Positions 1 to 64,000 of a stretch of DNA of 64,000 bases are shown here, in pieces; position 1 is the first letter of the stretch, and the number at the start of each line of letters is the position of its first letter. This DNA comes from Blastococcus haudaquaticus (GTDB lineage: Bacteria > Actinomycetota > Actinomycetes > Mycobacteriales > Geodermatophilaceae), in the NCBI RefSeq assembly GCF_900230285.1, contig NZ_OCNK01000001.1, positions 496,001 through 560,000 of the forward strand. The letters are read 5' to 3'. The notes beneath the pieces were generated by a model. It searched no databases. It saw only the letters and a program-made list of their open reading frames with translations, and had not been told where the DNA came from. The position numbers and the translations under genes are program-made.

Positions 1-1848
1 CTGACCACCGGAGGCATGGCCGCGCTGGCTCCCCCGGCGGCCGCCTCCGAGATCGTCCCGCGCGACCTCACCATCACCGTGACCGGCCTCGGGCCGGAGA
101 AGCGGACCTGCCGGATCGACGCCGACCTCTACGTCCCCGCGGGAGTGACCAGCCAGCGGCCGGCACCCGCGCTCCTCGCCACGAACGGTTTCGGCGGCAC
201 CAAGGACGACCAGGCAGCTCTCGCGCAGGGCTTCGGCGAGCACGGCTACGTGACGCTCTCCTACACCGGCCTCGGCTTCGTCGACGGCGACAACTGCCCC
301 ATCACCCTCGACGACCGCGAGCACGACGGCGCCGCGGCGGCCCAGCTCGTCCGCTTCCTGGGCGGCGACCCGTCGATCTCGGCCGTGGACGACGTGACCG
401 AGGAGCCGGTCCGGATCGACCAGGTCGTCCGCGAGGACGGCCGGTCGGGTGTGCGCCACGACCCGCAGGTCGGCATGACCGGCGGCTCCTACGGCGGACA
501 GGTCCAGTTCGCGACGGCCGGGTTCGAGAAGGCCGCCAGAGCCGGCCGGCTCGACGCGATCGTCCCGCTGATCACCTGGAACGACCTCTCCTACTCCCTC
601 GCCCCGGAGAACAGCCGCCTCCCGCAGGGCACGGCGCGCAGCGGTTCGGTGAGCTCGTCGGGCACCGGCGTCTTCAAGTACCAGTGGGCGGCGCTGTTCA
701 CCTCCGTGGGCGTGCTGAACGGCGCACAGGATCTCCAGGCACTGCTGGCGGATCCCGCCCGGTTCACCGCCTACTTCCAGCAGGCGGCGAACGCGGAGAA
801 CTGCGCGAACTTCGAGCCCGAGGTCTGCCGGGCGCTGGGCGAGGTCGCTGCGGTCGGCTACCCGAGCCCGGCGTCCATCGAGTACCTGCGCTCGAACTCC
901 GTGGCCAGCTACATGCGCGACGTCCGCGTGCCCACGCTGATCGGGCAGGGCCAGGCCGACACCCTCTTCAACCTGCAGGAGTCGGTGGCGACGTACACGG
1001 CCCTCGAGCGCCAGGGGACACCGGTCTCCCTGATGTGGCAGTCGTGGGGGCACAGCAGCTCGACACCCAAGCCCGGCGAGCTCGACATGCGACACCCCGC
1101 GCAGTCGCTGCAGGGACGCGCCGCGCTGGCCTGGTTCGACCACTACGTCCGCGACCGCGGTCCCCGGCCGCCGCAGGGCTTCGCCTACTACCGCGACTGG
1201 GTCTACGAGGCGACCGGCGGCGACATCACCAAGGCGTACGCGACGGCGCGCTCCTACCCGGTGGGCACCGAGCGGACCTACCACCTGTCCGGCTCCAGCG
1301 TCGCGGGCGCCGACGGCTCGCTGGTCGGCTCGCGGACGCAGGTGGTGCCGAGCGTGAGCGCCTACAGCGGCGCGGCTCCCATCGGGCCGAACTACACCGA
1401 GACCTCGGCCCTCGACCAGACCGGTCCGGTGACCGACCCCCCCGGGACGGCGATCCGCTTCGCCACGCCGGCGCTGACCCGCGCCGTCGACGTCGTCGGC
1501 TCCCCACGGCTCACGGTGCAGCTGGACGCGCCGAGCGTCAGGGCGACCCAGGCGGGCGGACCGGCGGGCCAGCTGGTCGTCTACGCGAAGGTCTACGACA
1601 TCGCGCCCGACGGGAAGACGGTCGAGCTGCCGAACCGGCTCATCTCGCCGGTCCGCGTCACCGACGTCACCCGGCCGATCACCGTCGAGCTGCCGGCGAT
1701 CGTGCACCGGTTCGCGCCCGGCCACCGGCTCGCCGTCGTCCTCGCCGGTGGCGATCTCGCCTACCGCGGCTCCACCGTCCCGCAGCCGGTGACCCTGACG
1801 ACGGGTCCGGGGCGGAACCAGCAGCTCACGGTCCCCGTCGTCGGCTGA
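1..1848 (+). CDS. Secreted CocE/NonD-family alpha/beta hydrolase, 5' end outside window
   Basis: The frame is open to base 1, so the first codons and most of an export signal lie outside the window; the visible Ala/Pro-rich stretch ending AAASE fits the end of a signal peptide. Numbering from the ATG at base 16, the nucleophile motif GGSYGG has Ser158, followed by a later Asp (GQGQADTLFN) and His (SWGHSSS) completing an alpha/beta-hydrolase triad. The C-terminal third, beta-rich and ending near TVPVVG, fits the PepX_C jelly-roll domain found in X-Pro dipeptidyl-peptidase/CocE acyl hydrolases. The substrate cannot be told from sequence: peptide or ester hydrolysis outside the membrane is the family-level expectation. 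It ends 15 bp from the convergent B12-binding gene. Confidence 0.85.
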   Translation: MTTGGMAALAPPAAASEIVPRDLTITVTGLGPEKRTCRIDADLYVPAGVTSQRPAPALLATNGFGGTKDDQAALAQGFGEHGYVTLSYTGLGFVDGDNCPITLDDREHDGAAAAQLVRFLGGDPSISAVDDVTEEPVRIDQVVREDGRSGVRHDPQVGMTGGSYGGQVQFATAGFEKAARAGRLDAIVPLITWNDLSYSLAPENSRLPQGTARSGSVSSSGTGVFKYQWAALFTSVGVLNGAQDLQALLADPARFTAYFQQAANAENCANFEPEVCRALGEVAAVGYPSPASIEYLRSNSVASYMRDVRVPTLIGQGQADTLFNLQESVATYTALERQGTPVSLMWQSWGHSSSTPKPGELDMRHPAQSLQGRAALAWFDHYVRDRGPRPPQGFAYYRDWVYEATGGDITKAYATARSYPVGTERTYHLSGSSVAGADGSLVGSRTQVVPSVSAYSGAAPIGPNYTETSALDQTGPVTDPPGTAIRFATPALTRAVDVVGSPRLTVQLDAPSVRATQAGGPAGQLVVYAKVYDIAPDGKTVELPNRLISPVRVTDVTRPITVELPAIVHRFAPGHRLAVVLAGGDLAYRGSTVPQPVTLTTGPGRNQQLTVPVVG

Positions 1849-1863
1849 CGCAGGCGGGAGCGG

Positions 1864-2268
1864 CTAGGGCGCGGGGGCGCCCACGTGTTCCTGCACCCAG
1901 TCGACGATCTCGGTGGTGGTCGCCCCCGGCGTGAAGACGCGCCCGACACCCAGCTTCTGGAGCTCGGGGATGTCCTCGTCCGGGATGATCCCGCCGCCGA
2001 ACACGACGACGTCGTCGATGCCGCGCTCGTCGAGCAGTTCCCTGAGCCGGGCGAACAGCGTCATGTGCGCGCCGGACAGCACGGAGAGCCCGACCGCATC
2101 GGCGTCCTCCTGGACGACCGTCTCCACGATCTGCTCCGGCGTCTGGTGCAGGCCGGTGTAGACGACCTCCATGCCGGCGTCCCGCAGAGCCCGCGCGACG
2201 ATCTTGGCGCCGCGGTCGTGACCGTCGAGGCCCGGCTTGGCGATGACCACCCGGATGCGTTCGTCCAC
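1864..2268 (-). CDS. Cobalamin (B12)-binding small protein, mutase small-subunit type
   Basis: 134 residues, the whole length being one B12-binding Rossmann domain. The cobalamin-binding DxHxxG motif is visible as [10 protein letters not shown] near residues 13-22, with the usual downstream SVLSGAH and GGGIIPDED segments. This matches the C-terminal domain of methylmalonyl-CoA mutase or the free-standing small subunit of isobutyryl/ethylmalonyl-type acyl-CoA mutases. Such proteins hold adenosylcobalamin for a separate TIM-barrel large subunit, which is not encoded in this window. The GTG start is chosen because a TAGGCT -10-like hexamer ends 6 nt before it, so the mRNA is probably leaderless. 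A dispersed palindromic repeat abuts that hexamer. Confidence 0.85.
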
Positions 2269-2274
2269 GCCGGC

Positions 2275-2280
2275 AGCCTA
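2275..2280 (-). promoter_or_regulatory. -10-like hexamer TAGGCT for a leaderless B12-domain gene
   Basis: Read on the minus strand, TAGGCT ends six bases upstream of the GTG at 2268, and there is no ribosome binding site between them. This is the spacing expected when the start codon is the first transcribed triplet. No convincing -35 is visible. Confidence 0.45.
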
Positions 2281-2347
2281 GAAGAAGGACCCCACTGCCC
2301 CCCACCACTCGCGAGCTCGCGGCGGGCCCCTGCAGAGGGGCCGCTCC
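2281..2347. repeat. Dispersed intergenic palindromic element, copy A
   Basis: GC-rich element beginning AGAAGGACCCCACTG, followed by CCCACC-type and GGCGGG-type arms around CTCGCGAGCTCGC, then GGCCCCTGCAGAGGGGCC. It aligns with copies near 39.55, 53.27 and 58.43 kb. It fills the spacer between the 3' end of the membrane-protein gene and the B12-domain promoter. Confidence 0.7.
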
Positions 2348-2353
2348 AGTACG

Positions 2354-3397
2354 TCACCGAGCGCGGCGGAGTCGCCAGGCGAGTGCGGTGAGCACCGCGT
2401 AGCCCAGCCCGGTGAGCACCAGTCCGGCGCCGGGGAGGGTCCAGTCGAGCTCGTCGGAGGACACGGCGTCCCGTAGACCGGCCAGGGCGGCGCCGACGAC
2501 GGCCACCGTGACGGCCAGCAGGCCACCGACGGCGGCCAGCCGCGGGCGGAGCGACGGCGCGATGACCGAGCAGAGGACGACGGCACCGGCGAGCAGCAGT
2601 CCGCCCATCAGCGCCAGTCCGGGACGCTCCAGCAGCGCCTGCGGGCCCTCCTGGGTCACCACGGTCTCCAGCCCCGTGGCGGGGTCGGTGACGAGCTGGT
2701 CGGGCACGTCGGCCGCGGGCAACGACAGGCACAGCACGGTCGTGACGCCCAGCAGGACGGCAGCTCCGGCCAGGCCCGACCGGAGCGGATCGAGCGCCCC
2801 GCCGTCGTCCATGACCGTCCGCCCCCACGAGGCGATGGCGACGACCCCGGCGAGGACCGTCAGGCCGAGCGCGAGGACGCCGAGGACCCACCCGGGGCCG
2901 GCCTCCACGCCGCTGGTGAGCACCCGCTCGCCGGCGAGCACCTCCACCCCTGGCCGGTTCGTGGAGCTGCTCCCGCGGTAGATCTCGATGAGCAGCTGGC
3001 CCAGCCCGAGCGCACCGGCCACGCCGGCGTACGCGAGCCCGAACTTCGGCACCGCCTTGCGGAGCAGGACCACACCGACGGCCAGGTGCACGGCCGGCAC
3101 GAGCAGGGCGACGAGCGCACCGCCTGGCCCCTGCGCCGAGGAGAGCTCGCGACCGCCGACCACGAGGTAGGTCGGGAACACCGCCGCAGCTCCGGCGAGG
3201 GCGGCGAGCAGCAGCAGGATGCCGGCGACACGGACGCCCGCGGGCACCGTGCCGACCACCAGGCCGTCCCCCGCGGGAGGGGGCGCGACCGGCTGCGGGC
3301 GACGGCGCGAGGAGGCCGAGGTCCCGGCCGCGGCAGAGCGGCGAGCGGCGGACGTCGCCCGCCGGCCCGTCGCTCCGGTGCGGGTCTCGCGGGACAC
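2354..3397 (-). CDS. Polytopic membrane protein of unknown function
   Basis: 347 residues, GTG start. The first ~45 residues are a basic Arg/Ser/Ala/Pro-rich cytoplasmic tail. About eight hydrophobic segments follow, beginning near residues 58, 95, 118, 165, 205, 255, 285 and 320, and the chain ends in a short Arg-rich tail, consistent with an inner-membrane protein. No catalytic or transport motif that I recognise is present. One larger non-membrane loop (around residues 225-250, TDPATGLETVVTQEG) probably faces the periplasm. The gene reads away from the divergent lipase-like gene and towards the B12-domain gene, separated from it by repeat copy A. I do not recognise the family; similar hypothetical membrane proteins are common in actinobacteria. 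Confidence 0.7.
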   Translation of the reverse strand: MSRETRTGATGRRATSAARRSAAAGTSASSRRRPQPVAPPPAGDGLVVGTVPAGVRVAGILLLLAALAGAAAVFPTYLVVGGRELSSAQGPGGALVALLVPAVHLAVGVVLLRKAVPKFGLAYAGVAGALGLGQLLIEIYRGSSSTNRPGVEVLAGERVLTSGVEAGPGWVLGVLALGLTVLAGVVAIASWGRTVMDDGGALDPLRSGLAGAAVLLGVTTVLCLSLPAADVPDQLVTDPATGLETVVTQEGPQALLERPGLALMGGLLLAGAVVLCSVIAPSLRPRLAAVGGLLAVTVAVVGAALAGLRDAVSSDELDWTLPGAGLVLTGLGYAVLTALAWRLRRAR

Positions 3398-3546
3398 GGT
3401 TCCCCCTTGCTCGCCGGGTCCGGCGGCTCGTCGGTGGCCCAGGACGTGGGTCCCAGTCTGCGGCCGTAGTCGTCGGTCGCGGCGCTGCGGCTGGCGTCGG
3501 TCCGGTCACGAACGGGACTCGATCGGCCGATGGTTGGGTAGGTGCG

Positions 3547-3562
3547 TGTGACGACCGTCACA
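3547..3562. promoter_or_regulatory. Perfect CRP/GlxR-type operator
   Basis: TGTGACGACCGTCACA is a full palindromic match to the CRP-family consensus TGTGA-N6-TCACA. It sits 95 bp upstream of the lipase-like start and 149 bp upstream of the divergent membrane-protein start. CRP/GlxR regulators of actinobacteria are known to bind this consensus; which promoter is controlled here is inference. Confidence 0.6.
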
Positions 3563-3657
3563 ACAGCGCATTACCGTGATGCCAACGGACACACAACCGT
3601 CGACCAGCGAGGCCGAACCCGCGCCACTGCCGGTGAACGATCGGGAGAGGTACGGCC

Positions 3658-4554
3658 ATGCAGTCTGGGAGTGCTCGGGACCGGACCCCAGCGTCGCACA
3701 CGGCGCACGAGGTCGACGGCGGACCATGGGACGGGCTACGTGCCCTGTGTCGCCCCGCGACACTGACCGGCGGGCTCAGCGAGCTGGCGTGGGTCGGCGC
3801 CCACGTCCTCATGTACCCGCTGGGCACCCGTACGCCGGCGCTGCGCCCGGACCCGCGCCACCGGCCCGGCCACCAACCCGCGGCCGTGCGCGCACTGTTC
3901 GCGGCGGACCCCCTGGCCGCCCGCATCCCGGTGGTCCTGGTCCACGGCCTGATCGACAACGCCTCGATCTTCTCCGTGATGCAGCGCAACCTGCGCCGTC
4001 GCGGCTTCGCGCACGTCTGCGCGTGGAACTACAGCCCGCTCCTCACCGACGTCGCGCGCGGGGCGACCGACCTCGGCGCGCACATCGAGCGCATCTGCCA
4101 GCAGACCGGCCACGACCGCGTGCACGTCGTCGGCCACAGCCTGGGCGGCCTGATCGCGAGGTACCTCGTCCAGCGCCAGGGCGGCGACCGCCGGGTGGAG
4201 TCCCTCGTGACCCTCGGGACGCCGCACGAGGGGTCCGTGCTCGCGCACGTGGGGCCGACCCCGCTCATCCGGCAGCTGCGCCCCGGGTCACCGGTGCTCC
4301 GAGAGCTGGCCGAGCCGGCACCGGCGGTCCGGACGCCCATCACCGCCGTCTACAGCGACCTCGACCAGATGGTGCTGCCCACCAGGTCGGGGCGCTGCGA
4401 CCACCCCGACCTGGCGGCGCGCAACGTCCTGGTCCGCGGGATCGGCCACATGAGCCTGCCCCGTCATCGTCTCGTCGTCGACGAGGTCGCGACCACGCTC
4501 GCCGGTCGCCGCCGGACCCCGGACGCGTCGGCCGACCGGGCGGCCGTCGCCTGA
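3658..4554 (+). CDS. Alpha/beta-hydrolase, triacylglycerol lipase/esterase type
   Basis: 298 residues. The oxyanion-loop motif VVLVHGLIDN (residues 92-101) and nucleophile elbow GHSLGG with Ser161 are clear. An Asp in YSDLDQMV and a late His in GIGHMSL complete the triad. The layout (a 90-residue N-terminal region, then a compact hydrolase core) resembles bacterial lipases of the LipA/EstA group that use GHSLGG; PGAP1-like esterases are an alternative. A predicted hydrophobic stretch around residues 40-55 (LSELAWVGAHVLMYPLG) is short, so I would not call a signal peptide. The start is preceded by a GGGAGAGG Shine-Dalgarno. A perfect CRP-type box upstream suggests carbon-state control. Confidence 0.75.
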   Translation: MQSGSARDRTPASHTAHEVDGGPWDGLRALCRPATLTGGLSELAWVGAHVLMYPLGTRTPALRPDPRHRPGHQPAAVRALFAADPLAARIPVVLVHGLIDNASIFSVMQRNLRRRGFAHVCAWNYSPLLTDVARGATDLGAHIERICQQTGHDRVHVVGHSLGGLIARYLVQRQGGDRRVESLVTLGTPHEGSVLAHVGPTPLIRQLRPGSPVLRELAEPAPAVRTPITAVYSDLDQMVLPTRSGRCDHPDLAARNVLVRGIGHMSLPRHRLVVDEVATTLAGRRRTPDASADRAAVA

Positions 4555-4621
4555 CGGCGGCCCAGCATCGCGGGCCTGGCATCACAGAACGCACACATCG
4601 CGACACGTGCTGTTCGGTGCT

Positions 4622-4649
4622 TTGCCGGGCCCTGACGGATCGTTACGGT
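4622..4649 (+). promoter_or_regulatory. Candidate promoter of the M23 peptidase gene
   Basis: TTGCCG, 16 nt, then TACGGT resembles a housekeeping -35/-10 pair. The resulting leader to the TTG start at 4775 would be about 120 nt and GC-rich. I looked for a c-di-AMP (ydaO) riboswitch there, because actinobacterial cell-wall hydrolases often carry one, and could not recognise its core. Confidence 0.3.
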
Positions 4650-4774
4650 TCGGTCACGGCTTCGGTACACCTACCGGAGGACACCGCACCCCGGTCGTCC
4701 TGAGCCGCCACCGCTCCCCCGGTGGACCGCCCCGGGCGGATCGGCGGGGAAGCGCTCGTCCAGGAAGGTGCGCC

Positions 4775-5704
4775 TTGGCTCGCAGCAGTGCACCGCAGGT
4801 CCTCGAGGGACCTGGGTCCGAGCGCGACACGGCCTCCCTCGGCGCTCCCATCACCGCCACCTCCATCCCGGTGCCCCGCTCCGCCGCGACGGCCGCCGCC
4901 CTGGCCGCGGCCACGGCCAAGGCCGACGCGCGGCTCAAGGCGGACACGAAGCTCGACGCGAGCACGATGCCCGACGCGGACGCGAGCAGCGACACCGGTG
5001 ACGCCCCGCCGGCTGCAGACCCCGCGCCGTCCCTCGAGCCCCGCCCGGGCGGCCGCCGGCTGCCCCAGCCGCCCGGTCGACGGGTCCACCTCTGGTTCGC
5101 CGCGGTCGTCATCGGCGCGCTGGTCGCCGCGGTCCCCGGCCTGTTCACCACGTCCGAGGAGCTGACGGGAACGGCGTCGGACTACGGGCTCGGCGTCGCC
5201 GCGGACCTCGCGATCGGCGGGCTCGACGACGCCGGCGTCCGCCGGAGCATCACCGAGGCCGAGGCGCAGGCCCGGCTGGGCGAGCTGGCGGCGTCCCGCG
5301 CCGCTCGCGCACCCAAGACCTTCCTGCCGACCCAGGGCCGGCTCACCACCTGCTACTGCATGCGCTGGGGCCAGATGCACTACGGGCTGGACCTCGCCGC
5401 CCCGCTCGGCACCCCGATCTACTCCGCAGCCGACGGCGTCGTGCTCAGGGCCGGACGGGTCTCCGGCTTCGGGAACGCCGTCTACATCCAGGACGCGGAC
5501 GGCAACGTCCACATCTACGGCCACATGCGCTACTACGACGTCGCTGCCGGCGACATCGTGCACGCCGGCGACCAGATCGCGAAGGTCGGCAACGAGGGCT
5601 ACTCGACCGGCCCCCACCTGCACTACGAGATCCACCGCGGCGACATGGACGGCCGCCCCCTCGACCCGCAGGACTGGCTCGCCGAGCGCGGCGTGCACAT
5701 CTGA
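4775..5704 (+). CDS. Membrane-anchored M23 (LytM-type) metallopeptidase
   Basis: 309 residues from a TTG start preceded by AGGAAGG seven bases away; upstream in-frame ATGs lack this. The cytoplasmic N-terminus (1-104) is Ala/Asp/Pro-rich, one membrane segment spans about 105-124, and the C-terminal LytM domain covers about 183-300. Zinc ligands are visible as His202 and Asp206 (MHYGLDL) and His283 in GPHLHYE, with the likely catalytic His250 (HIYGH). Such enzymes cut peptide cross-links of peptidoglycan outside the membrane, or act as amidase activators if inactive; here all ligands are present, so activity is likely. CYC around residues 193-195 just before the ligand motif is unusual for a secreted domain and could form a disulfide. 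Confidence 0.85.
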   Translation: MARSSAPQVLEGPGSERDTASLGAPITATSIPVPRSAATAAALAAATAKADARLKADTKLDASTMPDADASSDTGDAPPAADPAPSLEPRPGGRRLPQPPGRRVHLWFAAVVIGALVAAVPGLFTTSEELTGTASDYGLGVAADLAIGGLDDAGVRRSITEAEAQARLGELAASRAARAPKTFLPTQGRLTTCYCMRWGQMHYGLDLAAPLGTPIYSAADGVVLRAGRVSGFGNAVYIQDADGNVHIYGHMRYYDVAAGDIVHAGDQIAKVGNEGYSTGPHLHYEIHRGDMDGRPLDPQDWLAERGVHI

Positions 5705-5766
5705 TTCCCGGCCGGCCCTCACGACGCAGCGGCCGAAAGCCGCCAGCACGGGGCTGCTCAGCCGTC

Positions 5767-5772
5767 CAGGCT
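5767..5772 (+). promoter_or_regulatory. -10-like hexamer CAGGCT before the DUF1203 gene
   Basis: CAGGCT ends six bases before the ATG at 5779 with no ribosome binding site between, a layout shared with several other genes in the window and consistent with leaderless transcription. Confidence 0.35.
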
Positions 5773-5778
5773 GGGTCC

Positions 5779-6252
5779 ATGACTCACACCGACACCCAGG
5801 ACTTCGCGCTGCGGTTCGAGCCGCTGCCCGCGTCGCTCGCTGCCCACGCCACGCGCACCTTCGTCGACGAGGACGGCGGGTTACCCCTTCGGTGCTGCCT
5901 ACGGGACAGCCGGCCCGGCGAGCGCGTCGCGCTCGCGGGGGTCACGCCGGACGGCCCGCAAGGCGCGTACCGCGAGACCGGTCCGGTGTTCCTGCACGCG
6001 GCCGGGTGCTCGGGTCCCGCGCACCAGGGCTACCCCGAGGACTTCCGCCGCAGGACACAGGTCTTCCGCGCCTACAACCACGCCGGCGTCATCGTCGGCG
6101 GGGCGGTCGCCCCGCCCGGATCCGGTCAGGAGGAGGTGGCCGGCCGTCTCCTGGCGGATACCGATGTCGCCTTCCTGCAGACACGGAACGTCGTCTTCGG
6201 CTGCTACATGCTCACGATCCGGCGTGAGCCGCAGGAGACCCCTACAGCTTGA
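5779..6252 (+). CDS. DUF1203 domain protein
   Basis: 157 residues. The order of conserved blocks (FxxxxLPA near the start, an LRCCLRD-type segment, GPVFLHAAGC, FRAYN, then FLQTRNVVFGCYM near the end) fits the DUF1203 family, small cytosolic proteins of unknown function. Three Cys residues (the CC pair near 39-40 and one near 75) and a His next to the third are the only candidates for chemistry I can see. No signal peptide or membrane segment. The last 11 bp overlap the convergent 3' end of pcrA. Confidence 0.75.
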   Translation: MTHTDTQDFALRFEPLPASLAAHATRTFVDEDGGLPLRCCLRDSRPGERVALAGVTPDGPQGAYRETGPVFLHAAGCSGPAHQGYPEDFRRRTQVFRAYNHAGVIVGGAVAPPGSGQEEVAGRLLADTDVAFLQTRNVVFGCYMLTIRREPQETPTA

Positions 6253-8560
6253 CGAGCGGGGCGTACCGGAGGACGAGCCGCTTGGTGCCGCCGGAGCCGA
6301 AGTCGACGGTGGCCTGGGCCTTGTCGCCGATGCCGGTGACCTCCACGACGGTGCCGAGCCCGAAGGCGTCGTGGCTGACCCGGTCGCCCACGTCGACCGA
6401 GATGATCGCCCGGTTGCCCGCGCCACCGCGCAGGCCACCCGAGGAGAGGCCGGTCGCGGCCACCCGGGACTGCGCCGAGGAGTAGCTGTTCGACGACGCG
6501 GGAGCCGGCTCCAGGCGGGCCCAGTGCACGGTGTCGGCCGGCAGCTCGTCGAGGAACCGCGACGGCGGGTTGTAGGAGGGCTGCCCCCAGCTGGTGCGCA
6601 CCTGCGCCCGGGAGAGGAACAGCCGCTTCTGGGCGCGGGTGATGCCCACGTACGCCAGCCGCCGCTCCTCCTCGAGCTCCCGGGGGTCGCCCAGGGCGCG
6701 CAGGTGCGGGAAGACGCCGTCCTCCAGCGCGGTCAGGAAGACCACGGGGAACTCCAGGCCCTTGGCGGTGTGCAGCGTCATCATCGTGACCACGCCGGCG
6801 TCGTCACCGGTGACCGGGATCTGGTCGGCGTCGGCCACCAGGGAGACCTGCTCCAGGAAGTCGGTGACCGTGCCGTTCGGGGTGGCCGCCTCGAACTCCG
6901 CGGCGACCGAGATGAGCTCGTTGAGGTTGTCGACCCGCCCCTCGTCCTGCGGATCCGTGCTGGCCTGCAGCTCGGCGAGGTAGCCGGTGCGGTCGAGGAT
7001 GCTCTCCAGCAGTGCCGCCGGGCCGGAACCGGTCTCGACGAGCTGCTCGAACTCCTCGAGCAGCGCGACGAACTCCTGGATCGACTTGAGCGAACGGGTG
7101 GCGAGCTCGCCGACCTCCGAGCACCGGCGCAGCGCCGAGGCGAACGGGATCCGCTCGCGGTCGGCGAAGTTCTCGATGCACGCCTCGGCCCGCTCGCCGA
7201 TGCCGCGCTTCGGGGTGTTGATGACCCGGCGCAGGCTCACGATGTCGGTCGGGTTCGCGACGACCTTCAGGTAGGCCAGCGCGTCGCGGACCTCCTTTCG
7301 CTCGTAGAAGCGCACGCCGCCGACGACCTTGTAGGGCATGCCGACCCGGATGAAGACCTCTTCGAACACCCGCGAGGCGTTGTTGGTGCGGTAGAAGACC
7401 GCGATGTCCTTCGGCTGCGCCACACCCTCGTCGACCAGGGCGTCGATCTGCTCGGCGACCCAGGCCGCCTCGTCGTGCTCGTTGTCGGCGACGTAGCCCT
7501 CGATCAGCTCGCCGTCGCCGGAGTCGGTCCACAGGTTCTTCGGACGGCGACCGGTGTTCTTGGCGATGACCGTGTTGGCGGCCTTGAGGATCCGCTGGGT
7601 GGAGCGGTAGTTCTGCTCCAGCAGGATGGTGGTGGCCTGCGGGTAGTCGCGCTCGAACTCGTCGATGTTGCGGATCGTCGCGCCGCGGAAGGCGTAGATC
7701 GACTGGTCGGCGTCACCGACGACGCACAGCTCGGCCATCGGCACCGGACCGGTCCCGTCGCCGACCAGCTCGCGCACCAGCATGTACTGCGCGTGGTTGG
7801 TGTCCTGGTACTCGTCGACCAGCACGTGGCGGAACCGGCGCCGGTAGTGCTCGGCGACATCGGGGAACGCCTGCAGCAGGTGGACGGTGTTCATGATCAG
7901 GTCGTCGAAGTCCATGGAGTGCGCCTGGCGCAGCCGCTGCTGGTAGAGCTTGTAGACCTCGGCCAGCACCTTCTCCGGCGCCGTCCCCGGGACGTAGCTC
8001 TCCTCGTCGACGAGCTCGTTCTTCAGGTTCGACACCTGGGCGGCCAGGCTGCGGCCGGGGTAGCGCTTCGCGTCGAGGTCGAGGTCGCGGGCGACCATCG
8101 TCATCAGCCGGACGGAGTCGCCCTGGTCGTAGATCGTGAAGGAGGACTTCAGCCCGAGCTTGCCGGCCTCGGCGCGCAGGATGCGGACGCACATCGAGTG
8201 GAACGTCGACACCCACATGGCGCGGGCTCGCGGCCCGACGAGGTGCGCCACGCGCTCCTTCATCTCGCCGGCGGCCTTGTTGGTGAAGGTGATCGCGAGG
8301 ATCTCGCCGGGCTGGGTGTGCCGGGCGCCGAGCAGGTAGGCGATGCGGTGCGCGAGCACCCGGGTCTTGCCCGAACCGGCACCGGCGACGATGAGCAGCG
8401 GCCCGCCCTCGTGGACGACGGCCTGACGCTGCGGACCGTTGAGGCCGGCGAGCATCCGCTCGAGCTCGCGGCCCACCGAGCCCTTGGCGGTGCGCTGGAG
8501 GGCCTCGGTTCCGGGCAGGGACTGCTGCGGCCCGGTCAGGGCTTCCTGGACGCTGCTCAT
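6242..8560 (-). CDS. pcrA: ATP-dependent DNA helicase PcrA/UvrD1
   Basis: 772 residues from the ATG at 8560 (MSSVQEAL); longer in-frame starts upstream add only low-complexity residues. This is a superfamily 1A helicase: Walker A GAGSGKT at about 60-66, DEYQDTN (motif II), the QNYRS motif III/IV region, TxHxAKGLEF-type motif V and VGITRAQKRL motif VI. The C-terminal ~50 residues form the GDxVxHxxFGxGxV Tudor-like domain typical of PcrA, which contacts RNA polymerase or partner proteins. It unwinds DNA 3'-5' in nucleotide-excision repair and in removal of replication and transcription blocks. It is divergent from the chorismate-mutase gene, as uvrD1 and Rv0948c are in M. tuberculosis. I see no SOS box upstream; a GGACGGGGGA hairpin lies at 8580-8602. 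Confidence 0.97.
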   Translation of the reverse strand: MSSVQEALTGPQQSLPGTEALQRTAKGSVGRELERMLAGLNGPQRQAVVHEGGPLLIVAGAGSGKTRVLAHRIAYLLGARHTQPGEILAITFTNKAAGEMKERVAHLVGPRARAMWVSTFHSMCVRILRAEAGKLGLKSSFTIYDQGDSVRLMTMVARDLDLDAKRYPGRSLAAQVSNLKNELVDEESYVPGTAPEKVLAEVYKLYQQRLRQAHSMDFDDLIMNTVHLLQAFPDVAEHYRRRFRHVLVDEYQDTNHAQYMLVRELVGDGTGPVPMAELCVVGDADQSIYAFRGATIRNIDEFERDYPQATTILLEQNYRSTQRILKAANTVIAKNTGRRPKNLWTDSGDGELIEGYVADNEHDEAAWVAEQIDALVDEGVAQPKDIAVFYRTNNASRVFEEVFIRVGMPYKVVGGVRFYERKEVRDALAYLKVVANPTDIVSLRRVINTPKRGIGERAEACIENFADRERIPFASALRRCSEVGELATRSLKSIQEFVALLEEFEQLVETGSGPAALLESILDRTGYLAELQASTDPQDEGRVDNLNELISVAAEFEAATPNGTVTDFLEQVSLVADADQIPVTGDDAGVVTMMTLHTAKGLEFPVVFLTALEDGVFPHLRALGDPRELEEERRLAYVGITRAQKRLFLSRAQVRTSWGQPSYNPPSRFLDELPADTVHWARLEPAPASSNSYSSAQSRVAATGLSSGGLRGGAGNRAIISVDVGDRVSHDAFGLGTVVEVTGIGDKAQATVDFGSGGTKRLVLRYAPLVKL

Positions 8561-8639
8561 GTCCACATCACTGTAAGCCGGACGGGGGACACTCCCCCGT
8601 CCCCGTCCACGACTGCCCCACCCGTCCCACGGCAGTCCG

Positions 8640-8668
8640 TGGCCATCCCCTGCGGCCTGTGGCAGACT
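8640..8668 (+). promoter_or_regulatory. Promoter of the chorismate-mutase leader
   Basis: TGGCCA (4 of 6 to TTGACA), a 17-nt spacer, then CAGACT. The hexamer ends seven bases before the GTG of the short leader frame, so the transcript probably starts at that codon. Confidence 0.5.
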
Positions 8669-8675
8669 CCCACCC

Positions 8676-8738
8676 GTGCTCGCCACGGTCAGCTTTTTCT
8701 ACGGTCACCGGGATCCGGTGTCCGTCACCGCTGGCTGA
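8676..8738 (+). CDS. Putative Phe/Tyr leader peptide of the chorismate-mutase gene
   Basis: A 20-codon frame, GTG to TGA, reads M-L-A-T-V-S-F-F-Y-G-H-R-D-P-V-S-V-T-A-G. Two Phe codons and one Tyr codon in a row (8694-8702) fall immediately before a strong hairpin, with a rho-independent terminator 17 nt after the stop and the gene for chorismate mutase, the first committed enzyme of Phe/Tyr synthesis, beyond that. This is the layout of classical ribosome-mediated attenuation. There is no ribosome binding site, but the start would be the transcript's first codon. The coding assignment rests on arrangement and codon content only. Confidence 0.55.
   Translation: MLATVSFFYGHRDPVSVTAG
8701..8725 (+). 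promoter_or_regulatory. Pause/anti-antiterminator hairpin of the leader
   Basis: ACGGTCACCGG and CCGGTGTCCGT pair as an 11-bp stem with one T-T mismatch around a GAT loop. The 5' arm starts at the Tyr codon's second base, so a ribosome stalled on Phe/Tyr codons would cover it. Confidence 0.5.
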
Positions 8739-8754
8739 GCAACCGCCGCAACAG

Positions 8755-8794
8755 ACGCCCCGGGCCCGAAGAGCCCCGGGGCGTTTCTTCGTTT
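8755..8794 (+). terminator. Intrinsic terminator in the chorismate-mutase leader
   Basis: ACGCCCCGGG and CCCGGGGCGT form a perfect 10-bp stem with a 10-nt loop, followed by TTCTTCGTTT. It lies between the leader frame and the chorismate-mutase start, 36 nt before the ATG. A second smaller hairpin (CGGGGCC/GGCCCCG, 8796-8814) follows it. Confidence 0.7.
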
Positions 8795-8830
8795 CCGGGG
8801 CCGGATGGGCCCCGACCGAAGGACATCCTC

Positions 8831-9121
8831 ATGAGCACCAGCCCCTCCCCCGCCGCCCCCGCCGCCGTCACCGGCACCGAGGTGGAGCGGATCGCCGAGC
8901 TGCGGACCGCCATCGACGCGTGCGACGCCGAGATCATCGAGGTCGTCCAGCGCCGGCTGGCCGTCTCGAAGGAGATCGGCGCGCTGCGCTCGGCCAGCGG
9001 CGGCACCCGGCTCAACCTCTCCCGGGAGAAGCAGGTGCTCGACCGGTTCCGCGAGGCGCTCGGGCCGGACGGCGCCGCGCTGGGGATGCTGCTGCTGCGT
9101 CAGGGTCGCGGCCGGCTGTAG
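8831..9121 (+). CDS. Intracellular AroQ-type chorismate mutase
   Basis: 96 residues. It converts chorismate to prephenate, the branch point to phenylalanine and tyrosine. The helical AroQ fold is indicated by IAELRTAIDACDAEIIEVV, a VSKEIG segment, the SGGTRLNLSRE loop and the C-terminal LLLRQGRGRL. These match M. tuberculosis Rv0948c, the 'AroQ-delta' enzyme that is weakly active alone and boosted by binding DAHP synthase. Like that gene it is divergent from uvrD1/pcrA. The first ~18 residues are a variable Ser/Pro/Ala tail. The protein stops at ...GRGRL, without the extra Gly-His I recall at the mycobacterial C-terminus, a segment involved in the DAHP-synthase interaction. Expression is probably controlled by the leader/attenuator upstream. 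Confidence 0.9.
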   Translation: MSTSPSPAAPAAVTGTEVERIAELRTAIDACDAEIIEVVQRRLAVSKEIGALRSASGGTRLNLSREKQVLDRFREALGPDGAALGMLLLRQGRGRL

Positions 9122-9132
9122 GGGCGACCGCC

Positions 9133-9160
9133 GCGCCTCAGGGGATGGCGCCTCAGGGGA
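9133..9160. repeat. Short tandem duplication over the stop of the 97-residue gene
   Basis: GCGCCTCAGGGGA occurs twice with a 15-bp period (9133-9145 and 9148-9160). The second unit contains the TCA that is the stop codon of the minus-strand gene ending at 9153. Confidence 0.6.
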
Positions 9161-9446
9161 CCGCGCGCCAGACCAGGGAGTCCTCGTCGCCCAGCGCGGA
9201 GACCTCCAGCAGCTGACCCGGGCAGTGGGCCAGCACCTCCGCAGCGAGGGCGTGCGCCAGCTCCAGCCCCGCCTCGAGACCGTCGGCGGCCGCCTCCGTC
9301 GACACCCGGAGCAGCCCGCGCCCCTCCTCCCGCCAGACGCGCAGGTCGCCGTCGTCCGGCCGGAGCTCCGCGCCGAGGGCGCCGACGGCGGCGTCGTCGA
9401 GCGGACCGTCCGGCCGCAGCGCGAGGAAGAGGGTGAAGGAATCCAC
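9153..9446 (-). CDS. Conserved hypothetical protein, 97 residues
   Basis: Starts at the GTG at 9446 (VDSFTLFLALRPD); the frame continues upstream but without protein-like sequence. The product is acidic, has no signal peptide or transmembrane segment, and alternates beta-like (FTLFLALR, DLRVWREE, GLLRVST, QLLEVSAL, SLVWRAV) and helical (ADGLEAGLELAHALAAEVLAH) segments, suggesting a small mixed alpha/beta fold. I recognise no motif. It is convergent with the chorismate-mutase gene, its stop lying 31 bp beyond that gene's stop, with a short tandem duplication over the junction. Confidence 0.6.
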   Translation of the reverse strand: MDSFTLFLALRPDGPLDDAAVGALGAELRPDDGDLRVWREEGRGLLRVSTEAAADGLEAGLELAHALAAEVLAHCPGQLLEVSALGDEDSLVWRAVP

Positions 9447-9533
9447 GTCGGCAGTCTGCCCGCCCCGTCGCGCTGTATCCGGGGACCCGTCCGCCGCCTC
9501 CTCCCGGCAACAGCCTCCCGGAGGGACGTGCCC

Positions 9534-9629
9534 ATGCCCGAACAGATGCCGGTACCGCCGTTCCGGTTCCGGCTGCCCGCCGACGTCGCCGCCCGCATCC
9601 GGGCCACCGCCCCGCAGCGCCTCTGCTGA
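9534..9629 (+). CDS. Possible 31-residue peptide
   Basis: ATG to TGA with a GGAGGG ribosome binding site nine bases upstream, encoding a basic, Pro-rich peptide (MPEQMPVPPFRFRLPADVAA then an Arg-rich tail). It may be a real small protein, or the remnant of a longer gene whose rest is gone; nothing downstream to 9855 continues it. A strong terminator hairpin follows at 9717. Function unknown. Confidence 0.3.
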   Translation: MPEQMPVPPFRFRLPADVAARIRATAPQRLC

Positions 9630-9716
9630 CCCCCTCGTCCGGACCGTCCGGCCCGCCCTGACCCCGCGGACCACCCGGACGGGACGGAGGCCGGTGCGCG
9701 GTGCGCGCCGGTCGCC

Positions 9717-9757
9717 GGGACCGGCCGGGTCGCAAGGGGGAGGACCCGGCCGGTCCC
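9717..9757 (+). terminator. Strong 15-bp stem hairpin
   Basis: GGGACCGGCCGGGTC and GACCCGGCCGGTCCC pair perfectly around an 11-nt loop. There is no T-tract, as is common for high-GC terminators. It separates the small peptide frame from the ECF41 promoter. Confidence 0.6.
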
Positions 9758-9794
9758 GAGCCACCCGTTCCGCCCCGCCGTGTCACGTCCCGCG

Positions 9795-9821
9795 TGTCAC
9801 GAACAGGACCCCTCCGCCGTC
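9795..9821 (+). promoter_or_regulatory. ECF41-type sigma promoter
   Basis: TGTCACG, exactly 16 nt, then CGTC matches the known ECF41 target signature (TGTCACA-N16-CGTC). It lies 35 bp before the first gene of the pair whose second gene is an ECF41 sigma factor, implying autoregulation. A second TGTCACG stands 14 bp upstream (9781-9787) without a partner. Confidence 0.7.
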
Positions 9822-9855
9822 TCCATGGGCACCACCCCGTGGAGAGGACACCGAC

Positions 9856-10410
9856 ATGGCCCGCATCTCCCTCGACCCGCCCCGCACCCGCCTCTACCGG
9901 CTGGCCGAGTGGTACGCCCGCCGCACCTACGGCGTCATGCCCGACCCGCTCGCCGCCATGGGGCACAACCCGCGCGTCCTCCTCACCGACGCCGGCTTCG
10001 AGACCTCCCTCGCGCGCTGGAACCGGCTGGACCCGACGCTCAAGGCCCTCGCCGTCATGGCCTCGGCCGTGGACATCGGCTGTTCCTGGTGCGTGGACTT
10101 CGGCTACTGGATCAGCACCCTGGAGGGCGTGGACCCGGCCAAGCTCCGCGCCGTCCCCACCTGGCGGGACGGCGACGTCTTCACCGACGCCGAGCGCCGG
10201 GTCATGGGCTACGCCGAGGCGGTCACGGCCACGCCCCCCGCCGTCACCGACGCGATGGTCGCGGAACTGCGGCGGCACCTGGACGACGCGCAGCTGGTCG
10301 AACTGACCATGATGATCTCCGTGGAGAACGTCCGGTCGCGGTTCAACAGCGCGCTCGGGCTGACGAGCCAGGGGTTCCGGGACCGCTGCGAGATCCCGGC
10401 GTCGGCATGA
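9856..10410 (+). CDS. Carboxymuconolactone decarboxylase/AhpD-like protein, partner of an ECF41 sigma factor
   Basis: 184 residues. The CxxC pair Cys76-Ser-Trp-Cys79 sits in the AhpD-like fold's conserved helix (MASAVDIGCSWCVDFG), with the usual surrounding helices and a C-terminal SRFNSALGLTSQGF segment. Family members act as peroxidase-type or decarboxylase-type proteins using the CxxC. This subgroup is the 'C' of the COE proteins (carboxymuconolactone decarboxylase, oxidoreductase, epimerase) habitually encoded beside ECF41 sigma factors. Its stop overlaps the sigma-factor start as ATGA, so the two are translationally coupled. An ECF41 promoter is visible upstream. The actual substrate is unknown. 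Confidence 0.85.
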   Translation: MARISLDPPRTRLYRLAEWYARRTYGVMPDPLAAMGHNPRVLLTDAGFETSLARWNRLDPTLKALAVMASAVDIGCSWCVDFGYWISTLEGVDPAKLRAVPTWRDGDVFTDAERRVMGYAEAVTATPPAVTDAMVAELRRHLDDAQLVELTMMISVENVRSRFNSALGLTSQGFRDRCEIPASA

Positions 10411-11324
10411 CGTCGGCCCTCGCGCCGTTCGACCGGCACCGGCGGCTGCTGTTCACGGTGGCGTACCAGATGCTCGGCAGCGTCGCCGACGCCGAGGACG
10501 TCGTCCAGGACACCTGGTTGCGCTGGTCGGCCGCCGCCCGGGACGACGTGCTCGACGAGCGCGCCTACCTCGTGCAGATCGCCACGCGCCTGGCCCTCGA
10601 CCGCCTCGGCTCGGCCCGCGCGCGGCGGGAGACCTACGTCGGCCCCTGGCTGCCCGAGCCGCTCATGACCGGCGGGGCCGCGGTGGGGGGCGCACCGCCG
10701 GCCCCCGACCCCGACCACGCCGCCGAGCTGGGCGAGCAGGTGTCGCTCGCGCTGCTCGTCGTCCTCGAGACGCTGTCGCCGGCCGAGCGGGCGGTGTTCG
10801 TGCTGCGCGAGGTCTTCGGCATGTCGGCCCGTGAGGTCGCCGACGTCCTGGGCCGGACCGAGGCTGCGGTCCGGCAGATGGGGCACCGGGCCCGCGAGCA
10901 CGTCGAGGCCCGCCGTCCCCGCTTCGACACCGACCGCCGGGCACAGCGGGAGGCGACCGAGCGCTTCCTCGCCGCCGCTGCCGGTGGCGACGTGGAGGCG
11001 CTGCTGGCCGTCCTCGCACCCGACGTCGTCCTGGTCACCGACGGTGGTGGGAAGGCCAAGGCCGCGCGGCGGCCCATCTCCGGCGCCGACAAGGTGGCGC
11101 GGTTCCTCGCCGCCGTCTCCTCCGAGGGGCTGGAGATCCCCGGCCTGCGGGTCGAGCTCGCCGACGTGAACGGTGCCCCGGCGATCGTCGGCTGCCAGGG
11201 CACCGAGCCCTTCCTGTCCATGTCCGTCGAGCTCGCCGAGGACGGCCGGATCGCGCAGGTGCTGCTGGTCCGCAACCCCGACAAGCTGCGGGGCATCGCA
11301 CGTCCTCCGGAGCGGCCCTTCTAG
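10407..11324 (+). CDS. sigJ: ECF41-group RNA polymerase sigma factor with SnoaL-like C-terminal domain
   Basis: 305 residues. Sigma region 2 spans about 5-72 (YQMLGSVADAEDVVQDTW) and region 4 about 112-170 (LSPAERAVFVLREVFGMS then a helix-turn-helix). An NTF2/SnoaL-like domain from about 178 replaces a separate anti-sigma factor. All three ECF41 signature motifs are present: WLPEP (81-85) in the linker, DGGGK (212-216, usually DGGGR) and NPDKL (290-294). In this group the C-terminal domain itself controls activity. It starts on the ATGA overlapping the upstream CMD-like gene. The upstream promoter matches the group's own signature, so positive autoregulation is likely. The inducing signal is unknown. 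Confidence 0.93.
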   Translation: MTSALAPFDRHRRLLFTVAYQMLGSVADAEDVVQDTWLRWSAAARDDVLDERAYLVQIATRLALDRLGSARARRETYVGPWLPEPLMTGGAAVGGAPPAPDPDHAAELGEQVSLALLVVLETLSPAERAVFVLREVFGMSAREVADVLGRTEAAVRQMGHRAREHVEARRPRFDTDRRAQREATERFLAAAAGGDVEALLAVLAPDVVLVTDGGGKAKAARRPISGADKVARFLAAVSSEGLEIPGLRVELADVNGAPAIVGCQGTEPFLSMSVELAEDGRIAQVLLVRNPDKLRGIARPPERPF

Positions 11325-11327
11325 GCT
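11322..11327 (+). promoter_or_regulatory. -10-like hexamer TAGGCT before the PIG-L gene
   Basis: TAGGCT ends six bases before the GTG at 11334 and includes the stop codon of the sigma factor gene. No ribosome binding site intervenes, suggesting a leaderless transcript. Confidence 0.4.
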
Positions 11328-11333
11328 CCGGCG

Positions 11334-12065
11334 GTGACCCAGCCCCCGCGCGTTCCGGCCGCCTCCGTCGAGCGCGTGCTCTGCGTCCTCGCCCACCCCG
11401 ACGACGTCGACTTCGGCAGCGCCGGCACCGTCGCGACGTGGACGGCGGCCGGCACGGAGGTCGTCTACTGCATCGTCACCGACGGCGACGCCGGCGGATT
11501 CGACGAGACGCCGCGGGACCAGATGGGTCCGCTGCGCCAGGCGGAGCAGCGGGCCGCTGCGGCCGCCGTGGGCGTGAGCGACGTCCGGTTCCTCGGCTAC
11601 CCCGACGGGCGGCTGGAGCTCACGCTCGACCTGCGCCGCGACATCAGCCGGGTCATCCGGCAGGTGCGGCCGCAGCGCGTGCTCACCACCTCGCCGGAGC
11701 GGTTCTGGGACCGGATCGGCGCGAGCCACCCCGACCACATGACGGTCGGCGAGTCGACGCTGCGGGCGGTCTACCCCGATGCCCGCAACCCGTTCGCCTT
11801 CCCGGAACTCCTGGCCGACGAGGGTCTCGACGCCTGGACGGTGTCCGAGGTCTGGCTGGGCGCGAGCCCGCGGGCCGACCACGCCGTCGACGTCACCGAC
11901 GTGCTCGACCGGAAGCTGGCGGCCCTGCACTGCCACGTGACCCAGGTCAGCCACAACCCGGACGTCGACCGGTTCGTCACCGGGTGGATGCGGCAGACCG
12001 CGAGCCGGTTCGGCCTCCCCGAGGGACGGCTCGCCGAGGCCTTCCACGTCGTCAGTACCGCGTGA
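11334..12065 (+). CDS. PIG-L/LmbE-family zinc deacetylase
   Basis: 243 residues. The zinc motif AHPDD (residues 20-24, LAHPDDVDFGSAG) and a downstream SHPDHM (third ligand) define the PIG-L fold used for N-acetyl-sugar deacetylation, as in MshB and Mca of the mycothiol pathway. TDGDAGG and YPDGRLEL are further family blocks. Whether the substrate is a mycothiol-type sugar, a mycothiol S-conjugate or something else cannot be decided here; free-standing paralogs of this size are common in actinobacteria. The GTG start has no Shine-Dalgarno, but a -10-like hexamer lies six bases upstream. The next gene starts 12 bp after the stop. Confidence 0.85.
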   Translation: MTQPPRVPAASVERVLCVLAHPDDVDFGSAGTVATWTAAGTEVVYCIVTDGDAGGFDETPRDQMGPLRQAEQRAAAAAVGVSDVRFLGYPDGRLELTLDLRRDISRVIRQVRPQRVLTTSPERFWDRIGASHPDHMTVGESTLRAVYPDARNPFAFPELLADEGLDAWTVSEVWLGASPRADHAVDVTDVLDRKLAALHCHVTQVSHNPDVDRFVTGWMRQTASRFGLPEGRLAEAFHVVSTA

Positions 12066-12077
12066 TCTGCTGCGGGC

Positions 12078-12377
12078 ATGACGGAGTCGTGGGAGGACCT
12101 GGTCGAGCGGACGCGGGGCGGGACCGTCACCCCCGGGAGCATGTTCGGCTGTCAGGGCCTGCGGACGGGGAGGAAGTTCTTCGCGATCTGGTGGCACGAG
12201 CAGCTCGTCGTGAAGCTGCCCGCCGACCGGCTGCAGGACCTCGTCGCCGGCGGGAACGCGGAACCCTTCGAGCCGATGGAGGGTCGCCGGATGAACGGCT
12301 GGGCCGTCCTGCGCGGGACGGAGGACTGGGATCCCCTCGTCGCCGAGGCCCGCGCCTGGACCGAATCCCAGCAGTAG
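12078..12377 (+). CDS. TfoX/MmcQ-like small protein
   Basis: 99 residues. GSMFGCQGLRTGRKFFAIWWHEQLVVKLP resembles the N-terminal domain of TfoX/Sxy proteins (MFGG...gYfx...) and YjbR/MmcQ-type folds; the LPADR and M(N)GWAVL segments agree. Single-domain versions have no established function; they lack the DNA-binding extension, so a role in competence should not be assumed. The stop region is duplicated: an imperfect 17-bp tandem repeat covers the last codons and the TAG. Confidence 0.65.
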   Translation: MTESWEDLVERTRGGTVTPGSMFGCQGLRTGRKFFAIWWHEQLVVKLPADRLQDLVAGGNAEPFEPMEGRRMNGWAVLRGTEDWDPLVAEARAWTESQQ

Positions 12378-12395
12378 CCGAGTCCCAGCAGTAGC
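12362..12395. repeat. 17-bp tandem duplication across a stop codon
   Basis: CGAATCCCAGCAGTAGC is followed directly by CGAGTCCCAGCAGTAGC (one mismatch). The first copy contains the stop of the TfoX-like gene; the second ends exactly where the convergent response-regulator gene ends. Confidence 0.7.
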
Positions 12396-13055
12396 TCAGA
12401 GCAGGCGGTTGGTCGCCGCCCAGCGGGTGAGCTCGTTGCGGTTGGACAGCTGCAGCTTGCGCAGCACGTTCGAGGCGTGGGACTCGACCGTCTTCACCGA
12501 GATGAACAACCGCGACCCGATCTCCCGGTAGGTGTAGCCCCGGGCCAGCAGCTGCATCACCTCGCGCTCCCGGGCGCTGAGCAGGTCGAGGCCGGGGTCG
12601 GTCGCCTCCTCCTCCGGCTCCGGTGCCGCCGGGCCGCCGGCGGCGAACGCGTCCAGCACGAAGCCGGCCAGTCGCGGGCTGAAGACGACGTCGCCCTCGG
12701 CCACCCGCCGGACGGCGTCCAGCAGGTCGCCCCCCGAGATCGTCTTGGTGACGTAGCCCCGCGCGCCGGCCCGGATGACGGCGATGACGTCCTCGGCCGC
12801 GTCGGACACCGACAGCGCCAGCCACTTCACGTCGGGCAGCTCCGCGCGGAGCGTCTCCAGGACGGTGCGCCCGCCGCCTCCCGGCATGTGCACGTCGAGC
12901 AGGACGACGTCCGGTCGGGTGGCGCGGATGCCGTCGACCGCGGAGGCGACGTCCGCGCCTTCGCCGACGAAGGTGACGTCTCTGCCGAGCTCGGCGCGCA
13001 CACCGGCGCGGACCATGGCGTGGTCGTCGACCACGAACACACGGGGGGCGGTCAT
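12396..13055 (-). CDS. NarL/LuxR-family response regulator
   Basis: 219 residues. The receiver domain (4-120) is complete, with acidic DD at 10-11, phospho-acceptor Asp54 (VVLLDVHMPG), Ser82 at the Thr/Ser position and Lys104 in GYVTKTISG. After a Glu/Pro-rich linker, the LuxR-type DNA-binding domain (about 155-215) has LSAREREVMQLLARGYTYREIG and a SVKTVESHASNVLRKL recognition helix. It overlaps the upstream kinase gene by ATGA (13052-13055), so the pair is translationally coupled and forms a two-component system, probably sensing envelope state given the kinase's PspC domain and the divergent PspC protein. Confidence 0.93.
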   Translation of the reverse strand: MTAPRVFVVDDHAMVRAGVRAELGRDVTFVGEGADVASAVDGIRATRPDVVLLDVHMPGGGGRTVLETLRAELPDVKWLALSVSDAAEDVIAVIRAGARGYVTKTISGGDLLDAVRRVAEGDVVFSPRLAGFVLDAFAAGGPAAPEPEEEATDPGLDLLSAREREVMQLLARGYTYREIGSRLFISVKTVESHASNVLRKLQLSNRNELTRWAATNRLL

Positions 13056-14284
13056 GGGGTTGCTCCTCTCGGGAGCACGAGCTCCACCTCTGTTCCCTCG
13101 CCGGGCGAGGACCGGACCACGGCCGTGCCACCCAGCCGCCCGAGCCGGCCGTTCACCGAGTCGCGCAGTCCCCGGCGGTCGTCGGGCACCTCCGACGGAT
13201 CGAACCCCTTCCCGCGGTCGCGGACGTACACCGACACCCGCTCGGGCGTGACCTCGGTGTACAGGTCGGCAGCCGTGGCACCGGAGTGCTTGGCGGCGTT
13301 CACCAGCGCCTCGCGGGTGGCCGCACCGAGGCCCGCCAGCGCCTCGTCCACCGGGGCGTCACCGACGACCACCGGGTCGACGAGGAGCTCGTGGTCGGCC
13401 TCGACGTCGGAGACCATCTGCGCCACCAGGCCGGCCCAGGTGCTGCCCTCGCGGACCACCTTCGGGTCGTACAGCCAGGCGCGCAGCTCCCGCTCCTGGC
13501 TGCGGGCCAGCCGGCTCACGGCCTGCTGGTCCTCGGCGTTGCGCTGGATCAGCGCGAGCGTCTGCAACACCGAGTCGTGCAGGTGGGCGGCGACGGCGGC
13601 CCGCTCCTCGGAACGGACCCGCGCCGTGCGCTCCTCGTCCCGCGAGGCGAGCAGCCGGCGCCAGATCGGCGCGGTCGCCAGGATCACGCCGGTGAGGATG
13701 ACCAGCGTCGCGGCGAAGCCGTTGCGGGCGTTGGCCAGCTGACCGGTCGTGGCCAGCAGCAGGATCAGACCACCCGCAGCCAGGGCCGCTCCCCCGGCGA
13801 GCGCCCAGCGGACACCGGGCAGGTTGAGCGTGCGGTCGGTGTCGAGCTGGCGCCAGATCACCGCCATGCCGACGGCGACGAAGATGAGCGGGAGCACGAG
13901 GTCGCCGCTGCTGAAGCGGGCCACCTGGCCGAGCACGGCCGCCGCGGCGATCCCGAGGAGCACCAGGGTGACCAGCTGACGCTTGCTCTTCGGCATCTCC
14001 AGCCGGAAGGCCGCCGGCGTCGGGTCCTCACCAGGGGCGGCCACGGGCATGGTCAGCCAGAGCAGGCCGTACATCACGACGCCGATGCCGAAGGTCGCCA
14101 GGACGACGAAGGCGACGCGCACGACGAGCGGGTCCTGGCGCAGGTGGGTGGCGGTGCCGGCGGCGACTCCGGCCAGCATCCGACCGGACCGCGGGCGCGC
14201 CAGCGGCGGCCGGGCAGCCGTCGGCTCCGGTGGCGCTCCGGTCGCAGTGGTGGTCACGTACTGGATCGTCGCACCGCGAGGCAT
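13052..14284 (-). CDS. PspC-domain sensor histidine kinase (NarX/DesK-like)
   Basis: About 410 residues from the ATG at 14284; GTG 14257 is an alternative, and neither has a strong ribosome binding site. An N-terminal PspC domain (about 30-82, RMLAGVAAGTATHL...YGLLWLTMP) is followed by three to four further membrane segments (about 103-120, 128-143, 160-180, 190-208). The HisKA_3 helix has phospho-acceptor His236 in AAHLHDSVLQTLALIQ. The HATPase_c domain shows the N box (REALVNAAKHSG) and G boxes (DRGKGFD and RRGLRDSVNGR). PspC fusion to a NarL-type kinase is a recurrent actinobacterial architecture for envelope-stress sensing. The divergent neighbour is another PspC protein, separated by a spacer with the palindrome GGGTGATCACCC (14296-14307). 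Confidence 0.9.
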   Translation of the reverse strand: MPRGATIQYVTTTATGAPPEPTAARPPLARPRSGRMLAGVAAGTATHLRQDPLVVRVAFVVLATFGIGVVMYGLLWLTMPVAAPGEDPTPAAFRLEMPKSKRQLVTLVLLGIAAAAVLGQVARFSSGDLVLPLIFVAVGMAVIWRQLDTDRTLNLPGVRWALAGGAALAAGGLILLLATTGQLANARNGFAATLVILTGVILATAPIWRRLLASRDEERTARVRSEERAAVAAHLHDSVLQTLALIQRNAEDQQAVSRLARSQERELRAWLYDPKVVREGSTWAGLVAQMVSDVEADHELLVDPVVVGDAPVDEALAGLGAATREALVNAAKHSGATAADLYTEVTPERVSVYVRDRGKGFDPSEVPDDRRGLRDSVNGRLGRLGGTAVVRSSPGEGTEVELVLPRGATP

Positions 14285-14295
14285 GCCCGCGACAC

Positions 14296-14307
14296 GGGTG
14301 ATCACCC
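14296..14307. promoter_or_regulatory. Palindrome in the divergent PspC spacer
   Basis: GGGTGATCACCC is a perfect 12-bp inverted repeat 12 bp upstream of the kinase ATG and 84 bp from the divergent PspC gene. It could be an operator for the adjacent regulator, but a single palindrome of this size is weak evidence. Confidence 0.25.
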
Positions 14308-14391
14308 TGGAAGAGCGGTGCCGGCCGATCCAGGGTCGGATGGGGGCGTTCCCTGATGGATTCAGGAGCCCGCGGTGGGCAGGCTGCTGCC

Positions 14392-15339
14392 ATGACTTCC
14401 GCACCCCCTCCCGCCGCACCCCCTCCCCTGCCCCCGCCGATGGAACCGCCGTCCTGGCCGCCACCCTCGCCCCAGCCTCCGGCGGTCCGCCCGCAGCTGC
14501 GCCGCAGCCGCACCGACAAGGTCCTCGGTGGCGTGAACGGCGGCCTGGCCGAGTACACCGGCATCGACGCGCTCCTCTGGCGGGTGGGCTTCGTGGCCCT
14601 GACCCTGGCCGCGGGCACCGGCGTCCTCGTCTACCTGCTGCTCTGGGTCCTCATGCCGGCCGGGCCGCACGGCGCCCCGGGTGCTCCCGGCGCCGCAGTG
14701 GCCACGACGGCGCAGAAGCCGGCCCTCCCCCGGTCGCCGGTTCCGCGCATCACCGTCGCCGCCCTGCTGATCGTGGCCGGGCTGATGGCGGCCATCGCGA
14801 ACCTCAGCGACTGGGACATCGGCCCGCGCGGGGTCCTCGGCAGCCTGCTGGTGGTCGTCGGCCTCGGCCTCGTGGCCGCGGCGTTCAGCAACGGGCGCAC
14901 CGCACGGGGCGGCCTCGTCGCCGTCGGCGTCGTGCTCTCGCTGGCGCTGGTCGCCGTCTCCACGGTGGGCAGCGCGGACGGCGGCGTGGGTGACCGGACC
15001 TACCGGCCGGCCACCGTGTCCGAGCTCCGCGACGTCTACAACGGTGGCGTCGGCGACGTGACCGTCGACCTGAGCCGGCTGGACAAGGGCATCTCCGGAC
15101 GGGGACTGGACGTGGAGGTCGATCACGGTGTCGGCGACCTCGAGATCATCCTGCCCCGCTCGGCGGACGTGCAGCTGGAGGGCAACCACGGCCTCGGTGA
15201 CATGGACGTCTTCGACAGCGGGTCCGAGACCGACGGCTTCTTCCCCGGCCAGGGCCGGTCCTGGTCGGACGACGGTCGGGCCGAGTTCGTGATCACCGTC
15301 AACGCAGGAGTGGGAGACGTGGAGGTGTCCCGTGGCTGA
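14392..15339 (+). CDS. PspC-domain membrane protein with LiaF-like C-terminal domain
   Basis: 315 residues. A Pro-rich cytoplasmic N-terminus (1-40) precedes a PspC domain (about 45-100, KVLGGVNGGLAEYTG...YLLLWVLMP). Two or three more membrane segments follow (about 120-138, 148-165, 172-190). The outer C-terminal ~110 residues repeat the pattern 'GVGDV.VDLS.LD..' / 'GVGDLEIILP' / 'GLGDMDV', the right-handed beta-helix style of LiaF/DUF2154 'cell wall-active antibiotics response' proteins. It probably works with the divergent PspC kinase and its regulator in envelope-stress sensing. Its last codons overlap the next small membrane gene by 8 bp. Confidence 0.85.
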   Translation: MTSAPPPAAPPPLPPPMEPPSWPPPSPQPPAVRPQLRRSRTDKVLGGVNGGLAEYTGIDALLWRVGFVALTLAAGTGVLVYLLLWVLMPAGPHGAPGAPGAAVATTAQKPALPRSPVPRITVAALLIVAGLMAAIANLSDWDIGPRGVLGSLLVVVGLGLVAAAFSNGRTARGGLVAVGVVLSLALVAVSTVGSADGGVGDRTYRPATVSELRDVYNGGVGDVTVDLSRLDKGISGRGLDVEVDHGVGDLEIILPRSADVQLEGNHGLGDMDVFDSGSETDGFFPGQGRSWSDDGRAEFVITVNAGVGDVEVSRG

Positions 15340-15637
15340 CTACAGCGAGTTCCCGACCACGCCGACGGCCTGGCAGGAGGCGCAGCTGCGGGACTGGCAG
15401 ACCGTGACCCCCCTGTCCACCGAGGACGCGCCGGAGCCGGAGCGGCGGCGGTCGGTCGACCTGGGTGCGCTGATCCCGGGCGTGCTGTTCATCGCCCTGG
15501 CGGTCGTGGCGATGGCCGGCGTCGACCTGCCGTTCGGCTTCTGGGAGGACGGCGGCTTCGTCTGGATCCTGCTCATCGGCGGCGGGATCGCGCTGCTGGT
15601 GTCGGAGCTGAAGAAGTCCCGGCGGCGCCGGACCTGA
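15332..15637 (+). CDS. Small two-helix membrane protein
   Basis: 101 residues, GTG start inside the end of the PspC gene (GTGGCTGACTAC). A 45-residue polar N-terminus leads into two hydrophobic helices (about 45-65 and 76-92) separated by a short FGFWEDGG loop, and the chain ends in a basic KKSRRRRT tail, so both ends face the cytoplasm. I do not recognise a named family. The overlap and co-direction make it a likely accessory subunit of the PspC protein. Confidence 0.7.
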   Translation: MADYSEFPTTPTAWQEAQLRDWQTVTPLSTEDAPEPERRRSVDLGALIPGVLFIALAVVAMAGVDLPFGFWEDGGFVWILLIGGGIALLVSELKKSRRRRT

Positions 15638-15656
15638 CCGGCGGAGCGGACGTCAC

Positions 15657-15690
15657 GAGGGCCCGGGGAGCGAACGCTCCCCGGGCCCTC
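15657..15690 (+). terminator. Terminator after the PspC operon
   Basis: GAGGGCCCGGGGAGC and GCTCCCCGGGCCCTC form a perfect 15-bp stem with a GAAC tetraloop, 20 bp after the last stop. There is no T-run. Confidence 0.8.
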
Positions 15691-15756
15691 CGTCGTGCAC
15701 GGGGCCCTCGGTCCGCGCGCAGGGAACCCGGCGGCACCGTCGGGCGTGCAGAGGAC

Positions 15757-16518
15757 GTGCAGCGCACCGCACTCTTCCTCGCCGCCGCCCTGGCGCTCGC
15801 CGCCTGCGGTGGGGGGAGCGGCACCGCCGCCCCCGGCGTCGTCGGGGAGTGGGAGTTCGCCGGTGGGACGGCGGACGGCGCGGACCTCCCCCGGCCGGCC
15901 GGTGCCCGCGCGACGCTCGACCTCACGGGCGAGGAGGCTCGCGGCACCGCCTTCTGCAACCACTGGTTCTCGTCCTACCGGCTCGACGGCTCGTCGTTCG
16001 TCCTGGACGGGATCGGCAGTACGGAGATGGGCTGCGAGCCCGACGTGATGACGGCGGAGAGCGCCTTCCTCGCCGCCCTCGGGGACGTGGACAGCGCCGC
16101 GGTGGACGGCGGGGACCTGCTGCTCACCGGGAACGGCGTGGAGCTGCGCTTCACCCCCGTCGCGCCGGTCCCCGACAGCCCGCTCGAAGGCACCCGCTGG
16201 GTGTTGGAGACCGTGGTCGAGGGCCAGACCGCGTCCTCGACCGTCGGTGACCCCGCCGTCCTGCTGCTCGGCGCCGACCGCCGTGCGGAGGCCTCGACCG
16301 GTTGCCGGACGATCACCGGCACCTGGCTCGTCGAGGACGGGTCCCTGGTCATCGACGACCTGCTCGGCGACGGGGCGACGTGCCCGCCCGACCTGGCCCC
16401 CCAGGATGCCGCCGTGCAGGCCGTCCTGCAGAGCGGCCCGACACTGCAGATCGAGGAGGTCCGGCTGACCCTCACCGCCGACGACGGCCGGGAACTCGTC
16501 TACCGGGCAGAGAGCTGA
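15757..16518 (+). CDS. Lipoprotein with two META (HslJ-like) domains
   Basis: 253 residues. The GTG start gives an N-terminal hydrophobic stretch ending in the lipobox LAAC, with Cys17 as lipidation site. Two META/DUF306-like repeats follow: about 25-135 (GEWEFAGG...AFCNHWFSSYRLDG...MGCEPDVMTAESAFLAALG) and about 140-253 (GTRWVLETV...STGCRTITGTWLVEDG...TCPPDLAPQDAAVQAVL). Each carries two Cys at matching places, likely disulfides outside the membrane. META proteins such as HslJ are linked to stress or novobiocin resistance, but no biochemical role is established. The last 19 bp overlap the convergent hydrolase gene. Confidence 0.8.
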   Translation: MQRTALFLAAALALAACGGGSGTAAPGVVGEWEFAGGTADGADLPRPAGARATLDLTGEEARGTAFCNHWFSSYRLDGSSFVLDGIGSTEMGCEPDVMTAESAFLAALGDVDSAAVDGGDLLLTGNGVELRFTPVAPVPDSPLEGTRWVLETVVEGQTASSTVGDPAVLLLGADRRAEASTGCRTITGTWLVEDGSLVIDDLLGDGATCPPDLAPQDAAVQAVLQSGPTLQIEEVRLTLTADDGRELVYRAES

Positions 16519-17099
16519 CCGTCGACGGCTGCGCAGAACGTCAGTGCCCGCCCCCACAGCAACTCGGTCGCCGACGCATCGAACTCGTCCGGGAGGCTCG
16601 GGTCGGTGAACAGGTGGCCACTTCCCGGGTAGTCGAAGACCTCGACCGACGCGCCTGACGCCCGCACGTCCGCCAGGAAGGCGTCGTTCCACTCCTGGTG
16701 GCGCAGCGGGTCCGTCTCAGCGGCGTGCAGCTGCACCGGGACCCCGGACGGCCAGGCGGTCGCGCCCAGCATCGCCACAGGGAGGGCGCCGGAGAACATG
16801 AGCGCGCCCGAGCACCGCCCCTGGACGGCCACGTACTCGGCCATGCCCGCACCGTTCGAGAAGCCGGCGGCCACGAAGCCGTCGGGAAGATCCGCGACCC
16901 CGTCGAGAGCTGCCGCCATGAGGGCCGGAAACCCGATGGAGTCCACGTGGGCGCCGGCCTCGGCGTAGTCGTCGAAGACGCGCCCGTCGTACTGGTCGAC
17001 CACCCGGACCTGGTGGCCCGCGGCGCGCAACCTGTCGGCGGCGTCGAGGACCCCGCGGCGGACTCCGAGCACGGAATGGAAGAGAGCGATCGTCGTCAT
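16500..17099 (-). CDS. Dienelactone-hydrolase-like protein
   Basis: 199 residues from the ATG at 17099. The fold signature runs IALFHSVLGVRRGVLDAADRL, VVDQYDG, then AAGFSNGAGMAEY: the usual DLH nucleophile elbow GxCxGG/GxSxGG is GFSNGAG, giving Ser90. An Asp-containing TDPLRHQEWN and His in GSGHLFTDPS complete the triad. DLH proteins hydrolyse dienelactones or other small esters; the substrate here is unknown. It is divergent from a WYL regulator with a perfect 7-6-7 palindrome between, so it is probably that regulator's target. Its 3' end overlaps the META lipoprotein gene. Confidence 0.8.
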   Translation of the reverse strand: MTTIALFHSVLGVRRGVLDAADRLRAAGHQVRVVDQYDGRVFDDYAEAGAHVDSIGFPALMAAALDGVADLPDGFVAAGFSNGAGMAEYVAVQGRCSGALMFSGALPVAMLGATAWPSGVPVQLHAAETDPLRHQEWNDAFLADVRASGASVEVFDYPGSGHLFTDPSLPDEFDASATELLWGRALTFCAAVDGQLSAR

Positions 17100-17121
17100 G
17101 GACGGACCATCGCGTGGCCTC

Positions 17122-17141
17122 GGTGACACCGTCCTGTCACC
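17122..17141. promoter_or_regulatory. Operator palindrome between DLH gene and WYL regulator
   Basis: GGTGACA, six bases, TGTCACC: a perfect inverted repeat centred in the 63-bp divergent spacer, 23 bp from the hydrolase start and 22 bp from the regulator start. Its position fits a shared operator for the WYL regulator. Confidence 0.6.
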
Positions 17142-17162
17142 GTCTCATGCCACGATCCGGAC

Positions 17163-17849
17163 GTGAACCGCACGGACCGGATGCATGCCGTCTCCGAGGA
17201 GCTCCGCCGCGCGGGCAGCCGCGGGCGCACTGCCCAGCGACTCGCCGAGTGGCTGGAGGTCTCACCGCGGACGATCAAGCGGGACGTCTCCGCACTCCAG
17301 CAGGCCGGCGTTCCGATCTGGGCGACCGGTGGACCGGGCGGCGGTTACGTCCTCGACGCCGTTGCGACGCTCCCGCCGGTGAACCTGACCCCGGCCCAGG
17401 CGGTGGCGGTCGCCGTGGCCCTGGCCGGAGCCCCGGACGCCCCGTTCGCCGTGGACGGCCGTGCGGCACTCGAGAAGATCCTGGACGTGCTGGGCCCCGG
17501 CGCTCGGGGCGACGCCGAACGGCTCGGTTCCCGCGTGTGGGTGCGGGAGCCGCGGCACCGGCGGTCCCCTGCGGCCGCCGTCGTCGAGGAGGCGCTGCTG
17601 CGCCGCCGCGTCCTGGCCATCCGTTACCGCGGAGGATCCGGCGAGGTGACGCGGCGTCGGGTGGAACCGGTCTTCCTCGCCCGGCCCGGGACCCACTGGC
17701 AGCTGGCCGCCTGGTGCCGCGAGCGTCAGGCGCCGCGCTGGTTCCGCTGGGACCGGATCGAGGCCGCGGACCTCACCACCGAGACCGCGCCGGACCACGA
17801 CCCGGCCATCTTCGGCACGCCGCCCGAGGACGCGCGTGCCGTCAGGTGA
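17163..17849 (+). CDS. YafY-type transcriptional regulator (HTH + WYL)
   Basis: 228 residues, GTG start. An HTH_11/DeoR-like winged helix occupies 1-60 (AQRLAEWLEVSPRTIKRDVSALQQAGVPIWATGGPGGGY), followed by an effector-binding WYL domain (about 135-215, AIRYRGGSGEVTRRRVEPVFLARPGTHWQLAAWCRERQ). The usual W-Y-L triplet is 'WQLAAW' here. WYL domains bind small ligands or nucleic acid and regulate adjacent genes. A CACGAT hexamer ends six bases before the GTG. It is the last normal-GC gene before the low-GC island. Confidence 0.85.
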   Translation: MNRTDRMHAVSEELRRAGSRGRTAQRLAEWLEVSPRTIKRDVSALQQAGVPIWATGGPGGGYVLDAVATLPPVNLTPAQAVAVAVALAGAPDAPFAVDGRAALEKILDVLGPGARGDAERLGSRVWVREPRHRRSPAAAVVEEALLRRRVLAIRYRGGSGEVTRRRVEPVFLARPGTHWQLAAWCRERQAPRWFRWDRIEAADLTTETAPDHDPAIFGTPPEDARAVR

Positions 17850-17869
17850 CGTCATGGAGCGGCCTCTCG

Positions 17870-20560
17870 CGGAGGATCGCGCCAGTCTCCGAGGCTTGGA
17901 AGGCGACAGAAGTCCGGTGCCCACGGAAGGGTACCGGGCGGCTCGCCCTTGCGAAGAAAGGGTGACATAGGCATACCTGTGCAAGCAGTTTGAACCATGC
18001 CAAGGTTTTCGCGAACTAAGAGCCAGGCACTTCGCTCACTAGAGGCAACTTCTCCCCGACCGCTTCAGCGGCCAAGTCGTCGTCCGCAATCTCCAGGAAT
18101 GGCCGGAACGCTGGGTGGATGCGATAGCGCGCCGGGCTGCCTCGCTCCGCGCTAAGGCGTCGAGCCAATGCCCTATGCTTCTTTTCCGACGTCTCATCAC
18201 TAAAATACTCGTAAATGTCGTCTCCGACTTCCAACCCGAGGAACGAAGAGCGAAGGAGCGTGCCGGTTAGCTTCTCGAGGTCCGAGGCTTCGTCCCTACG
18301 CAACACGGCGGCGAGTTGATCGGACGACAGCGTCGCCGTTCCGCCAGCGAAGTCGAACAACAGGTCGGCAAGCCCTGCCTCGGGGTCACTCTCTACCACC
18401 AACGCTTCGAATGCGAACTGCGAGTATGCCCGCTCACCCCCCACAACGTCGGCCTCCTCCACCCGGGAGTGGCGACTATTGGTCGCCTCGAGGAGTGCGG
18501 CATTACACAGATAGACAAGGTCTCGAGGGCGAGGAAGAACCCGCCAGAGCATGTACTCGCGCGCCGCCATTCCCCGAACCGTTGGACTAAAAAGGCGTTT
18601 CCACAGCAAAGGTCCGTCTGCGTCTGTGACCGCTGCGTAGCGATCCTCAATCACACGTGACAGGAGTTGCCGGTCAGGCCATCGGATTTGCAGCACATCC
18701 ATCTTGTCGGGTTCGCGCGCGTGCCGCAAAACCATACTGAAGATGTCCGCTCGCAGGAACACGGTGAGAGTCACATTTACTTTCGCGCGCCAAGCGTTCT
18801 CGCGAGAGAAGTCGCGGGCTACATGCCCAACGGCCGACAAGAGTCCGAAGATAACTCGAGAAAGACGCTCGTAATCAGCCCCCCGCTCCCACGCTTTGTC
18901 GAGATTGTCAATCAGTAGAGCAACTCTCTCCCTGGAGCCAAGCGCCTCACCGATGAGCCGCCGCATGTCTCGGAGCGTCGATGTATGCAACTGTTCATTT
19001 AGAAAATTCCTGACATTGCCAACACCGTCGGGCATAGATGGAAGTCCCGCGAGCAAATCCTGAACTACCCCTTCAAGGCGGACTGCCATGTCTTGCTCTA
19101 GCCCCACGCCCAGGTCTTCTAGGTAGGCCCGCAGCGCGTCCATCGCAGACCCGGAAGCGATCCCGGCAGGTTTGCCTTCCGCTTCCCTCACCGCCGCGGC
19201 CGCGATCTCACAGTGAAGTAGGTACTCCCACAGACCGTTCAGGAAATAATCTGCTTCACCCCTTTCTGGCAGCATATCCAGAACTTCGAGCAAGCTCTCG
19301 AGCTCATAACCGGTTGGCTTTATAACGGTCACGAGGTTTCGCTTGTCCCTGCCCAGTTCGGCAGCCGCCTGGAGCATTGTCGCCGTCTTGCCCGTACCCT
19401 TCCGGCCAACGAAGATCCCTGTGCCGCCCTGCCTGCGGATGACCCGCGCGTACTCGGCTGTGGGAACGAAGTAATCATTGAGCTCGTCGGCTTCATACTC
19501 CGCGACATATTCCCCCAACGCGAGCGGGAGACCGAGCGCCTCGTGCAGTCTCGCCGGAGTGGAACCCGCCTGAGTAGGGAGATCGTCCAACCAGGTATTC
19601 AACCTGTTCTGGACATCTCTTACTGACGCAAATTTGTAGAGCAAGTCCTGATAGTCGATCGGCGGGTCGAATGTATCCTCTGCGAGCATCAGCAGCGGAC
19701 GACCGAGACCGGCTACCATGCCGGCCACCAAGCTCGCCCGAGCATTGTGTATAGCGGACCTCGTCCGCTGCAGGCCCACCATGTACACGAGCGAGGCCGA
19801 GGAGCGGTGAATCATCTCCGCGTAGTAGCTAAGGGGAGCGTAACCCCTCTCATCTTCATCCGAACGCAGAACAGCCAGGTTTTTCCGCTTACTTAGCTCA
19901 CGATCAATTGTTCTAGGTGCATCCCCTCGCAACCGAGTAGGAAAGTAGAACAACGTTCGTGGATCCACGCCAAATCGGAAGTCCTTCTGAAGGTGGTCCC
20001 AGAGGAGCTCTCGACCATCTAGGTCCGGGCGTTCCTTCGAGTAGCCCGCTGCGATTAGTTCCGAGTCGCCCTGATAATTGAAGTAGCCAATGGAACTAAG
20101 TATGCCGAAGGATTTCCAGTTCTTAACGGCATTCTCGTCGGTGCCATCCAAAAGAAGCCAGACGCGCTTTCTTTTTGCGATCGCGTATCCGACCTCGTAC
20201 AAGACGTTTTGATTCAACGAGCCGATCTCGGCCACGACTACTTCGGCTGTTTCAATGGCCTGTTGAATCTCGCCGATCATGACTCGCCCACCAACCTGCA
20301 GATCCTGCCAGGTGCGAGTCATTAGCCGAGTGCGGGAACCGATCAGCCCAGCACCAGCCCGGATAGTCTCAGCTTGAAGGCTAGGACTTCCCGGATAGGC
20401 AAAGAAGACGGACTTGGCAGCTGCGGTCGCCATGCCGTCATCCTTCAGCAAAAGGAGGGCTCTGTCATGAGCAGACTCAGGATTGCCATGTCAGCGCACC
20501 CCGCCCGTGCTACTGCTGCTCAGAGTCCGGGTTTTGGTCCCCGCGATACGTCAACCGGCA
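17870..20560. other. Low-GC, foreign-looking one-gene island
   Basis: Base composition falls to roughly 50-60% GC by eye, with AT-rich runs and rare codons, while both flanks exceed 70%. The segment holds only the 805-codon ATPase gene plus short spacers. I found no integrase, transposase, tRNA or clear direct repeat at its ends (around 17.87-18.0 and 20.45-20.56 kb), so the route of entry is not visible. Boundaries are approximate. Confidence 0.65.
18016..20433 (-). CDS. Large P-loop ATPase with N-terminal deoxyribosyltransferase/TIR-like domains
   Basis: 805 residues from the ATG at 20433, which has GAAGGA seven bases upstream; a TTG 18 bp further up is weaker. Residues 8-100 resemble the nucleoside-2-deoxyribosyltransferase/TIR-like fold (VFFAYPGS..., IETAEVVVAEIG, NQNVLYEVGYAIAKRKRVWLLLDG). 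Residues about 200-255 repeat the pattern (MIHRSSASLVYMVG...AGMVAGLGRPLLMLAED) in weaker form. The ATPase follows: Walker A GRKGTGKT (343-350), Walker B VALLIDNLDKAW (504-515), a sensor-like FLRADIF (559-565) and RPRDLVYLCNAAL (635-647). I recall such proteins as the 'P-loop ATPase, Sll1717' family; the architecture resembles STAND-type immune proteins. There is no partner gene; it follows guaA on the same strand by 131 bp. A defence role is inference. Confidence 0.75.
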   Translation of the reverse strand: MATAAAKSVFFAYPGSPSLQAETIRAGAGLIGSRTRLMTRTWQDLQVGGRVMIGEIQQAIETAEVVVAEIGSLNQNVLYEVGYAIAKRKRVWLLLDGTDENAVKNWKSFGILSSIGYFNYQGDSELIAAGYSKERPDLDGRELLWDHLQKDFRFGVDPRTLFYFPTRLRGDAPRTIDRELSKRKNLAVLRSDEDERGYAPLSYYAEMIHRSSASLVYMVGLQRTRSAIHNARASLVAGMVAGLGRPLLMLAEDTFDPPIDYQDLLYKFASVRDVQNRLNTWLDDLPTQAGSTPARLHEALGLPLALGEYVAEYEADELNDYFVPTAEYARVIRRQGGTGIFVGRKGTGKTATMLQAAAELGRDKRNLVTVIKPTGYELESLLEVLDMLPERGEADYFLNGLWEYLLHCEIAAAAVREAEGKPAGIASGSAMDALRAYLEDLGVGLEQDMAVRLEGVVQDLLAGLPSMPDGVGNVRNFLNEQLHTSTLRDMRRLIGEALGSRERVALLIDNLDKAWERGADYERLSRVIFGLLSAVGHVARDFSRENAWRAKVNVTLTVFLRADIFSMVLRHAREPDKMDVLQIRWPDRQLLSRVIEDRYAAVTDADGPLLWKRLFSPTVRGMAAREYMLWRVLPRPRDLVYLCNAALLEATNSRHSRVEEADVVGGERAYSQFAFEALVVESDPEAGLADLLFDFAGGTATLSSDQLAAVLRRDEASDLEKLTGTLLRSSFLGLEVGDDIYEYFSDETSEKKHRALARRLSAERGSPARYRIHPAFRPFLEIADDDLAAEAVGEKLPLVSEVPGS

Positions 20561-20564
20561 TCGC

Positions 20565-22127
20565 TCACTCCCACTCGATCGTTCCCGGCGGCTTGCTGGT
20601 GACGTCGAGGGTGACCCGGTTGACCTCGTGCACCTCGTTCGTGATGCGCGTGGAGATCCTCGCCAGCACGTCGTAGGGCAGCCGCGTCCAGTCGGCGGTC
20701 ATGGCGTCCTCGCTGGACACCGGCCGCAGCACGATCGGGTGCCCGTAGGTCCGCCCGTCGCCCTGCACGCCGACCGACCGGACGTCGGCGAGCAGCACGA
20801 CGGGGCACTGCCAGATCTCGCGGTCCAGCTTCGCCGCGGTCAGCTCGGCCCGGACGATCGCGTCGGCCTTGCGCAGGATGTCCAGCCGCTCCTGGGTCAC
20901 CTCGCCGACGATGCGGATGCCGAGGCCAGGTCCGGGGAACGGCTGGCGCCACACCATCGACTCGGGCAGGCCGAGCTGCAGCCCCACCTCGCGGACCTCG
21001 TCCTTGAACAGCGTCCGCAGCGGCTCGACCAGCGCGAACTGCAGGTCCTCGGGGAGCCCGCCGACGTTGTGGTGGCTCTTGATGTTCGCCGTCCCCGTAC
21101 CGCCACCGGACTCGACGACGTCGGGGTAGAGCGTGCCCTGCACGAGGAAGTCGACGGTGTCGCCGTGCTCCTTGGCGTCGCCGACGACGTCGAGTGCGGC
21201 CTGCTCGAACACCCGGATGAACTCCCGGCCGATGATCTTCCGCTTCTCCTCGGGGTCGGAGACCCCGGCGAGCGCGCCCAGGAACTGCTCCCGGGCGTCG
21301 ACGACCCGCAGGTCCACTCCGGTGACCGCGACGAAGTCGCGCTCGATCTGCTCGGTCTCGCCCTCGCGCATCAGCCCGTGGTCGACGTAGACGCAGGTGA
21401 GGCGGTCACCGATCGCCCGCTGCACCAGCGCGGCGGCGACGGCGGAGTCGACCCCGCCGGACAGCGCGCACAGCGCCCGTCCCTCGCCGATCTGCTCGCG
21501 GATCCGCTCCACCTGCTCCTCGACGACGTTGGCCATCGTCCAGGTGGGCTCGAGACCGGCGATGTCGAACAGGAAGTGCTCGAGGACCGTCTGCCCGTGG
21601 GCGGTGTGCCGGACCTCGGGGTGGAACTGCACGCCGGCGAGCCTGCGGTCGACGTCCTCGAACGCGGCCACCGGCGCGCCGGTGGACGTCGCGGTGACGG
21701 TGAACCCGGGGGGCGCCTCGCTGACGGCGTCCCCGTGGCTCATCCACACGTTCTGCTCGATCGGGAGGGAGCCGAACAGCCGGCCCTCGGTGGTGACGGT
21801 CAGGGGCGTGCCGCCGTACTCGCGGTCGCCGGTGTGCGCGACGGAGCCGCCGAGGCTCTGCGCCATGGCCTGGAAGCCGTAGCAGATGCCGAAGGCCGGG
21901 ACCCCGGACTCGAAGAGCGTGGGGTCCACCTGCGGGGCGCCGGGCGCGTAGACGCTCGACGGCCCACCGGAGAGCACGATCGCCGCGGGCTTGCGGGCGA
22001 CGATCTCCTCGGCCGGGACGTCGGAGGCGACGATCTCGGAGTAGACGCCGGCCTCGCGGATCCGCCGGGCGATCAGCTGGGCGTACTGCGCTCCGAAGTC
22101 GACGACGAGGACGGTCGGGAAGTCCAT
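20565..22127 (-). CDS. guaA: GMP synthase (glutamine-hydrolysing)
   Basis: 520 residues. It amidates XMP to GMP using glutamine and ATP. The N-terminal class-I amidotransferase has Cys82 ([10 protein letters not shown]) and the His/Glu pair in QFHPEV. The ATP-pyrophosphatase domain carries the P-loop SGGVDSAV near residue 222, and the dimerisation domain ends with the family C-terminus (KPPGTIEWE). Its ATG overlaps the last base of the guaB3 stop, so guaB-guaB3-guaA form one operon for guanine nucleotides. The low-GC ATPase gene lies 131 bp downstream on the same strand. Confidence 0.98.
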
Positions 22128-23275
22128 CAGTCCGCCCGACCGCCGATGGCTCCGCCGAGTACCAGGTCCACCCGCTGGAACTCCTTGAGATCGCGGTAGC
22201 CGGTCTTGGCCATCGTCCGGGCGAGCGCGCCGAAGAGGTTGGTGCGCCCGTCGGAGGTGTCCGCCGGGCCGAGCAGCACCTGCTCCAGCGTCGCGACCGG
22301 GCTGATCGGCGCGGACGTGCCACCGCGCGGCAGGCGCGGGTGTGCGGCGACGGAGTCCCACCAGATGCCCCCGGCCGGCGCCTCCGCGGCGATGCGCAGC
22401 GGCTCCCCCAGCTGGACGGCGTCGGCACCGCAGGCCAGCGCCCGCGCGATGGCGCCGCTGGTCTCGATGCGGCCGTTGGCGATGACGTGCACGTACCGGC
22501 CGCCGGTCTCGTCGAGGTAGTCGCGGCGGGCGGCTGCGGCGTCGGCGATGGCACTGGCCAGCGGCACCCGGATGCCCAGGACGTCGTCGCTGGTGGAGAA
22601 GCTGTCCGCACCCACGCCGACGATGACGCCGGCCGCGCCGGTCCGCATGAGGTGCAGCGCCGTCGTGTAGTTCGCCGCCCCGCCGACGATCACGGGGACG
22701 TCGAGGTCGGCGATGAACTGCTTGAGGTTCAGGGCATCGCCCTGCGTCGTCACGTGCTCGGCCGAGACGATCGTGCCCTGGATGACCAGCAGGTCGACCC
22801 CGGCCTTCAGCGCCGCCGGGGCGAGCTGCTCGGTGTGCTGCGGGGACACCCGCACCGCCGTCGTCGCCCCGGCGTCGCGCATCTCGCGGATGCGCTCGGC
22901 GATCAGCTCCGGCTTCACCGGCTCGCAGTAGACGTCCTGGAGCAGGGCCAGCGGCGGCGCTCCCTCGCCCGCGGCGTCGCGGAGCTTGCGGAAGACCGGC
23001 TCGGGGTCCGCGTAGCGGGTCCACAGGCCTTCGGCGTTGAGGACGCCCAGGCCGCCGGCCCGACCCACGGCGATCGCCGTCGCCGGGCTGACCACGGCGT
23101 CGGACGGGCTGGTGACCAGCGGGATGCCGAAGCGGAAGGCGTCGATCTGCCAGGCCGTCGAGACGTCGTCGACGTCGCGGGTGCGCCGGGACGGGACGAT
23201 CGAGACCTCGTCGAGGTCGTAGCCCCGGCGGGCGAACCTGTTGAGACCGATCTCGACGGTGTCGCGTGCGCTCAT
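22127..23275 (-). CDS. guaB3: GuaB3-type IMP dehydrogenase/GMP reductase-related protein
   Basis: 382 residues, an IMPDH-like TIM barrel without CBS domains, of the actinobacterial GuaB3 group ([19 protein letters not shown] at the N-terminus). In true IMPDH the active-site loop reads GxGSxCxTR; here residues 220-232 are [13 protein letters not shown], with no catalytic Cys. The C-terminal nucleotide-binding part ([24 protein letters not shown]) is intact. M. tuberculosis GuaB3 likewise, as I recall, lacks the Cys and is dispensable, whereas cyanobacterial GuaB3 has been reported as GMP reductase. It lies one base after guaB and overlaps guaA. The reaction, if any, is uncertain. Confidence 0.9.
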
Positions 23276-23276
23276 G

Positions 23277-26188
<2,912 letters not shown>

Positions 26189-26208
26189 GTCCGCGCCCGC
26201 ACACGCCA

Positions 26209-26242
26209 GAGGGCGGTCATCCGGCTGTGGATGACCGCCCTC
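26209..26242. terminator. Bidirectional terminator between clpP and the BldM-like gene
   Basis: GAGGGCGGTCATCC and GGATGACCGCCCTC form a perfect 14-bp stem with a six-base loop, in the 79-bp spacer between two convergent genes. Confidence 0.8.
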
Positions 26243-26267
26243 CGGCGTAACGGGGCGCCGTCGGCGC

Positions 26268-26993
26268 TCAGGTCATGATGCCGCGGCGGAACCCCGTCGC
26301 GACGGCCTCGGCGCGGTCCTTCGCGCCGAGCTTGCGGAACAGCCGGCGGGCGTGGGTCTTGATGGTGTCCTCGGACAGGTAGAGCTCCCGGCCGATCTGG
26401 GCGTTGCTCTTGCCCTGGCTCATGCCCGTGAGCACCTGCATCTCCCGCATCGACAGCGCCGCGGCGGGCGTGGCCTCGCGGACGGTCGAGCGCACCGTCG
26501 TCGGAGCCGAGCCGTTGAGCGGGGTGGCCCCGCTCCACGCCGGCACACCGTTTACCGGGGCGGGCCCGACCTGCTGGGGGATGCGGGCACCGTCGGCACG
26601 CAGCCCCACGCGGGACAGGCCCAGCCCCATCTCGATCGGGCTGGCGTCCCAGCGGAGGTAGCCGCGCGCACCGAAGGCCACGGCGGCCCGGACGCTCTCG
26701 GCGTCGTCGGGGGCGCCGAGGACCAGCACCGGGAGTCCCGGGTAGGCACGCAGGGCCTGGGTGGCGGCGCTCAGCCCGGTGTCCACCGCTCGCTGGGTGC
26801 CGACGATCAGCACGTCGGGCGACCGGGTGGCCAGCCGGGACATGAGGGACGCGGCGTCGGCCACGACCTCCACCCGGCCGACGAAGGGCAGGGCGACCAG
26901 GCGGGAGGCGACGTCGTCGCGGACCCGCCGACGCTCGTCGTACATCCAGACGGTGGCACCGTTGACCGGCCCGCGGATCCTGTCGTCGATCAC
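26268..26993 (-). CDS. BldM-like orphan response regulator with degenerate receiver
   Basis: 241 residues from the GTG at 26993, chosen for GAGGAG six bases upstream. The C-terminal DNA-binding domain (about 178-240, LSMREMQVLTGMSQGKSNAQIGREL... KTHARRLFRKLGAKDRAEAVATGFRRG) is very close to Streptomyces BldM, and the divergent neighbour is a WhiB3/WhiD protein, as in the bldM-whiD pair. The receiver half (12-125) has lost key residues: the phospho-acceptor Asp is Gly65 (DVLIVGTQR), the Thr/Ser site is Gly (VLVLGAP) and the Lys is Arg114 (GYLRWDAS). It should act without phosphorylation, like other atypical regulators. In Streptomyces BldM controls development, partly as a heterodimer with WhiI. 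Confidence 0.85.
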   Translation of the reverse strand: MIDDRIRGPVNGATVWMYDERRRVRDDVASRLVALPFVGRVEVVADAASLMSRLATRSPDVLIVGTQRAVDTGLSAATQALRAYPGLPVLVLGAPDDAESVRAAVAFGARGYLRWDASPIEMGLGLSRVGLRADGARIPQQVGPAPVNGVPAWSGATPLNGSAPTTVRSTVREATPAAALSMREMQVLTGMSQGKSNAQIGRELYLSEDTIKTHARRLFRKLGAKDRAEAVATGFRRGIMT

Positions 26994-27335
26994 GCCGTGC
27001 TCCTCGCTCCCCCCGGTCGGCATCCGCCCGGGCCCGAACCGCCCGGGGAACACCCGGGCGGGAGTCGCTCGGTGGCCCTGCGGAGCAGCCACCTCTGCGG
27101 TGGTCGCGGCTCGCTTCCGGGGGCCGTACACCTCCGGAACCGACGCGTCCACAACCCACCTTGAGCGACACGATCGGGCTACGACAGACGCCCTCATCCC
27201 GAGGGGTGAGGGCGCGTGACCGACGACATCGGACGAAAAGTTGCGAACTCGACGTGTTTGACCATGTCGGGCCAAGGGCACCGGCCCCTTGCAGCCGGAC
27301 AGCCCCCCTCCGGCTCACGTAGCCCTGGAGGACAC
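26994..27335. promoter_or_regulatory. Divergent regulatory spacer, BldM-like gene and whiB
   Basis: 342 bp without a gene. On the BldM-like side, a 9-bp hairpin (CCGCCCGGG/CCCGGGCGG, 27039-27061) lies in the presumed leader about 45 bp before the start. Further on, CGCCCTCA/TGAGGGCG arms at 27188-27213 form another hairpin. A TTGACC at 27258 on the plus strand is a possible -35 for whiB. Promoters for alternative sigma factors are expected in such a developmental pair but I cannot identify them. Confidence 0.4.
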
Positions 27336-27635
27336 ATGGCCGACATTCGCAGGCTCCCGACGCCGGTCGCCGAAGTCTGGGACTGGCAGCTCCACGGCGC
27401 GTGCCGTGGGGAGAACACGTCCCTCTTCTTCCACCCGGACGGTGAGCGCGGTCCCGCCCGGGCCCGTCGGCAGACTGCGGCCAAGGCCGTCTGCGGGCGC
27501 TGCCCCGTCCTGGAGTCCTGCCTCAAGCACGCACTGTCGGTACGCGAGCCCTACGGGGTCTGGGGTGGCATGAGCGAGGAGGAGCGGGCCCGGCTGATCG
27601 CCGCGGAGCCCGCCGCCGTCGCCGCCGGGGTGTAG
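27336..27635 (+). CDS. whiB3: WhiB-family iron-sulfur regulator (WhiB3/WhiD-like)
   Basis: 99 residues, ATG with TGGAGG upstream. The four [4Fe-4S] cluster ligands are Cys23, Cys53, Cys56 and Cys62 (GAC...AVCGRCPVLESC), followed by the GVWGG beta-turn motif (74-78) and a short basic/Ala-rich tail. WhiB proteins bind sigma factor region 4 and DNA and respond to O2, NO and redox. Position beside groEL1 and next to a BldM-like regulator matches M. tuberculosis whiB3 (Rv3416) and Streptomyces whiD. The paralog name is by synteny. Confidence 0.92.
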   Translation: MADIRRLPTPVAEVWDWQLHGACRGENTSLFFHPDGERGPARARRQTAAKAVCGRCPVLESCLKHALSVREPYGVWGGMSEEERARLIAAEPAAVAAGV

Positions 27636-27653
27636 CTCCCCCACACACACGCC

Positions 27654-27693
27654 GAAGAGGGCGGGTCCGGACTTCTCCGGACCCGCCCTCTTC
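27654..27693. terminator. Terminator after whiB
   Basis: GAAGAGGGCGGGTCCGGA pairs perfectly over 18 bp with TCCGGACCCGCCCTCTTC around a CTTC loop, followed by GTTCGTC. Confidence 0.85.
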
Positions 27694-27710
27694 GTTCGTC
27701 CTGCAGACGA

Positions 27711-27776
27711 CGAGATCGGCGATCTCGCCCCCGTCAGCGGTCCGAAGCGGGCGAGATCGGCGATCTCGCCCGCTTC
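27711..27776. repeat. Duplicated palindrome; second copy is the groEL terminator
   Basis: CGAGATCGGCGATCTCGCCC occurs at 27711-27730 and again at 27752-27771. The second copy is extended to a 15-bp perfect stem (GAAGCGGGCGAGATC/GATCTCGCCCGCTTC, GGC loop, 27744-27776), seven bases past the groEL stop on the minus strand. Confidence 0.7.
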
Positions 27777-27782
27777 GTGCGA

Positions 27783-29504
<1,722 letters not shown>

Positions 29505-29533
29505 TCAGAGCTGGTGGAGCTGGTGCCGTGTGG

Positions 29534-29842
29534 TCACTTCTCCACGACGGCGAGCAGGTCGCGCGCGGAGAGCACGAGGTACTCCTCGCCGCTGTACTTG
29601 ACCTCGGTGCCGCCGTACTTCGAGTAGATGACGACGTCACCCACGTTCACGTCCAGCGGGACGCGGTTGCCGTTGTCGTCGATGCGGCCGGGGCCGACGG
29701 CGACGACGGTGCCCTCCTGGGGCTTCTCCTTGGCGGTGTCCGGGATGACCAGACCGGAGGCGGTGGTGGTCTCGGCCTCGTTGGCCTGGACCACGACGCG
29801 GTCCTCCAGCGGCTTGATGCTGACCTTGGTAGCGGTCGTCAC
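29534..29842 (-). CDS. groES: Co-chaperonin GroES
   Basis: 102 residues from the GTG at 29842 ([18 protein letters not shown]), preceded by GAAGGGGG. The beta-barrel core, mobile loop ([23 protein letters not shown]) and C-terminal [14 protein letters not shown] are standard. It forms the heptameric lid for GroEL. First gene of the groES-groEL1 operon, with a CIRCE operator about 105 bp upstream. Confidence 0.98.
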
Positions 29843-29946
29843 GTTGTGGCGCCCCCTTCGGTAGGACGGATGGGGATGTCTAGCGATGCTGTGGCACGGG
29901 ATCCGGGCACCCGCCGTCGCGGGGGTCGGGCGCCAGCCCGTGTCGG

Positions 29947-29973
29947 TTGGCACTCTACCCACGAGAGTGCCAG
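29947..29973. promoter_or_regulatory. CIRCE operator (HrcA-binding)
   Basis: TTGGCACTC, exactly nine bases, GAGTGCCAG matches the CIRCE consensus TTAGCACTC-N9-GAGTGCTAA with only the A/T-type flank positions changed symmetrically. CIRCE with HrcA represses groESL; it is upstream of groES here. Confidence 0.9.
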
Positions 29974-30027
29974 CCGCTCAACCGGGTCCCCGGGGTGGGT
30001 GACCAGCCGGTACGCGAGGCTGTGCCG

Positions 30028-31260
30028 GTGGACGGCGAACCGGACGTGCAGGCCGTCGAGACGGTGCGCCAGCTCCGGGCCCTGGCCACACCGGCGGGCG
30101 CGGCGGCCCTGTCCCGGGCAGCCGCCCTGCTGGCGGCGCGGACCGACGCGGTGACCGCGCTGACCCGGTTGCGCGCCGAGGTGGGCACCGACCTGGCCGG
30201 GCCGGCGTGGGGCATCGCGCGGCAGCGGGACAGGGCCCGCGCCTCCTTCGGTGCCGACGCCGACCGCCTGCTCTTCACCGGCGACACCCTCGAGCAGGCC
30301 GGCCGTCCCGTCCTCGCCGACCGCCGCGCCACCCGGCTCCTGGCCGCCGGTGCAGAGGCCGTCGCGGACCTGGGGTGCGCGGCCGGCACGGACACCATGG
30401 CGCTGGCCCGGGCGGGCGCGCGGGTCGTCGCCGTCGACCGTGACCCGGTGGCGCGGGAGCTGACCCGGCTGAACACCGCCGCCCTGGGGCTGACCGGCGT
30501 GGAGGTGGTCGACGCCGACGTCGTCGACCTCGTCGCGGCCGCCACGGCCGGAACGGTGGCCGGCTGCGAGGCGGCGGTCCTCGACCCCGCCCGGCGAGCG
30601 GGCGGTCGCCGGCAGATGGACCCCGACCGCTGGTCGCCGCCGTGGTCCACGGTCACCGCGCTGCTGGACCGGGTCCCCACCTCCGCGGTCAAGGTCGCTC
30701 CCGGGCTCGACCACGACCGGGTGCCCGAGGGCGTCGAGGCGGAGTGGGTCTCCGTCGGCGGTTCGATCGTGGAGGCGCTGCTCTGGGGCCGCGGGATCTC
30801 GACCGCCTGGCGACGGGCGACGCTCGTGCGCGACGGAGCGGTCTCGGAGGTGAGTGCCGACGACGACCCCGGCCCGGCGGCCGTCGGGCCGGTGCGCGGC
30901 TGGCTGCACGAGCCGGACCCGGCGCTGATCCGGTCCGGGCTCATGTCGCTGGTCGCCGACGGCGCCACGCTGGTCGACCCCACGATCGCCTACCTGACCT
31001 CCGACGGCCCGGCCGCATCCCCGTGGCTGAGCTCCTACCGGGTCACCGACGTGCTGCCGTTCAACCTCAAGAAGCTCAAGGCGCACCTGCGCTCGCGCGG
31101 GATCGGCCGGGTCGTCGTCAAGAAGCGGGGCTCACCGATCGAGCCCGAGACCCTCGCGCGCCAGCTGAGAGGGCCAGGGAGCGACGCCGCCGTCGTGGTG
31201 GTCACCCGCGTGGCCGGCGCGCCCACCGTGCTCGTCTGCGAGCCGCTCACCCCCGGATGA
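30028..31260 (+). CDS. Class I SAM-dependent methyltransferase with THUMP-like C-terminal domain
   Basis: About 410 residues; the start is uncertain among several in-frame GTGs (30028 chosen for GAGG eight bases upstream). The SAM-binding site is [28 protein letters not shown] around residues 115-140, followed by [12 protein letters not shown], where the catalytic region is expected. The C-terminal part ([39 protein letters not shown]) fits the THUMP-like domain of a family of putative RNA methyltransferases in actinobacteria. The substrate is not known; rRNA or tRNA is inferred from the domain. It lies divergent to groES and convergent with tsaD, overlapping its end by 14 bp. Confidence 0.8.
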
Positions 31261-32284
31261 CCTCGATCGGCAGCGAGCTGTCCGCCCCCAGGTCGGGGGA
31301 CGACGGCGCGACGCCGGCGGCCACGAGCCGGGAGCCGAGCGCGGCCACCATCGCGCCGTTGTCGGTGCACAGCCGCGGGCTCGGCACACGGAGGACGATC
31401 CCGGCCGCCGCGCAGCGCTCCTCGGCGAGCGCCCGCAGCCGGGAGTTGGCCGCCACGCCGCCGCCGAGGACGAGATGGTCGACCCCGTGGTCGCGGCAGG
31501 CGCGCACGGCCTTGGCGGTCAGGACGTCGGCGACCGCCTCCTGGAACGACGCCGCGACGTCGGCGACCGGCACGTCCTCCCCTGCCCGCTGCCGCGCCTC
31601 GACCCAGCGCGCCACCGCGGTCTTGAGGCCGGAGAAGGAGAAGTCGTAGGGCGCGTCGCGTGGGCCGGTGAGACCGCGCGGGAAACCGATGGCGCGGGGA
31701 TCGCCCTCGCGGGCGGCGCGGTCGATCGGCGGCCCCCCCGGGAACGGCAGCCCGAGCACGCGGGCGACCTTGTCGAATGCCTCCCCCGCGGCGTCGTCGA
31801 CCGTCCGGCCGAGCGACTGCACCTCCTGCGCGAGGTCCGGGACGAGCAGCAGCGAGCTGTGCCCGCCGGACACCAGCAGCGCGATCGACGGCTCGGCCAG
31901 CGGGCCGTGCTGCAGCTCGTCCACGGCGACGTGCGCGGCGAGGTGGTTGACCCCGTACAGCGGCTTGCCCAGCGCCAGGGCGTACGCCTTGGCCGCGGCG
32001 ACGCCGACCAGCAGTGCCCCGGTGAGCCCCGGTCCGGAGGTGACGGCGATCGCGTCGACGTCGTCGACGGTCGCGCCGGCGTCGGCCAGGGCGCGGTGCA
32101 CGGTCGGGACCATCGCCTCCAGATGCGCCCGCGAGGCGATCTCCGGAACGACCCCGCCGAAGCGCTCGTGCTCGGCCATCGAGGTGGCCAGGGCGTCGGC
32201 GAGCAGGGTGTGCCCGCGGACCAGCCCGACGCCGGTCTCGTCGCACGAGGTCTCGAACCCGATCACCAGCGGCTGATCAGCCAC
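31247..32284 (-). CDS. tsaD: tRNA N6-adenosine threonylcarbamoyltransferase TsaD
   Basis: 345 residues, GTG start. With TsaB and TsaE it transfers the threonylcarbamoyl group to A37 of ANN-decoding tRNAs (t6A). ASKHA-fold blocks are present: [10 protein letters not shown], metal ligands His114 and His118 (NHLAAH), LVSGGHSSL, the [16 protein letters not shown] substrate loop, and [12 protein letters not shown]. The 5' end overlaps rimI by 8 bp. Last gene of the UDG-tsaE-tsaB-rimI-tsaD operon. Confidence 0.97.
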
Positions 32285-32792
32285 GTCCGCCTCCCGCCCG
32301 GCTCAGCGCCCGCACCCGTTTGCGCTTCATGACGACGGCGTCGGCCCCGCTCGGCTGGTAATAGCCGCGGCGCCGCCCGATCTCGACGAACCCGCGCCGC
32401 CGGTAGAGGTGCTGAGCGGTCTCGTTGTCCGCGCGCACCTCGAGCAGGACGACCGGGCTGCGCCTGTCCGCCTCGGCGAGGAGGTCGTCGAGCAGCAGCG
32501 AGCCGATCCCCTCGCCCTGCAGCGCCGTGGTGACGCCGAGGGTCGCGACGTGCGCCTCGTCGTCGTAGGCGATGAGCCCGCCGTACCCGACCATCACCGG
32601 CGGCCCCTCGACCGGCTCGTCCTCATCGCCACCGACGTCGAACTCGGCGACGACGTAGTAGCGGGTGTCGCCGCGGGAGAGCTCGTCGCGGTACATCGCC
32701 TCGGTCCAGGTGTCCGGGGCGAAGAGCTCCTCCTCCAGCCGCATCACGGCCGGCAGGTCGGCGGTCGTCATCGGCCGCAGCGTCACGCTCAC
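32277..32792 (-). CDS. rimI: Ribosomal-protein-alanine N-acetyltransferase RimI
   Basis: 171 residues. GNAT fold: [20 protein letters not shown] at the start, [27 protein letters not shown] (acetyl-CoA pyrophosphate loop, Q-G-x-G-I-G), then [29 protein letters not shown]. It acetylates the N-terminus of S18 and related proteins. GTG start overlapping the tsaB stop as GTGA. An insertion [12 protein letters not shown] near residues 55-66 is somewhat longer than usual. Its place between tsaB and tsaD is conserved across actinobacteria. Confidence 0.93.
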
Positions 32793-33430
32793 GACTGCGA
32801 CACCGCCTTGATCGCCGTCGGCGGGGTGGCGTCGGGACGGCGCAGGTACAGCGGCACGAGCGGGCCGGCCGACGCCGGGTCGGCCAGCTGTGGTCCGGCC
32901 GCGCGCAGCAGCCCCGCCGTCGTCACCCGGGCCTCCCCGACGGCGCGGCCCAGGCGGGCGGCGGCGAAGGTCGGGTCCCCAACCACCGGCTCCGGCAGCT
33001 GCACGTCGGCGGGCTTGTCGACCGAGGGTCCGGTGAGCCGGCCGCCGTCGGCGCCGTAGGTGGCCCAGTAGATCTCGCGGCGACGGGCGTCGGTGACGAC
33101 CGTCCGCTCCCCCGTGCCGATGGCGTCCAGCGAGCAGACCCCGATCACCCGCAGGCCGCGTGCGTCCGCGAGCGCCGCGGCGGTGACCACGCCGACCCGG
33201 AGGCCGGTGAAGGGACCGGGCCCGAGTCCGGTGACGACGGCGTCCAGGTCGCCCATCGCCAGGCCGGCGTCCTCGAGGACGCCACGGATGGCGGGCGTCA
33301 GCAGCTCGGCGTGCCTCGTCCCCGACGGCACTGCGCGCTCGGCCAGGACCGTCGTCCCCCCGACGGCCGACCACCGCGCCAGGCCGGCCACGAGGACCGG
33401 TGTCGCGGTGTCGAGAGCGAGGACGAGCAC
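32789..33430 (-). CDS. tsaB: TsaB, t6A biosynthesis scaffold protein
   Basis: 213 residues from the GTG at 33430 (VLVLALDTATPVLVAGL). ASKHA-type fold: LALDTATP, GLGPGPFTGLRVGVVTAAALAD (the conserved GPGSFTGLR-type loop) and SLDAIG. It lacks catalytic metal ligands and serves as dimerisation partner of TsaD. The gap after tsaE is 35 bp with no ribosome binding site, but TAACGT ends eight bases before the start, so an internal leaderless promoter is possible. Its stop overlaps the rimI start. Confidence 0.92.
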   Translation of the reverse strand: MLVLALDTATPVLVAGLARWSAVGGTTVLAERAVPSGTRHAELLTPAIRGVLEDAGLAMGDLDAVVTGLGPGPFTGLRVGVVTAAALADARGLRVIGVCSLDAIGTGERTVVTDARRREIYWATYGADGGRLTGPSVDKPADVQLPEPVVGDPTFAAARLGRAVGEARVTTAGLLRAAGPQLADPASAGPLVPLYLRRPDATPPTAIKAVSQS

Positions 33431-33465
33431 GTCCGACGACGTTACCGAGCCGCGCCAGGCCCGAC

Positions 33466-33918
33466 TCAGCGGGCGTCCAGTCGCCGTTCCCATCCGGCTC
33501 CGTGCGGCACCAGCACAGCACTCCGGACGTCGTCGTCGCGGCGGTCCAGCCGGACCACCAGGTGCTCGTCGGTCAGTCGCTCGACCAGCCCTTCCCCCCA
33601 CTCCACCACCGTCACCGACTCGTCGGTCGAGGCGTCGAGGTCCAGGTCGTCGACGTCGGCCACCCCGCCGAGCCGGTAGGCGTCGACGTGCACCAGCGGC
33701 ACCCGTCCACCGCGGTGGACGCGCGAGATGACGAAGGTCGGCGAGGTGACCGGCTCGCGGACGCCGAGCCCGGCACCGATGCCCTGGGTGAGCGCGGTCT
33801 TGCCGGCGCCCAGGGGCCCGACGAGGACCACGAGATCCCCGGGAGCGAGCAACTCGGCGAGGGCACGTCCCAGGGCGTGGGTGTCCTCCGGCGTCGGCAG
33901 GACGTGCTCGCGCCTCAT
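33466..33918 (-). CDS. tsaE: TsaE, ATPase of t6A biosynthesis
   Basis: 150 residues from the ATG at 33918. Walker A is GPLGAGKTALTQG (about 36-48), followed by SPTFVISRVH, LVHVDAYRLGG and VVEWGEGL, the complete YjeE/TsaE signature. It hydrolyses ATP to reset the TsaBD complex. The start overlaps the upstream uracil-DNA glycosylase stop as ATGA. Confidence 0.95.
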   Translation of the reverse strand: MRREHVLPTPEDTHALGRALAELLAPGDLVVLVGPLGAGKTALTQGIGAGLGVREPVTSPTFVISRVHRGGRVPLVHVDAYRLGGVADVDDLDLDASTDESVTVVEWGEGLVERLTDEHLVVRLDRRDDDVRSAVLVPHGAGWERRLDAR

Positions 33919-34556
33919 GCCAGCGCCCCGGCGACCGCGGTCAGGTCCTCGAGCAACCCCGCCCGCGGGGCGCCCCTCGGGCCGAACCGGATGGCCGCCG
34001 ACGGGTGGTAGGTCGCCCAGACGGCACGGCCGTCCACCTCGTGCGGACGGGCGCGGACCTGCGCGAGGACCGTGCGCGGACCGAGGAACCACTTCGCGGC
34101 CGAGAGACCGAGAGCGACCACGACCGGGGGGTCGAGCAGTTCGAGCTGGCGGCGCAGCCAGCCGCTGCAGCGCGCCACCTCGGGCGCCTTGGGGGTGCGG
34201 TTGCCCGGCGGCCGGCACTTCACGATGTTGAGGACCGCGGCCTCGCTCCGCGACAGGCCGGCCTCGCCGAGCAGCTGGTCCAGCAGCGCGCCGGACCTCC
34301 CGACGAACGGCCGGCCGGTCTCGTCCTCGTTCGCCCCCGGCGCCTCGCCGATCAGCGCGAACCGGGGCCGACCGCCGGACGGCACGTCACCGACGACGAC
34401 GTGCTGACGGGTCGCCGCGAGCTCGGGGCAGGCGACGCAGGGCCGGTTCACCGCGGCGAGCGTGGCCCAGTCGGGAGCCGCAGCGGCCACGCGGGCGACC
34501 TCGTCGGCCAGCTCGTCGGACCTGGCGTCGAGGCGGGGCGGTCGGGGGGCGGCCAC
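33915..34556 (-). CDS. Family 4-like uracil-DNA glycosylase (Fe-S type)
   Basis: 213 residues. The motif A region is LIGEAPGANEDETGRPFVGRSGALLDQLL and the motif B region YHPSAAIR. Cys residues at CVACPELA, NIVKCRPPGNRTP and ARCSGW fit the four [4Fe-4S] ligands of family 4/5 UDGs. It removes uracil from DNA at the start of base-excision repair. The usual motif-A GEAPG is retained, supporting activity. The GTG start has no usable Shine-Dalgarno spacing, but TAGGGT ends six bases upstream. First gene of the tsa operon here; this insertion is not part of the mycobacterial arrangement as I know it. Confidence 0.9.
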   Translation of the reverse strand: MAAPRPPRLDARSDELADEVARVAAAAPDWATLAAVNRPCVACPELAATRQHVVVGDVPSGGRPRFALIGEAPGANEDETGRPFVGRSGALLDQLLGEAGLSRSEAAVLNIVKCRPPGNRTPKAPEVARCSGWLRRQLELLDPPVVVALGLSAAKWFLGPRTVLAQVRARPHEVDGRAVWATYHPSAAIRFGPRGAPRAGLLEDLTAVAGALA

Positions 34557-34562
34557 CTCCGC

Positions 34563-34568
34563 ACCCTA
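34563..34568 (-). promoter_or_regulatory. -10-like hexamer TAGGGT of the UDG-tsa operon
   Basis: On the minus strand TAGGGT ends six bases before the GTG at 34556, the leaderless spacing. Confidence 0.45.
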
Positions 34569-34659
34569 ACCAGGGTCGCCGGACGCTTCCGCCGGCAGCC
34601 GGGAGGTGGGACCGTCGGCCCAGGGCCTGTCCCGTTCCGTTCCCGGGAGGACGACGACC

Positions 34660-35328
34660 ATGACGACGGCAGAGCTGGACCTCTACGAGATCGCGTTCCT
34701 CGCGGGCGGCGTCGACCGCGTCATCGACACGGCCCTGGTGGCCCTCGTCGAGTCCGGTCGGATCCGCGTGCACGCGCCGGGCGAGCTGGCCGTGGTGGAA
34801 CCCGGCCGGTCCCATCCCGTCGAGGGCGCCGTCATGGACGCCGTGGGGACGCACGGCCACCGCTCCGTCGACACCATCCGCTGGCGGCTGGCCGACGACG
34901 CCCGGCTCTCCGAACCGGGAACGTCGCTGGCGGCCTCGGGGCTGCTCCGGCGCCGGTCCCGCCTGCGCCGCCGGAGGTCGTCGGGGTCGGCATGGTCGCC
35001 GACGTCGACGGGGCGGGAGACGCTGCGCCGGCTCGCCGACGACCCCGGGGCCGCCCGCGTCCTCGACGGCGGCCACGCGTTCCAGGTGGCGGCGCTCCAG
35101 GTGGCGCTCCGGGGCCGGGAGGCGTTGCCCGACCCGCGGTCGCGCAGCGAGATCTTCGAGCGCCCTCTCCCGCCGCTCCCGCGCAGCTCCGGCATGGACC
35201 GGCGCATCCGGGACGCAGGCCTGCACGATCCCGGGCACGCCGCCTTCCGGACGCAGCACGGCGCGATCGGCGGCGCCGCGGCCATCGGGTTCCTCGAGGG
35301 TGGCGGCGGCGACGGCGGGGGCTTCTGA
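34660..35328 (+). CDS. TIGR04222-like protein without the usual membrane part
   Basis: 222 residues, ATG with GGGAGG nine bases upstream. The N-terminal ELDLYEIAFLAGGVDRVIDTALVALVESGRIRV and a second winged-helix-like block (HPVEGAVMDAVGTHGHRSVDTIRWRL) match the TIGR04222 domain of actinobacteria, which is normally followed by membrane helices. Here the C-terminal half (about 100-222) is polar and Arg-rich and ends in a Gly/Asp tail GGGGDGGGF, with no hydrophobic segment. The tail is typical of the family. Function unknown. It is divergent from the UDG operon and convergent with the alpha/beta hydrolase. Confidence 0.6.
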   Translation: MTTAELDLYEIAFLAGGVDRVIDTALVALVESGRIRVHAPGELAVVEPGRSHPVEGAVMDAVGTHGHRSVDTIRWRLADDARLSEPGTSLAASGLLRRRSRLRRRRSSGSAWSPTSTGRETLRRLADDPGAARVLDGGHAFQVAALQVALRGREALPDPRSRSEIFERPLPPLPRSSGMDRRIRDAGLHDPGHAAFRTQHGAIGGAAAIGFLEGGGGDGGGF

Positions 35329-35334
35329 CCGGGC

Positions 35335-36480
35335 TCAGTGCGGAGAGGACGCCCCCGCGCCGACCTTGCGGAGCAGCACGCCGAGCGCAGCCGTCACCTC
35401 GTCAGGTTTCTCCAGGATCACCATGTGCCCGGCATCCGGGACGACGACGTACTGCGCGTCCGGCAACCGCTGGATGAGCAGCTCGCTGTGCGCCTTCGGG
35501 ATCATCGTGTCCTTGTCCCCGGTGAGCACCAGGGTGGGGATGGTCCGCATCGGCGCCAGCGATCCGGTCTCGTCCATGCCGGCCAAGGCGGGGTAGAACT
35601 CCGCGATCACGTCGACCGGGGTCCCCGCGATCATCGAGTCCACGTAGCGCACCAGCGCCGGGTCCACGTCGGACGACGCGAACGACAGCGCCCGCGTGGC
35701 CAGCGAGACCACGTCGGCCGCCACGCGACGGGTCCGCTCGGCGATGGCGGGCCGGCGCCGCATGGTCCACGCCGCGACCGGGAGGACCGCCGCACGCACC
35801 CGGGTCAGCAGCTCCGGCAGGCCGAAGTCCAGATCGGCCAGCTGGCCGCTGGACGTGGAGAGCAGGCCGACCGCGACCACCTTCGGGCCGAACAGCTCCG
35901 GCCGCAGCGCCGCCAGTCCCATGATCGTCATCCCGCCCATGGAGTGGCCGACGAGGACGACCGGACCGCGCGGCACCCGGGTCTCCAGGACGGTCGCCAG
36001 GTCGCTCGCGAGCTGCTCGATCGTCGACCGCTCCGGCTTCCCCCGGCCTGAGGCGCCGTGACCGCGCTGGTCGTAGAAGACCAGCCGCGCATCGGGGCGG
36101 TGGCCGTTCTCGGTCGCCAGGGTGGCCGCCAGGGCCCGGCGCTGGAACGTCCACGACGCCATCGACAGGGTGTAGCCGTGCACGAAGACCACGGTCAGGG
36201 GGGCGTCGCGGGGTCCGACCTCCTCCACCGCGAGCAGCACGCCGTCGTCGGCCTGGACCAGCGCGGTCCGGTCCGGCGCCCGCGACTCCCCACCCAGCGG
36301 GTCGTCCTCCCGCAGCTGAGCGGCCGTCAGCGCCGCCGGCCCGATCTCCTCCGCCCGCACCCGGCGGCCGGCGATGCGGCTCACGGCGACACCGACCGCG
36401 GTGCCGGCGGCTGCGAGACCGACGACGGCCCCGACGATCCCTGCGACGTGCCCGCGCGACTGCGGGGCGGGACGCGCCAT
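35335..36480 (-). CDS. Alpha/beta hydrolase with N-terminal membrane segment
   Basis: 381 residues. A hydrophobic segment at about 10-35 (AGIVGAVVGLAAAGTAVGVAV) acts as anchor or uncleaved signal. The hydrolase core has VVFVHGYTLS (oxyanion), FYDQRGHGASG, nucleophile motif GHSMGG, then Asp in LVLTGDKDTMIP and His in DAGHMVILE. It belongs to the group of alpha/beta hydrolases encoded beside alr and tsaE in many actinobacteria; the substrate is unknown. It overlaps the alr stop by one base and so is in the acpS-nnrD-alr operon. Confidence 0.85.
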   Translation of the reverse strand: MARPAPQSRGHVAGIVGAVVGLAAAGTAVGVAVSRIAGRRVRAEEIGPAALTAAQLREDDPLGGESRAPDRTALVQADDGVLLAVEEVGPRDAPLTVVFVHGYTLSMASWTFQRRALAATLATENGHRPDARLVFYDQRGHGASGRGKPERSTIEQLASDLATVLETRVPRGPVVLVGHSMGGMTIMGLAALRPELFGPKVVAVGLLSTSSGQLADLDFGLPELLTRVRAAVLPVAAWTMRRRPAIAERTRRVAADVVSLATRALSFASSDVDPALVRYVDSMIAGTPVDVIAEFYPALAGMDETGSLAPMRTIPTLVLTGDKDTMIPKAHSELLIQRLPDAQYVVVPDAGHMVILEKPDEVTAALGVLLRKVGAGASSPH

Positions 36481-37622
36481 CAGACGGCTCCGGCCGAGCC
36501 GACGTAGCGGCGGGTGAACCGGCCGCCGACGCGGGTGACCAGCTCGTAGTGGATGGTGCCGACGGCGTCGGCCCACTGCTGCGCCGTCGGCTCTCCGCGG
36601 TCGCCGGGGCCCCAGAGCACGACCTCGTCCCCGGCCGCGATGGCGTCGTCCCCCACGTCCAGGACGAACTGGTCCATGCAGACGCGGCCGGCGATGCGGC
36701 GCTGTGCCCCGGCGGCCAGCACCGGCGCGGAGTTGCCCGCCGCGCGGGGCACACCGTCGGCGTAGCCGACGGGGACGAGCGCGAGGGTCGTCTCCCGGTC
36801 CGTCGAGTACTCGTGCCCGTAGGAGACGCCCGCGCCGGCCGGCACCCGCTTGGTCAGCATCACGCGGCCCCGCACGGTCATCGCGGGGCGCAGGCCGTGC
36901 GCCGCGGGGTCGGACCCGCCCAGCGGGTCGAGCCCGTACAGCGCGATGCCCGGCCGGACCATGTCGTACCAGGTGCCGGGCAGCGCGACGGTGGCGGCGG
37001 AGTTGGCCAGGTGCAGGCGGGCGTCGGTGAGGCCGGCGGCCCGCGCGATCGCGACCGCCTCGTCGAACACCCGCACCTGCGCCCCGATGGTCGGGTGGGT
37101 GGGCGCATCGGCGTAGGCCATGTGGCTCCACAGCCCGACGACGCGGACGTGCCCGTCGGCCTGGGCCCGGGCCGCGGCCTCGACCACCGCCGGCCAGTCG
37201 GCCATCGTGGCGCCCTCGCGGGAGAGCCCGGTGTCGACGAACAGGTGGAGCGCGGCGGTCCGTCCGGTGGCCTGCGCGGCCGCGATCACCTCGTCGAGGC
37301 CCCAGACGGCGTTCACCGACACCTGCACGTCCTGCTCGAGCGCGGGCACGAAGTCGGTGCCCGGGTTGTGCAGCCAGGACAGCACCGGGGCGCGGACGCC
37401 GGCGGCACGGAGGGCCAGCGCCTCGTCGAGGACGGTGACGCCGAGCTGGTCGGCCCCACCGGCGAGGACGGCGCGGGCGGCCGGCACGAGGCCGTGCCCG
37501 TAGCCGTCGGCCTTGACGACCGCCATGAGCGGCCGGCCGACGTGCTCGCGCAGCACCGCGGTGTTGGCGGCGATCGCGTCGAGGTCCACCACGACCTCGG
37601 CGCGGGCGGCTGGGTTCGTCAC
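36480..37622 (-). CDS. alr: Alanine racemase
   Basis: 380 residues from the GTG at 37622, overlapping the nnrD stop as GTGA. PLP-dependent interconversion of L- and D-alanine for peptidoglycan. The PLP lysine is Lys37 in AVVKADGYGHG, and the opposite-face catalytic Tyr is in GVSYGHEYS. VRPGIALYG, GRVCMDQFVLDVG and the C-terminal beta-domain are normal. Confidence 0.97.
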   Translation of the reverse strand: MTNPAARAEVVVDLDAIAANTAVLREHVGRPLMAVVKADGYGHGLVPAARAVLAGGADQLGVTVLDEALALRAAGVRAPVLSWLHNPGTDFVPALEQDVQVSVNAVWGLDEVIAAAQATGRTAALHLFVDTGLSREGATMADWPAVVEAAARAQADGHVRVVGLWSHMAYADAPTHPTIGAQVRVFDEAVAIARAAGLTDARLHLANSAATVALPGTWYDMVRPGIALYGLDPLGGSDPAAHGLRPAMTVRGRVMLTKRVPAGAGVSYGHEYSTDRETTLALVPVGYADGVPRAAGNSAPVLAAGAQRRIAGRVCMDQFVLDVGDDAIAAGDEVVLWGPGDRGEPTAQQWADAVGTIHYELVTRVGGRFTRRYVGSAGAV

Positions 37623-39091
37623 GCTGCCGAGTCTCCCAGGCGGGGGGCGCCGAGCCCGCGCACCCGGCCGACGGCCTCCGGCAACCGGCGCACGAGGTCG
37701 CCGGCGAGCAGGGGCCCGTGCTGCGCGGCGAGCTGGCCGCTGCGGCCGTGCAGGTGGGCGCCCGCGGCAGCGGCCTCTGCCGCCGGCAGGCCGGCGGCCA
37801 GCAGCGCGCCGACGATCCCGGACAGCACGTCGCCGGTGCCCGCGGTGGCGAGCCATGGGGTGCCGGTCGCGTTGACGAAGGCCGTTCCGTCGGCATCGGC
37901 GACCACCGTGGCCTCGCCCTTGAGGAGCACGACGCAGCCCAGGTCCGCGGCGAGCCGGCGGGCGGCGCCGACGCGGTCCTGGCCCGGCTCGGTGCCAAAC
38001 CGGGCGAACTCGCGGTCGTGCGGGGTCAGGACGGTCGCGCCCTCGCGTCCGCGGACGAGATCGGGCTCCGCCGCCAGCAGCGTCAGGGCGTCCGCGTCGA
38101 CCAGGACCGGCAGATCGGTGGCGAGCACCTCGGCCAGGACGCTCCGCGCGTCGTCGCCGGTGCCCATGCCCGGACCCACCACCCAGGACTGCACGCGACC
38201 GGCATCCGCCGGGCGGCCGTCGGTGACGACCGCTTCCGGCCACGCGGCCCGGACGCCGTCGGCCGCCGTGCCGGCGTACCGCACGAGGCCCGGCCGGGTG
38301 CGCAGCGCGGCACCGGTGCACAGCACGCCCGCGCCGGGATAGGTGGCCGAGCCCGCGACCACGCCGACCACCCCCTGCGAGTACTTGTCGTCGTCCCCCG
38401 ACGGCGGGGAGAGGCCGGCGGCCACGTCGGCGTCGGTGAGCTGGAAGGCCGTGGCCGACGGGAGGTGCGGGCCGAGGCCGATGTCGACGAGGTGCACCGT
38501 CCCGGCGTGCGAACGGCCCTCCCCCACGACCAGGCCGACCTTGACCACGCCGAACGTGACGGTGTGCATGGCCGGGAAGGCGACGCCGTCGACGGCGCCC
38601 GTGTCCGCGTCGATGCCGCTGGGCACGTCGACGGCGACGGTGACCGCGGTGCCGTCGGCGGCGGCTGCGGCCAGGTCCGCCGCGTCGCGCCGCAGCCCGC
38701 CGCGGCCACCGATGCCGAGGATGCCGTCGAGCACCAGGTCGGCGCGGCTCACCAGCGTCGCCGCGGACCGTCCGTTCCCGGCGACCACGCGTCCGCCGGC
38801 CCGCCGCAACGCGGCCAGACCGTCCGGGTGCGCCCGTCCGGGATCGAGCAGCACGGCCGTGACCCGCGCTCCCCGGCCGGCGAGGCGGGCCCCGGCGAGG
38901 AGCGCGTCCCCGCCGTTGTTGCCGGTGCCGACGAGCAGCGCCACGCGGCGCCCGTACACCCGGCCGAGCAAGCGCACGCAGACGCTGGCCAGGCCGGCCG
39001 CGGCACGCTGCATCAGGGCGCCCGGTGGTGTGGCGGCCAGCAGCGGCTCCTCGGCGGAGCGGACCTCCGCGGCGGTGTGCAGACCGATCAC
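37619..39091 (-). CDS. nnrD: Bifunctional NAD(P)H-hydrate epimerase / ADP-dependent dehydratase
   Basis: 490 residues from the GTG at 39091. The N-terminal YjeF_N (epimerase) domain, about 1-210, has [21 protein letters not shown] and the [13 protein letters not shown] segment. The C-terminal ribokinase-like dehydratase, about 220-490, has [24 protein letters not shown] and the catalytic [16 protein letters not shown]. Together they repair NAD(P)HX. It overlaps acpS upstream and alr downstream by 4 bp each (GTGA), indicating tight coupling. Confidence 0.95.
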
Positions 39092-39480
39092 GAGGGTTCC
39101 CCGGCCCGCGGCACGCCCTCGGCGACGACCACCGCGGAGGCGATGCCGCCGTCGTGGCTCAGGGAGAGGTGCCACGACGAGACGCCGAGCTGGGCGGCGC
39201 GGCCGGCCACCGTGCCCCGCACCTCCAGATGCGGGCGGCCGTGTTCCCCGACCATCACCTCGGCGTCGTGCCAGCGCAGGTCACCCGGCGCCCCGAGCGC
39301 CTTGGCCAGCGCCTCCTTGGCCGCGAACCGTGCCGCCAGCGACTCCCCGGTGCGCGGGTGCCCCGACGGCGTCCGCTGCTCAGCCGCGGTGAACAGCCGG
39401 TCGCGCAGACCCGGCGTGCGCGTCAGCGACTCCGCGAACCGCTCCACCGGCACGACGTCGATCCCGACCCCGATGATCAC
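39088..39480 (-). CDS. acpS: Holo-[acyl-carrier-protein] synthase
   Basis: 130 residues, GTG start. It transfers phosphopantetheine from CoA to acyl carrier protein. Mg2+ ligands are Asp8 ([12 protein letters not shown]) and the Glu in [33 protein letters not shown] closes the fold. A CAGACT hexamer ends seven bases upstream, consistent with a leaderless transcript starting the acpS-nnrD-alr-hydrolase operon, despite glmS being co-directional upstream. Confidence 0.95.
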
Positions 39481-39487
39481 AGACGTG

Positions 39488-39493
39488 AGTCTG
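39488..39493 (-). promoter_or_regulatory. -10-like hexamer CAGACT of the acpS operon
   Basis: CAGACT on the minus strand ends seven bases before the acpS GTG, the same hexamer and spacing as at the chorismate-mutase leader. Confidence 0.45.
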
Positions 39494-39520
39494 CCGCGTC
39501 AGCGGCGAAGGTGCTGGAAC

Positions 39521-39582
39521 GGCCATCCTTCAGGGGCCCGCGCCGAGCTTGCGAGGCGTGGGGGGAGGGTGGTCCTTTATTC
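39521..39582. repeat. Dispersed intergenic palindromic element, copy C
   Basis: On the minus strand: AAAGGACCACCCTCC, CCCACGCCTCGCAAGCTCGG, CGCGGGCCCCTG. It aligns over about 58 bases with copies A, B and D. It lies between glmS (its end at 39577 is overlapped by a few bases) and acpS. Confidence 0.65.
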
Positions 39583-41439
39583 GACGGTGACCGACTTGGC
39601 GAGGTTGCGCGGCTGGTCGACGTCGTACCCGCGGGTGTCGGCGATCTCGCAGGCCAGCACCTGCAGCGGCACCGTGGTCACGACGGGCGCGAGCAGGGTC
39701 GGCGTCCGCGGCACGCGGATGATGTGGTCGGCGTAGGGGACGACGTCCTCGTCGCCCTCCTCGGCGATCACGATCGTGCGCGCACCCCGGGCCCGGACCT
39801 CCTGGATGTTGGAGACCACCTTGCCGTGCACGGACTCGCGGCTGCGCGGCGAGGGCACCACCACGACGACGGGCGTGCCCTGGTCGATGACCGCGATGGG
39901 GCCGTGCTTGAGCTCCCCGGCGGCGAACCCCTCGGCGTGGATGTAGGCGAGCTCCTTGAGCTTGAGGGCGCCTTCGAGTGCGACCGGGTACCCGACGTGG
40001 CGGCCCAGGAAGAGGATCGTGTTCGCGTCGGCCAGCGACCGGCCCAGCGCCCGCACCTCGTCCATGCCGGTGAGCACCTGGGCGACGGCCTCGGGGAGGC
40101 GGCGCAGGTCGTCGACGATCGCGGCGACCTCGTCCTCGTACTTCATGCCCCGCACCTGGGCCAGGAAGAGCCCGACCAGGTAGCAGGCGACGATCTGGCT
40201 GAGGAACGCCTTGGTGGAGGCGACGGCGATCTCCGGCCCGGCGTGGGTGTACAGCACGGCGTCGGACTCGCGCGGGATGGTGGACCCGTTGGCGTTGCAG
40301 ATGGCCAGCACGCGGGCCTTCTGCTCCTTGGCGTGACGCAGCGCCATCAGCGTGTCCATCGTCTCGCCGGACTGGCTGATGACGATGACCAGGGTCGACC
40401 GGTCGAGCACCGGGTCGCGGTAGCGGAACTCGCTCGCGACCTCGACCTCGACGGGGATGCGGGTCCAGTGCTCGATGGCGTACTTGGCGATCAGCCCGGC
40501 GTGGTAGGAGGTGCCGCAGGAGACCACGAAGATCTTGTCGATGTCGCGCAGTTCCTGATCGGAGAGGCGGACCTCGTCCAGGATCAGGTCGCCGCTCTCG
40601 CCGAGCCGGCCGAGCAGGGTGTCGGCGATGGCCTGCGGCTGTTCGGCGATCTCCTTGAGCATGAACCAGTCGTAGCCGCCCTTCTCCGCGGCGGCGGCGT
40701 CCCAGTCGACCGTGTAGGCGGTCGGCTCCACCGGCGCGCCGAAGAAGTCGGTGACGGTGACCCCGCGGGTGCGGTCGATCTCGACGACCTGGTCCTGCCC
40801 CAGCTCGAGGGCGTTCCGGGTGTGACCGATGAACGCGGCGACGTCGGAGCCGAGGAAGTACTCCCCCTCGCCGACGCCCACCACCAGCGGGCTGCTGCGC
40901 CGGGAGGCGACCAGCGTGTCCGGCTCGGAGACGCAGGTCGCGACCAGCGTGAAGGCGCCCTCGAGGCGCCGGGACACCGTGCGGAGGGCCTCGGCGAGAC
41001 GGCCCGGGCCCGCGGGGGTGCGCGCGTACTCGGCGGCGAGGAGGTGGGCGGCGACCTCGGTGTCGGTGTCGGAGGCGAACTCGACGCCGTCCCTCTCGCA
41101 CTCGGCCCGCAGCGTGGCGAAGTTCTCGATGATGCCGTTGTGGATCACGGCCACCGAGCCGTCGGCCGAGAGGTGCGGGTGGGCGTTGCGGTCGGTCGGC
41201 CCGCCGTGGGTGGCCCACCGCGTGTGGCCGATGGCGACGGTGGCGGCCGGCAGCGGATGCTCGGCCAGCACCTTCTCCAGGTTCGCCAGCTTCCCGGCCT
41301 TCTTCGCCGAGGTCAGCTCGCCGTCGGCGACGACCGCGATCCCCGCGGAGTCGTAGCCCCGGTACTCGAGCCGCCGCAGACCTTCCAGGACCACGTCCCG
41401 GGCGTCCTGCGGACCGACGTATCCCACAATGCCGCACAT
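39577..41439 (-). CDS. glmS: Glucosamine-6-phosphate synthase (glutamine-hydrolysing)
   Basis: 620 residues. It makes glucosamine-6-P from fructose-6-P and glutamine, the first step to UDP-GlcNAc. The N-terminal nucleophile amidotransferase starts MCGIVGYVG (Cys2 catalytic after Met removal), with THGGPTDRNAHPH downstream. Two SIS sugar-isomerase domains follow (CGTSYHAGLIAKYAIEHW, SQSGETMDTLMALRHAK), ending in the invariant DQPRNLAKSVTVE. The C-terminal codons run into repeat copy C. TACCCT ends seven bases before the ATG; I see no glmS ribozyme. Confidence 0.98.
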   Translation of the reverse strand: MCGIVGYVGPQDARDVVLEGLRRLEYRGYDSAGIAVVADGELTSAKKAGKLANLEKVLAEHPLPAATVAIGHTRWATHGGPTDRNAHPHLSADGSVAVIHNGIIENFATLRAECERDGVEFASDTDTEVAAHLLAAEYARTPAGPGRLAEALRTVSRRLEGAFTLVATCVSEPDTLVASRRSSPLVVGVGEGEYFLGSDVAAFIGHTRNALELGQDQVVEIDRTRGVTVTDFFGAPVEPTAYTVDWDAAAAEKGGYDWFMLKEIAEQPQAIADTLLGRLGESGDLILDEVRLSDQELRDIDKIFVVSCGTSYHAGLIAKYAIEHWTRIPVEVEVASEFRYRDPVLDRSTLVIVISQSGETMDTLMALRHAKEQKARVLAICNANGSTIPRESDAVLYTHAGPEIAVASTKAFLSQIVACYLVGLFLAQVRGMKYEDEVAAIVDDLRRLPEAVAQVLTGMDEVRALGRSLADANTILFLGRHVGYPVALEGALKLKELAYIHAEGFAAGELKHGPIAVIDQGTPVVVVVPSPRSRESVHGKVVSNIQEVRARGARTIVIAEEGDEDVVPYADHIIRVPRTPTLLAPVVTTVPLQVLACEIADTRGYDVDQPRNLAKSVTVE

Positions 41440-41446
41440 TTGGCCC

Positions 41447-41452
41447 AGGGTA
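41447..41452 (-). promoter_or_regulatory. -10-like hexamer TACCCT of glmS
   Basis: TACCCT on the minus strand ends seven bases before the glmS ATG, with no ribosome binding site, suggesting a leaderless transcript. Confidence 0.45.
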
Positions 41453-41542
41453 CCGGCGGAGGCGGACCATTCCGTCCGACTGGCCCGTCAGGAGGGGAGG
41501 ATCGGCCCACCCGTCGTCGCCCGCACCAGCGGCCACACGGGA

Positions 41543-42889
41543 CTACCCGACGGCGGCGACGACCTCCGCCAGCCTCGCGGCGACCTCGTCGGCCTGCTCC
41601 TGGCTCGGCGCCTCGACCATGACCCGCACGAGCTGCTCGGTGCCCGAGGGGCGCAGCAGCACCCTGCCGGTCTCCCCGAGCTCCTCCTCGACGGCGTTGA
41701 CCGCCTCGGCGACGGCTTCGCTCTCCGACACCGCGATCCGGTCGGCGACCGGGACGTTGACCAGCGTCTGCGGCAACCGGCGGACCACCGACGCCAGCTC
41801 GGCGAGGGAGTCGCCCGTCGCCCGCATGCGGGACAGCAGGGCGAGCCCCGTGAGGACGCCGTCGCCGGTGGTGGCGTGGTCGAGGAAGACGAGGTGGCCG
41901 CTCTGCTCGCCGCCCAGGCTCAGCCCGCGCTCCCGGAGCGCCTCCAGCACGTAGCGGTCGCCGACCGCGGTCGTCTGCACCGCGATGCCGGCGTCACGCA
42001 TGGTGTGGTGGAAGCCGAGGTTGCTCATGACGGTCGCGACGACCGTCTCGTTCTTGAGCGCGCCGCGCTCGTGCAGCGCCAGAGCGCAGATCGCGAGGAT
42101 GGCGTCGCCGTCGACGACGTCACCCTCGGCGGTCACGGCCAGGCACCGGTCGGCATCGCCGTCGTGGGCGATCCCCAGGTGGGCGCCCTGCTCGCGCACC
42201 GCCTCGATGAGCGGTCCCAGGTGCGTGGAGCCGATGCCGTCGTTGATGTTCCAGCCGTCGGGGTCGCAGCCGATGGCGTGCACGGTCGCACCGGCACGGC
42301 GGTAGACGTCTGGCGCGGTGGCGGCGGCCGCCCCGTGGGCGCAGTCGACCACCACGCGCAGGCCGTCGAGCGGCTGGTCCACCGTCGACAGCACGTGCCG
42401 GGCGTAGCGCTCGCCGGCGTCGTCCAGGACGCGGATGCGGCCGATCGCGGCACCCGTGGGCCGGTGGCCGTCGGAGGTGCCGGTGAGGACGGTCCGCTCG
42501 ATGGCCGCCTCGAGCGCGTCGGGCAGCTTGTGGCCACCCCGGCTGAAGAGCTTGATGCCGTTGTCCGGCATCGGGTTGTGGCTGGCCGAGATCATGATGC
42601 CGAGGTCGGCGTCGCTCTCCGCGGTCAGGTAGGCGAGCGCGGGGGTGGGCACCACGCCGGCCAGGAGCACCTCGGCGCCCGCGCTGGTGAGCCCGGCGAC
42701 GACCGCGGCCTCGAGCATCTCCCCGCTCGCACGGGGGTCGCGCGCGACGACCGCGACGGGACGCGAGGTCCCGTCGCGGTCGGCGAGCACTCCGGCAGCA
42801 GCACGTGCCACCGAGAGGGACAGCTCCGGCGTGAGGTCGGCGTTGGCCAGACCTCGTACGCCATCGGTCCCGAACAGCCTGCCCCCCAT
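41543..42889 (-). CDS. glmM: Phosphoglucosamine mutase
   Basis: 448 residues. It converts glucosamine-6-P to glucosamine-1-P, the step after GlmS. The phospho-serine is Ser103 in [12 protein letters not shown], the metal-binding loop is DGDADRC, and the sugar-binding GEQSGH and C-terminal [12 protein letters not shown] motifs are present. It is 20 bp downstream of rpsI and 103 bp upstream of glmS, the conserved actinobacterial order. Confidence 0.98.
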
Positions 42890-42909
42890 GAGCGGCGCAG
42901 CCGTGCGGG

Positions 42910-43325
<416 letters not shown>

Positions 43326-43329
<4 letters not shown>

Positions 43330-43769
43330 TGGGCCACCTGCTTGATCTCGAAGGTCTGGGGCTGCTGCGCAGCGTGGGGGTGCTCCGGGCCGGCGTAGAC
43401 CTTGAGCTTGGAGAGCATCTGCCGACCGAGGGTGTTGTGCGGCAGCATGCCCTTGATCGCGCGCTCGACGACGCGGTCGGGGTGGGTGCGCAGCTGGTCG
43501 CCGACGTTGGTGGTCTTCAGACCACCCGGGTGACCGGAGTGCCGGTAGGCGACCTTGTCGTCCCGCTTGTGACCGGTCAGCGCGACCTTGCCGGCGTTGA
43601 CGATGACGACGAAGTCACCGACGTCCAGGTGCGGGGCGTACTGCGGCTTGTGCTTGCCACGGAGCAGGATCGCGGTCTGGCTGGCGAGTCGACCGAGCAC
43701 CACGTCGGTGGCGTCGATGACATGCCAGGCCCGGGCGATCTCGCCGGGCTTGGGTGAGTACGTGCGCAC
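43326..43769 (-). CDS. rplM: 50S ribosomal protein L13
   Basis: 147 residues from the GTG at 43769 ([10 protein letters not shown]). [43 protein letters not shown] and [13 protein letters not shown] are the family blocks. First gene of rplM-rpsI. The 146-bp upstream spacer has a TATCGT -10-like hexamer (minus strand, 43880-43885), implying a leader of about 105 nt that could be used for autogenous control; I recognise no known RNA motif in it. Confidence 0.97.
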
Positions 43770-43915
43770 GGCGCTCGTGTCCTCCGTCGTCGTCGGGGTG
43801 GCTGGTGGAATCGCCTCACCGAGTACGGGAGACGGTGCGGACACGCGGGCACCAGCCGGCTTGCGCGCGCCAACCGAGCACGATACCAGCCGACGCACGC
43901 CGTCCCGGACGACGG

Positions 43916-44401
43916 CTAGATGATCTCCCGCACGCGGCCGGTCTCGACGTCGTAGACGGTGCCGCGCACCTCGTGGGAGAGCAGGTAGGGGCTCTCCCGG
44001 ATCAGCCGCATCGACTCACGGACGTCGTCGTCCACGTCGGTGAACGTGCGCGCGGCCCACGGCGGACGGCGACCCGTGGCCCGCTCGACCGTGTCCGCGA
44101 AGGAGACGTCGTCCGTGGTCTGCAGGCCGCACTGGGTGTGGTGGACCAGGACGATCTCCCGGGTGCCGAGCGCGTGCTGGCTGAGGGTCAGCGAGCGGAT
44201 GACGTCCTCGGTGATGACGCCGCCGGCATTGCGGATGACGTGTGCGTCGCCGACCTCGAGGCCCAGCACGCCGAACAGCGGGATGCGGGAGTCCATGCAC
44301 GCCACGATCGCGACCTTGCGGGCGGGACGCACCGGCTTGCTGCCGGGGAAGCGCGCGGCCCACTGCTCGTTCGCGGTCAGCATCCGGTCGATCTCAGCCA
44401 C
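43916..44401 (-). CDS. Beta-class carbonic anhydrase
   Basis: 161 residues, GTG start with GAGGAGG upstream. Zinc ligands Cys35, His88 and Cys91 (ACMDSRI and HHTQCG) with the Asp37-Arg39 dyad define a beta-carbonic anhydrase interconverting CO2 and bicarbonate. The short C-terminus and lack of the longer N-terminal arm put it with the small mycobacterial Rv1284-like group. It is divergent from moeA and upstream of, but not overlapping, rplM. Confidence 0.93.
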
Positions 44402-44473
44402 GCATCCTCCTCACCCATGACGGTCGCGAGGACCTTAACCGGCAGCGCCGTGCCCGGCCCGCCGCCCATCGGC

Positions 44474-44479
44474 CAGGAT
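44474..44479 (+). promoter_or_regulatory. -10-like hexamer CAGGAT of the moeA operon
   Basis: CAGGAT ends six bases before the moeA GTG (44486). GGAGG overlaps the interval and is too close to act normally as a ribosome binding site. Confidence 0.4.
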
Positions 44480-44485
44480 GGAGGC

Positions 44486-45679
44486 GTGCGCACGGTCGAG
44501 GAACACCAGGCGGTGGTGGATGCGCTGCTGCGCGCCCTGCCGGAGGAGATGGTCCCGCTGGCCGCCGCCCACGGCCGCGTCCTGGCGCGGGACGTCGCCG
44601 CGACGGTCGCCCTCCCCGGCTTCGACAACTCCGCCATGGACGGGTACGCCGCGCGGTGGGAGGAGGTCTCGCGGACGCCCGTGAGGCTGCCGGTCGCCGA
44701 CGACATCCCGGCCGGGCGCACGGACGTCGTCCCCCTGGCCCCGGGGACCGTCCAGCGGATCATGACCGGCGCCCCGCTCCCCGCCGGCGCGGATGTCGTC
44801 GTTCCCGTCGAGCTCACCGACGGCGCCACGGACGTCGTGGAGATCAGCAACTGCCCGGCCCGGGGGACGCACCTGCGCGCGGCGGGCGAGGACATCGCCG
44901 AGGGCGCCGTCGCGCTGGAGGCGGGCAGCCCGCTGGGCGCGGCCCAGCTGGGCCTGGCGGCCGCGGTGGGGGTCACCGAGCTGCCGGTGCGCCGGAAGCC
45001 GCGGGTGCTGGTCCTGTCGACCGGCAGCGAGCTGGTGGCACCGGGGCAGCCGCTGCTCCCCGGCCAGATCTACGAGTCGAACAGCCGGCTGCTCGTGGCC
45101 GCGGTCGAGGACGCCGGCGGCGAGGCCCGGCAGCTGCACTTCGTCCCCGACGACGTCGGGCAGTTCCTCGGCACGGTGCGCAGCGAGGTCGCCACGGCCG
45201 ACCTGCTCATCACCAGCGGCGGGGTGAGCGCCGGCGCGTACGAGGTGGTGAAGGACGCCTTCCGGGAGCTGGGCACCGTGGAGTTCGCCAAGGTGTCGAT
45301 GCAGCCCGGCGGGCCCCAGGGCGCGGGCACGGTGGACGGCGTCCCGGTGGTGACGCTGCCGGGCAACCCGGTCAGCGCGTTCGTGTCCTTCGAGGTGTTC
45401 GTCCGCCCGGCCCTGCGTCGGGCCATGGGCTACACCCATCCCGGCCGCCTGCACGTCCCGGCCCGGCTCACCGGACCGCTGCGCTCCCCCGCCGGCCGCC
45501 GTCAGTTCCTCCGCGGCCGGTTCGACGGGGGGCAGGTCTCGCAGGTCGGTGGCCCGGGCTCGCACCTCGTGGCACACCTGGCCCGCGCCAACTGCCTGGT
45601 CGTCGTCCCCGAGGACGTCACCGAACTGCCCGCCGGCGCCGAGGTCGACGTCGTGCTGATCGAAGGAGCTCTGCAATGA
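44486..45679 (+). CDS. moeA: Molybdopterin molybdenumtransferase MoeA
   Basis: 397 residues. It inserts molybdate into adenylated molybdopterin. Domain order is typical: ALPGFDNSAMDGYA near residue 43 (active-site loop), GTVQRIMTGAPLPAGADVVVPVE, then the MoCF_biosynth domain with VLVLSTGSELV, YESNSRLLVAAVEDAGGEA, LITSGGVSAGAYEVVKDA and LPGNPVSAFVSFEVFVRPALR, and a C-terminal beta-barrel. Start at the GTG. Its stop overlaps moaC as ATGA. First gene of moeA-moaC-mog-VOC. Confidence 0.96.
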   Translation: MRTVEEHQAVVDALLRALPEEMVPLAAAHGRVLARDVAATVALPGFDNSAMDGYAARWEEVSRTPVRLPVADDIPAGRTDVVPLAPGTVQRIMTGAPLPAGADVVVPVELTDGATDVVEISNCPARGTHLRAAGEDIAEGAVALEAGSPLGAAQLGLAAAVGVTELPVRRKPRVLVLSTGSELVAPGQPLLPGQIYESNSRLLVAAVEDAGGEARQLHFVPDDVGQFLGTVRSEVATADLLITSGGVSAGAYEVVKDAFRELGTVEFAKVSMQPGGPQGAGTVDGVPVVTLPGNPVSAFVSFEVFVRPALRRAMGYTHPGRLHVPARLTGPLRSPAGRRQFLRGRFDGGQVSQVGGPGSHLVAHLARANCLVVVPEDVTELPAGAEVDVVLIEGALQ

Positions 45680-46149
45680 CCGAGCCGCGGCTGACGCACG
45701 TGGACGAGACCGGCGCCGCGCGGATGGTCGACGTCAGCGCCAAGGCGGTGACCGCCCGCGAGGCCACTGCGGCAGGTCGGGTGCTGGTCAGCCCCGAGGT
45801 GATCGACCTGCTGCGCGGCCGCGGCGTCCCGAAGGGCGACGCCGTCGCCGTCGCCCGCATCGCGGGGATCGCCGGCGCCAAGCGGACCCCGGACCTCGTG
45901 CCGCTGTGCCACCCGATCGCACTGCACGGCGTCACCGTCGACATCGACGTCACCGACGACGGCGTGGACATCACCGCGACCGCCCGCACCGCCGACCGGA
46001 CCGGGGTGGAGATGGAGGCGCTCACCTCCGTGGCCGTCGCCGGGCTCACCATGATCGACATGGTGAAGGCGGTCGACCCGCGCGCGTCGATCACCGACGT
46101 CCGCCTGCTGCGCAAGTCCGGCGGCAAGAGCGGGGAGTGGACGCGGTGA
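45676..46149 (+). CDS. moaC: Cyclic pyranopterin monophosphate synthase MoaC
   Basis: 157 residues. It converts the MoaA product to cyclic pyranopterin monophosphate. The blocks MVDVSAKAVTAREATAAG, GAKRTPDLVPLCHPIALHGV (catalytic region with the His) and GVEMEALTSVAVAGLTMIDMVKAVD are complete, ending in KSGGKSGEW. It overlaps moeA (ATGA) and mog (GTGA). The partner MoaA is not in this window. Confidence 0.97.
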   Translation: MTEPRLTHVDETGAARMVDVSAKAVTAREATAAGRVLVSPEVIDLLRGRGVPKGDAVAVARIAGIAGAKRTPDLVPLCHPIALHGVTVDIDVTDDGVDITATARTADRTGVEMEALTSVAVAGLTMIDMVKAVDPRASITDVRLLRKSGGKSGEWTR

Positions 46150-46643
46150 GCGAGCTCCCCGCGGATGCGCGGGCGGTCGTCCTGACCGCGTCCAACCGCG
46201 CGCACGCCGGCGTCTACGAGGACCGCAGCGGTCAGGCCCTCGCGGCGGGGCTGACCGCGCTCGGCTTCGCCGTCGAGGGACCGCACGTGCGCCCCGACGA
46301 CGTCGACGAACTGGAGGCGGTCCTCCGCGACGCCGTCGACCTCGGCGTCGACGTGGTCGTCACCACGGGCGGCACAGGCCTGTCGCCGACCGACGTCACC
46401 CCGGAGGCCACCCGCCGCGTGCTGGAGCGCGAGGCGCCGGGCATCGCCGAGGCGGTCCGCCGGTACGGAGCGGAGAACGGTGTCCCGACGGCAGTGCTCT
46501 CCCGCGGCCTGGCGGGCACGGCCGGGCGCACGCTGATCGTCAACCTGCCCGGCTCGACCGGCGGCGTGAAGGACGGACTGGCGGTGCTCGGCCCGCTGCT
46601 CCCCCACGTGGTCAGCCAGCTCCGCGGCGGCGACCACCGATGA
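46146..46643 (+). CDS. mog: Molybdopterin adenylyltransferase (MogA/MoaB type)
   Basis: 165 residues, GTG start. The MoCF domain has VLTASNRAHAGVYEDRSG, VVTTGGTGLSPTDVTPEATRRVLEREAPGIAE and VNLPGSTGGVKDGLAVLGPLLPHVVSQL. It adenylates molybdopterin before molybdate insertion by MoeA. It overlaps moaC upstream and the VOC gene downstream (ATGA), so four genes are translationally linked. Confidence 0.95.
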   Translation: MSELPADARAVVLTASNRAHAGVYEDRSGQALAAGLTALGFAVEGPHVRPDDVDELEAVLRDAVDLGVDVVVTTGGTGLSPTDVTPEATRRVLEREAPGIAEAVRRYGAENGVPTAVLSRGLAGTAGRTLIVNLPGSTGGVKDGLAVLGPLLPHVVSQLRGGDHR

Positions 46644-46999
46644 TCGGACGCCTCGAGAAGACGGTGCTCGACTGCCCGGACCCGCGGGCGCTGGCGAGGT
46701 TCTACGGCGAGATCCTCGGTATGCGCGTGAACGAATACACCGACGGCGAATGGGTCGTCATCGGCCGCGAGCCCGGACTCCGCGAGCTGGCGTTCCAGCG
46801 CGCCGAGGACTACCGGGCACCCCGGTGGCCCGACCCCGAGCATCCGCAGCACGAGCACCTCGATATCCGGGTCGTCGACGTCGAGGCCGCCGAGACCGCG
46901 ATCCTCGCGCTGGGTGCCCGGCTCCTGCAGGGCGAGACGGGCACCGGTTTCCGGGTGTACGCCGACCCCGCCGGGCACCCCTTCTGCCTCGTCTACTGA
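46640..46999 (+). CDS. VOC-superfamily (glyoxalase-like) protein
   Basis: 119 residues, one VOC domain of paired beta-alpha-beta-beta-beta modules: LEKTVLDCPDPRALARFYGEILGMRV, then HEHLDIRVVDVEAAETAILALGARLL and GFRVYADPAGHPFCLVY. Such proteins bind metal and small ligands (glyoxalase, fosfomycin-resistance or dioxygenase types) but this single-domain subgroup has no assigned reaction. It starts on the mog stop (ATGA), so it is part of the Moco operon by position, which may be only co-transcription. Confidence 0.85.
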   Translation: MIGRLEKTVLDCPDPRALARFYGEILGMRVNEYTDGEWVVIGREPGLRELAFQRAEDYRAPRWPDPEHPQHEHLDIRVVDVEAAETAILALGARLLQGETGTGFRVYADPAGHPFCLVY

Positions 47000-47003
47000 G
47001 GGG

Positions 47004-47852
47004 TCAGTCCGGCAGGACGACCCGCCCGGTGTGCGTGTAGACGTTGCAGCCGTCGCCCCGCAGGAACCCGACCAGCGTGATGCCCACCTCGCGCGCCAGC
47101 TCGACCGCGAGTGACGACGGCGCGGAGACCGCCGCGAGCACCGGGATACCGGCCATCGCCGCCTTCTGGGTCAGCTCGAAGCTGGCCCGGCCGCTCACCA
47201 TCAGGACGTGACCGGCCAGCGGCAGCCGGCCCTCGCGGACGGCGTCACCGATCACCTTGTCGACGGCGTTGTGCCGGCCGACGTCCTCGCGCAGCGCACC
47301 CAGCTCCCCGGTGGCGGTGAACAGACCGGCGGCGTGCAGACCGCCGGTCTTCTCGAACACCTGCTGCTCGGCGCGCAACGCGTCAGGGAGCGCCAGGAGC
47401 ACCTCCAAGGGCAGCCGCACCTCGTCCGCGGTCACGTCGAAGGTCGTCTTCGTGCGGATCGCGTCGATGCTCGCCTTGCCGCAGACCCCGCAGGAGCTGG
47501 ACGTGTAGAAGTTCCGCTCGAGCCCGAAGTCCGGGATGGGCACACCGGCCGCGAGGTCGACGTCCACCACGTTGTAGGTGTTGCGCCCGTCGGCGTCCAC
47601 GGAGTCGCAGTAGCGCAGGCCGGCGACGTCGTCGTGCCCGGCGATGACCCCCTCGGTGGCGAGGAACCCGTGGACGAGGTCGAAGTCGTCCCCCGGCGTC
47701 CGCATCGTCACGGCCAGGGGTTTCCCGGCGAGCCGGATCTCCAGCGGCTCCTCGGCCGCCACCGTGTCCGGGCGGGTGGTGTGCTGCGATCCGCGGATGC
47801 GCAACACCGGCGTCCGGCTGGTGACTCGTCCCACGGGGAGGACGGTACCCAC
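47004..47852 (-). CDS. fdhD: Formate dehydrogenase accessory sulfurtransferase FdhD
   Basis: 282 residues, GTG start. It transfers sulfur from a cysteine desulfurase to the Mo cofactor of formate dehydrogenase. The key CGVCG motif is Cys121-Cys124, with EEPLEIRLAGKPLAVTMRTPGDDFDL upstream, and the C-terminal DVGRHNAVDKVIG and SGRASFELTQKAAMAGIPVLAAVSAPS. It is convergent with the moeA operon and divergent from mobA, so the Moco genes form one cluster. No formate dehydrogenase is in the window. Confidence 0.96.
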   Translation of the reverse strand: MGTVLPVGRVTSRTPVLRIRGSQHTTRPDTVAAEEPLEIRLAGKPLAVTMRTPGDDFDLVHGFLATEGVIAGHDDVAGLRYCDSVDADGRNTYNVVDVDLAAGVPIPDFGLERNFYTSSSCGVCGKASIDAIRTKTTFDVTADEVRLPLEVLLALPDALRAEQQVFEKTGGLHAAGLFTATGELGALREDVGRHNAVDKVIGDAVREGRLPLAGHVLMVSGRASFELTQKAAMAGIPVLAAVSAPSSLAVELAREVGITLVGFLRGDGCNVYTHTGRVVLPD

Positions 47853-47862
47853 GTCGCGGCTC

Positions 47863-47868
47863 TACGGT
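47863..47868 (+). promoter_or_regulatory. -10-like hexamer TACGGT of mobA
   Basis: TACGGT ends six bases before the mobA ATG, in the 22-bp divergent spacer with fdhD. Confidence 0.45.
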
Positions 47869-47874
47869 GACGCC

Positions 47875-48591
47875 ATGGACACCCCGCCCCCGTTCACCGC
47901 GGTGGTGCTGGCCGGAGGCAGGGCCGCGCGGCTCGGCGGCCAGGCCAAGCCCCAGCTGCTGGTGGGCGGGCGCCCGATCCTCGCGGCGGTCCTGGGCGCG
48001 GTCGCGGGCGCCGAGCGCCGGATCGTGGTGGGCCCGCCGCAGCCGACGCCCGCCGACGTGCTGCTGGTGCGGGAGCAGCCGCCCGGAGGGGGCCCCGTGG
48101 CCGCCATCCGCGCCGGCCTCGCCGAGGTGGCCACGGGCGTCGTGGTCGTCGTCGCCGGAGACCTGCCCTTCCTGACCGCGGCCGTGGTGGACGGGCTGCT
48201 GGACCGGCTCACGGGCGGCGGCGTCATGGCCGTCGACGACACCGGTCGCGACCAGTACCTGCTGGGCGCCTGGCGCACCGAGGCGCTTCGGACGGCGGTG
48301 GCGACCGCCCGGGGGCCCATGCCGCTGCGGCGGGTCCTCGCGCCGATCGCTGCGCACCGGTGGCGGCCCGAGGTCGCCCCGGGTGACCCGCCGCCCTGGC
48401 TGGACTGCGACACCCCGGCCGACCTCGCGCGGGCCCGGGCGATCGCCGACGGACACCTGACGCCGGGGCCACCGTCGGCACCCCCGCCGCCGGCACCCCC
48501 ACCGCCGGCACCCCCACCGCCGGCACCCCCACCCCCGCTGGAGCGGCCCAGCCTCGTCCCGCGCTTCCAGGCCCCCCACGAGCCCGGCTGA
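47875..48591 (+). CDS. mobA: Molybdenum cofactor guanylyltransferase MobA-like, with Pro-rich tail
   Basis: 238 residues. The N-terminal nucleotide-binding loop is VVLAGGRAARLGGQAKPQLLVGG, REQPPGGGPVAAIRAGL follows, the Mg2+ site is VVVAGDLPFL, and DCDTPADLARARA ends the fold. It attaches GMP to the Mo cofactor to make bis-MGD, as needed by formate dehydrogenase. The final ~45 residues are an unusual low-complexity tail of PPPPA units encoded by a 15-bp tandem repeat, not part of the MobA fold. A related CTP:molybdopterin transferase or CofC-type guess is less likely given the neighbours. Confidence 0.88.
   Translation: MDTPPPFTAVVLAGGRAARLGGQAKPQLLVGGRPILAAVLGAVAGAERRIVVGPPQPTPADVLLVREQPPGGGPVAAIRAGLAEVATGVVVVVAGDLPFLTAAVVDGLLDRLTGGGVMAVDDTGRDQYLLGAWRTEALRTAVATARGPMPLRRVLAPIAAHRWRPEVAPGDPPPWLDCDTPADLARARAIADGHLTPGPPSAPPPPAPPPPAPPPPAPPPPLERPSLVPRFQAPHEPG
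48477..48536. repeat. Four 15-bp tandem repeats encoding PPPPA
   Basis: GGCACCCCCGCCGCC and three variants (one GGCACCCCCACCCCC) stand in tandem inside the mobA C-terminal codons. A whole number of codons per unit allows copy-number change without frameshift. Confidence 0.85.
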
Positions 48592-48629
48592 ACGGTTACG
48601 TTCCGACCGGAACCGCCCGAGGAGGACCG

Positions 48630-49247
48630 ATGCGCATCCGCCACGGCGTCGCCGTCCTGGCGGTCGCGCTGCTCCTGGCTGCCTGCTCCCAGGAGGTGCA
48701 GGGCGTGGCCAGTCCGGGCGCGTCCTCCCCGCCGCCCTCCTCCGGTTCTCCCGCCCCGCCACCGCAGTCCCCGCCGGAGCCGGGCGGATCCGAACCGGGC
48801 GGATCGGAACCGGGCGGATCGGAACCGGACACCGGTGACAGGTCCGGCCCGGCCACCCCCGGTGCGGACGACGACGGCGACGGGCCACGGGTCAGCGGGA
48901 TCAACTTCCGGAGCGACGACTCGTCGGCCCGGCTGACGGTGAACCTCTCCGGGAGCGGCGTGCCCGAGTGGACCGTGGCGTACTCCGAGGCGACCGGACC
49001 GGACGGCGAGCCCATCGACATCGCCGGCGACGCGTTCCTCCGCGTCCGGGTCCGCAGCGACGTCGGCGGCGGCAGCCAGGGGTCGTCCCGGCTCTCGATC
49101 TCCCCCGGCCCGGTGGCCGAGGCGCGGACGACCGGTGCCGCCGACGGGTACGAGGAGGTGCTCATCGGCATGCGCGGCGGCGAGCGGCCCTTCACCGTGG
49201 ACGTGCTCACCGATCCCGGGCGGCTGGTCATCGACGTCACCAACTGA
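48630..49247 (+). CDS. Lipoprotein with AMIN-like C-terminal domain
   Basis: 205 residues. The signal peptide ends in the lipobox LLAAC with Cys19. A long Ser/Pro/Gly/Glu linker (about 25-90) includes GGSEP repeated three times, encoded by GGCGGATCsGAACC units near 48783-48825. The C-terminal domain (about 92-205, GPRVSGINFRSDDSSARLTVNLSG... RPFTVDVLTDPGRLVIDVTN) fits the AMIN-like beta-sandwich of actinobacterial lipoproteins, usually associated with cell-wall binding or localisation. Function unknown. It follows mobA by 38 bp. Confidence 0.8.
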   Translation: MRIRHGVAVLAVALLLAACSQEVQGVASPGASSPPPSSGSPAPPPQSPPEPGGSEPGGSEPGGSEPDTGDRSGPATPGADDDGDGPRVSGINFRSDDSSARLTVNLSGSGVPEWTVAYSEATGPDGEPIDIAGDAFLRVRVRSDVGGGSQGSSRLSISPGPVAEARTTGAADGYEEVLIGMRGGERPFTVDVLTDPGRLVIDVTN

Positions 49248-49296
49248 ACCGGCCGGGCCGTGTGCCAGGTCGCTCCGGAGGGGTACGGCGGTCAGC

Positions 49297-49974
49297 ATGC
49301 GCATCGTTCTCGCCGGTGCCCACGGGCAGATCGCCCGTCGGCTCGGCCGCCTCCTGTCCGCCCGGGGCGACACCGTCGTCGGCATCGTCCGCAACCCCGA
49401 CCACGAGTCGGACGTCCGGGCCGACGGGATGGAGCCCGCCGTCCTCGACCTGGAGTCGGCATCGGTCGACGACGTCGCGTCGGCGCTCACCGGCGCGGAC
49501 GCGGTGGTCTTCGCGGCCGGGGCCGGACCGGGCAGCGGCGCCGCCCGCAAGGACACCGTGGACCGGGGCGCCGCCGTCCTGCTCGCCGACGCCGCCGAGC
49601 AGGCAGGCGTGCGGCACTACCTCCTGGTGTCCTCGATGGGCGTCGACGCGGTGGCCGACGGCGGCCGGCCCGACGGTCTGGACGACGTCTTCGTGGTCTA
49701 CCTGCAGGCCAAGCTGGCGGCGGAGCGCGACGTCCTCTCCCGGTCCGGCCTCCGGACGACGGTGCTGCGGCCGGGCGGACTCACCGACGATCCGGGCACC
49801 GGCCGGGTGACCCTTCAGCCGTCGGTGGACCGGGGCAGCGTGCCGCGTGACGACGTTGCCGCGGTGCTCGTCGCCCTGCTGGACGGCAACCGGGACGGGA
49901 ACCTGGACGACGTCGTCCTCGAGCTGGTCAGCGGGCCCACGCCGATCGACGAGGCGGTCAGCGCCCTCGGCTGA
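49297..49974 (+). CDS. NAD(P)-binding SDR-like protein
   Basis: 225 residues. Rossmann motif GAHGQIARRL (7-16), ADAVVFAAGAGPGSG around residues 67-82, SSMGVDAV, and a YLQAKLAAERDVLSRSGL segment with the Lys (and Tyr) of the atypical SDR catalytic pair, then LRPGGLTDDPGTG. This is the short NAD(P)H-binding (NmrA/YwnB-like) group of SDR proteins; some act as reductases, others only as redox sensors. The substrate is unknown. It is 49 bp after the lipoprotein gene and convergent with truA. Confidence 0.85.
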   Translation: MRIVLAGAHGQIARRLGRLLSARGDTVVGIVRNPDHESDVRADGMEPAVLDLESASVDDVASALTGADAVVFAAGAGPGSGAARKDTVDRGAAVLLADAAEQAGVRHYLLVSSMGVDAVADGGRPDGLDDVFVVYLQAKLAAERDVLSRSGLRTTVLRPGGLTDDPGTGRVTLQPSVDRGSVPRDDVAAVLVALLDGNRDGNLDDVVLELVSGPTPIDEAVSALG

Positions 49975-50032
49975 GCGCGGGCGTCGGCGCTGGCCATCCT
50001 CGACTCGCAGCTGGACCGGCTGTTCGGCTCGC

Positions 50033-50884
50033 CTACGCCGGGGACGCGTCCCGGCGGGCTCGCGTGACGAGCGCGCGGGCGGCGAGTTCGTCGTCCACCG
50101 GGTAGTCGACCCGCACCAGCGTCAGCCCGCCGGCGGGGACGACGGGCACGTCGCTGGACCGCTCGGTCCGGGACAGCAGGGCGGCCGGCCACTCCGGCGG
50201 CCGGCGCCCCTCCCCCACGGCGGTCAGCGCCCCGACGAGGCTGCGCACCATGGAATGGCAGAACGCGTCGGCGGAGGCGTACACCGTGACCAGGCCGCCG
50301 TCCCGGGCGACGTCGAGAGCCAGCAGCGTGCGGATCGTGGTGGCGCCCTCACGACGCCGGCAGAAGGCGGCGAAGTCGTGCTCGCCGAGCAGCAACCCGG
50401 CAGCCTCCGCCATCGCTCCGGCGTCCACCGGTCGCGGCCAGCCGACGGTGTCGGCCCGGCGCAGTGGCGGCGGCCCGGCGGGGTCGTCGGTCAGCCGGTA
50501 GACGTAGTGCCGGCCGAGCGCGCTGAACCGGGCGTCGAAGTCGGGGGGCGCCTCGGCGACGGACGGCACGGCGATGTCCGGGGACAGCACCCCGCGCAGC
50601 CGGCGCACCAGCCGCGGCCCGTGCTCGTCCCAGACCCCCTGCGGGAGGTCGCAGTGGGCGACCTGGCCGGTGGCGTGCACCCCGGCATCGGTCCGGCCGG
50701 CGACGGTCAGGTCGACGGGGACGCGCAGCACCATCGACAGTGCCTGCTCGAGGTCGCCCTGGACGGTCCGCTGGCCGGGCTGGCGCGCCCAGCCGTGCAG
50801 CGCGGTGCCGTCGTAGGCCACGTCGAGACGGACGCGGACGAGCCCGCTCCCCCCAGGGGGAACGGGCTCGTCCGGGTGCTGCAC
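50033..50884 (-). CDS. truA: tRNA pseudouridine synthase A
   Basis: 283 residues, GTG start. It forms pseudouridine at positions 38-40 of tRNA anticodon stems. The catalytic Asp66 is in [42 protein letters not shown] at the start and [14 protein letters not shown] near the end agree. It lies downstream of rplQ as in other actinobacteria, with one extra acidic-protein gene between. Confidence 0.96.
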
Positions 50885-50924
50885 GGTGCAGGCCTCGGCA
50901 CCGGTAGGCAGAGCGCTCAGGGTC

Positions 50925-51299
50925 TTACGTGGGGTCGGGCGCGGCGTCGCCGCCCTGGTACTGCTGGCTGGCGGTCGCTGCGTCGCCCAGTTCCGCGGCC
51001 TCGATCTCGGCGGCCGCGGCGTTGGCCACCTCGGGCGACAGGGACGGGTCGTCGACCACGGCGATGTTCTGCCGGGTCGGCTGAGGCGTCACGGCTCCGT
51101 CGTCCTGGTGCTCGTCGTCGGGGTTGTAGAGATCGGTGACGATCTCCTGCGCCTCGTCGCTGACGCTGCCGTCGGTGACGGCCGGGGACGTGTCGCCGCC
51201 CGGACCGGTCGTCTCACCCTCGAACGTGGCCCCCTGGTCGCCGCCACCGGCGGAGACGCCGGCAGCGCCCGCGCCCGCGACGCCCTCGGGCGAGCTCAT
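50925..51299 (-). CDS. Acidic hypothetical protein between rplQ and truA
   Basis: 124 residues, strongly acidic, Gly/Ala/Asp-rich and with few hydrophobics; it is predicted to be mostly disordered. No signal peptide, membrane segment, Cys or recognisable motif. Its ATG overlaps the rplQ stop (ATGA, 51296-51299), so it is translated with L17. It also resembles the acidic Ala/Glu/Asp extension of rplQ in composition, which may reflect a common origin. I do not recognise a family. Confidence 0.6.
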
Positions 51300-51904
51300 C
51301 GCGCGTCCGTGCCCTCGGCGTCGGCGTCGGCGTCGGCGGCCGGAGCCTCGACGTCCTCGGCAGCAGCCTCCTCGGCCACGTCGTCGGCGGCCACGTCCTC
51401 GGCGACGGTGTCCTCGGCGACGGTGTCCTCGGCCGTCTCCACGGCGTCGGCGGTGACCTCACCGGAAGCAGCGGAGGCGCCGGCACCGGAGGCGAACTGC
51501 GTGCCCCGGGCGCGCTCGGCCTCGCCGACGGCCTGCTGGCCGACGGTCAGGGCCTCGACCAGCTCGATGACCGCCATCGGGGCGTTGTCGCCCTTGCGGG
51601 GACCCACCTTGGTGATCCGGGTGTAGCCACCAGGACGGTTCTCGTAGCGAGGACCGATCTCGGCGAAGAGGGTGTGGACGACGTCCTTGTCGCGGATCGT
51701 CGTCATGACCTGACGGCGGGCGTGCAGGTCACCGCGCTTGGCGAAGGTCACCAGCTTCTCGGCCAGGGGACGCAGGCGCTTCGCCTTCGTCTCGGTCGTC
51801 GTGATCCGCCCGTGCTCGAACAGCGAGGTGGCCAGGTTGGCCAGCATCAGCCGCTCGTGCGCGGGGGACCCGCCGAGCCGGGGGCCCTTGGTGGGGGTGG
51901 GCAT
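51296..51904 (-). CDS. rplQ: 50S ribosomal protein L17 with long acidic extension
   Basis: 202 residues. The L17 core (1-120, [34 protein letters not shown]... PMAVIELV) is normal. From about 125 onward is an extra ~75-residue Ala/Glu/Asp/Val-rich tail with repeats like AEDTVAED. Most bacterial L17 are 115-130 residues; acidic tails of this sort occur in some actinobacteria. The tail must lie outside the ribosome core. Last ribosomal gene of the alpha operon. Confidence 0.95.
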
Positions 51905-51944
51905 GTCGGTCCTTCCTCAAGCGGCCGGAGGGAGTGCCGGCTGC

Positions 51945-51980
51945 GTCCGTGGTGGTGCTGTCGTCCGTGGTGGTGCTGTC
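51945..51980. repeat. 18-bp tandem repeat in the rpoA-rplQ spacer
   Basis: GTCCGTGGTGGTGCTGTC occurs twice in tandem and a third degenerate copy (GTCCGTGGTGCGGTGGTGC) follows to about 52000. It lies between rpoA and rplQ, upstream of the rplQ ribosome binding site. Confidence 0.75.
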
Positions 51981-52028
51981 GTCCGTGGTGCGGTGGTGCT
52001 CGCGGTCAGTCTCGCCGCCCGCGGGGCG

Positions 52029-52062
52029 GCGCCGGACGGCGGGTTCCCCCGCCGTCCGGCGC
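52029..52062 (-). terminator. Hairpin just after rpoA
   Basis: GCGCCGGACGGCGGG and CCCGCCGTCCGGCGC form a perfect 15-bp stem with a TTCC loop, 7 bp past the rpoA stop on the minus strand. It may terminate or partly attenuate transcription before rplQ. Confidence 0.65.
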
Positions 52063-52068
52063 GCGGCC

Positions 52069-53133
52069 TCAGAGCTGCTCGGTCTCCTGGAAGGAGGCGT
52101 CGGTGTACTCGACGTCGGCGTACTCGGGCGAACCCTGGTACGCGTCGGTCTCGTAGCCCTCGTCGTAGCTCTCGATCGAGGTGGGGATGAACCCGGGCGG
52201 GCTGTCCTTGAGCGCGAGACCCATGGCCGCCAGCTTCATCTTGACCTCGTCGATCGACTTGGCCCCGAAGTTCCGGATGTCGAGCAGGTCGGCCTCGGAG
52301 CGGGTCACGAGCTCACCGACGGTGTGCACGCCCTCGCGCTTGAGGCAGTTGTAGGACCGGACGGTGAGGTCCATGTCCTCGATCGGCATCGAGAAGTTCG
52401 CGATGTCGGCGGCCTCGGCCGGGCTGGGCCCGACCTCGATGCCCTCGGCGTCGACGTTCAGCTCGCGCAGCAGGCCGAACAGCTCGACCAGGGTCGACCC
52501 GGCGGACGCGATGGCGTCGCGCGGGGCGATCGAGGGCTTGGTCTCGACGTCGACGACCAGACGGTCGAAGTCGGTCCGCTGCTCGACGCGGGTCGCCTCG
52601 ACGGCGTAGGTGACCTTGAGGACCGGGGAGTAGATCGAGTCGACGGGGATGCGACCGATCTCCTGGCCGGGCTGCTTGTTCTGCGGCGCCGGCACGTAGC
52701 CACGGCCCCGCTCGACGACCAGCTCGATCTCGAGACGGCCCTTGCCGTTCAGGGTGGCGATGTGCAGCTCGGGGTTGTGCACCTCGACGCCGGCCGGGGG
52801 CGCGATGTCCGCGGCGGTGACCTCACCGGGGCCCTGCTTGCGCAGGTACATGGTCACCGGCTCGTCGGAGTCGGAGCTGACGACCAGACCCTTGAGGTTC
52901 AGGATGATCTCGGTGACGTCCTCCTTGACGCCCGGCACGGTGGTGAACTCGTGCAGGGTGCCCTCGATCCGGATGCTGGTGACAGCAGCGCCGGGGATCG
53001 AGGAGAGGAGCGTGCGGCGCAGGGAGTTGCCGAGGGTGTAGCCGAAACCGGGCTCGAGGGGCTCGATGACGAATCGCGAACGCGACTCGGTGATCGTCTC
53101 CTCGGTGAGGGTCGGGCGCTGTGCGATGAGCAT
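52069..53133 (-). CDS. rpoA: RNA polymerase alpha subunit
   Basis: 354 residues from the ATG at 53133 ([14 protein letters not shown]). The N-terminal dimerisation domain (1-230, [29 protein letters not shown]) and the C-terminal alphaCTD (about 245-320, [45 protein letters not shown]) are complete, followed by a Tyr/Glu/Asp-rich tail ending SFQETEQL. Part of the alpha operon after rpsD, separated by repeat copy D. Confidence 0.98.
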
Positions 53134-53238
53134 GGTGGTTCTCCTTCTGGTCCTCCGGCACCCGCCATATGACGCCGTGAGGGGGTGGTGCCGGCGGGGC
53201 GGACATCTGTCCGCCCGCCCCGCCGTCCTGCAGTTCGT

Positions 53239-53293
53239 GGCCCCTGCCGGTCCCACCGCGAGCCTGCGAGCGGTGGGGGCAGGGGGTCCTGCT
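53239..53293. repeat. Dispersed intergenic palindromic element, copy D
   Basis: On the minus strand: CAGGACCCCCTGCC, then CCCACCGCTCGCAGGCTCGC, GGTGGGACCGGCAGGGGCC. It aligns with copies A-C and contains an 8-bp inner stem (CCCACCGC/GCGGTGGG). It abuts the rpsD stop codon and lies 105 bp before rpoA. Confidence 0.7.
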
Positions 53294-53294
53294 G

Positions 53295-53921
53295 TTACTT
53301 CGAGTAGAGCTCCACGATCAGCTGCTCTTGGACCGGGGTGTCGATCACCTGGCGGGCCGGGATGCCGTGCACGAGCACGCGCAGCTGGCTGCTTACGACC
53401 TCGAGCCACGGCGGGGTGGGACGCTCGCCGGCCCGGGCCTGGGCGATCTCGAACGGCAGCATCGTGCGCGACTTCTCGGCCACCTCGATGATGTCGTTCT
53501 CGCTCACGCGGTACGAGGGGATGTCGACCTTGCGGCCGTTCACCCGGATGTGGCCGTGGCGCACCAGCTGGCGCGCCATGTCCCGGGACTCGGCGAAACC
53601 GGCCCGGTAGACCACGTTGTCGAGGCGCGACTCCAGGATCTGGAGGAGGACCTCACCGGTCTTACCGGTCTTGCGGTTGGCCTCTTCGTAGTAACCGCGG
53701 AACTGCTTCTCCAGGACGCCGTAGATGCGGCGGGCCTTCTGCTTCTCGCGAAGCTGGAGCAGGTACTCGCTGTCCTTGGTGCGGCCACGGCCGTGCTCGC
53801 CCGGCGGGTACGGCCGGATCTCGATCGGGCACTTCGGGGACTCGCACTTGCTGCCCTTGAGGAACAGCTTCATCTTCTCGCGCCGGCAGAGGCGGCAGTC
53901 GGCTCCGGTATAGCGGGCCAC
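53295..53921 (-). CDS. rpsD: 30S ribosomal protein S4
   Basis: 208 residues, GTG start with GGAG upstream. Complete S4: an N-terminal zinc-type Cys set ([23 protein letters not shown]), the S4 RNA-binding domain ([40 protein letters not shown]) and the C-terminal [11 protein letters not shown]. It nucleates 30S assembly and is a regulator of the alpha operon in other bacteria. Confidence 0.98.
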
Positions 53922-53957
53922 GTCAAATACTCCTGTTTCGTCTCGTCAAGGAGCCGG

Positions 53958-54365
53958 TCAGACCCGGCGGCGCTTCTTGGGGCGGCAGCCGTTGTGCGGC
54001 TGCGGCGTCACGTCCTGGATCTGCCCGACCTCGAGGCCCGTGGCCTGCAGGGAGCGGATGGCGGTCTCGCGACCGGAGCCCGGGCCCTTCACGAAGACGT
54101 CGACCTTGCGCATGCCGTGCTCCTGCGCCTTGCGCGCGGCGTTCTCGGCAGCCATCTGCGCCGCGAACGGCGTGGACTTGCGCGAGCCCTTGAAGCCGAC
54201 GTGGCCGGCGGAGGCCCAGCTGATCACGTTGCCGTTCGGGTCGGTGATCGACACGATCGTGTTGTTGAACGTGCTCTTGATGTGCGCGGCGCCGTGGGCG
54301 ACGTTCTTCTTCTCCTTGCGGCGGACCTTCTTGGCACCAGCCGCGGTGCGAGCCCTGGGAGGCAT
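53958..54365 (-). CDS. rpsK: 30S ribosomal protein S11
   Basis: 135 residues. The basic N-terminus is followed by [55 protein letters not shown] and the C-terminal [13 protein letters not shown]. Platform protein of the 30S subunit. Alpha operon. Confidence 0.98.
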
Positions 54366-54478
54366 GTCTCTCCGGATCCTTGATCGTTCAGTGGCCTGGT
54401 GTGGTGAGCGTGAGCTCGTGGCGCGGTGTCGCTCCCGCCCTCACGGGTAGCTGCGACGGCGCGCCGGTCGTGCTGAGA

Positions 54479-54853
54479 TCAGCGCGCCTTCTTCTTGCCC
54501 GCGATCGTCTTGCGCGGGCCCTTGCTCGAGCGCGCGTTGGTCTTGGTGCGCTGCCCGCGGACCGGGAGGCCACGGCGGTGCCGCAGCCCCTGGTAGCTGC
54601 CGATCTCCACCTTGCGGCGGATGTCGGCGGCGACGTCGCGGCGCAGGTCACCCTCGACGCGGAAGTGCTCGTCGATGTAGTCACGCAGCTTCAGCAGGTC
54701 CTCGTCAGTGAGGTCCTTGGCGCGCAGGTCGGGGCTGACGCCCGTCGCGGCCAGGGTCTCCTTGGCGTGGGTCTTGCCGATGCCATAGATGTAGGTGAGC
54801 GCGATCTCCATCCGCTTCTCGCGGGGCAGGTCGACGCCGGCCAGTCGTGCCAT
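54479..54853 (-). CDS. rpsM: 30S ribosomal protein S13
   Basis: 124 residues. [26 protein letters not shown], the helix-hairpin-helix segment and the C-terminal [28 protein letters not shown] tail that contacts the P-site tRNAs are intact. Alpha operon. Confidence 0.98.
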
Positions 54854-54880
54854 GTTCTGGGTGCTCCCTGTTCGTTCGAC

Positions 54881-54994
54881 TCAGCCCTGGCGCTGCTTGT
54901 GCCGGGCGTTGTCGCAGATGACCATGACCCGGCCGTGCCGGCGGATCACCTTGCACTTGTCGCAGATCTTCTTCACCGACGGCTGGACCTTCAC
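54881..54994 (-). CDS. rpmJ: 50S ribosomal protein L36
   Basis: 37 residues, GTG start with GAGGGGCGG upstream, too short for routine calling. The sequence reads [20 protein letters not shown], then [17 protein letters not shown]. The zinc ligands CxxC (Cys11, Cys14), Cys27 and His32 are present, so this is the zinc-containing (C+) form. Its place between rpsM and infA is conserved. Confidence 0.95.
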
Positions 54995-55069
54995 CGGTGC
55001 CGCCCCTCATTCCTCGATCGTGTGCCGGCCGCCACCTGCCTGGGCTCCCCAGGGGCGCGGGCCGAGCGG

Positions 55070-55291
55070 TTACTTGTAGCGGTAGACGATGCGACCGCGG
55101 GTCAGGTCGTAGGGCGAGAGCTCCACGACCACGCGGTCCTCGGGCAGGATGCGGATGTAGTGCTGGCGCATCTTGCCGCTGATGTGGGCGAGCACCCGGT
55201 GCCCGTTCTGCAGCTCGACCCGGAACATCGCATTGGGCAGCGGCTCGACGACGCGACCCTCGACCTCGATGGCCCCGTCCTTCTTCGCCAT
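55070..55291 (-). CDS. infA: Translation initiation factor IF-1
   Basis: 73 residues, OB fold: [42 protein letters not shown] and [20 protein letters not shown]. It blocks the A site during initiation. First gene of the infA-rpmJ-rpsM-rpsK-rpsD-rpoA operon, with a good promoter about 170-200 bp upstream. Confidence 0.98.
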
Positions 55292-55460
55292 TCCCTACAC
55301 GCGCTCCTCGACTCGGTGGTCCATGTCCCGGCGCACCCAGGGCGGAACCCCGTCGGATGCGCTCGGTGATTGCAGAACAGGTGGTGCAGACGTTCTCGCG
55401 AGGGCGTTCCGGGTCATGCGGCCACAGCAGGACGGCGGAACGGCGCGAACGCCATCGGCC

Positions 55461-55490
55461 ACTGTACCTTGACGCCCCACGCGTCACCAA
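55461..55490 (-). promoter_or_regulatory. Promoter of the infA-rpoA operon
   Basis: On the minus strand TTGGTG, 18 nt, TACAGT. The predicted transcript would have a leader of roughly 160 nt before infA. The 243-bp spacer to map otherwise shows no gene that I trust. Confidence 0.55.
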
Positions 55491-55534
55491 CCCGCCCTCG
55501 GGTGACGGCGATCATGGCCGGCGTGCGGACGCCG

Positions 55535-56338
55535 TCAGGTCCGGGGCGCGACGCCGAACGGTGCGAGCCCGGCGACGCCGCCGTCCGGCGCGGTCAGCAC
55601 CCACGGGCCCTCGGGGGTGATCGCGACCGTGTGCTCGAAGTGAGCAGCCCGCGATCCGTCCTTCGTGATGACGGTCCAGCCGTCGTCCAGCTCCACGGTG
55701 GCCGGGTTCCCCACCGTGACCATCGGTTCGATGGCCAGCGTGAGACCGGGCACGAGCTTGGGGCCGCGGCCGGGGCGGCCGTAGTTCAGCACGTGCGGGT
55801 CCTGGTGCATCTCGGTCCCGATCCCGTGCCCGCCGTAGTGGTCAACGATGCCGTACGGGTGCGACTCGGCGGTGATGGTCTCCTCGACCGCGTGGCTGAT
55901 GTCGGTCAGCCGACCGCCGGCGATCGCTCTGGCCAGCCCGGCCCACATCGACCGTTCCGTCACCTCCAGCAATGCGGCGTCCTCGGCCGAGGGCTCCCCC
56001 ACCGTCACCGTGACCGCGGAGTCGCTGTGCCAGCCCTGAAGGATGGCGCCGCAGTCGATGGAGATGTTGTCGCCCTCGGCCAGCCGGCGCTCGGGGTTCG
56101 GGATGCCGTGCACGATCTCGTGGTTGATCGACGCGCAGATCGTCCCGGTGAACCCGTGGTAGCCGAGGAAGTTCGGCACCGCCCCCTGGGAGCGGATGTG
56201 GTCCTCCGCGATGGCGTCCAGCTCACCGGTGCTGACGCCGGGACGTACCGCCGCCTTGACCGCGGCGATGGCCCCGGCCGTCACGAGCCCCGAGGCTCGC
56301 ATGAGCTCGATCTCGTGCGCTGTCTTGATCTGGATCAT
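55535..56338 (-). CDS. map: Type I methionine aminopeptidase
   Basis: 267 residues from the ATG at 56338, which has GGAG seven bases upstream; a longer start at 56392 is possible but less supported. It removes the initiator Met. The five metal ligands are visible in ISIDCGAILQGWHSDSAVTV (two Asp), GGHGIGTEMHQDP (His), TLAIEPMVTVG (Glu) and RAAHFEHTVAI (Glu). It follows adk after 70 bp. Confidence 0.96.
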   Translation of the reverse strand: MIQIKTAHEIELMRASGLVTAGAIAAVKAAVRPGVSTGELDAIAEDHIRSQGAVPNFLGYHGFTGTICASINHEIVHGIPNPERRLAEGDNISIDCGAILQGWHSDSAVTVTVGEPSAEDAALLEVTERSMWAGLARAIAGGRLTDISHAVEETITAESHPYGIVDHYGGHGIGTEMHQDPHVLNYGRPGRGPKLVPGLTLAIEPMVTVGNPATVELDDGWTVITKDGSRAAHFEHTVAITPEGPWVLTAPDGGVAGLAPFGVAPRT

Positions 56339-56408
56339 GCGTCCACTCCACTTCGCGAGCAGCGGGAGGCGGCTCAGGATCCCGGCCGACATCTCCTGCC
56401 CTCTTCCG

Positions 56409-57014
56409 TCAGCCCGCTGCGGGCTGTCCGGGCTCCGGCGCCCCGCACGCGGCGAGCGCGCGGGCCGTGACCTCGTCGACCTCACCGATGGCGTCGATGC
56501 GGGCGAGCAGCCCCTCGGTCTCGTAGAAGCCGGAGAGCGGTGCGGTCTGTTCCCGGTACACCTGCAGGCGGTGCCGGACGGTCTCGGGCTTGTCGTCGTC
56601 CCGCTGGACCATCTCGCCGTCGACGAGCATCCGGCGGCCGGAGAGCCGGCGGACCAGCTCGTCCTCGTCGACGACCAGCTCGAGCACGCAGTCGAGCTGG
56701 TGACCCAGCTCGGTCAGCGATTCGCGCAGCTGCTCGGCCTGCGCGATCGTGCGCGGGAAGCCGTCGAGCAGGAAGCCGGCCTTGGCGTCGGGCTCGGCCA
56801 GCCGGTCCTTGACCATCGCCACCGTGATCTCGTCGGGGACGAGGTCGCCGGCGTCCATGTAGGTCTTCGCCTGCTGACCCAGCTCGGTCTGGCCGCTCAC
56901 GTTGGCCCGGAAGATGTCGCCGGTGGAGATCGCGGGAACGCCGAAACGACCGGCGATGATCTGCGCCTGGGTGCCCTTGCCCGCTCCGGGGGGTCCCAGC
57001 AGCACGACGCGCAC
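56409..57014 (-). CDS. adk: Adenylate kinase
   Basis: 201 residues, GTG start overlapping the secY stop by one base. P-loop [11 protein letters not shown] (7-17), [16 protein letters not shown], the [25 protein letters not shown] region with a short LID (no zinc-finger insertion), which is the actinobacterial form. It balances ATP, ADP and AMP. Co-transcribed with secY and probably map. Confidence 0.97.
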
Positions 57015-58324
57015 TACTTCAGGAACCCTTCGTAGTTGCGCTGGTTGAGTTGCGTCTCGATCTGCTTCACCGTCTCCAACCCCACTCCGACCATGATCAG
57101 CACCGCGGTCCCGCCGAACGGGAAGTTCTGGTTCTGCCCCTCCTGCGTGATCGACAGGAACAGGTTGGGCAGCACCGCCACCGTGCCCAGGTACAGCGAG
57201 CCCGGCAGGGTGATCCGCGACAGGACGTACTGCAGGTACTCGGCGGTCGGCCGGCCCGGACGGATGCCGGGGATGAAGCCGCCGTAGCGCTTCATGTCGT
57301 CGGCCCGCTCCTCGGGGTTGAACGTGATCGACACGTAGAAGTACGTGAAGAACACGATCAGGCCGAAGTAGAACGCGACGTGGACCGGACTGCTCTGGTC
57401 GATGATGTAGTTCTCGAAGAACTGCCGCACCGGACCCGTCTCGTTGCCCTGCAACTGGGTGATCAGTTGCGGCAGGTAGAGCAGGGACGACGCGAAGATG
57501 ACCGGGATGACGCCGGCCTGGTTGACCTTCAGCGGCAGGTACGTGCTCGTGCCGCCGTACATCCGTCGGCCGACCATCCGCTTGGCGTACTGCACCGGGA
57601 TCCGGCGCTGGGCCTGCTCGACGTAGACGACCGCGCCGATGATCAGCAGGGCGAAGGCACAGACGACGGCGAAGACGACGCCGCCGCGGGTCTGCAGGAT
57701 CGAGCCGCCCTCCGCCGGGATCCGCGCGGCGATCGAGGTGAAGATCAGCACGGACATGCCGTTGCCGATCCCCTTCTCGGTCAGCAGCTCGCCGAGCCAC
57801 ATGATCAGGGCGGTGCCCGCGGTCAGCGCGATGACCAGCACCACGGTCGACCAGACGGAGTCCGAGGGGATGATCGACTCGGAGCAGTTGGGGAACAGCT
57901 GCCCGCTGCGCGCCAGGGCGATGATGCCGGTGCTCTGCAGGACGGCGAGGGCGATCGTCAGGTAGCGGGTGTACTGGGTCAGCTTCGCCTGACCCGACTG
58001 CCCCTCCTTCTTCAGCTGCTCGAACCGCGGGATCACGACCACCAGCAGCTGAACGATGATGCTCGCCGTGATGTACGGCATGATCCCGAGCGCGAAGACG
58101 CTCAGCCGCAGCAGCGCGCCACCGGAGAACAGGTTGACCAGCGAGTAGAGGTCGCGCTGATCGGAGGCCTGGGCCTGCTCGAGACAGTTGTTGATCGCCT
58201 CGACGGAGACGCCCGGTCCGGGGACCGCGGCGCCCAGCCGGTAGACGGCGATGATCGCCAGGGAGAACAGCAGCTTGCGCCGGAGGTCTGGCGTCCGGAA
58301 CGCCGCGGCGAACGCCTGCAGCAC
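57014..58324 (-). CDS. secY: Protein translocase subunit SecY
   Basis: 436 residues from the GTG at 58324 with GGGGAGGG four bases upstream. Ten membrane helices are visible, with [33 protein letters not shown] at the start, [15 protein letters not shown], the VPAEGGS-type loop, [20 protein letters not shown] and [29 protein letters not shown]. It is the channel of the Sec translocon. A strongly structured repeat (copy B) lies between it and rplO. Confidence 0.98.
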
Positions 58325-58389
58325 GTGCCCTCCCCTAGTCGGTCGGTCGAGGTTAGCAATCGGCCCGCCCCGCATCAGTGCAGGGCGGC

Positions 58390-58470
58390 AAAAGGACCCC
58401 CTTGCCCCCCACCGCTCGCAAGCGCGCGGTGGGCCCCTGCAAGGGGGCCGAGGGGCAGGGGGGTCCTTCT
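58390..58470. repeat. Dispersed intergenic palindromic element, copy B (full palindrome)
   Basis: AAGGACCCCCTTGCCCC (58392-58408) is matched by GGGGCAGGGGGGTCCTT (58452-58468), 16 of 17 pairing, enclosing two inner stems (CCCACCGC/GCGGTGGG and GGCCCC/GGGGCC). This is the longest copy and lies between rplO and secY. Confidence 0.8.
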
Positions 58471-58474
58471 ACCT

Positions 58475-58921
58475 TCAGAGAACGGTGGTGCTTCCTCCGG
58501 CCGCGCCGATCTTCTCGGCTGCGGACGCGGAGAAGGCGTGGGCCTGGACGTCGACCTTCACGCCACCCAGGTCGCCGGTGCCGAGCACCTTGACGAGCTG
58601 ACCGCGGCGGACGGCGCCGGCCTGGACAAGTGCGTCCGGGCCGATCGTGCCGCCCTGCGGGAAGAGCGCCGCGATCCGGTCGAGGTTGACGACCTGGAAG
58701 ACGACCTTGTTCGGGCTCTTGAAGCCGGAGAGCTTGGGCAGCCGCATGTGCAGCGGGGTCTGCCCACCCTCGAACCGGGCGTGCGTGTTGCCACGTGCGC
58801 CGGAGCCCTTGGTGCCGCGACCGGCCGTCTTGCCCCGCTTGCCGCCCTCACCACGACCCACGCGAATCTTCTTGGCGTGGGCGCCGGCTGCCGGACGCAG
58901 GTGATGGACCTTGAGAGTCAT
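58475..58921 (-). CDS. rplO: 50S ribosomal protein L15
   Basis: 148 residues. [63 protein letters not shown] and the C-terminal [22 protein letters not shown] are standard. spc block; repeat copy B begins five bases past its stop. Confidence 0.97.
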
Positions 58922-58934
58922 GGTGTTCCCCTGC

Positions 58935-59117
58935 TCAGACGATCTCTTCGACGGTGACCAGGTGCGGCACCGTCGCGACCATCCCGCGGATCTCGGGACG
59001 GTCCTCCTGCACGACCGAGTCGTGGATCCGCTTCAGACCGAGGGAACGCAGCGTCTCGCGCTGGTTCTTCTTGCGGCCGATACCGGACTTGACCTGGGTG
59101 ACCTTGATCTGCGCCAT
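58935..59117 (-). CDS. rpmD: 50S ribosomal protein L30
   Basis: 60 residues from the ATG at 59117 ([20 protein letters not shown]). [34 protein letters not shown] is the family core. One base after rpsE and 13 bp before rplO. Confidence 0.97.
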
Positions 59118-59118
59118 C

Positions 59119-59760
59119 TCAGACCCCCTGACCCGCACGGGCACGCAGCATGGCGGCCGGGGCGACGTCCTCGAGGGGCAGACCACGGCGGGCCGCGATC
59201 TCCTCGGGGCGGACGAGGTCCTTCAGCGCCTGCATCGTGGCGTGCACGATGTTGATCGGGTTCGAGGAACCCAGGCTCTTGGACAGCACGTCGTGGATGC
59301 CGGCGCACTCGAGCACGGCACGCACCGGGCCACCGGCGATGACGCCGGTACCGGGGCTGGCCGGCTTGAGCAGCACGACACCGGCGGCCGCCTCACCCTG
59401 CACGGGGTGCGGGATGGTGCTGGCGATGCGCGGCACGGCGTAGAAGTGCTTCTTGGCCTCCTCGACGCCCTTGGCGATCGCCGCGGGCACCTCCTTGGCC
59501 TTGCCGTAGCCCACGCCGACCTTGCCGTCGCCGTCGCCCACGATCACGAGGGCGGTGAAGCTGAAGCGACGACCACCCTTCACGACCTTGGACACGCGGT
59601 TGATCGCGACGACGCGCTCGATGTAGTTGCTCTTCTCGGCGGGCGCGCCTCCGGGGCCCCGACCGCCGTCACGACGGTCGCGGCGGTCGTTACCGCCGCC
59701 GGCGCCGCCGGCGCCACCGGCTCCCCCGGCGCCACCGCCGCGTCGCTGTGGTCCTGGCAT
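59119..59760 (-). CDS. rpsE: 30S ribosomal protein S5 with Gly-rich N-terminus
   Basis: 213 residues from the ATG at 59760. A disordered N-terminal extension (1-42) of GGAGG-type repeats and Arg/Asp precedes the S5 double-stranded RNA-binding domain ([51 protein letters not shown]) and the C-terminal domain ([41 protein letters not shown]). Extended N-termini are usual in actinobacteria. Confidence 0.97.
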
Positions 59761-59809
59761 CAGACGTCCCTCTCGATCTTCTTCTGCACGGTGTTCCGGG
59801 TGCTGGTCA

Positions 59810-60211
59810 TCAGAAGTCCAGCCCACCCTCGCGGGCGCCGTCGGCGAGCGCGGCGATGCGACCGGCGTACCGGTTCCCACCACGGTCGAAGACGACGGCG
59901 GAGATGCCGGCGGACTTGGCGCGGTCGGCGATCAGGGCGCCGACCTGGCGGGCGAGGGCGGACTTGTCACCCTCGGCGCCACGGAGCCCCATCGTCGACG
60001 CGCTGGCCAGCGTGCGGCCGGCCGTGTCGTCCACGAGCTGCACGTGGATGTGCCGCGACGAGCGCTTGACCACCAGGCGCGGACGCTCCGGCGTTCCCTC
60101 GACGCGCTTGCGGAGTCGGTTGTGACGGCGCAGCCGCGAGACGCGGCGGGCCGTGCTGATGTCGGTGCCGACGGGCTTGTGGACCCGAGCGGTCTTCTCT
60201 GCCTGAGCCAT
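59810..60211 (-). CDS. rplR: 50S ribosomal protein L18
   Basis: 133 residues. [51 protein letters not shown] and the C-terminal [36 protein letters not shown] are the L18 core, binding 5S rRNA. Its ATG overlaps the rplF stop by one base. Confidence 0.97.
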
Positions 60212-60750
60212 TACTTACCCGTCTTCCCGACCTTGCGCTTGACGACCTCGCCCTGGTACCGCACGCCCTTGCCCTTGTACGGGTCGGGCTTGCGGATCTT
60301 GCGGATCTTGGCAGCGACCTCGCCGACCTGCTGCTTGTCGATCCCCGTCACCCGCAGGCGGGTCGGGGACTCGACGGCGAAGGAGATCCCCTCGGGGGCC
60401 TTCACCGGCACCGGGTGGCTGAAGCCCAGGGCGAACTCGAGGTCCGAGCCGCGCGCCTGGACGCGGTAACCGACACCGACGATCTCGAGGGTCTTCGTGT
60501 AGCCCTCGGTGACACCGGTGATCATGTTGGCGATGAGCGTCCGCGACAGCCCGTGCAGGGCGCGGTTCTGACGCTCGTCGTTGGGACGCTGCACGCGGAG
60601 CGTGCCGTCCTCGTCGCGCTCCACCGTGATGGGCGCCGCGACCGTGTGCGTCAGCGAGCCCTTGGGCCCCTTGACGCTGACCGTCTGGCCGTCGATGGCG
60701 ATGTCCACGCCGCTCGGCACGGCGATCGGGAGTCGTCCGATCCGTGACAT
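60211..60750 (-). CDS. rplF: 50S ribosomal protein L6
   Basis: 179 residues. [33 protein letters not shown] and the second repeat with [23 protein letters not shown] and [22 protein letters not shown] are complete. spc block, 12 bp after rpsH. Confidence 0.98.
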
Positions 60751-60762
60751 GTCGTTGGCCCC

Positions 60763-61173
60763 TTACCAGACGTAGGCGAGGACTTCCCCACCCACGCCCT
60801 TCTTGTTCGCCTGCTTGTCGGTCAGCAGCCCGGTCGACGTCGAGATGATCGCGACGCCGAGACCGCCGAGCACCTTGGGCAGTGCGGTGGACTTCGCGTA
60901 CACCCGGAGACCGGGCTTGGACACGCGGCGGACGCCGGCGATGCTGCGCTCGCGGTTCGGCCCGTACTTCAGGTCGACGACGAGCTGCTTGAAGGTGCTG
61001 CCGTCCTTCTCCACGTCGTTGACGGTCCAGCCGGCGATGTAGCCCTCCTGCTGGAGGATCTCGGCGATGTGCGTCTTGAGCTTCGAGGACGGCATGGCCG
61101 CGGAGTCGTGGTACGCCTGGTTGGCGTTCCGCAGCCGCGTCAGCATGTCCGCGATCGGGTCGGTCATCGTCAT
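60763..61173 (-). CDS. rpsH: 30S ribosomal protein S8
   Basis: 136 residues starting [20 protein letters not shown]; a start two codons later is possible. [10 protein letters not shown]-type ([30 protein letters not shown]) and the C-terminal GGEVLAYVW are present. It binds central-domain 16S rRNA and regulates spc in E. coli. A 133-bp spacer separates it from rpsN. Confidence 0.97.
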
Positions 61174-61306
61174 GTCGGGTGGTGCCTCTCTCGCCGCGGT
61201 TCCTCGTGCGCTGGGTCTCGGAGACTTGGCGCAGGGCCTATCGGCGATCGGTGGTGCTGCGGTTCGGCCGGTGCTCGTGCTCCGGCCGGGTCGGGACGGC
61301 TGGTGG

Positions 61307-61492
61307 TTACCAGCTGGACTTGCGGACGCCCGGGAGCTCCCCGGCGTGCGCCATCTCCCGCAGGCAGATCCGGCACAGGCCGAACTTGCGGAAGACGGAG
61401 TGCGGACGGCCGCAGCGCTGGCAGCGGGTGTAGCCACGGACGGCGAACTTGGGCTTGCGGTTCGCCTTCTCGATCAGAGCCTTCTTGGCCAT
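61307..61492 (-). CDS. rpsN: 30S ribosomal protein S14, zinc-binding (type Z)
   Basis: 61 residues. The zinc ligands are CQRC and CRIC ([40 protein letters not shown]), so this is the zinc-dependent short form encoded in the spc block; zinc-starved actinobacteria often carry a Cys-less paralog elsewhere. Confidence 0.97.
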
Positions 61493-61509
61493 TGTCTTCT
61501 CCTACCGGC

Positions 61510-62094
61510 TCAGCTGATGGTGGTCACGACGGGCACGCCGGCGAAGGGGAAGCCGAGCTGACGGAGCAGCTCGCGGCCCTCCTCGTCGTTCGTCGCGGTG
61601 GTGACCAGCGTGATGTCCATGCCGCGCGGCCGGTCGATCCTGTCGACGTCGATCTCGCGGAACATCGACTGCTCGTTGAGGCCGAACGTGTAGTTGCCGT
61701 GGCCGTCGAACTGCTTCGGGCTGAGCCCGCGGAAGTCACGGATACGGGGCAGGGCCAGCGACAGCAGCCGGTCCAGGAACTCCCACATCCGGTCGCCGCG
61801 AAGGGTGACCTTGGCGCCGATCGGCATGCCCTCGCGCAGCTTGAACTGGGCGATGGACTTGCGGGCCCGGACGACGGCCGGCTTCTGACCGGTGATCGCG
61901 GTCAGGTCGCGCACGGCGCCGTCCATCAGCTTGGCGTCGCGAGTGGCCTCGCCGACGCCCATGTTGACGACGATCTTCGTCAGGCGCGGGATCTGCATGA
62001 CGTTGTCGAAGTTGAACTCCGACTGCAGGGCCGGCGCGATGTTCTCGCGGTAGTGGGCGAGCATGCGGGGCAGCTCGCGCGTGGGTGCGCTCAT
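61510..62094 (-). CDS. rplE: 50S ribosomal protein L5
   Basis: 194 residues. [66 protein letters not shown] and [33 protein letters not shown] are the L5 blocks; it binds 5S rRNA. Four bases after rplX. Confidence 0.98.
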
Positions 62095-62098
62095 GGGA

Positions 62099-62473
62099 TC
62101 AGAGGTCCTTACCGGTGCGCCGCGAGACCCGGACGTTGCGGCCGTTGTCGTCCTTGCGGTAGCCGACCCGGGTCGGCTTGTCCTCGGAGTCGACCACCAT
62201 CACGTTGCTCACGTGGATGGGCGCCTCCTGCGTGACGATCCCGCCCTGCTGGGCACCGCGCTGCGTCGAGCTGATGCGGGTGTGCTTCTTGATGCGCCCC
62301 ACGCCCTCGACGAGGACGCGCTGGACCGCCGGGAAGGCAGCGATGACGCGGCCCTTCGCACCCTTGTCCTTGCCGGACAGGACGAGAACGGTGTCGCCCT
62401 TCTTCACCTTCATGGAAGGCGCCTTCGCCTTGGACGTGCCGGTCTTGCCGGTGCCCTTGTTCGTGGCAGCCAT
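62099..62473 (-). CDS. rplX: 50S ribosomal protein L24
   Basis: 124 residues from the ATG at 62473, with GGAGG ten bases upstream; a GTG two codons earlier overlaps the rplN stop and is an alternative. The KOW motif [35 protein letters not shown] is preceded by a ~20-residue Lys/Thr/Gly-rich extension. L24 initiates 50S assembly. Confidence 0.96.
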
Positions 62474-62475
62474 GA

Positions 62476-62844
62476 TCACAGCACCTCCGGTGCGAGCGAG
62501 ATGATCCGCATGAAGCGCTTGTCGCGGAGCTCGCGGCCCACGGGGCCGAAGATGCGCGTACCGCGCGGGTCGCCGCTGTCGCGGATGATGACCGCGGCGT
62601 TCTCGTCGAAGCGGATGTAGGAACCGTCGGGACGACGGCGCTCCTTCACGGTGCGGACGACGACGGCCTTGACCACGTCACCCTTCTTGACGCCGGCACC
62701 GGGCAGCGCGTCCTTGACGGTTCCGACGATCACGTCGCCGATGCCCGCGTAGCGTCGCCCGGAGCCGCCGAGCACCCGGATGCAGAGGATCTCCTTCGCA
62801 CCCGTGTTGTCGGCGACGCGCAGTCGCGACTCCTGCTGGATCAC
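62476..62844 (-). CDS. rplN: 50S ribosomal protein L14
   Basis: 122 residues from the GTG at 62844 ([49 protein letters not shown]), the usual family length. An intersubunit-bridge protein. GGGAG lies upstream at good distance. It starts after a 227-bp spacer with strong hairpins, so may have its own promoter. Confidence 0.97.
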
Positions 62845-63071
62845 GTCCAACTCCCAAAAACTTGTGGTGACAGCCGGGCCGGATCGGTGAACCGGCTGTC
62901 CGGCACCCGCGTGCCGACGCACCGGCGGCGATCGCCGCCGGTGCGTCGAAGCACGGGTACCGGGATGCGGCGCGCACTGTCTGCGGACAGATGTGGTGCG
63001 CGCCAGTCGTCCAGAGTACGCGTATCGCTCTGGTCTTGTGCTACGGCCCCGGAGGACCGCTCACTGCTGGC
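62845..63071 (-). promoter_or_regulatory. Structured spacer between rpsQ and rplN
   Basis: Two perfect hairpins: GGCGCGCAC/GTGCGCGCC with an inner TGTC/GACA stem (62969-63004), and the 32-bp palindrome with arms GACGCACCGGCGGCGA/TCGCCGCCGGTGCGTC (62916-62947). A TACTCT -10-like hexamer (63013-63018, minus strand) precedes them. The spacer may end the S10-type transcript and restart at the spc block, or act as an RNA leader for rplN. Confidence 0.5.
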
Positions 63072-63374
63072 CTACTTCGCCTTCTCGATGATCTCGACCA
63101 GACGCCACCGCTTGGTGGCCGACGTCGGCCGGGTCTCCATGATCTGGACACGGTCCCCGATACCGGCGACGTTCTGCTCGTCGTGCACCTTGAGCTTGTT
63201 CGTCCGGCGGATGACCTTGCCGTAGAGGGCGTGCTTCACGCGGTCCTCGACCTCGACGACGATGGTCTTCTCCATCTTGTCGCTGACCACGAGGCCCTCG
63301 CGGACCTTGCGGTAGCCACGGCCCGCGAGGCCGGGCCCACTGGAGACCTGACTGGTTTCCTGGGTCTCGCTCAT
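63072..63374 (-). CDS. rpsQ: 30S ribosomal protein S17
   Basis: 100 residues. A ~20-residue Ser/Gly-rich N-terminal extension precedes [76 protein letters not shown], the S17 OB fold. Its ATG overlaps the rpmC stop (ATGA). Confidence 0.97.
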
Positions 63375-63604
63375 GCCACACCCTCGTTCGGGGCGACCGA
63401 GAGACCCAGCTCGCGCTCGCGCATGATCGTGTAGATCCGGGCGATGTCGCGGCGGACGGTCTGCAGTCGCCGGTTGTTGTCCAGCTGGCCGGTGGCCACC
63501 TGGAACCGCAGGTTGAACAGTTCTTCCTTCGACTCACGCAGCCGCGACGCGAGCTCGTCGACAGAGAGCTCGCGCAGCTCCGGAGCGGTCAGACCGGCGG
63601 CCAT
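63371..63604 (-). CDS. rpmC: 50S ribosomal protein L29
   Basis: 77 residues from the ATG at 63604 with AGGAG seven bases upstream; a GTG one codon earlier is an alternative. [61 protein letters not shown] is the two-helix L29 core near the exit tunnel. Overlaps the rplP stop and the rpsQ start. Confidence 0.96.
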
Positions 63605-64000
63605 CACACTTCTCCTTCACGCGTGATGAAGCGGCACTTCATGGGGAGCTTGTGGATCGCGCGGCGCATGGCCTCGCGGGCCACCGGCTCGGCGACACCC
63701 GAGAGCTCGAACATGATGCGGCCGGGCTTCACGTTGGCGACCCACCACTCCGGCGAACCCTTACCGGAACCCATGCGGGTCTCGGCGGGCTTCTTGGTGA
63801 GCGGACGGTCCGGGTAGATCGAGATCCACACCTTGCCGCCACGCTTGATGTGGCGCGTCATGGCGATACGGGCGGACTCGATCTGCCGGTTGGTCACGTA
63901 CGCCGGCTCGAGGGCCTGGATGGCGTACTCACCGAAGTTGATCGCGGTGCCGCCCTTGGCCTTGCCGCCGCGGTCGGGGTGGTGCTGCTTGCGGTGCTTG
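63604..64000 (-). CDS. rplP: 50S ribosomal protein L16, 5' part outside window
   Basis: The minus-strand frame continues to the right edge, so roughly the first ten residues are missing (about 131 codons visible). From the edge: [40 protein letters not shown], then [56 protein letters not shown] and PMKCRFI, the complete L16 core. It binds tRNA acceptor regions and helps A-site function. The S10-type block (rpsC and upstream) would lie beyond the edge. Confidence 0.97.

Follow-up and report, generated by a model that had tools for sequence, protein, structure and literature searches.

What is a solitary AT-rich gene doing between a WYL-type regulator and guaA in Blastococcus haudaquaticus? 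The gene lies on the minus strand at positions 18016-20433 of a stretch of 64,000 nucleotides that was analyzed as a whole (the window). Its reading frame is intact: the ATG at 20433 gives a protein of 805 aa, an alternative TTG start at 20451 would give 811 aa, and AAGGA, a candidate ribosome-binding site read from the sequence (20441-20445, minus strand), lies 7 nt 5' of the ATG. The protein joins a nucleoside deoxyribosyltransferase (NDT)/DNPH1-like domain, a TIR-like domain lacking the catalytic-type Glu and a P-loop ATPase of the Sll1717 family. Both fold prediction and alignment support this three-part plan, already proposed in the original prediction, and the motifs named there were found at the residues given. 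With moderate confidence, we propose that the gene encodes a horizontally spread single-gene immune protein, which would act by abortive infection through a nucleotide N-glycosidase domain.

A one-gene insertion of low GC between the two neighbours had been claimed, and this is borne out by two empty sites and by base composition (58 % GC compared to 71-76 %). The inserted stretch (17850-20564) is bordered on the left by the WYL-type regulator (17163-17849, plus strand; name from the original prediction) and on the right by guaA (20565-22130, minus strand; start approximate), both outside the system. The two genomes of the same genus whose WYL genes match at 85 % and 88 % lack it: judged by the alignment ends, WYL and guaA are separated by about 107 bp in one (G006) and by about 23 bp in the other (G014), compared to 2.7 kb here. 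The GC content of the gene is 0.581 and its GC3 is 0.648, against 0.705-0.762 and 0.895-0.977 respectively in five genes of the window including guaA and the WYL regulator; none of 52 gene-sized segments of the flanks is as AT-rich. Flanking repeats were searched for at the ends of the insertion and none was found, the ORF list contains no mobility gene beside this copy, and no tRNA gene is present in the window. A cargo slot behind guaA was also considered and rejected. guaA was matched in 15 of 16 same-genus genomes, and the 1-1.5 kb behind it has ordinary GC (0.68-0.79 per 250 bp) in all 14 other loci, so that there is no sign of a hotspot in the genus. The original prediction had named one contrary pattern, a gene inherited vertically, always beside guaA and never near defence genes. 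Such a guaA-linked gene is ruled out by the empty sites, by the patchy distribution and by the loci of relatives, where guaA or WYL is matched at E 1e-10 in 0/21. The probable horizontal mobility of the gene is supported by its patchy occurrence, its base composition and the empty sites.

The distribution of relatives was then analyzed. Full-length matches were obtained in 1/16 genomes of the genus, 2/112 of the family and 4/397 sampled genomes of the order, other matches being short or restricted to the ATPase core; in the phylum sample (n=396) the matches were G000 and a partial one located where a contig ends. In the order and phylum searches at most two candidates were scored per genome, and matches may have been missed. 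A scan of species genomes yielded 11 loci in Actinomycetota, Gemmatimonadota, Poribacteria and Stahlbacteria; one relative (L004) comes from Blastococcus xanthinilyticus. Plasmids gave 16 matching records, 13 of them covering 80 % of the query or more; full-length relatives on plasmids belong to Actinomycetota, Pseudomonadota, Cyanobacteriota and Spirochaetota, and elsewhere, including a Bacillota record, the match is restricted to the core. Full-length relatives form one clade, found in at least 7 phyla on chromosomes and plasmids. In a tree of 49 ATPase cores, drawn with a root for display only and with long branches outside the fused group, the 21 fused rows (counting a Planococcus row as fused) lie on one side of a single branch (support 95/96; one change, 96 % of bootstrap trees). 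The remaining rows comprise 23 unfused proteins, 4 with an N-terminal and 1 with a C-terminal extension. This tree leaves out 6 of 33 core rows (L099, L119, L123, L126, L133 and L134), matches with no fetched locus and the fragments L011 and L075. The Planococcus plasmid copy (Bacillota; L083:8900-9582) is decayed, its N-terminal remnants, including the Glu motif, being in frames other than that of the ATPase. Phage-borne copies were ruled out by the absence of any full-protein match in the viral_contigs and phages collections; the Planococcus ATPase core has weak matches in two unannotated records of Klebsiella phages.

In 21/22 loci the gene has a higher AT content than its flanks, by 9 points on average, with L079 as the exception (flanks of up to about 10-12 kb, shorter in L007, L009 and L011). 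This bears on whether the protein could be a chromosomal protein of stress response, DNA repair or the nucleotide pool that plays no part against phages, as its DNPH1-like fold and the position of the window copy among housekeeping genes might suggest. Full-length occurrence in 1/16 genomes of the genus, empty sites, plasmid copies and low GC in 21/22 loci argue for an accessory pattern rather than a household one, and we regard such a role as quite unlikely.

To return to the proposed immune protein, its N-terminal half was examined for an active site. Domain 1 (residues 5-138; 20020-20421, minus strand) has a predicted Rossmannoid fold of the DNPH1/MilB/TIR type and is predicted to be catalytic. 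Its best fold matches are DNPH1 (2'-deoxynucleoside 5'-phosphate N-hydrolase) and MilB (structure with CMP), which share the fold and are both single-domain enzymes; Foldseek alone, run on a model of both domains, ranked mixed folds first. The segment NQNVLYEVGYA (residues 74-84; 20182-20214, minus strand) contains a catalytic-type Glu80, present in 12/12 rows of alignment A1 and in the 17 rows of alignment A2 (19 rows in total) that have letters across the N-terminal positions. The motif reads N-x-N-V-x-[YF]-E-x-G, with the first Asn replaced by Ser in two rows. Asn76, Val77, Glu80, Gly82 and Gly49 are invariant in 17/17 A2 rows, Tyr13 and Trp42 in 16/16, and position 69 is Asp or Glu in 17/17. 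Its predicted fold being Rossmannoid and its ExG helix containing a Glu (17/17 rows), domain 1 belongs to the NDT/TIR fold class, as the original prediction expected of a structure prediction. Within residues 1-300, PF05014 (nucleoside deoxyribosyltransferase) matches residues 58-100 with 20.0 bits, below its gathering cut-off of 28.8. It matches at the corresponding place in the N-termini of 7/7 relatives scanned and exceeds the cut-off in one of them (L080, 31.4 bits). PF10137 (CAP12/Pycsar TIR) matches weakly at the same place, below its cut-off, in the query and in 5/7 relatives scanned.

If the immune reading holds, NAD+ is somewhat the likelier substrate, since N-x-N-V-x-[YF]-E resembles the motif of TIR-like members and the PF10137 matches, although weak and below cut-off, point the same way; the DNPH1 fold match keeps (deoxy)nucleotides as the other candidates. 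An immune protein of a different kind would cleave (deoxy)nucleotides or nucleic-acid bases instead of NAD+, and phage DNA synthesis would be starved or damaged. This would agree with the DNPH1 and MilB matches, and deoxyribosyltransferase domains in Abi-type fusions were proposed to act on DNA (PMC3710099, in part). The motif and the weak, sub-cut-off PF10137 match argue against it. The Asp which acts as the catalytic acid of DNPH1 probably has no counterpart in domain 1, and on balance we find cleavage of this kind possible but doubtful.

Domain 2 (residues 156-289; 19567-19968, minus strand) had been described as a weaker repeat at residues 200-255. It is indeed a second domain, longer than that, and it lacks the catalytic-type Glu: at position 236, which we matched to Glu80, Glu occurs in 0/17 A2 rows. 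Arg or Lys at 232, Gly238, Gly242 and Asp260 are kept in 17/17. Domain 2 is most likely a Glu-less TIR-like partner and not a second enzyme.

The ATPase core (residues 306-780; 18094-19518, minus strand) matches NCBIfam NF047389 (P-loop ATPase, Sll1717 family) with 296.9 bits for a cut-off of 75, and with 292 bits in the genome search, in agreement with the family name given in the original prediction. Three motifs stand out, all on the minus strand: the P-loop GRKGTGKT (residues 343-350; 19384-19407), the Walker B-type VALLIDNLDKAW (residues 504-515; 18889-18924) and RPRD (residues 635-638, within RPRDL at 635-639; 18520-18531), whose arginines are candidates for a sensor-II-type role. G343, G346, G348, K349, D509, L511, D512, R561, R635, P636 and R637 are present in 19/19 A2 rows. 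A small C-terminal domain (about residues 686-780; 18094-18378, minus strand) can be read from predicted secondary structure as winged-helix-like. The description as a STAND/AAA-like ATPase is borne out for the P-loop ATPase but not for STAND: the Pfam models nSTAND5 (14.5 for a cut-off of 34) and NACHT (11.8 for 26.7) stay below their cut-offs, and the predicted fold, similar to those of ORC/Cdc6, TnsC, RdrA and Avs proteins, comes closest to the ORC/TnsC/RdrA type. Pfam gave no match to C-terminal sensor repeats (TPR, WD40), about 100 residues lying beyond the ATPase in the model, and a sequence search for solved relatives gave a best E of 0.06.

An ATPase close to ORC/Cdc6 and TnsC could also be the effector itself, for instance on DNA, with domain 1 making a nucleotide signal or domain 2 binding one. 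The R/K232 and D260 kept by domain 2 (17/17 rows, without Glu) would suit such a signalling role, as would the abundance of unfused ATPase cores: Sll1717-family matches (E 1e-10) occur in 30/397 order genomes and 11/396 phylum genomes, few of them fused. Because the catalytic-type Glu is kept in all rows, domain 1 is argued to do more than bind, and we judge this arrangement unlikely.

For the immune protein that we favour, the following order of events is proposed. The C-terminal ORC/RdrA-like ATPase would act as sensor and switch, recognizing a product of phage infection and then assembling in an ATP-dependent manner; the fold is of a kind that often assembles. Assembly would bring the N-terminal domains together, and domain 1, with Glu80 as nucleophile, would cleave the N-glycosidic bond of a nucleotide, stopping the cell before phage production. 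Domain 2, of the same fold but without Glu, would most likely be a built-in partner that completes or gates the active site of domain 1. NAD+ is acted on by TIR domains, whose binding site forms only upon oligomerisation (PMC13174449, in part). In conflict systems, TIR and DrHyd domains are described as effectors with NADase activity or as producers of signals, and they have also been reported N-terminal to iSTAND modules (PMC9503650 and PMC7159879, both in part). More speculatively, and as an unlikely variant, the tandem N-terminus may form an internal heterodimer with pseudosymmetry, in which an active NDT/DNPH1-like domain is paired with its Glu-less TIR-like twin, fired on phage DNA or a phage protein by an ATPase of ORC/TnsC-like rather than STAND type. 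If so, one polypeptide would hold the paired arrangement for which TIR/NDT enzymes usually need two copies, and would represent a new class of single-gene immune protein present in at least 7 phyla.

The genes around the relatives were examined for an association with defence. Near one relative (L075) are a TIR_2 gene and a DUF4062 gene whose AAA, nSTAND1 and TPR matches stay below cut-off; near another (L079) is an OLD-like ATPase-TOPRIM gene, and near a third (L010) a type IIG restriction-modification gene with a PLD-SNF2 helicase; HsdR lies one ORF from L009. The L001 locus has, nearby, a Schlafen-type helicase with no PADLOC match and, at a distance of about 8 kb, a DpdE-like SNF2 gene. 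A PLD-ResIII-DUF3427 helicase, which we take to be of defence type, is near the relatives of the same-genus pair L096 and L097. Other relatives have transposase, integrase, relaxase, toxin-antitoxin or Abi-type genes as neighbours. By this loose standard, a defence-type gene is close by in 7/22 loci (6 if the same-genus pair counts once). As to an enrichment near defence genes, a defence role suits some of the loci, but these are few, and the ORF list shows no defence island at the window copy. No defence gene was noted there or at L002-L006, L008 and L011, on an inspection coarser than a gene-by-gene scan. Around 11 relatives, PADLOC was applied to 131 of 133 ORFs of 120 aa or more; HsdR, type IIG, DpdE-like and PLD-SNF2 were among the 25 of 102 families listed. 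For 120 ORFs from 8 of 11 control regions, the 25 of 51 families listed are GajB (UvrD helicase) and RTasHel models, two members each, with none of the defence-type neighbours of the relatives; the control genomes all belong to a single phylum, and no rate can be derived from such small numbers. Two further neighbours were observed. In a Frankiaceae locus a TROVE-domain gene lies directly behind the relative on the opposite strand (L001:12469-14097), and in L096 (8248-8790) and L097 (8225-8800) a gene for an 8xMP-family membrane protein (PF24838) is on one side and the PLD-ResIII-DUF3427 helicase on the other.

Another view is that the gene is selfish or maintenance (toxin-like) cargo of mobile elements. 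Copies on plasmids have relaxase, integrase or transposase genes in their vicinity, the Gemmatimonadota copy is followed by a transposase gene, and a phage integrase is adjacent in 3/20 unfused ATPase loci examined. No paired antitoxin-like gene was seen, however, and the window copy has neither adjacent mobility gene nor flanking repeat; we hold this to be very unlikely.

As an immune protein it would belong to a known plan, effector plus signalling ATPase, in a combination that is new. The PADLOC check that had been suggested returned no credible match (best E 0.004, PADLOC-DB 2.0.0). The nearest antiphage-labelled model is DS-41 (NCBIfam NF053860, DS41_1_antiphage; DefensePredictor), compared through its model alone: it shares the ATPase part (E 4e-11), but the query scores 42.5 bits for a cut-off of 370. 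With 448 positions and a start close to the ATPase, this model probably has no room for the two N-terminal domains. DS-41 is among the validated defence systems of PMC13092281 (in part), to which the model presumably corresponds, judging by its name. NF047389 likewise spans the core alone. Swarozyc (DUF4062) joins a TIR-like Glu domain to other domains, with a NACHT ATPase in eukaryotic members (PMC13174449, in part). Swarozyc and TIR-STAND proteins differ from the window protein in domain family and ATPase, and the window protein has a tandem N-terminus; the DUF4062 gene of L075 noted above flanks one fused relative. Retron-Eco1 also uses an NDT-like effector, which cleaves NAD+; unlike the fusion, this effector is a separate protein accompanied by reverse transcriptase and msDNA, and the neighbours of the window gene in the ORF list are WYL and guaA. 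A deoxyribosyltransferase-like effector is described in the Retron-Eco1 defence system by PMC12405507 (in part). RdrA gave no PADLOC match, the presence of an RdrA model in PADLOC being unconfirmed. RADAR pairs RdrA with a separate deaminase. The literature searched, which excludes subscription papers and outside preprints, contained no paper on Sll1717 function, and its part on deoxyribosyltransferase or DNPH1 with defence terms, seen incompletely, no description of an NDT/DNPH1 fusion to an Sll1717 ATPase. Many bacterial genomes encode Sll1717 ATPases, and for this family the invariant catalytic-type Glu of the fused clade points to a concrete and testable activity. Through the fusion, enzymes of the DNPH1/TIR class, which cleave off bases, are connected with an initiator-type ATPase whose fold is related to RdrA, TnsC and ORC. 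If confirmed, this would be a one-gene immune system unflagged by PADLOC-DB 2.0.0, lying in the window among housekeeping genes and not in a defence island.

Sll1717 members of the same order and phylum are mostly unfused, in open frames mostly of about 480-660 aa, and the GC of the core is below that of its locus in 19/20 unfused loci. A conserved partner gene was looked for three genes up and down in these 20 loci and rejected, only integrase (3 loci) and one unidentified gene pair (L159, L161) being recurrent; the integrase genes adjoining the ATPase in L152, L158 and L159 are of phage type. A split NDT partner was also rejected: in the window and the fetched loci (1.5 kb flanks at most unfused loci) the Glu motif was confined to fused genes and to remnants of broken ones, with a pattern that missed L076 and L078 (Val before Tyr; motif present in the alignment) and that similar partners would also escape. 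Four proteins of one family (L108-L111, from G634, G763, G757 and G624) form a separate Sll1717 clade, extended N-terminally by at least about 120 residues and showing a glycine-rich repeated pattern in a C-terminal stretch, a layout reminiscent of effector-associated-domain systems. The Pantoea plasmid relative (L084:10034-12073) carries the ATPase core with a long C-terminal extension containing VFDAKNY, which may be read as PD-(D/E)XK-like, Pfam giving no such match. The Planococcus core is matched by 217 plasmid records, mostly of Enterobacteriaceae.
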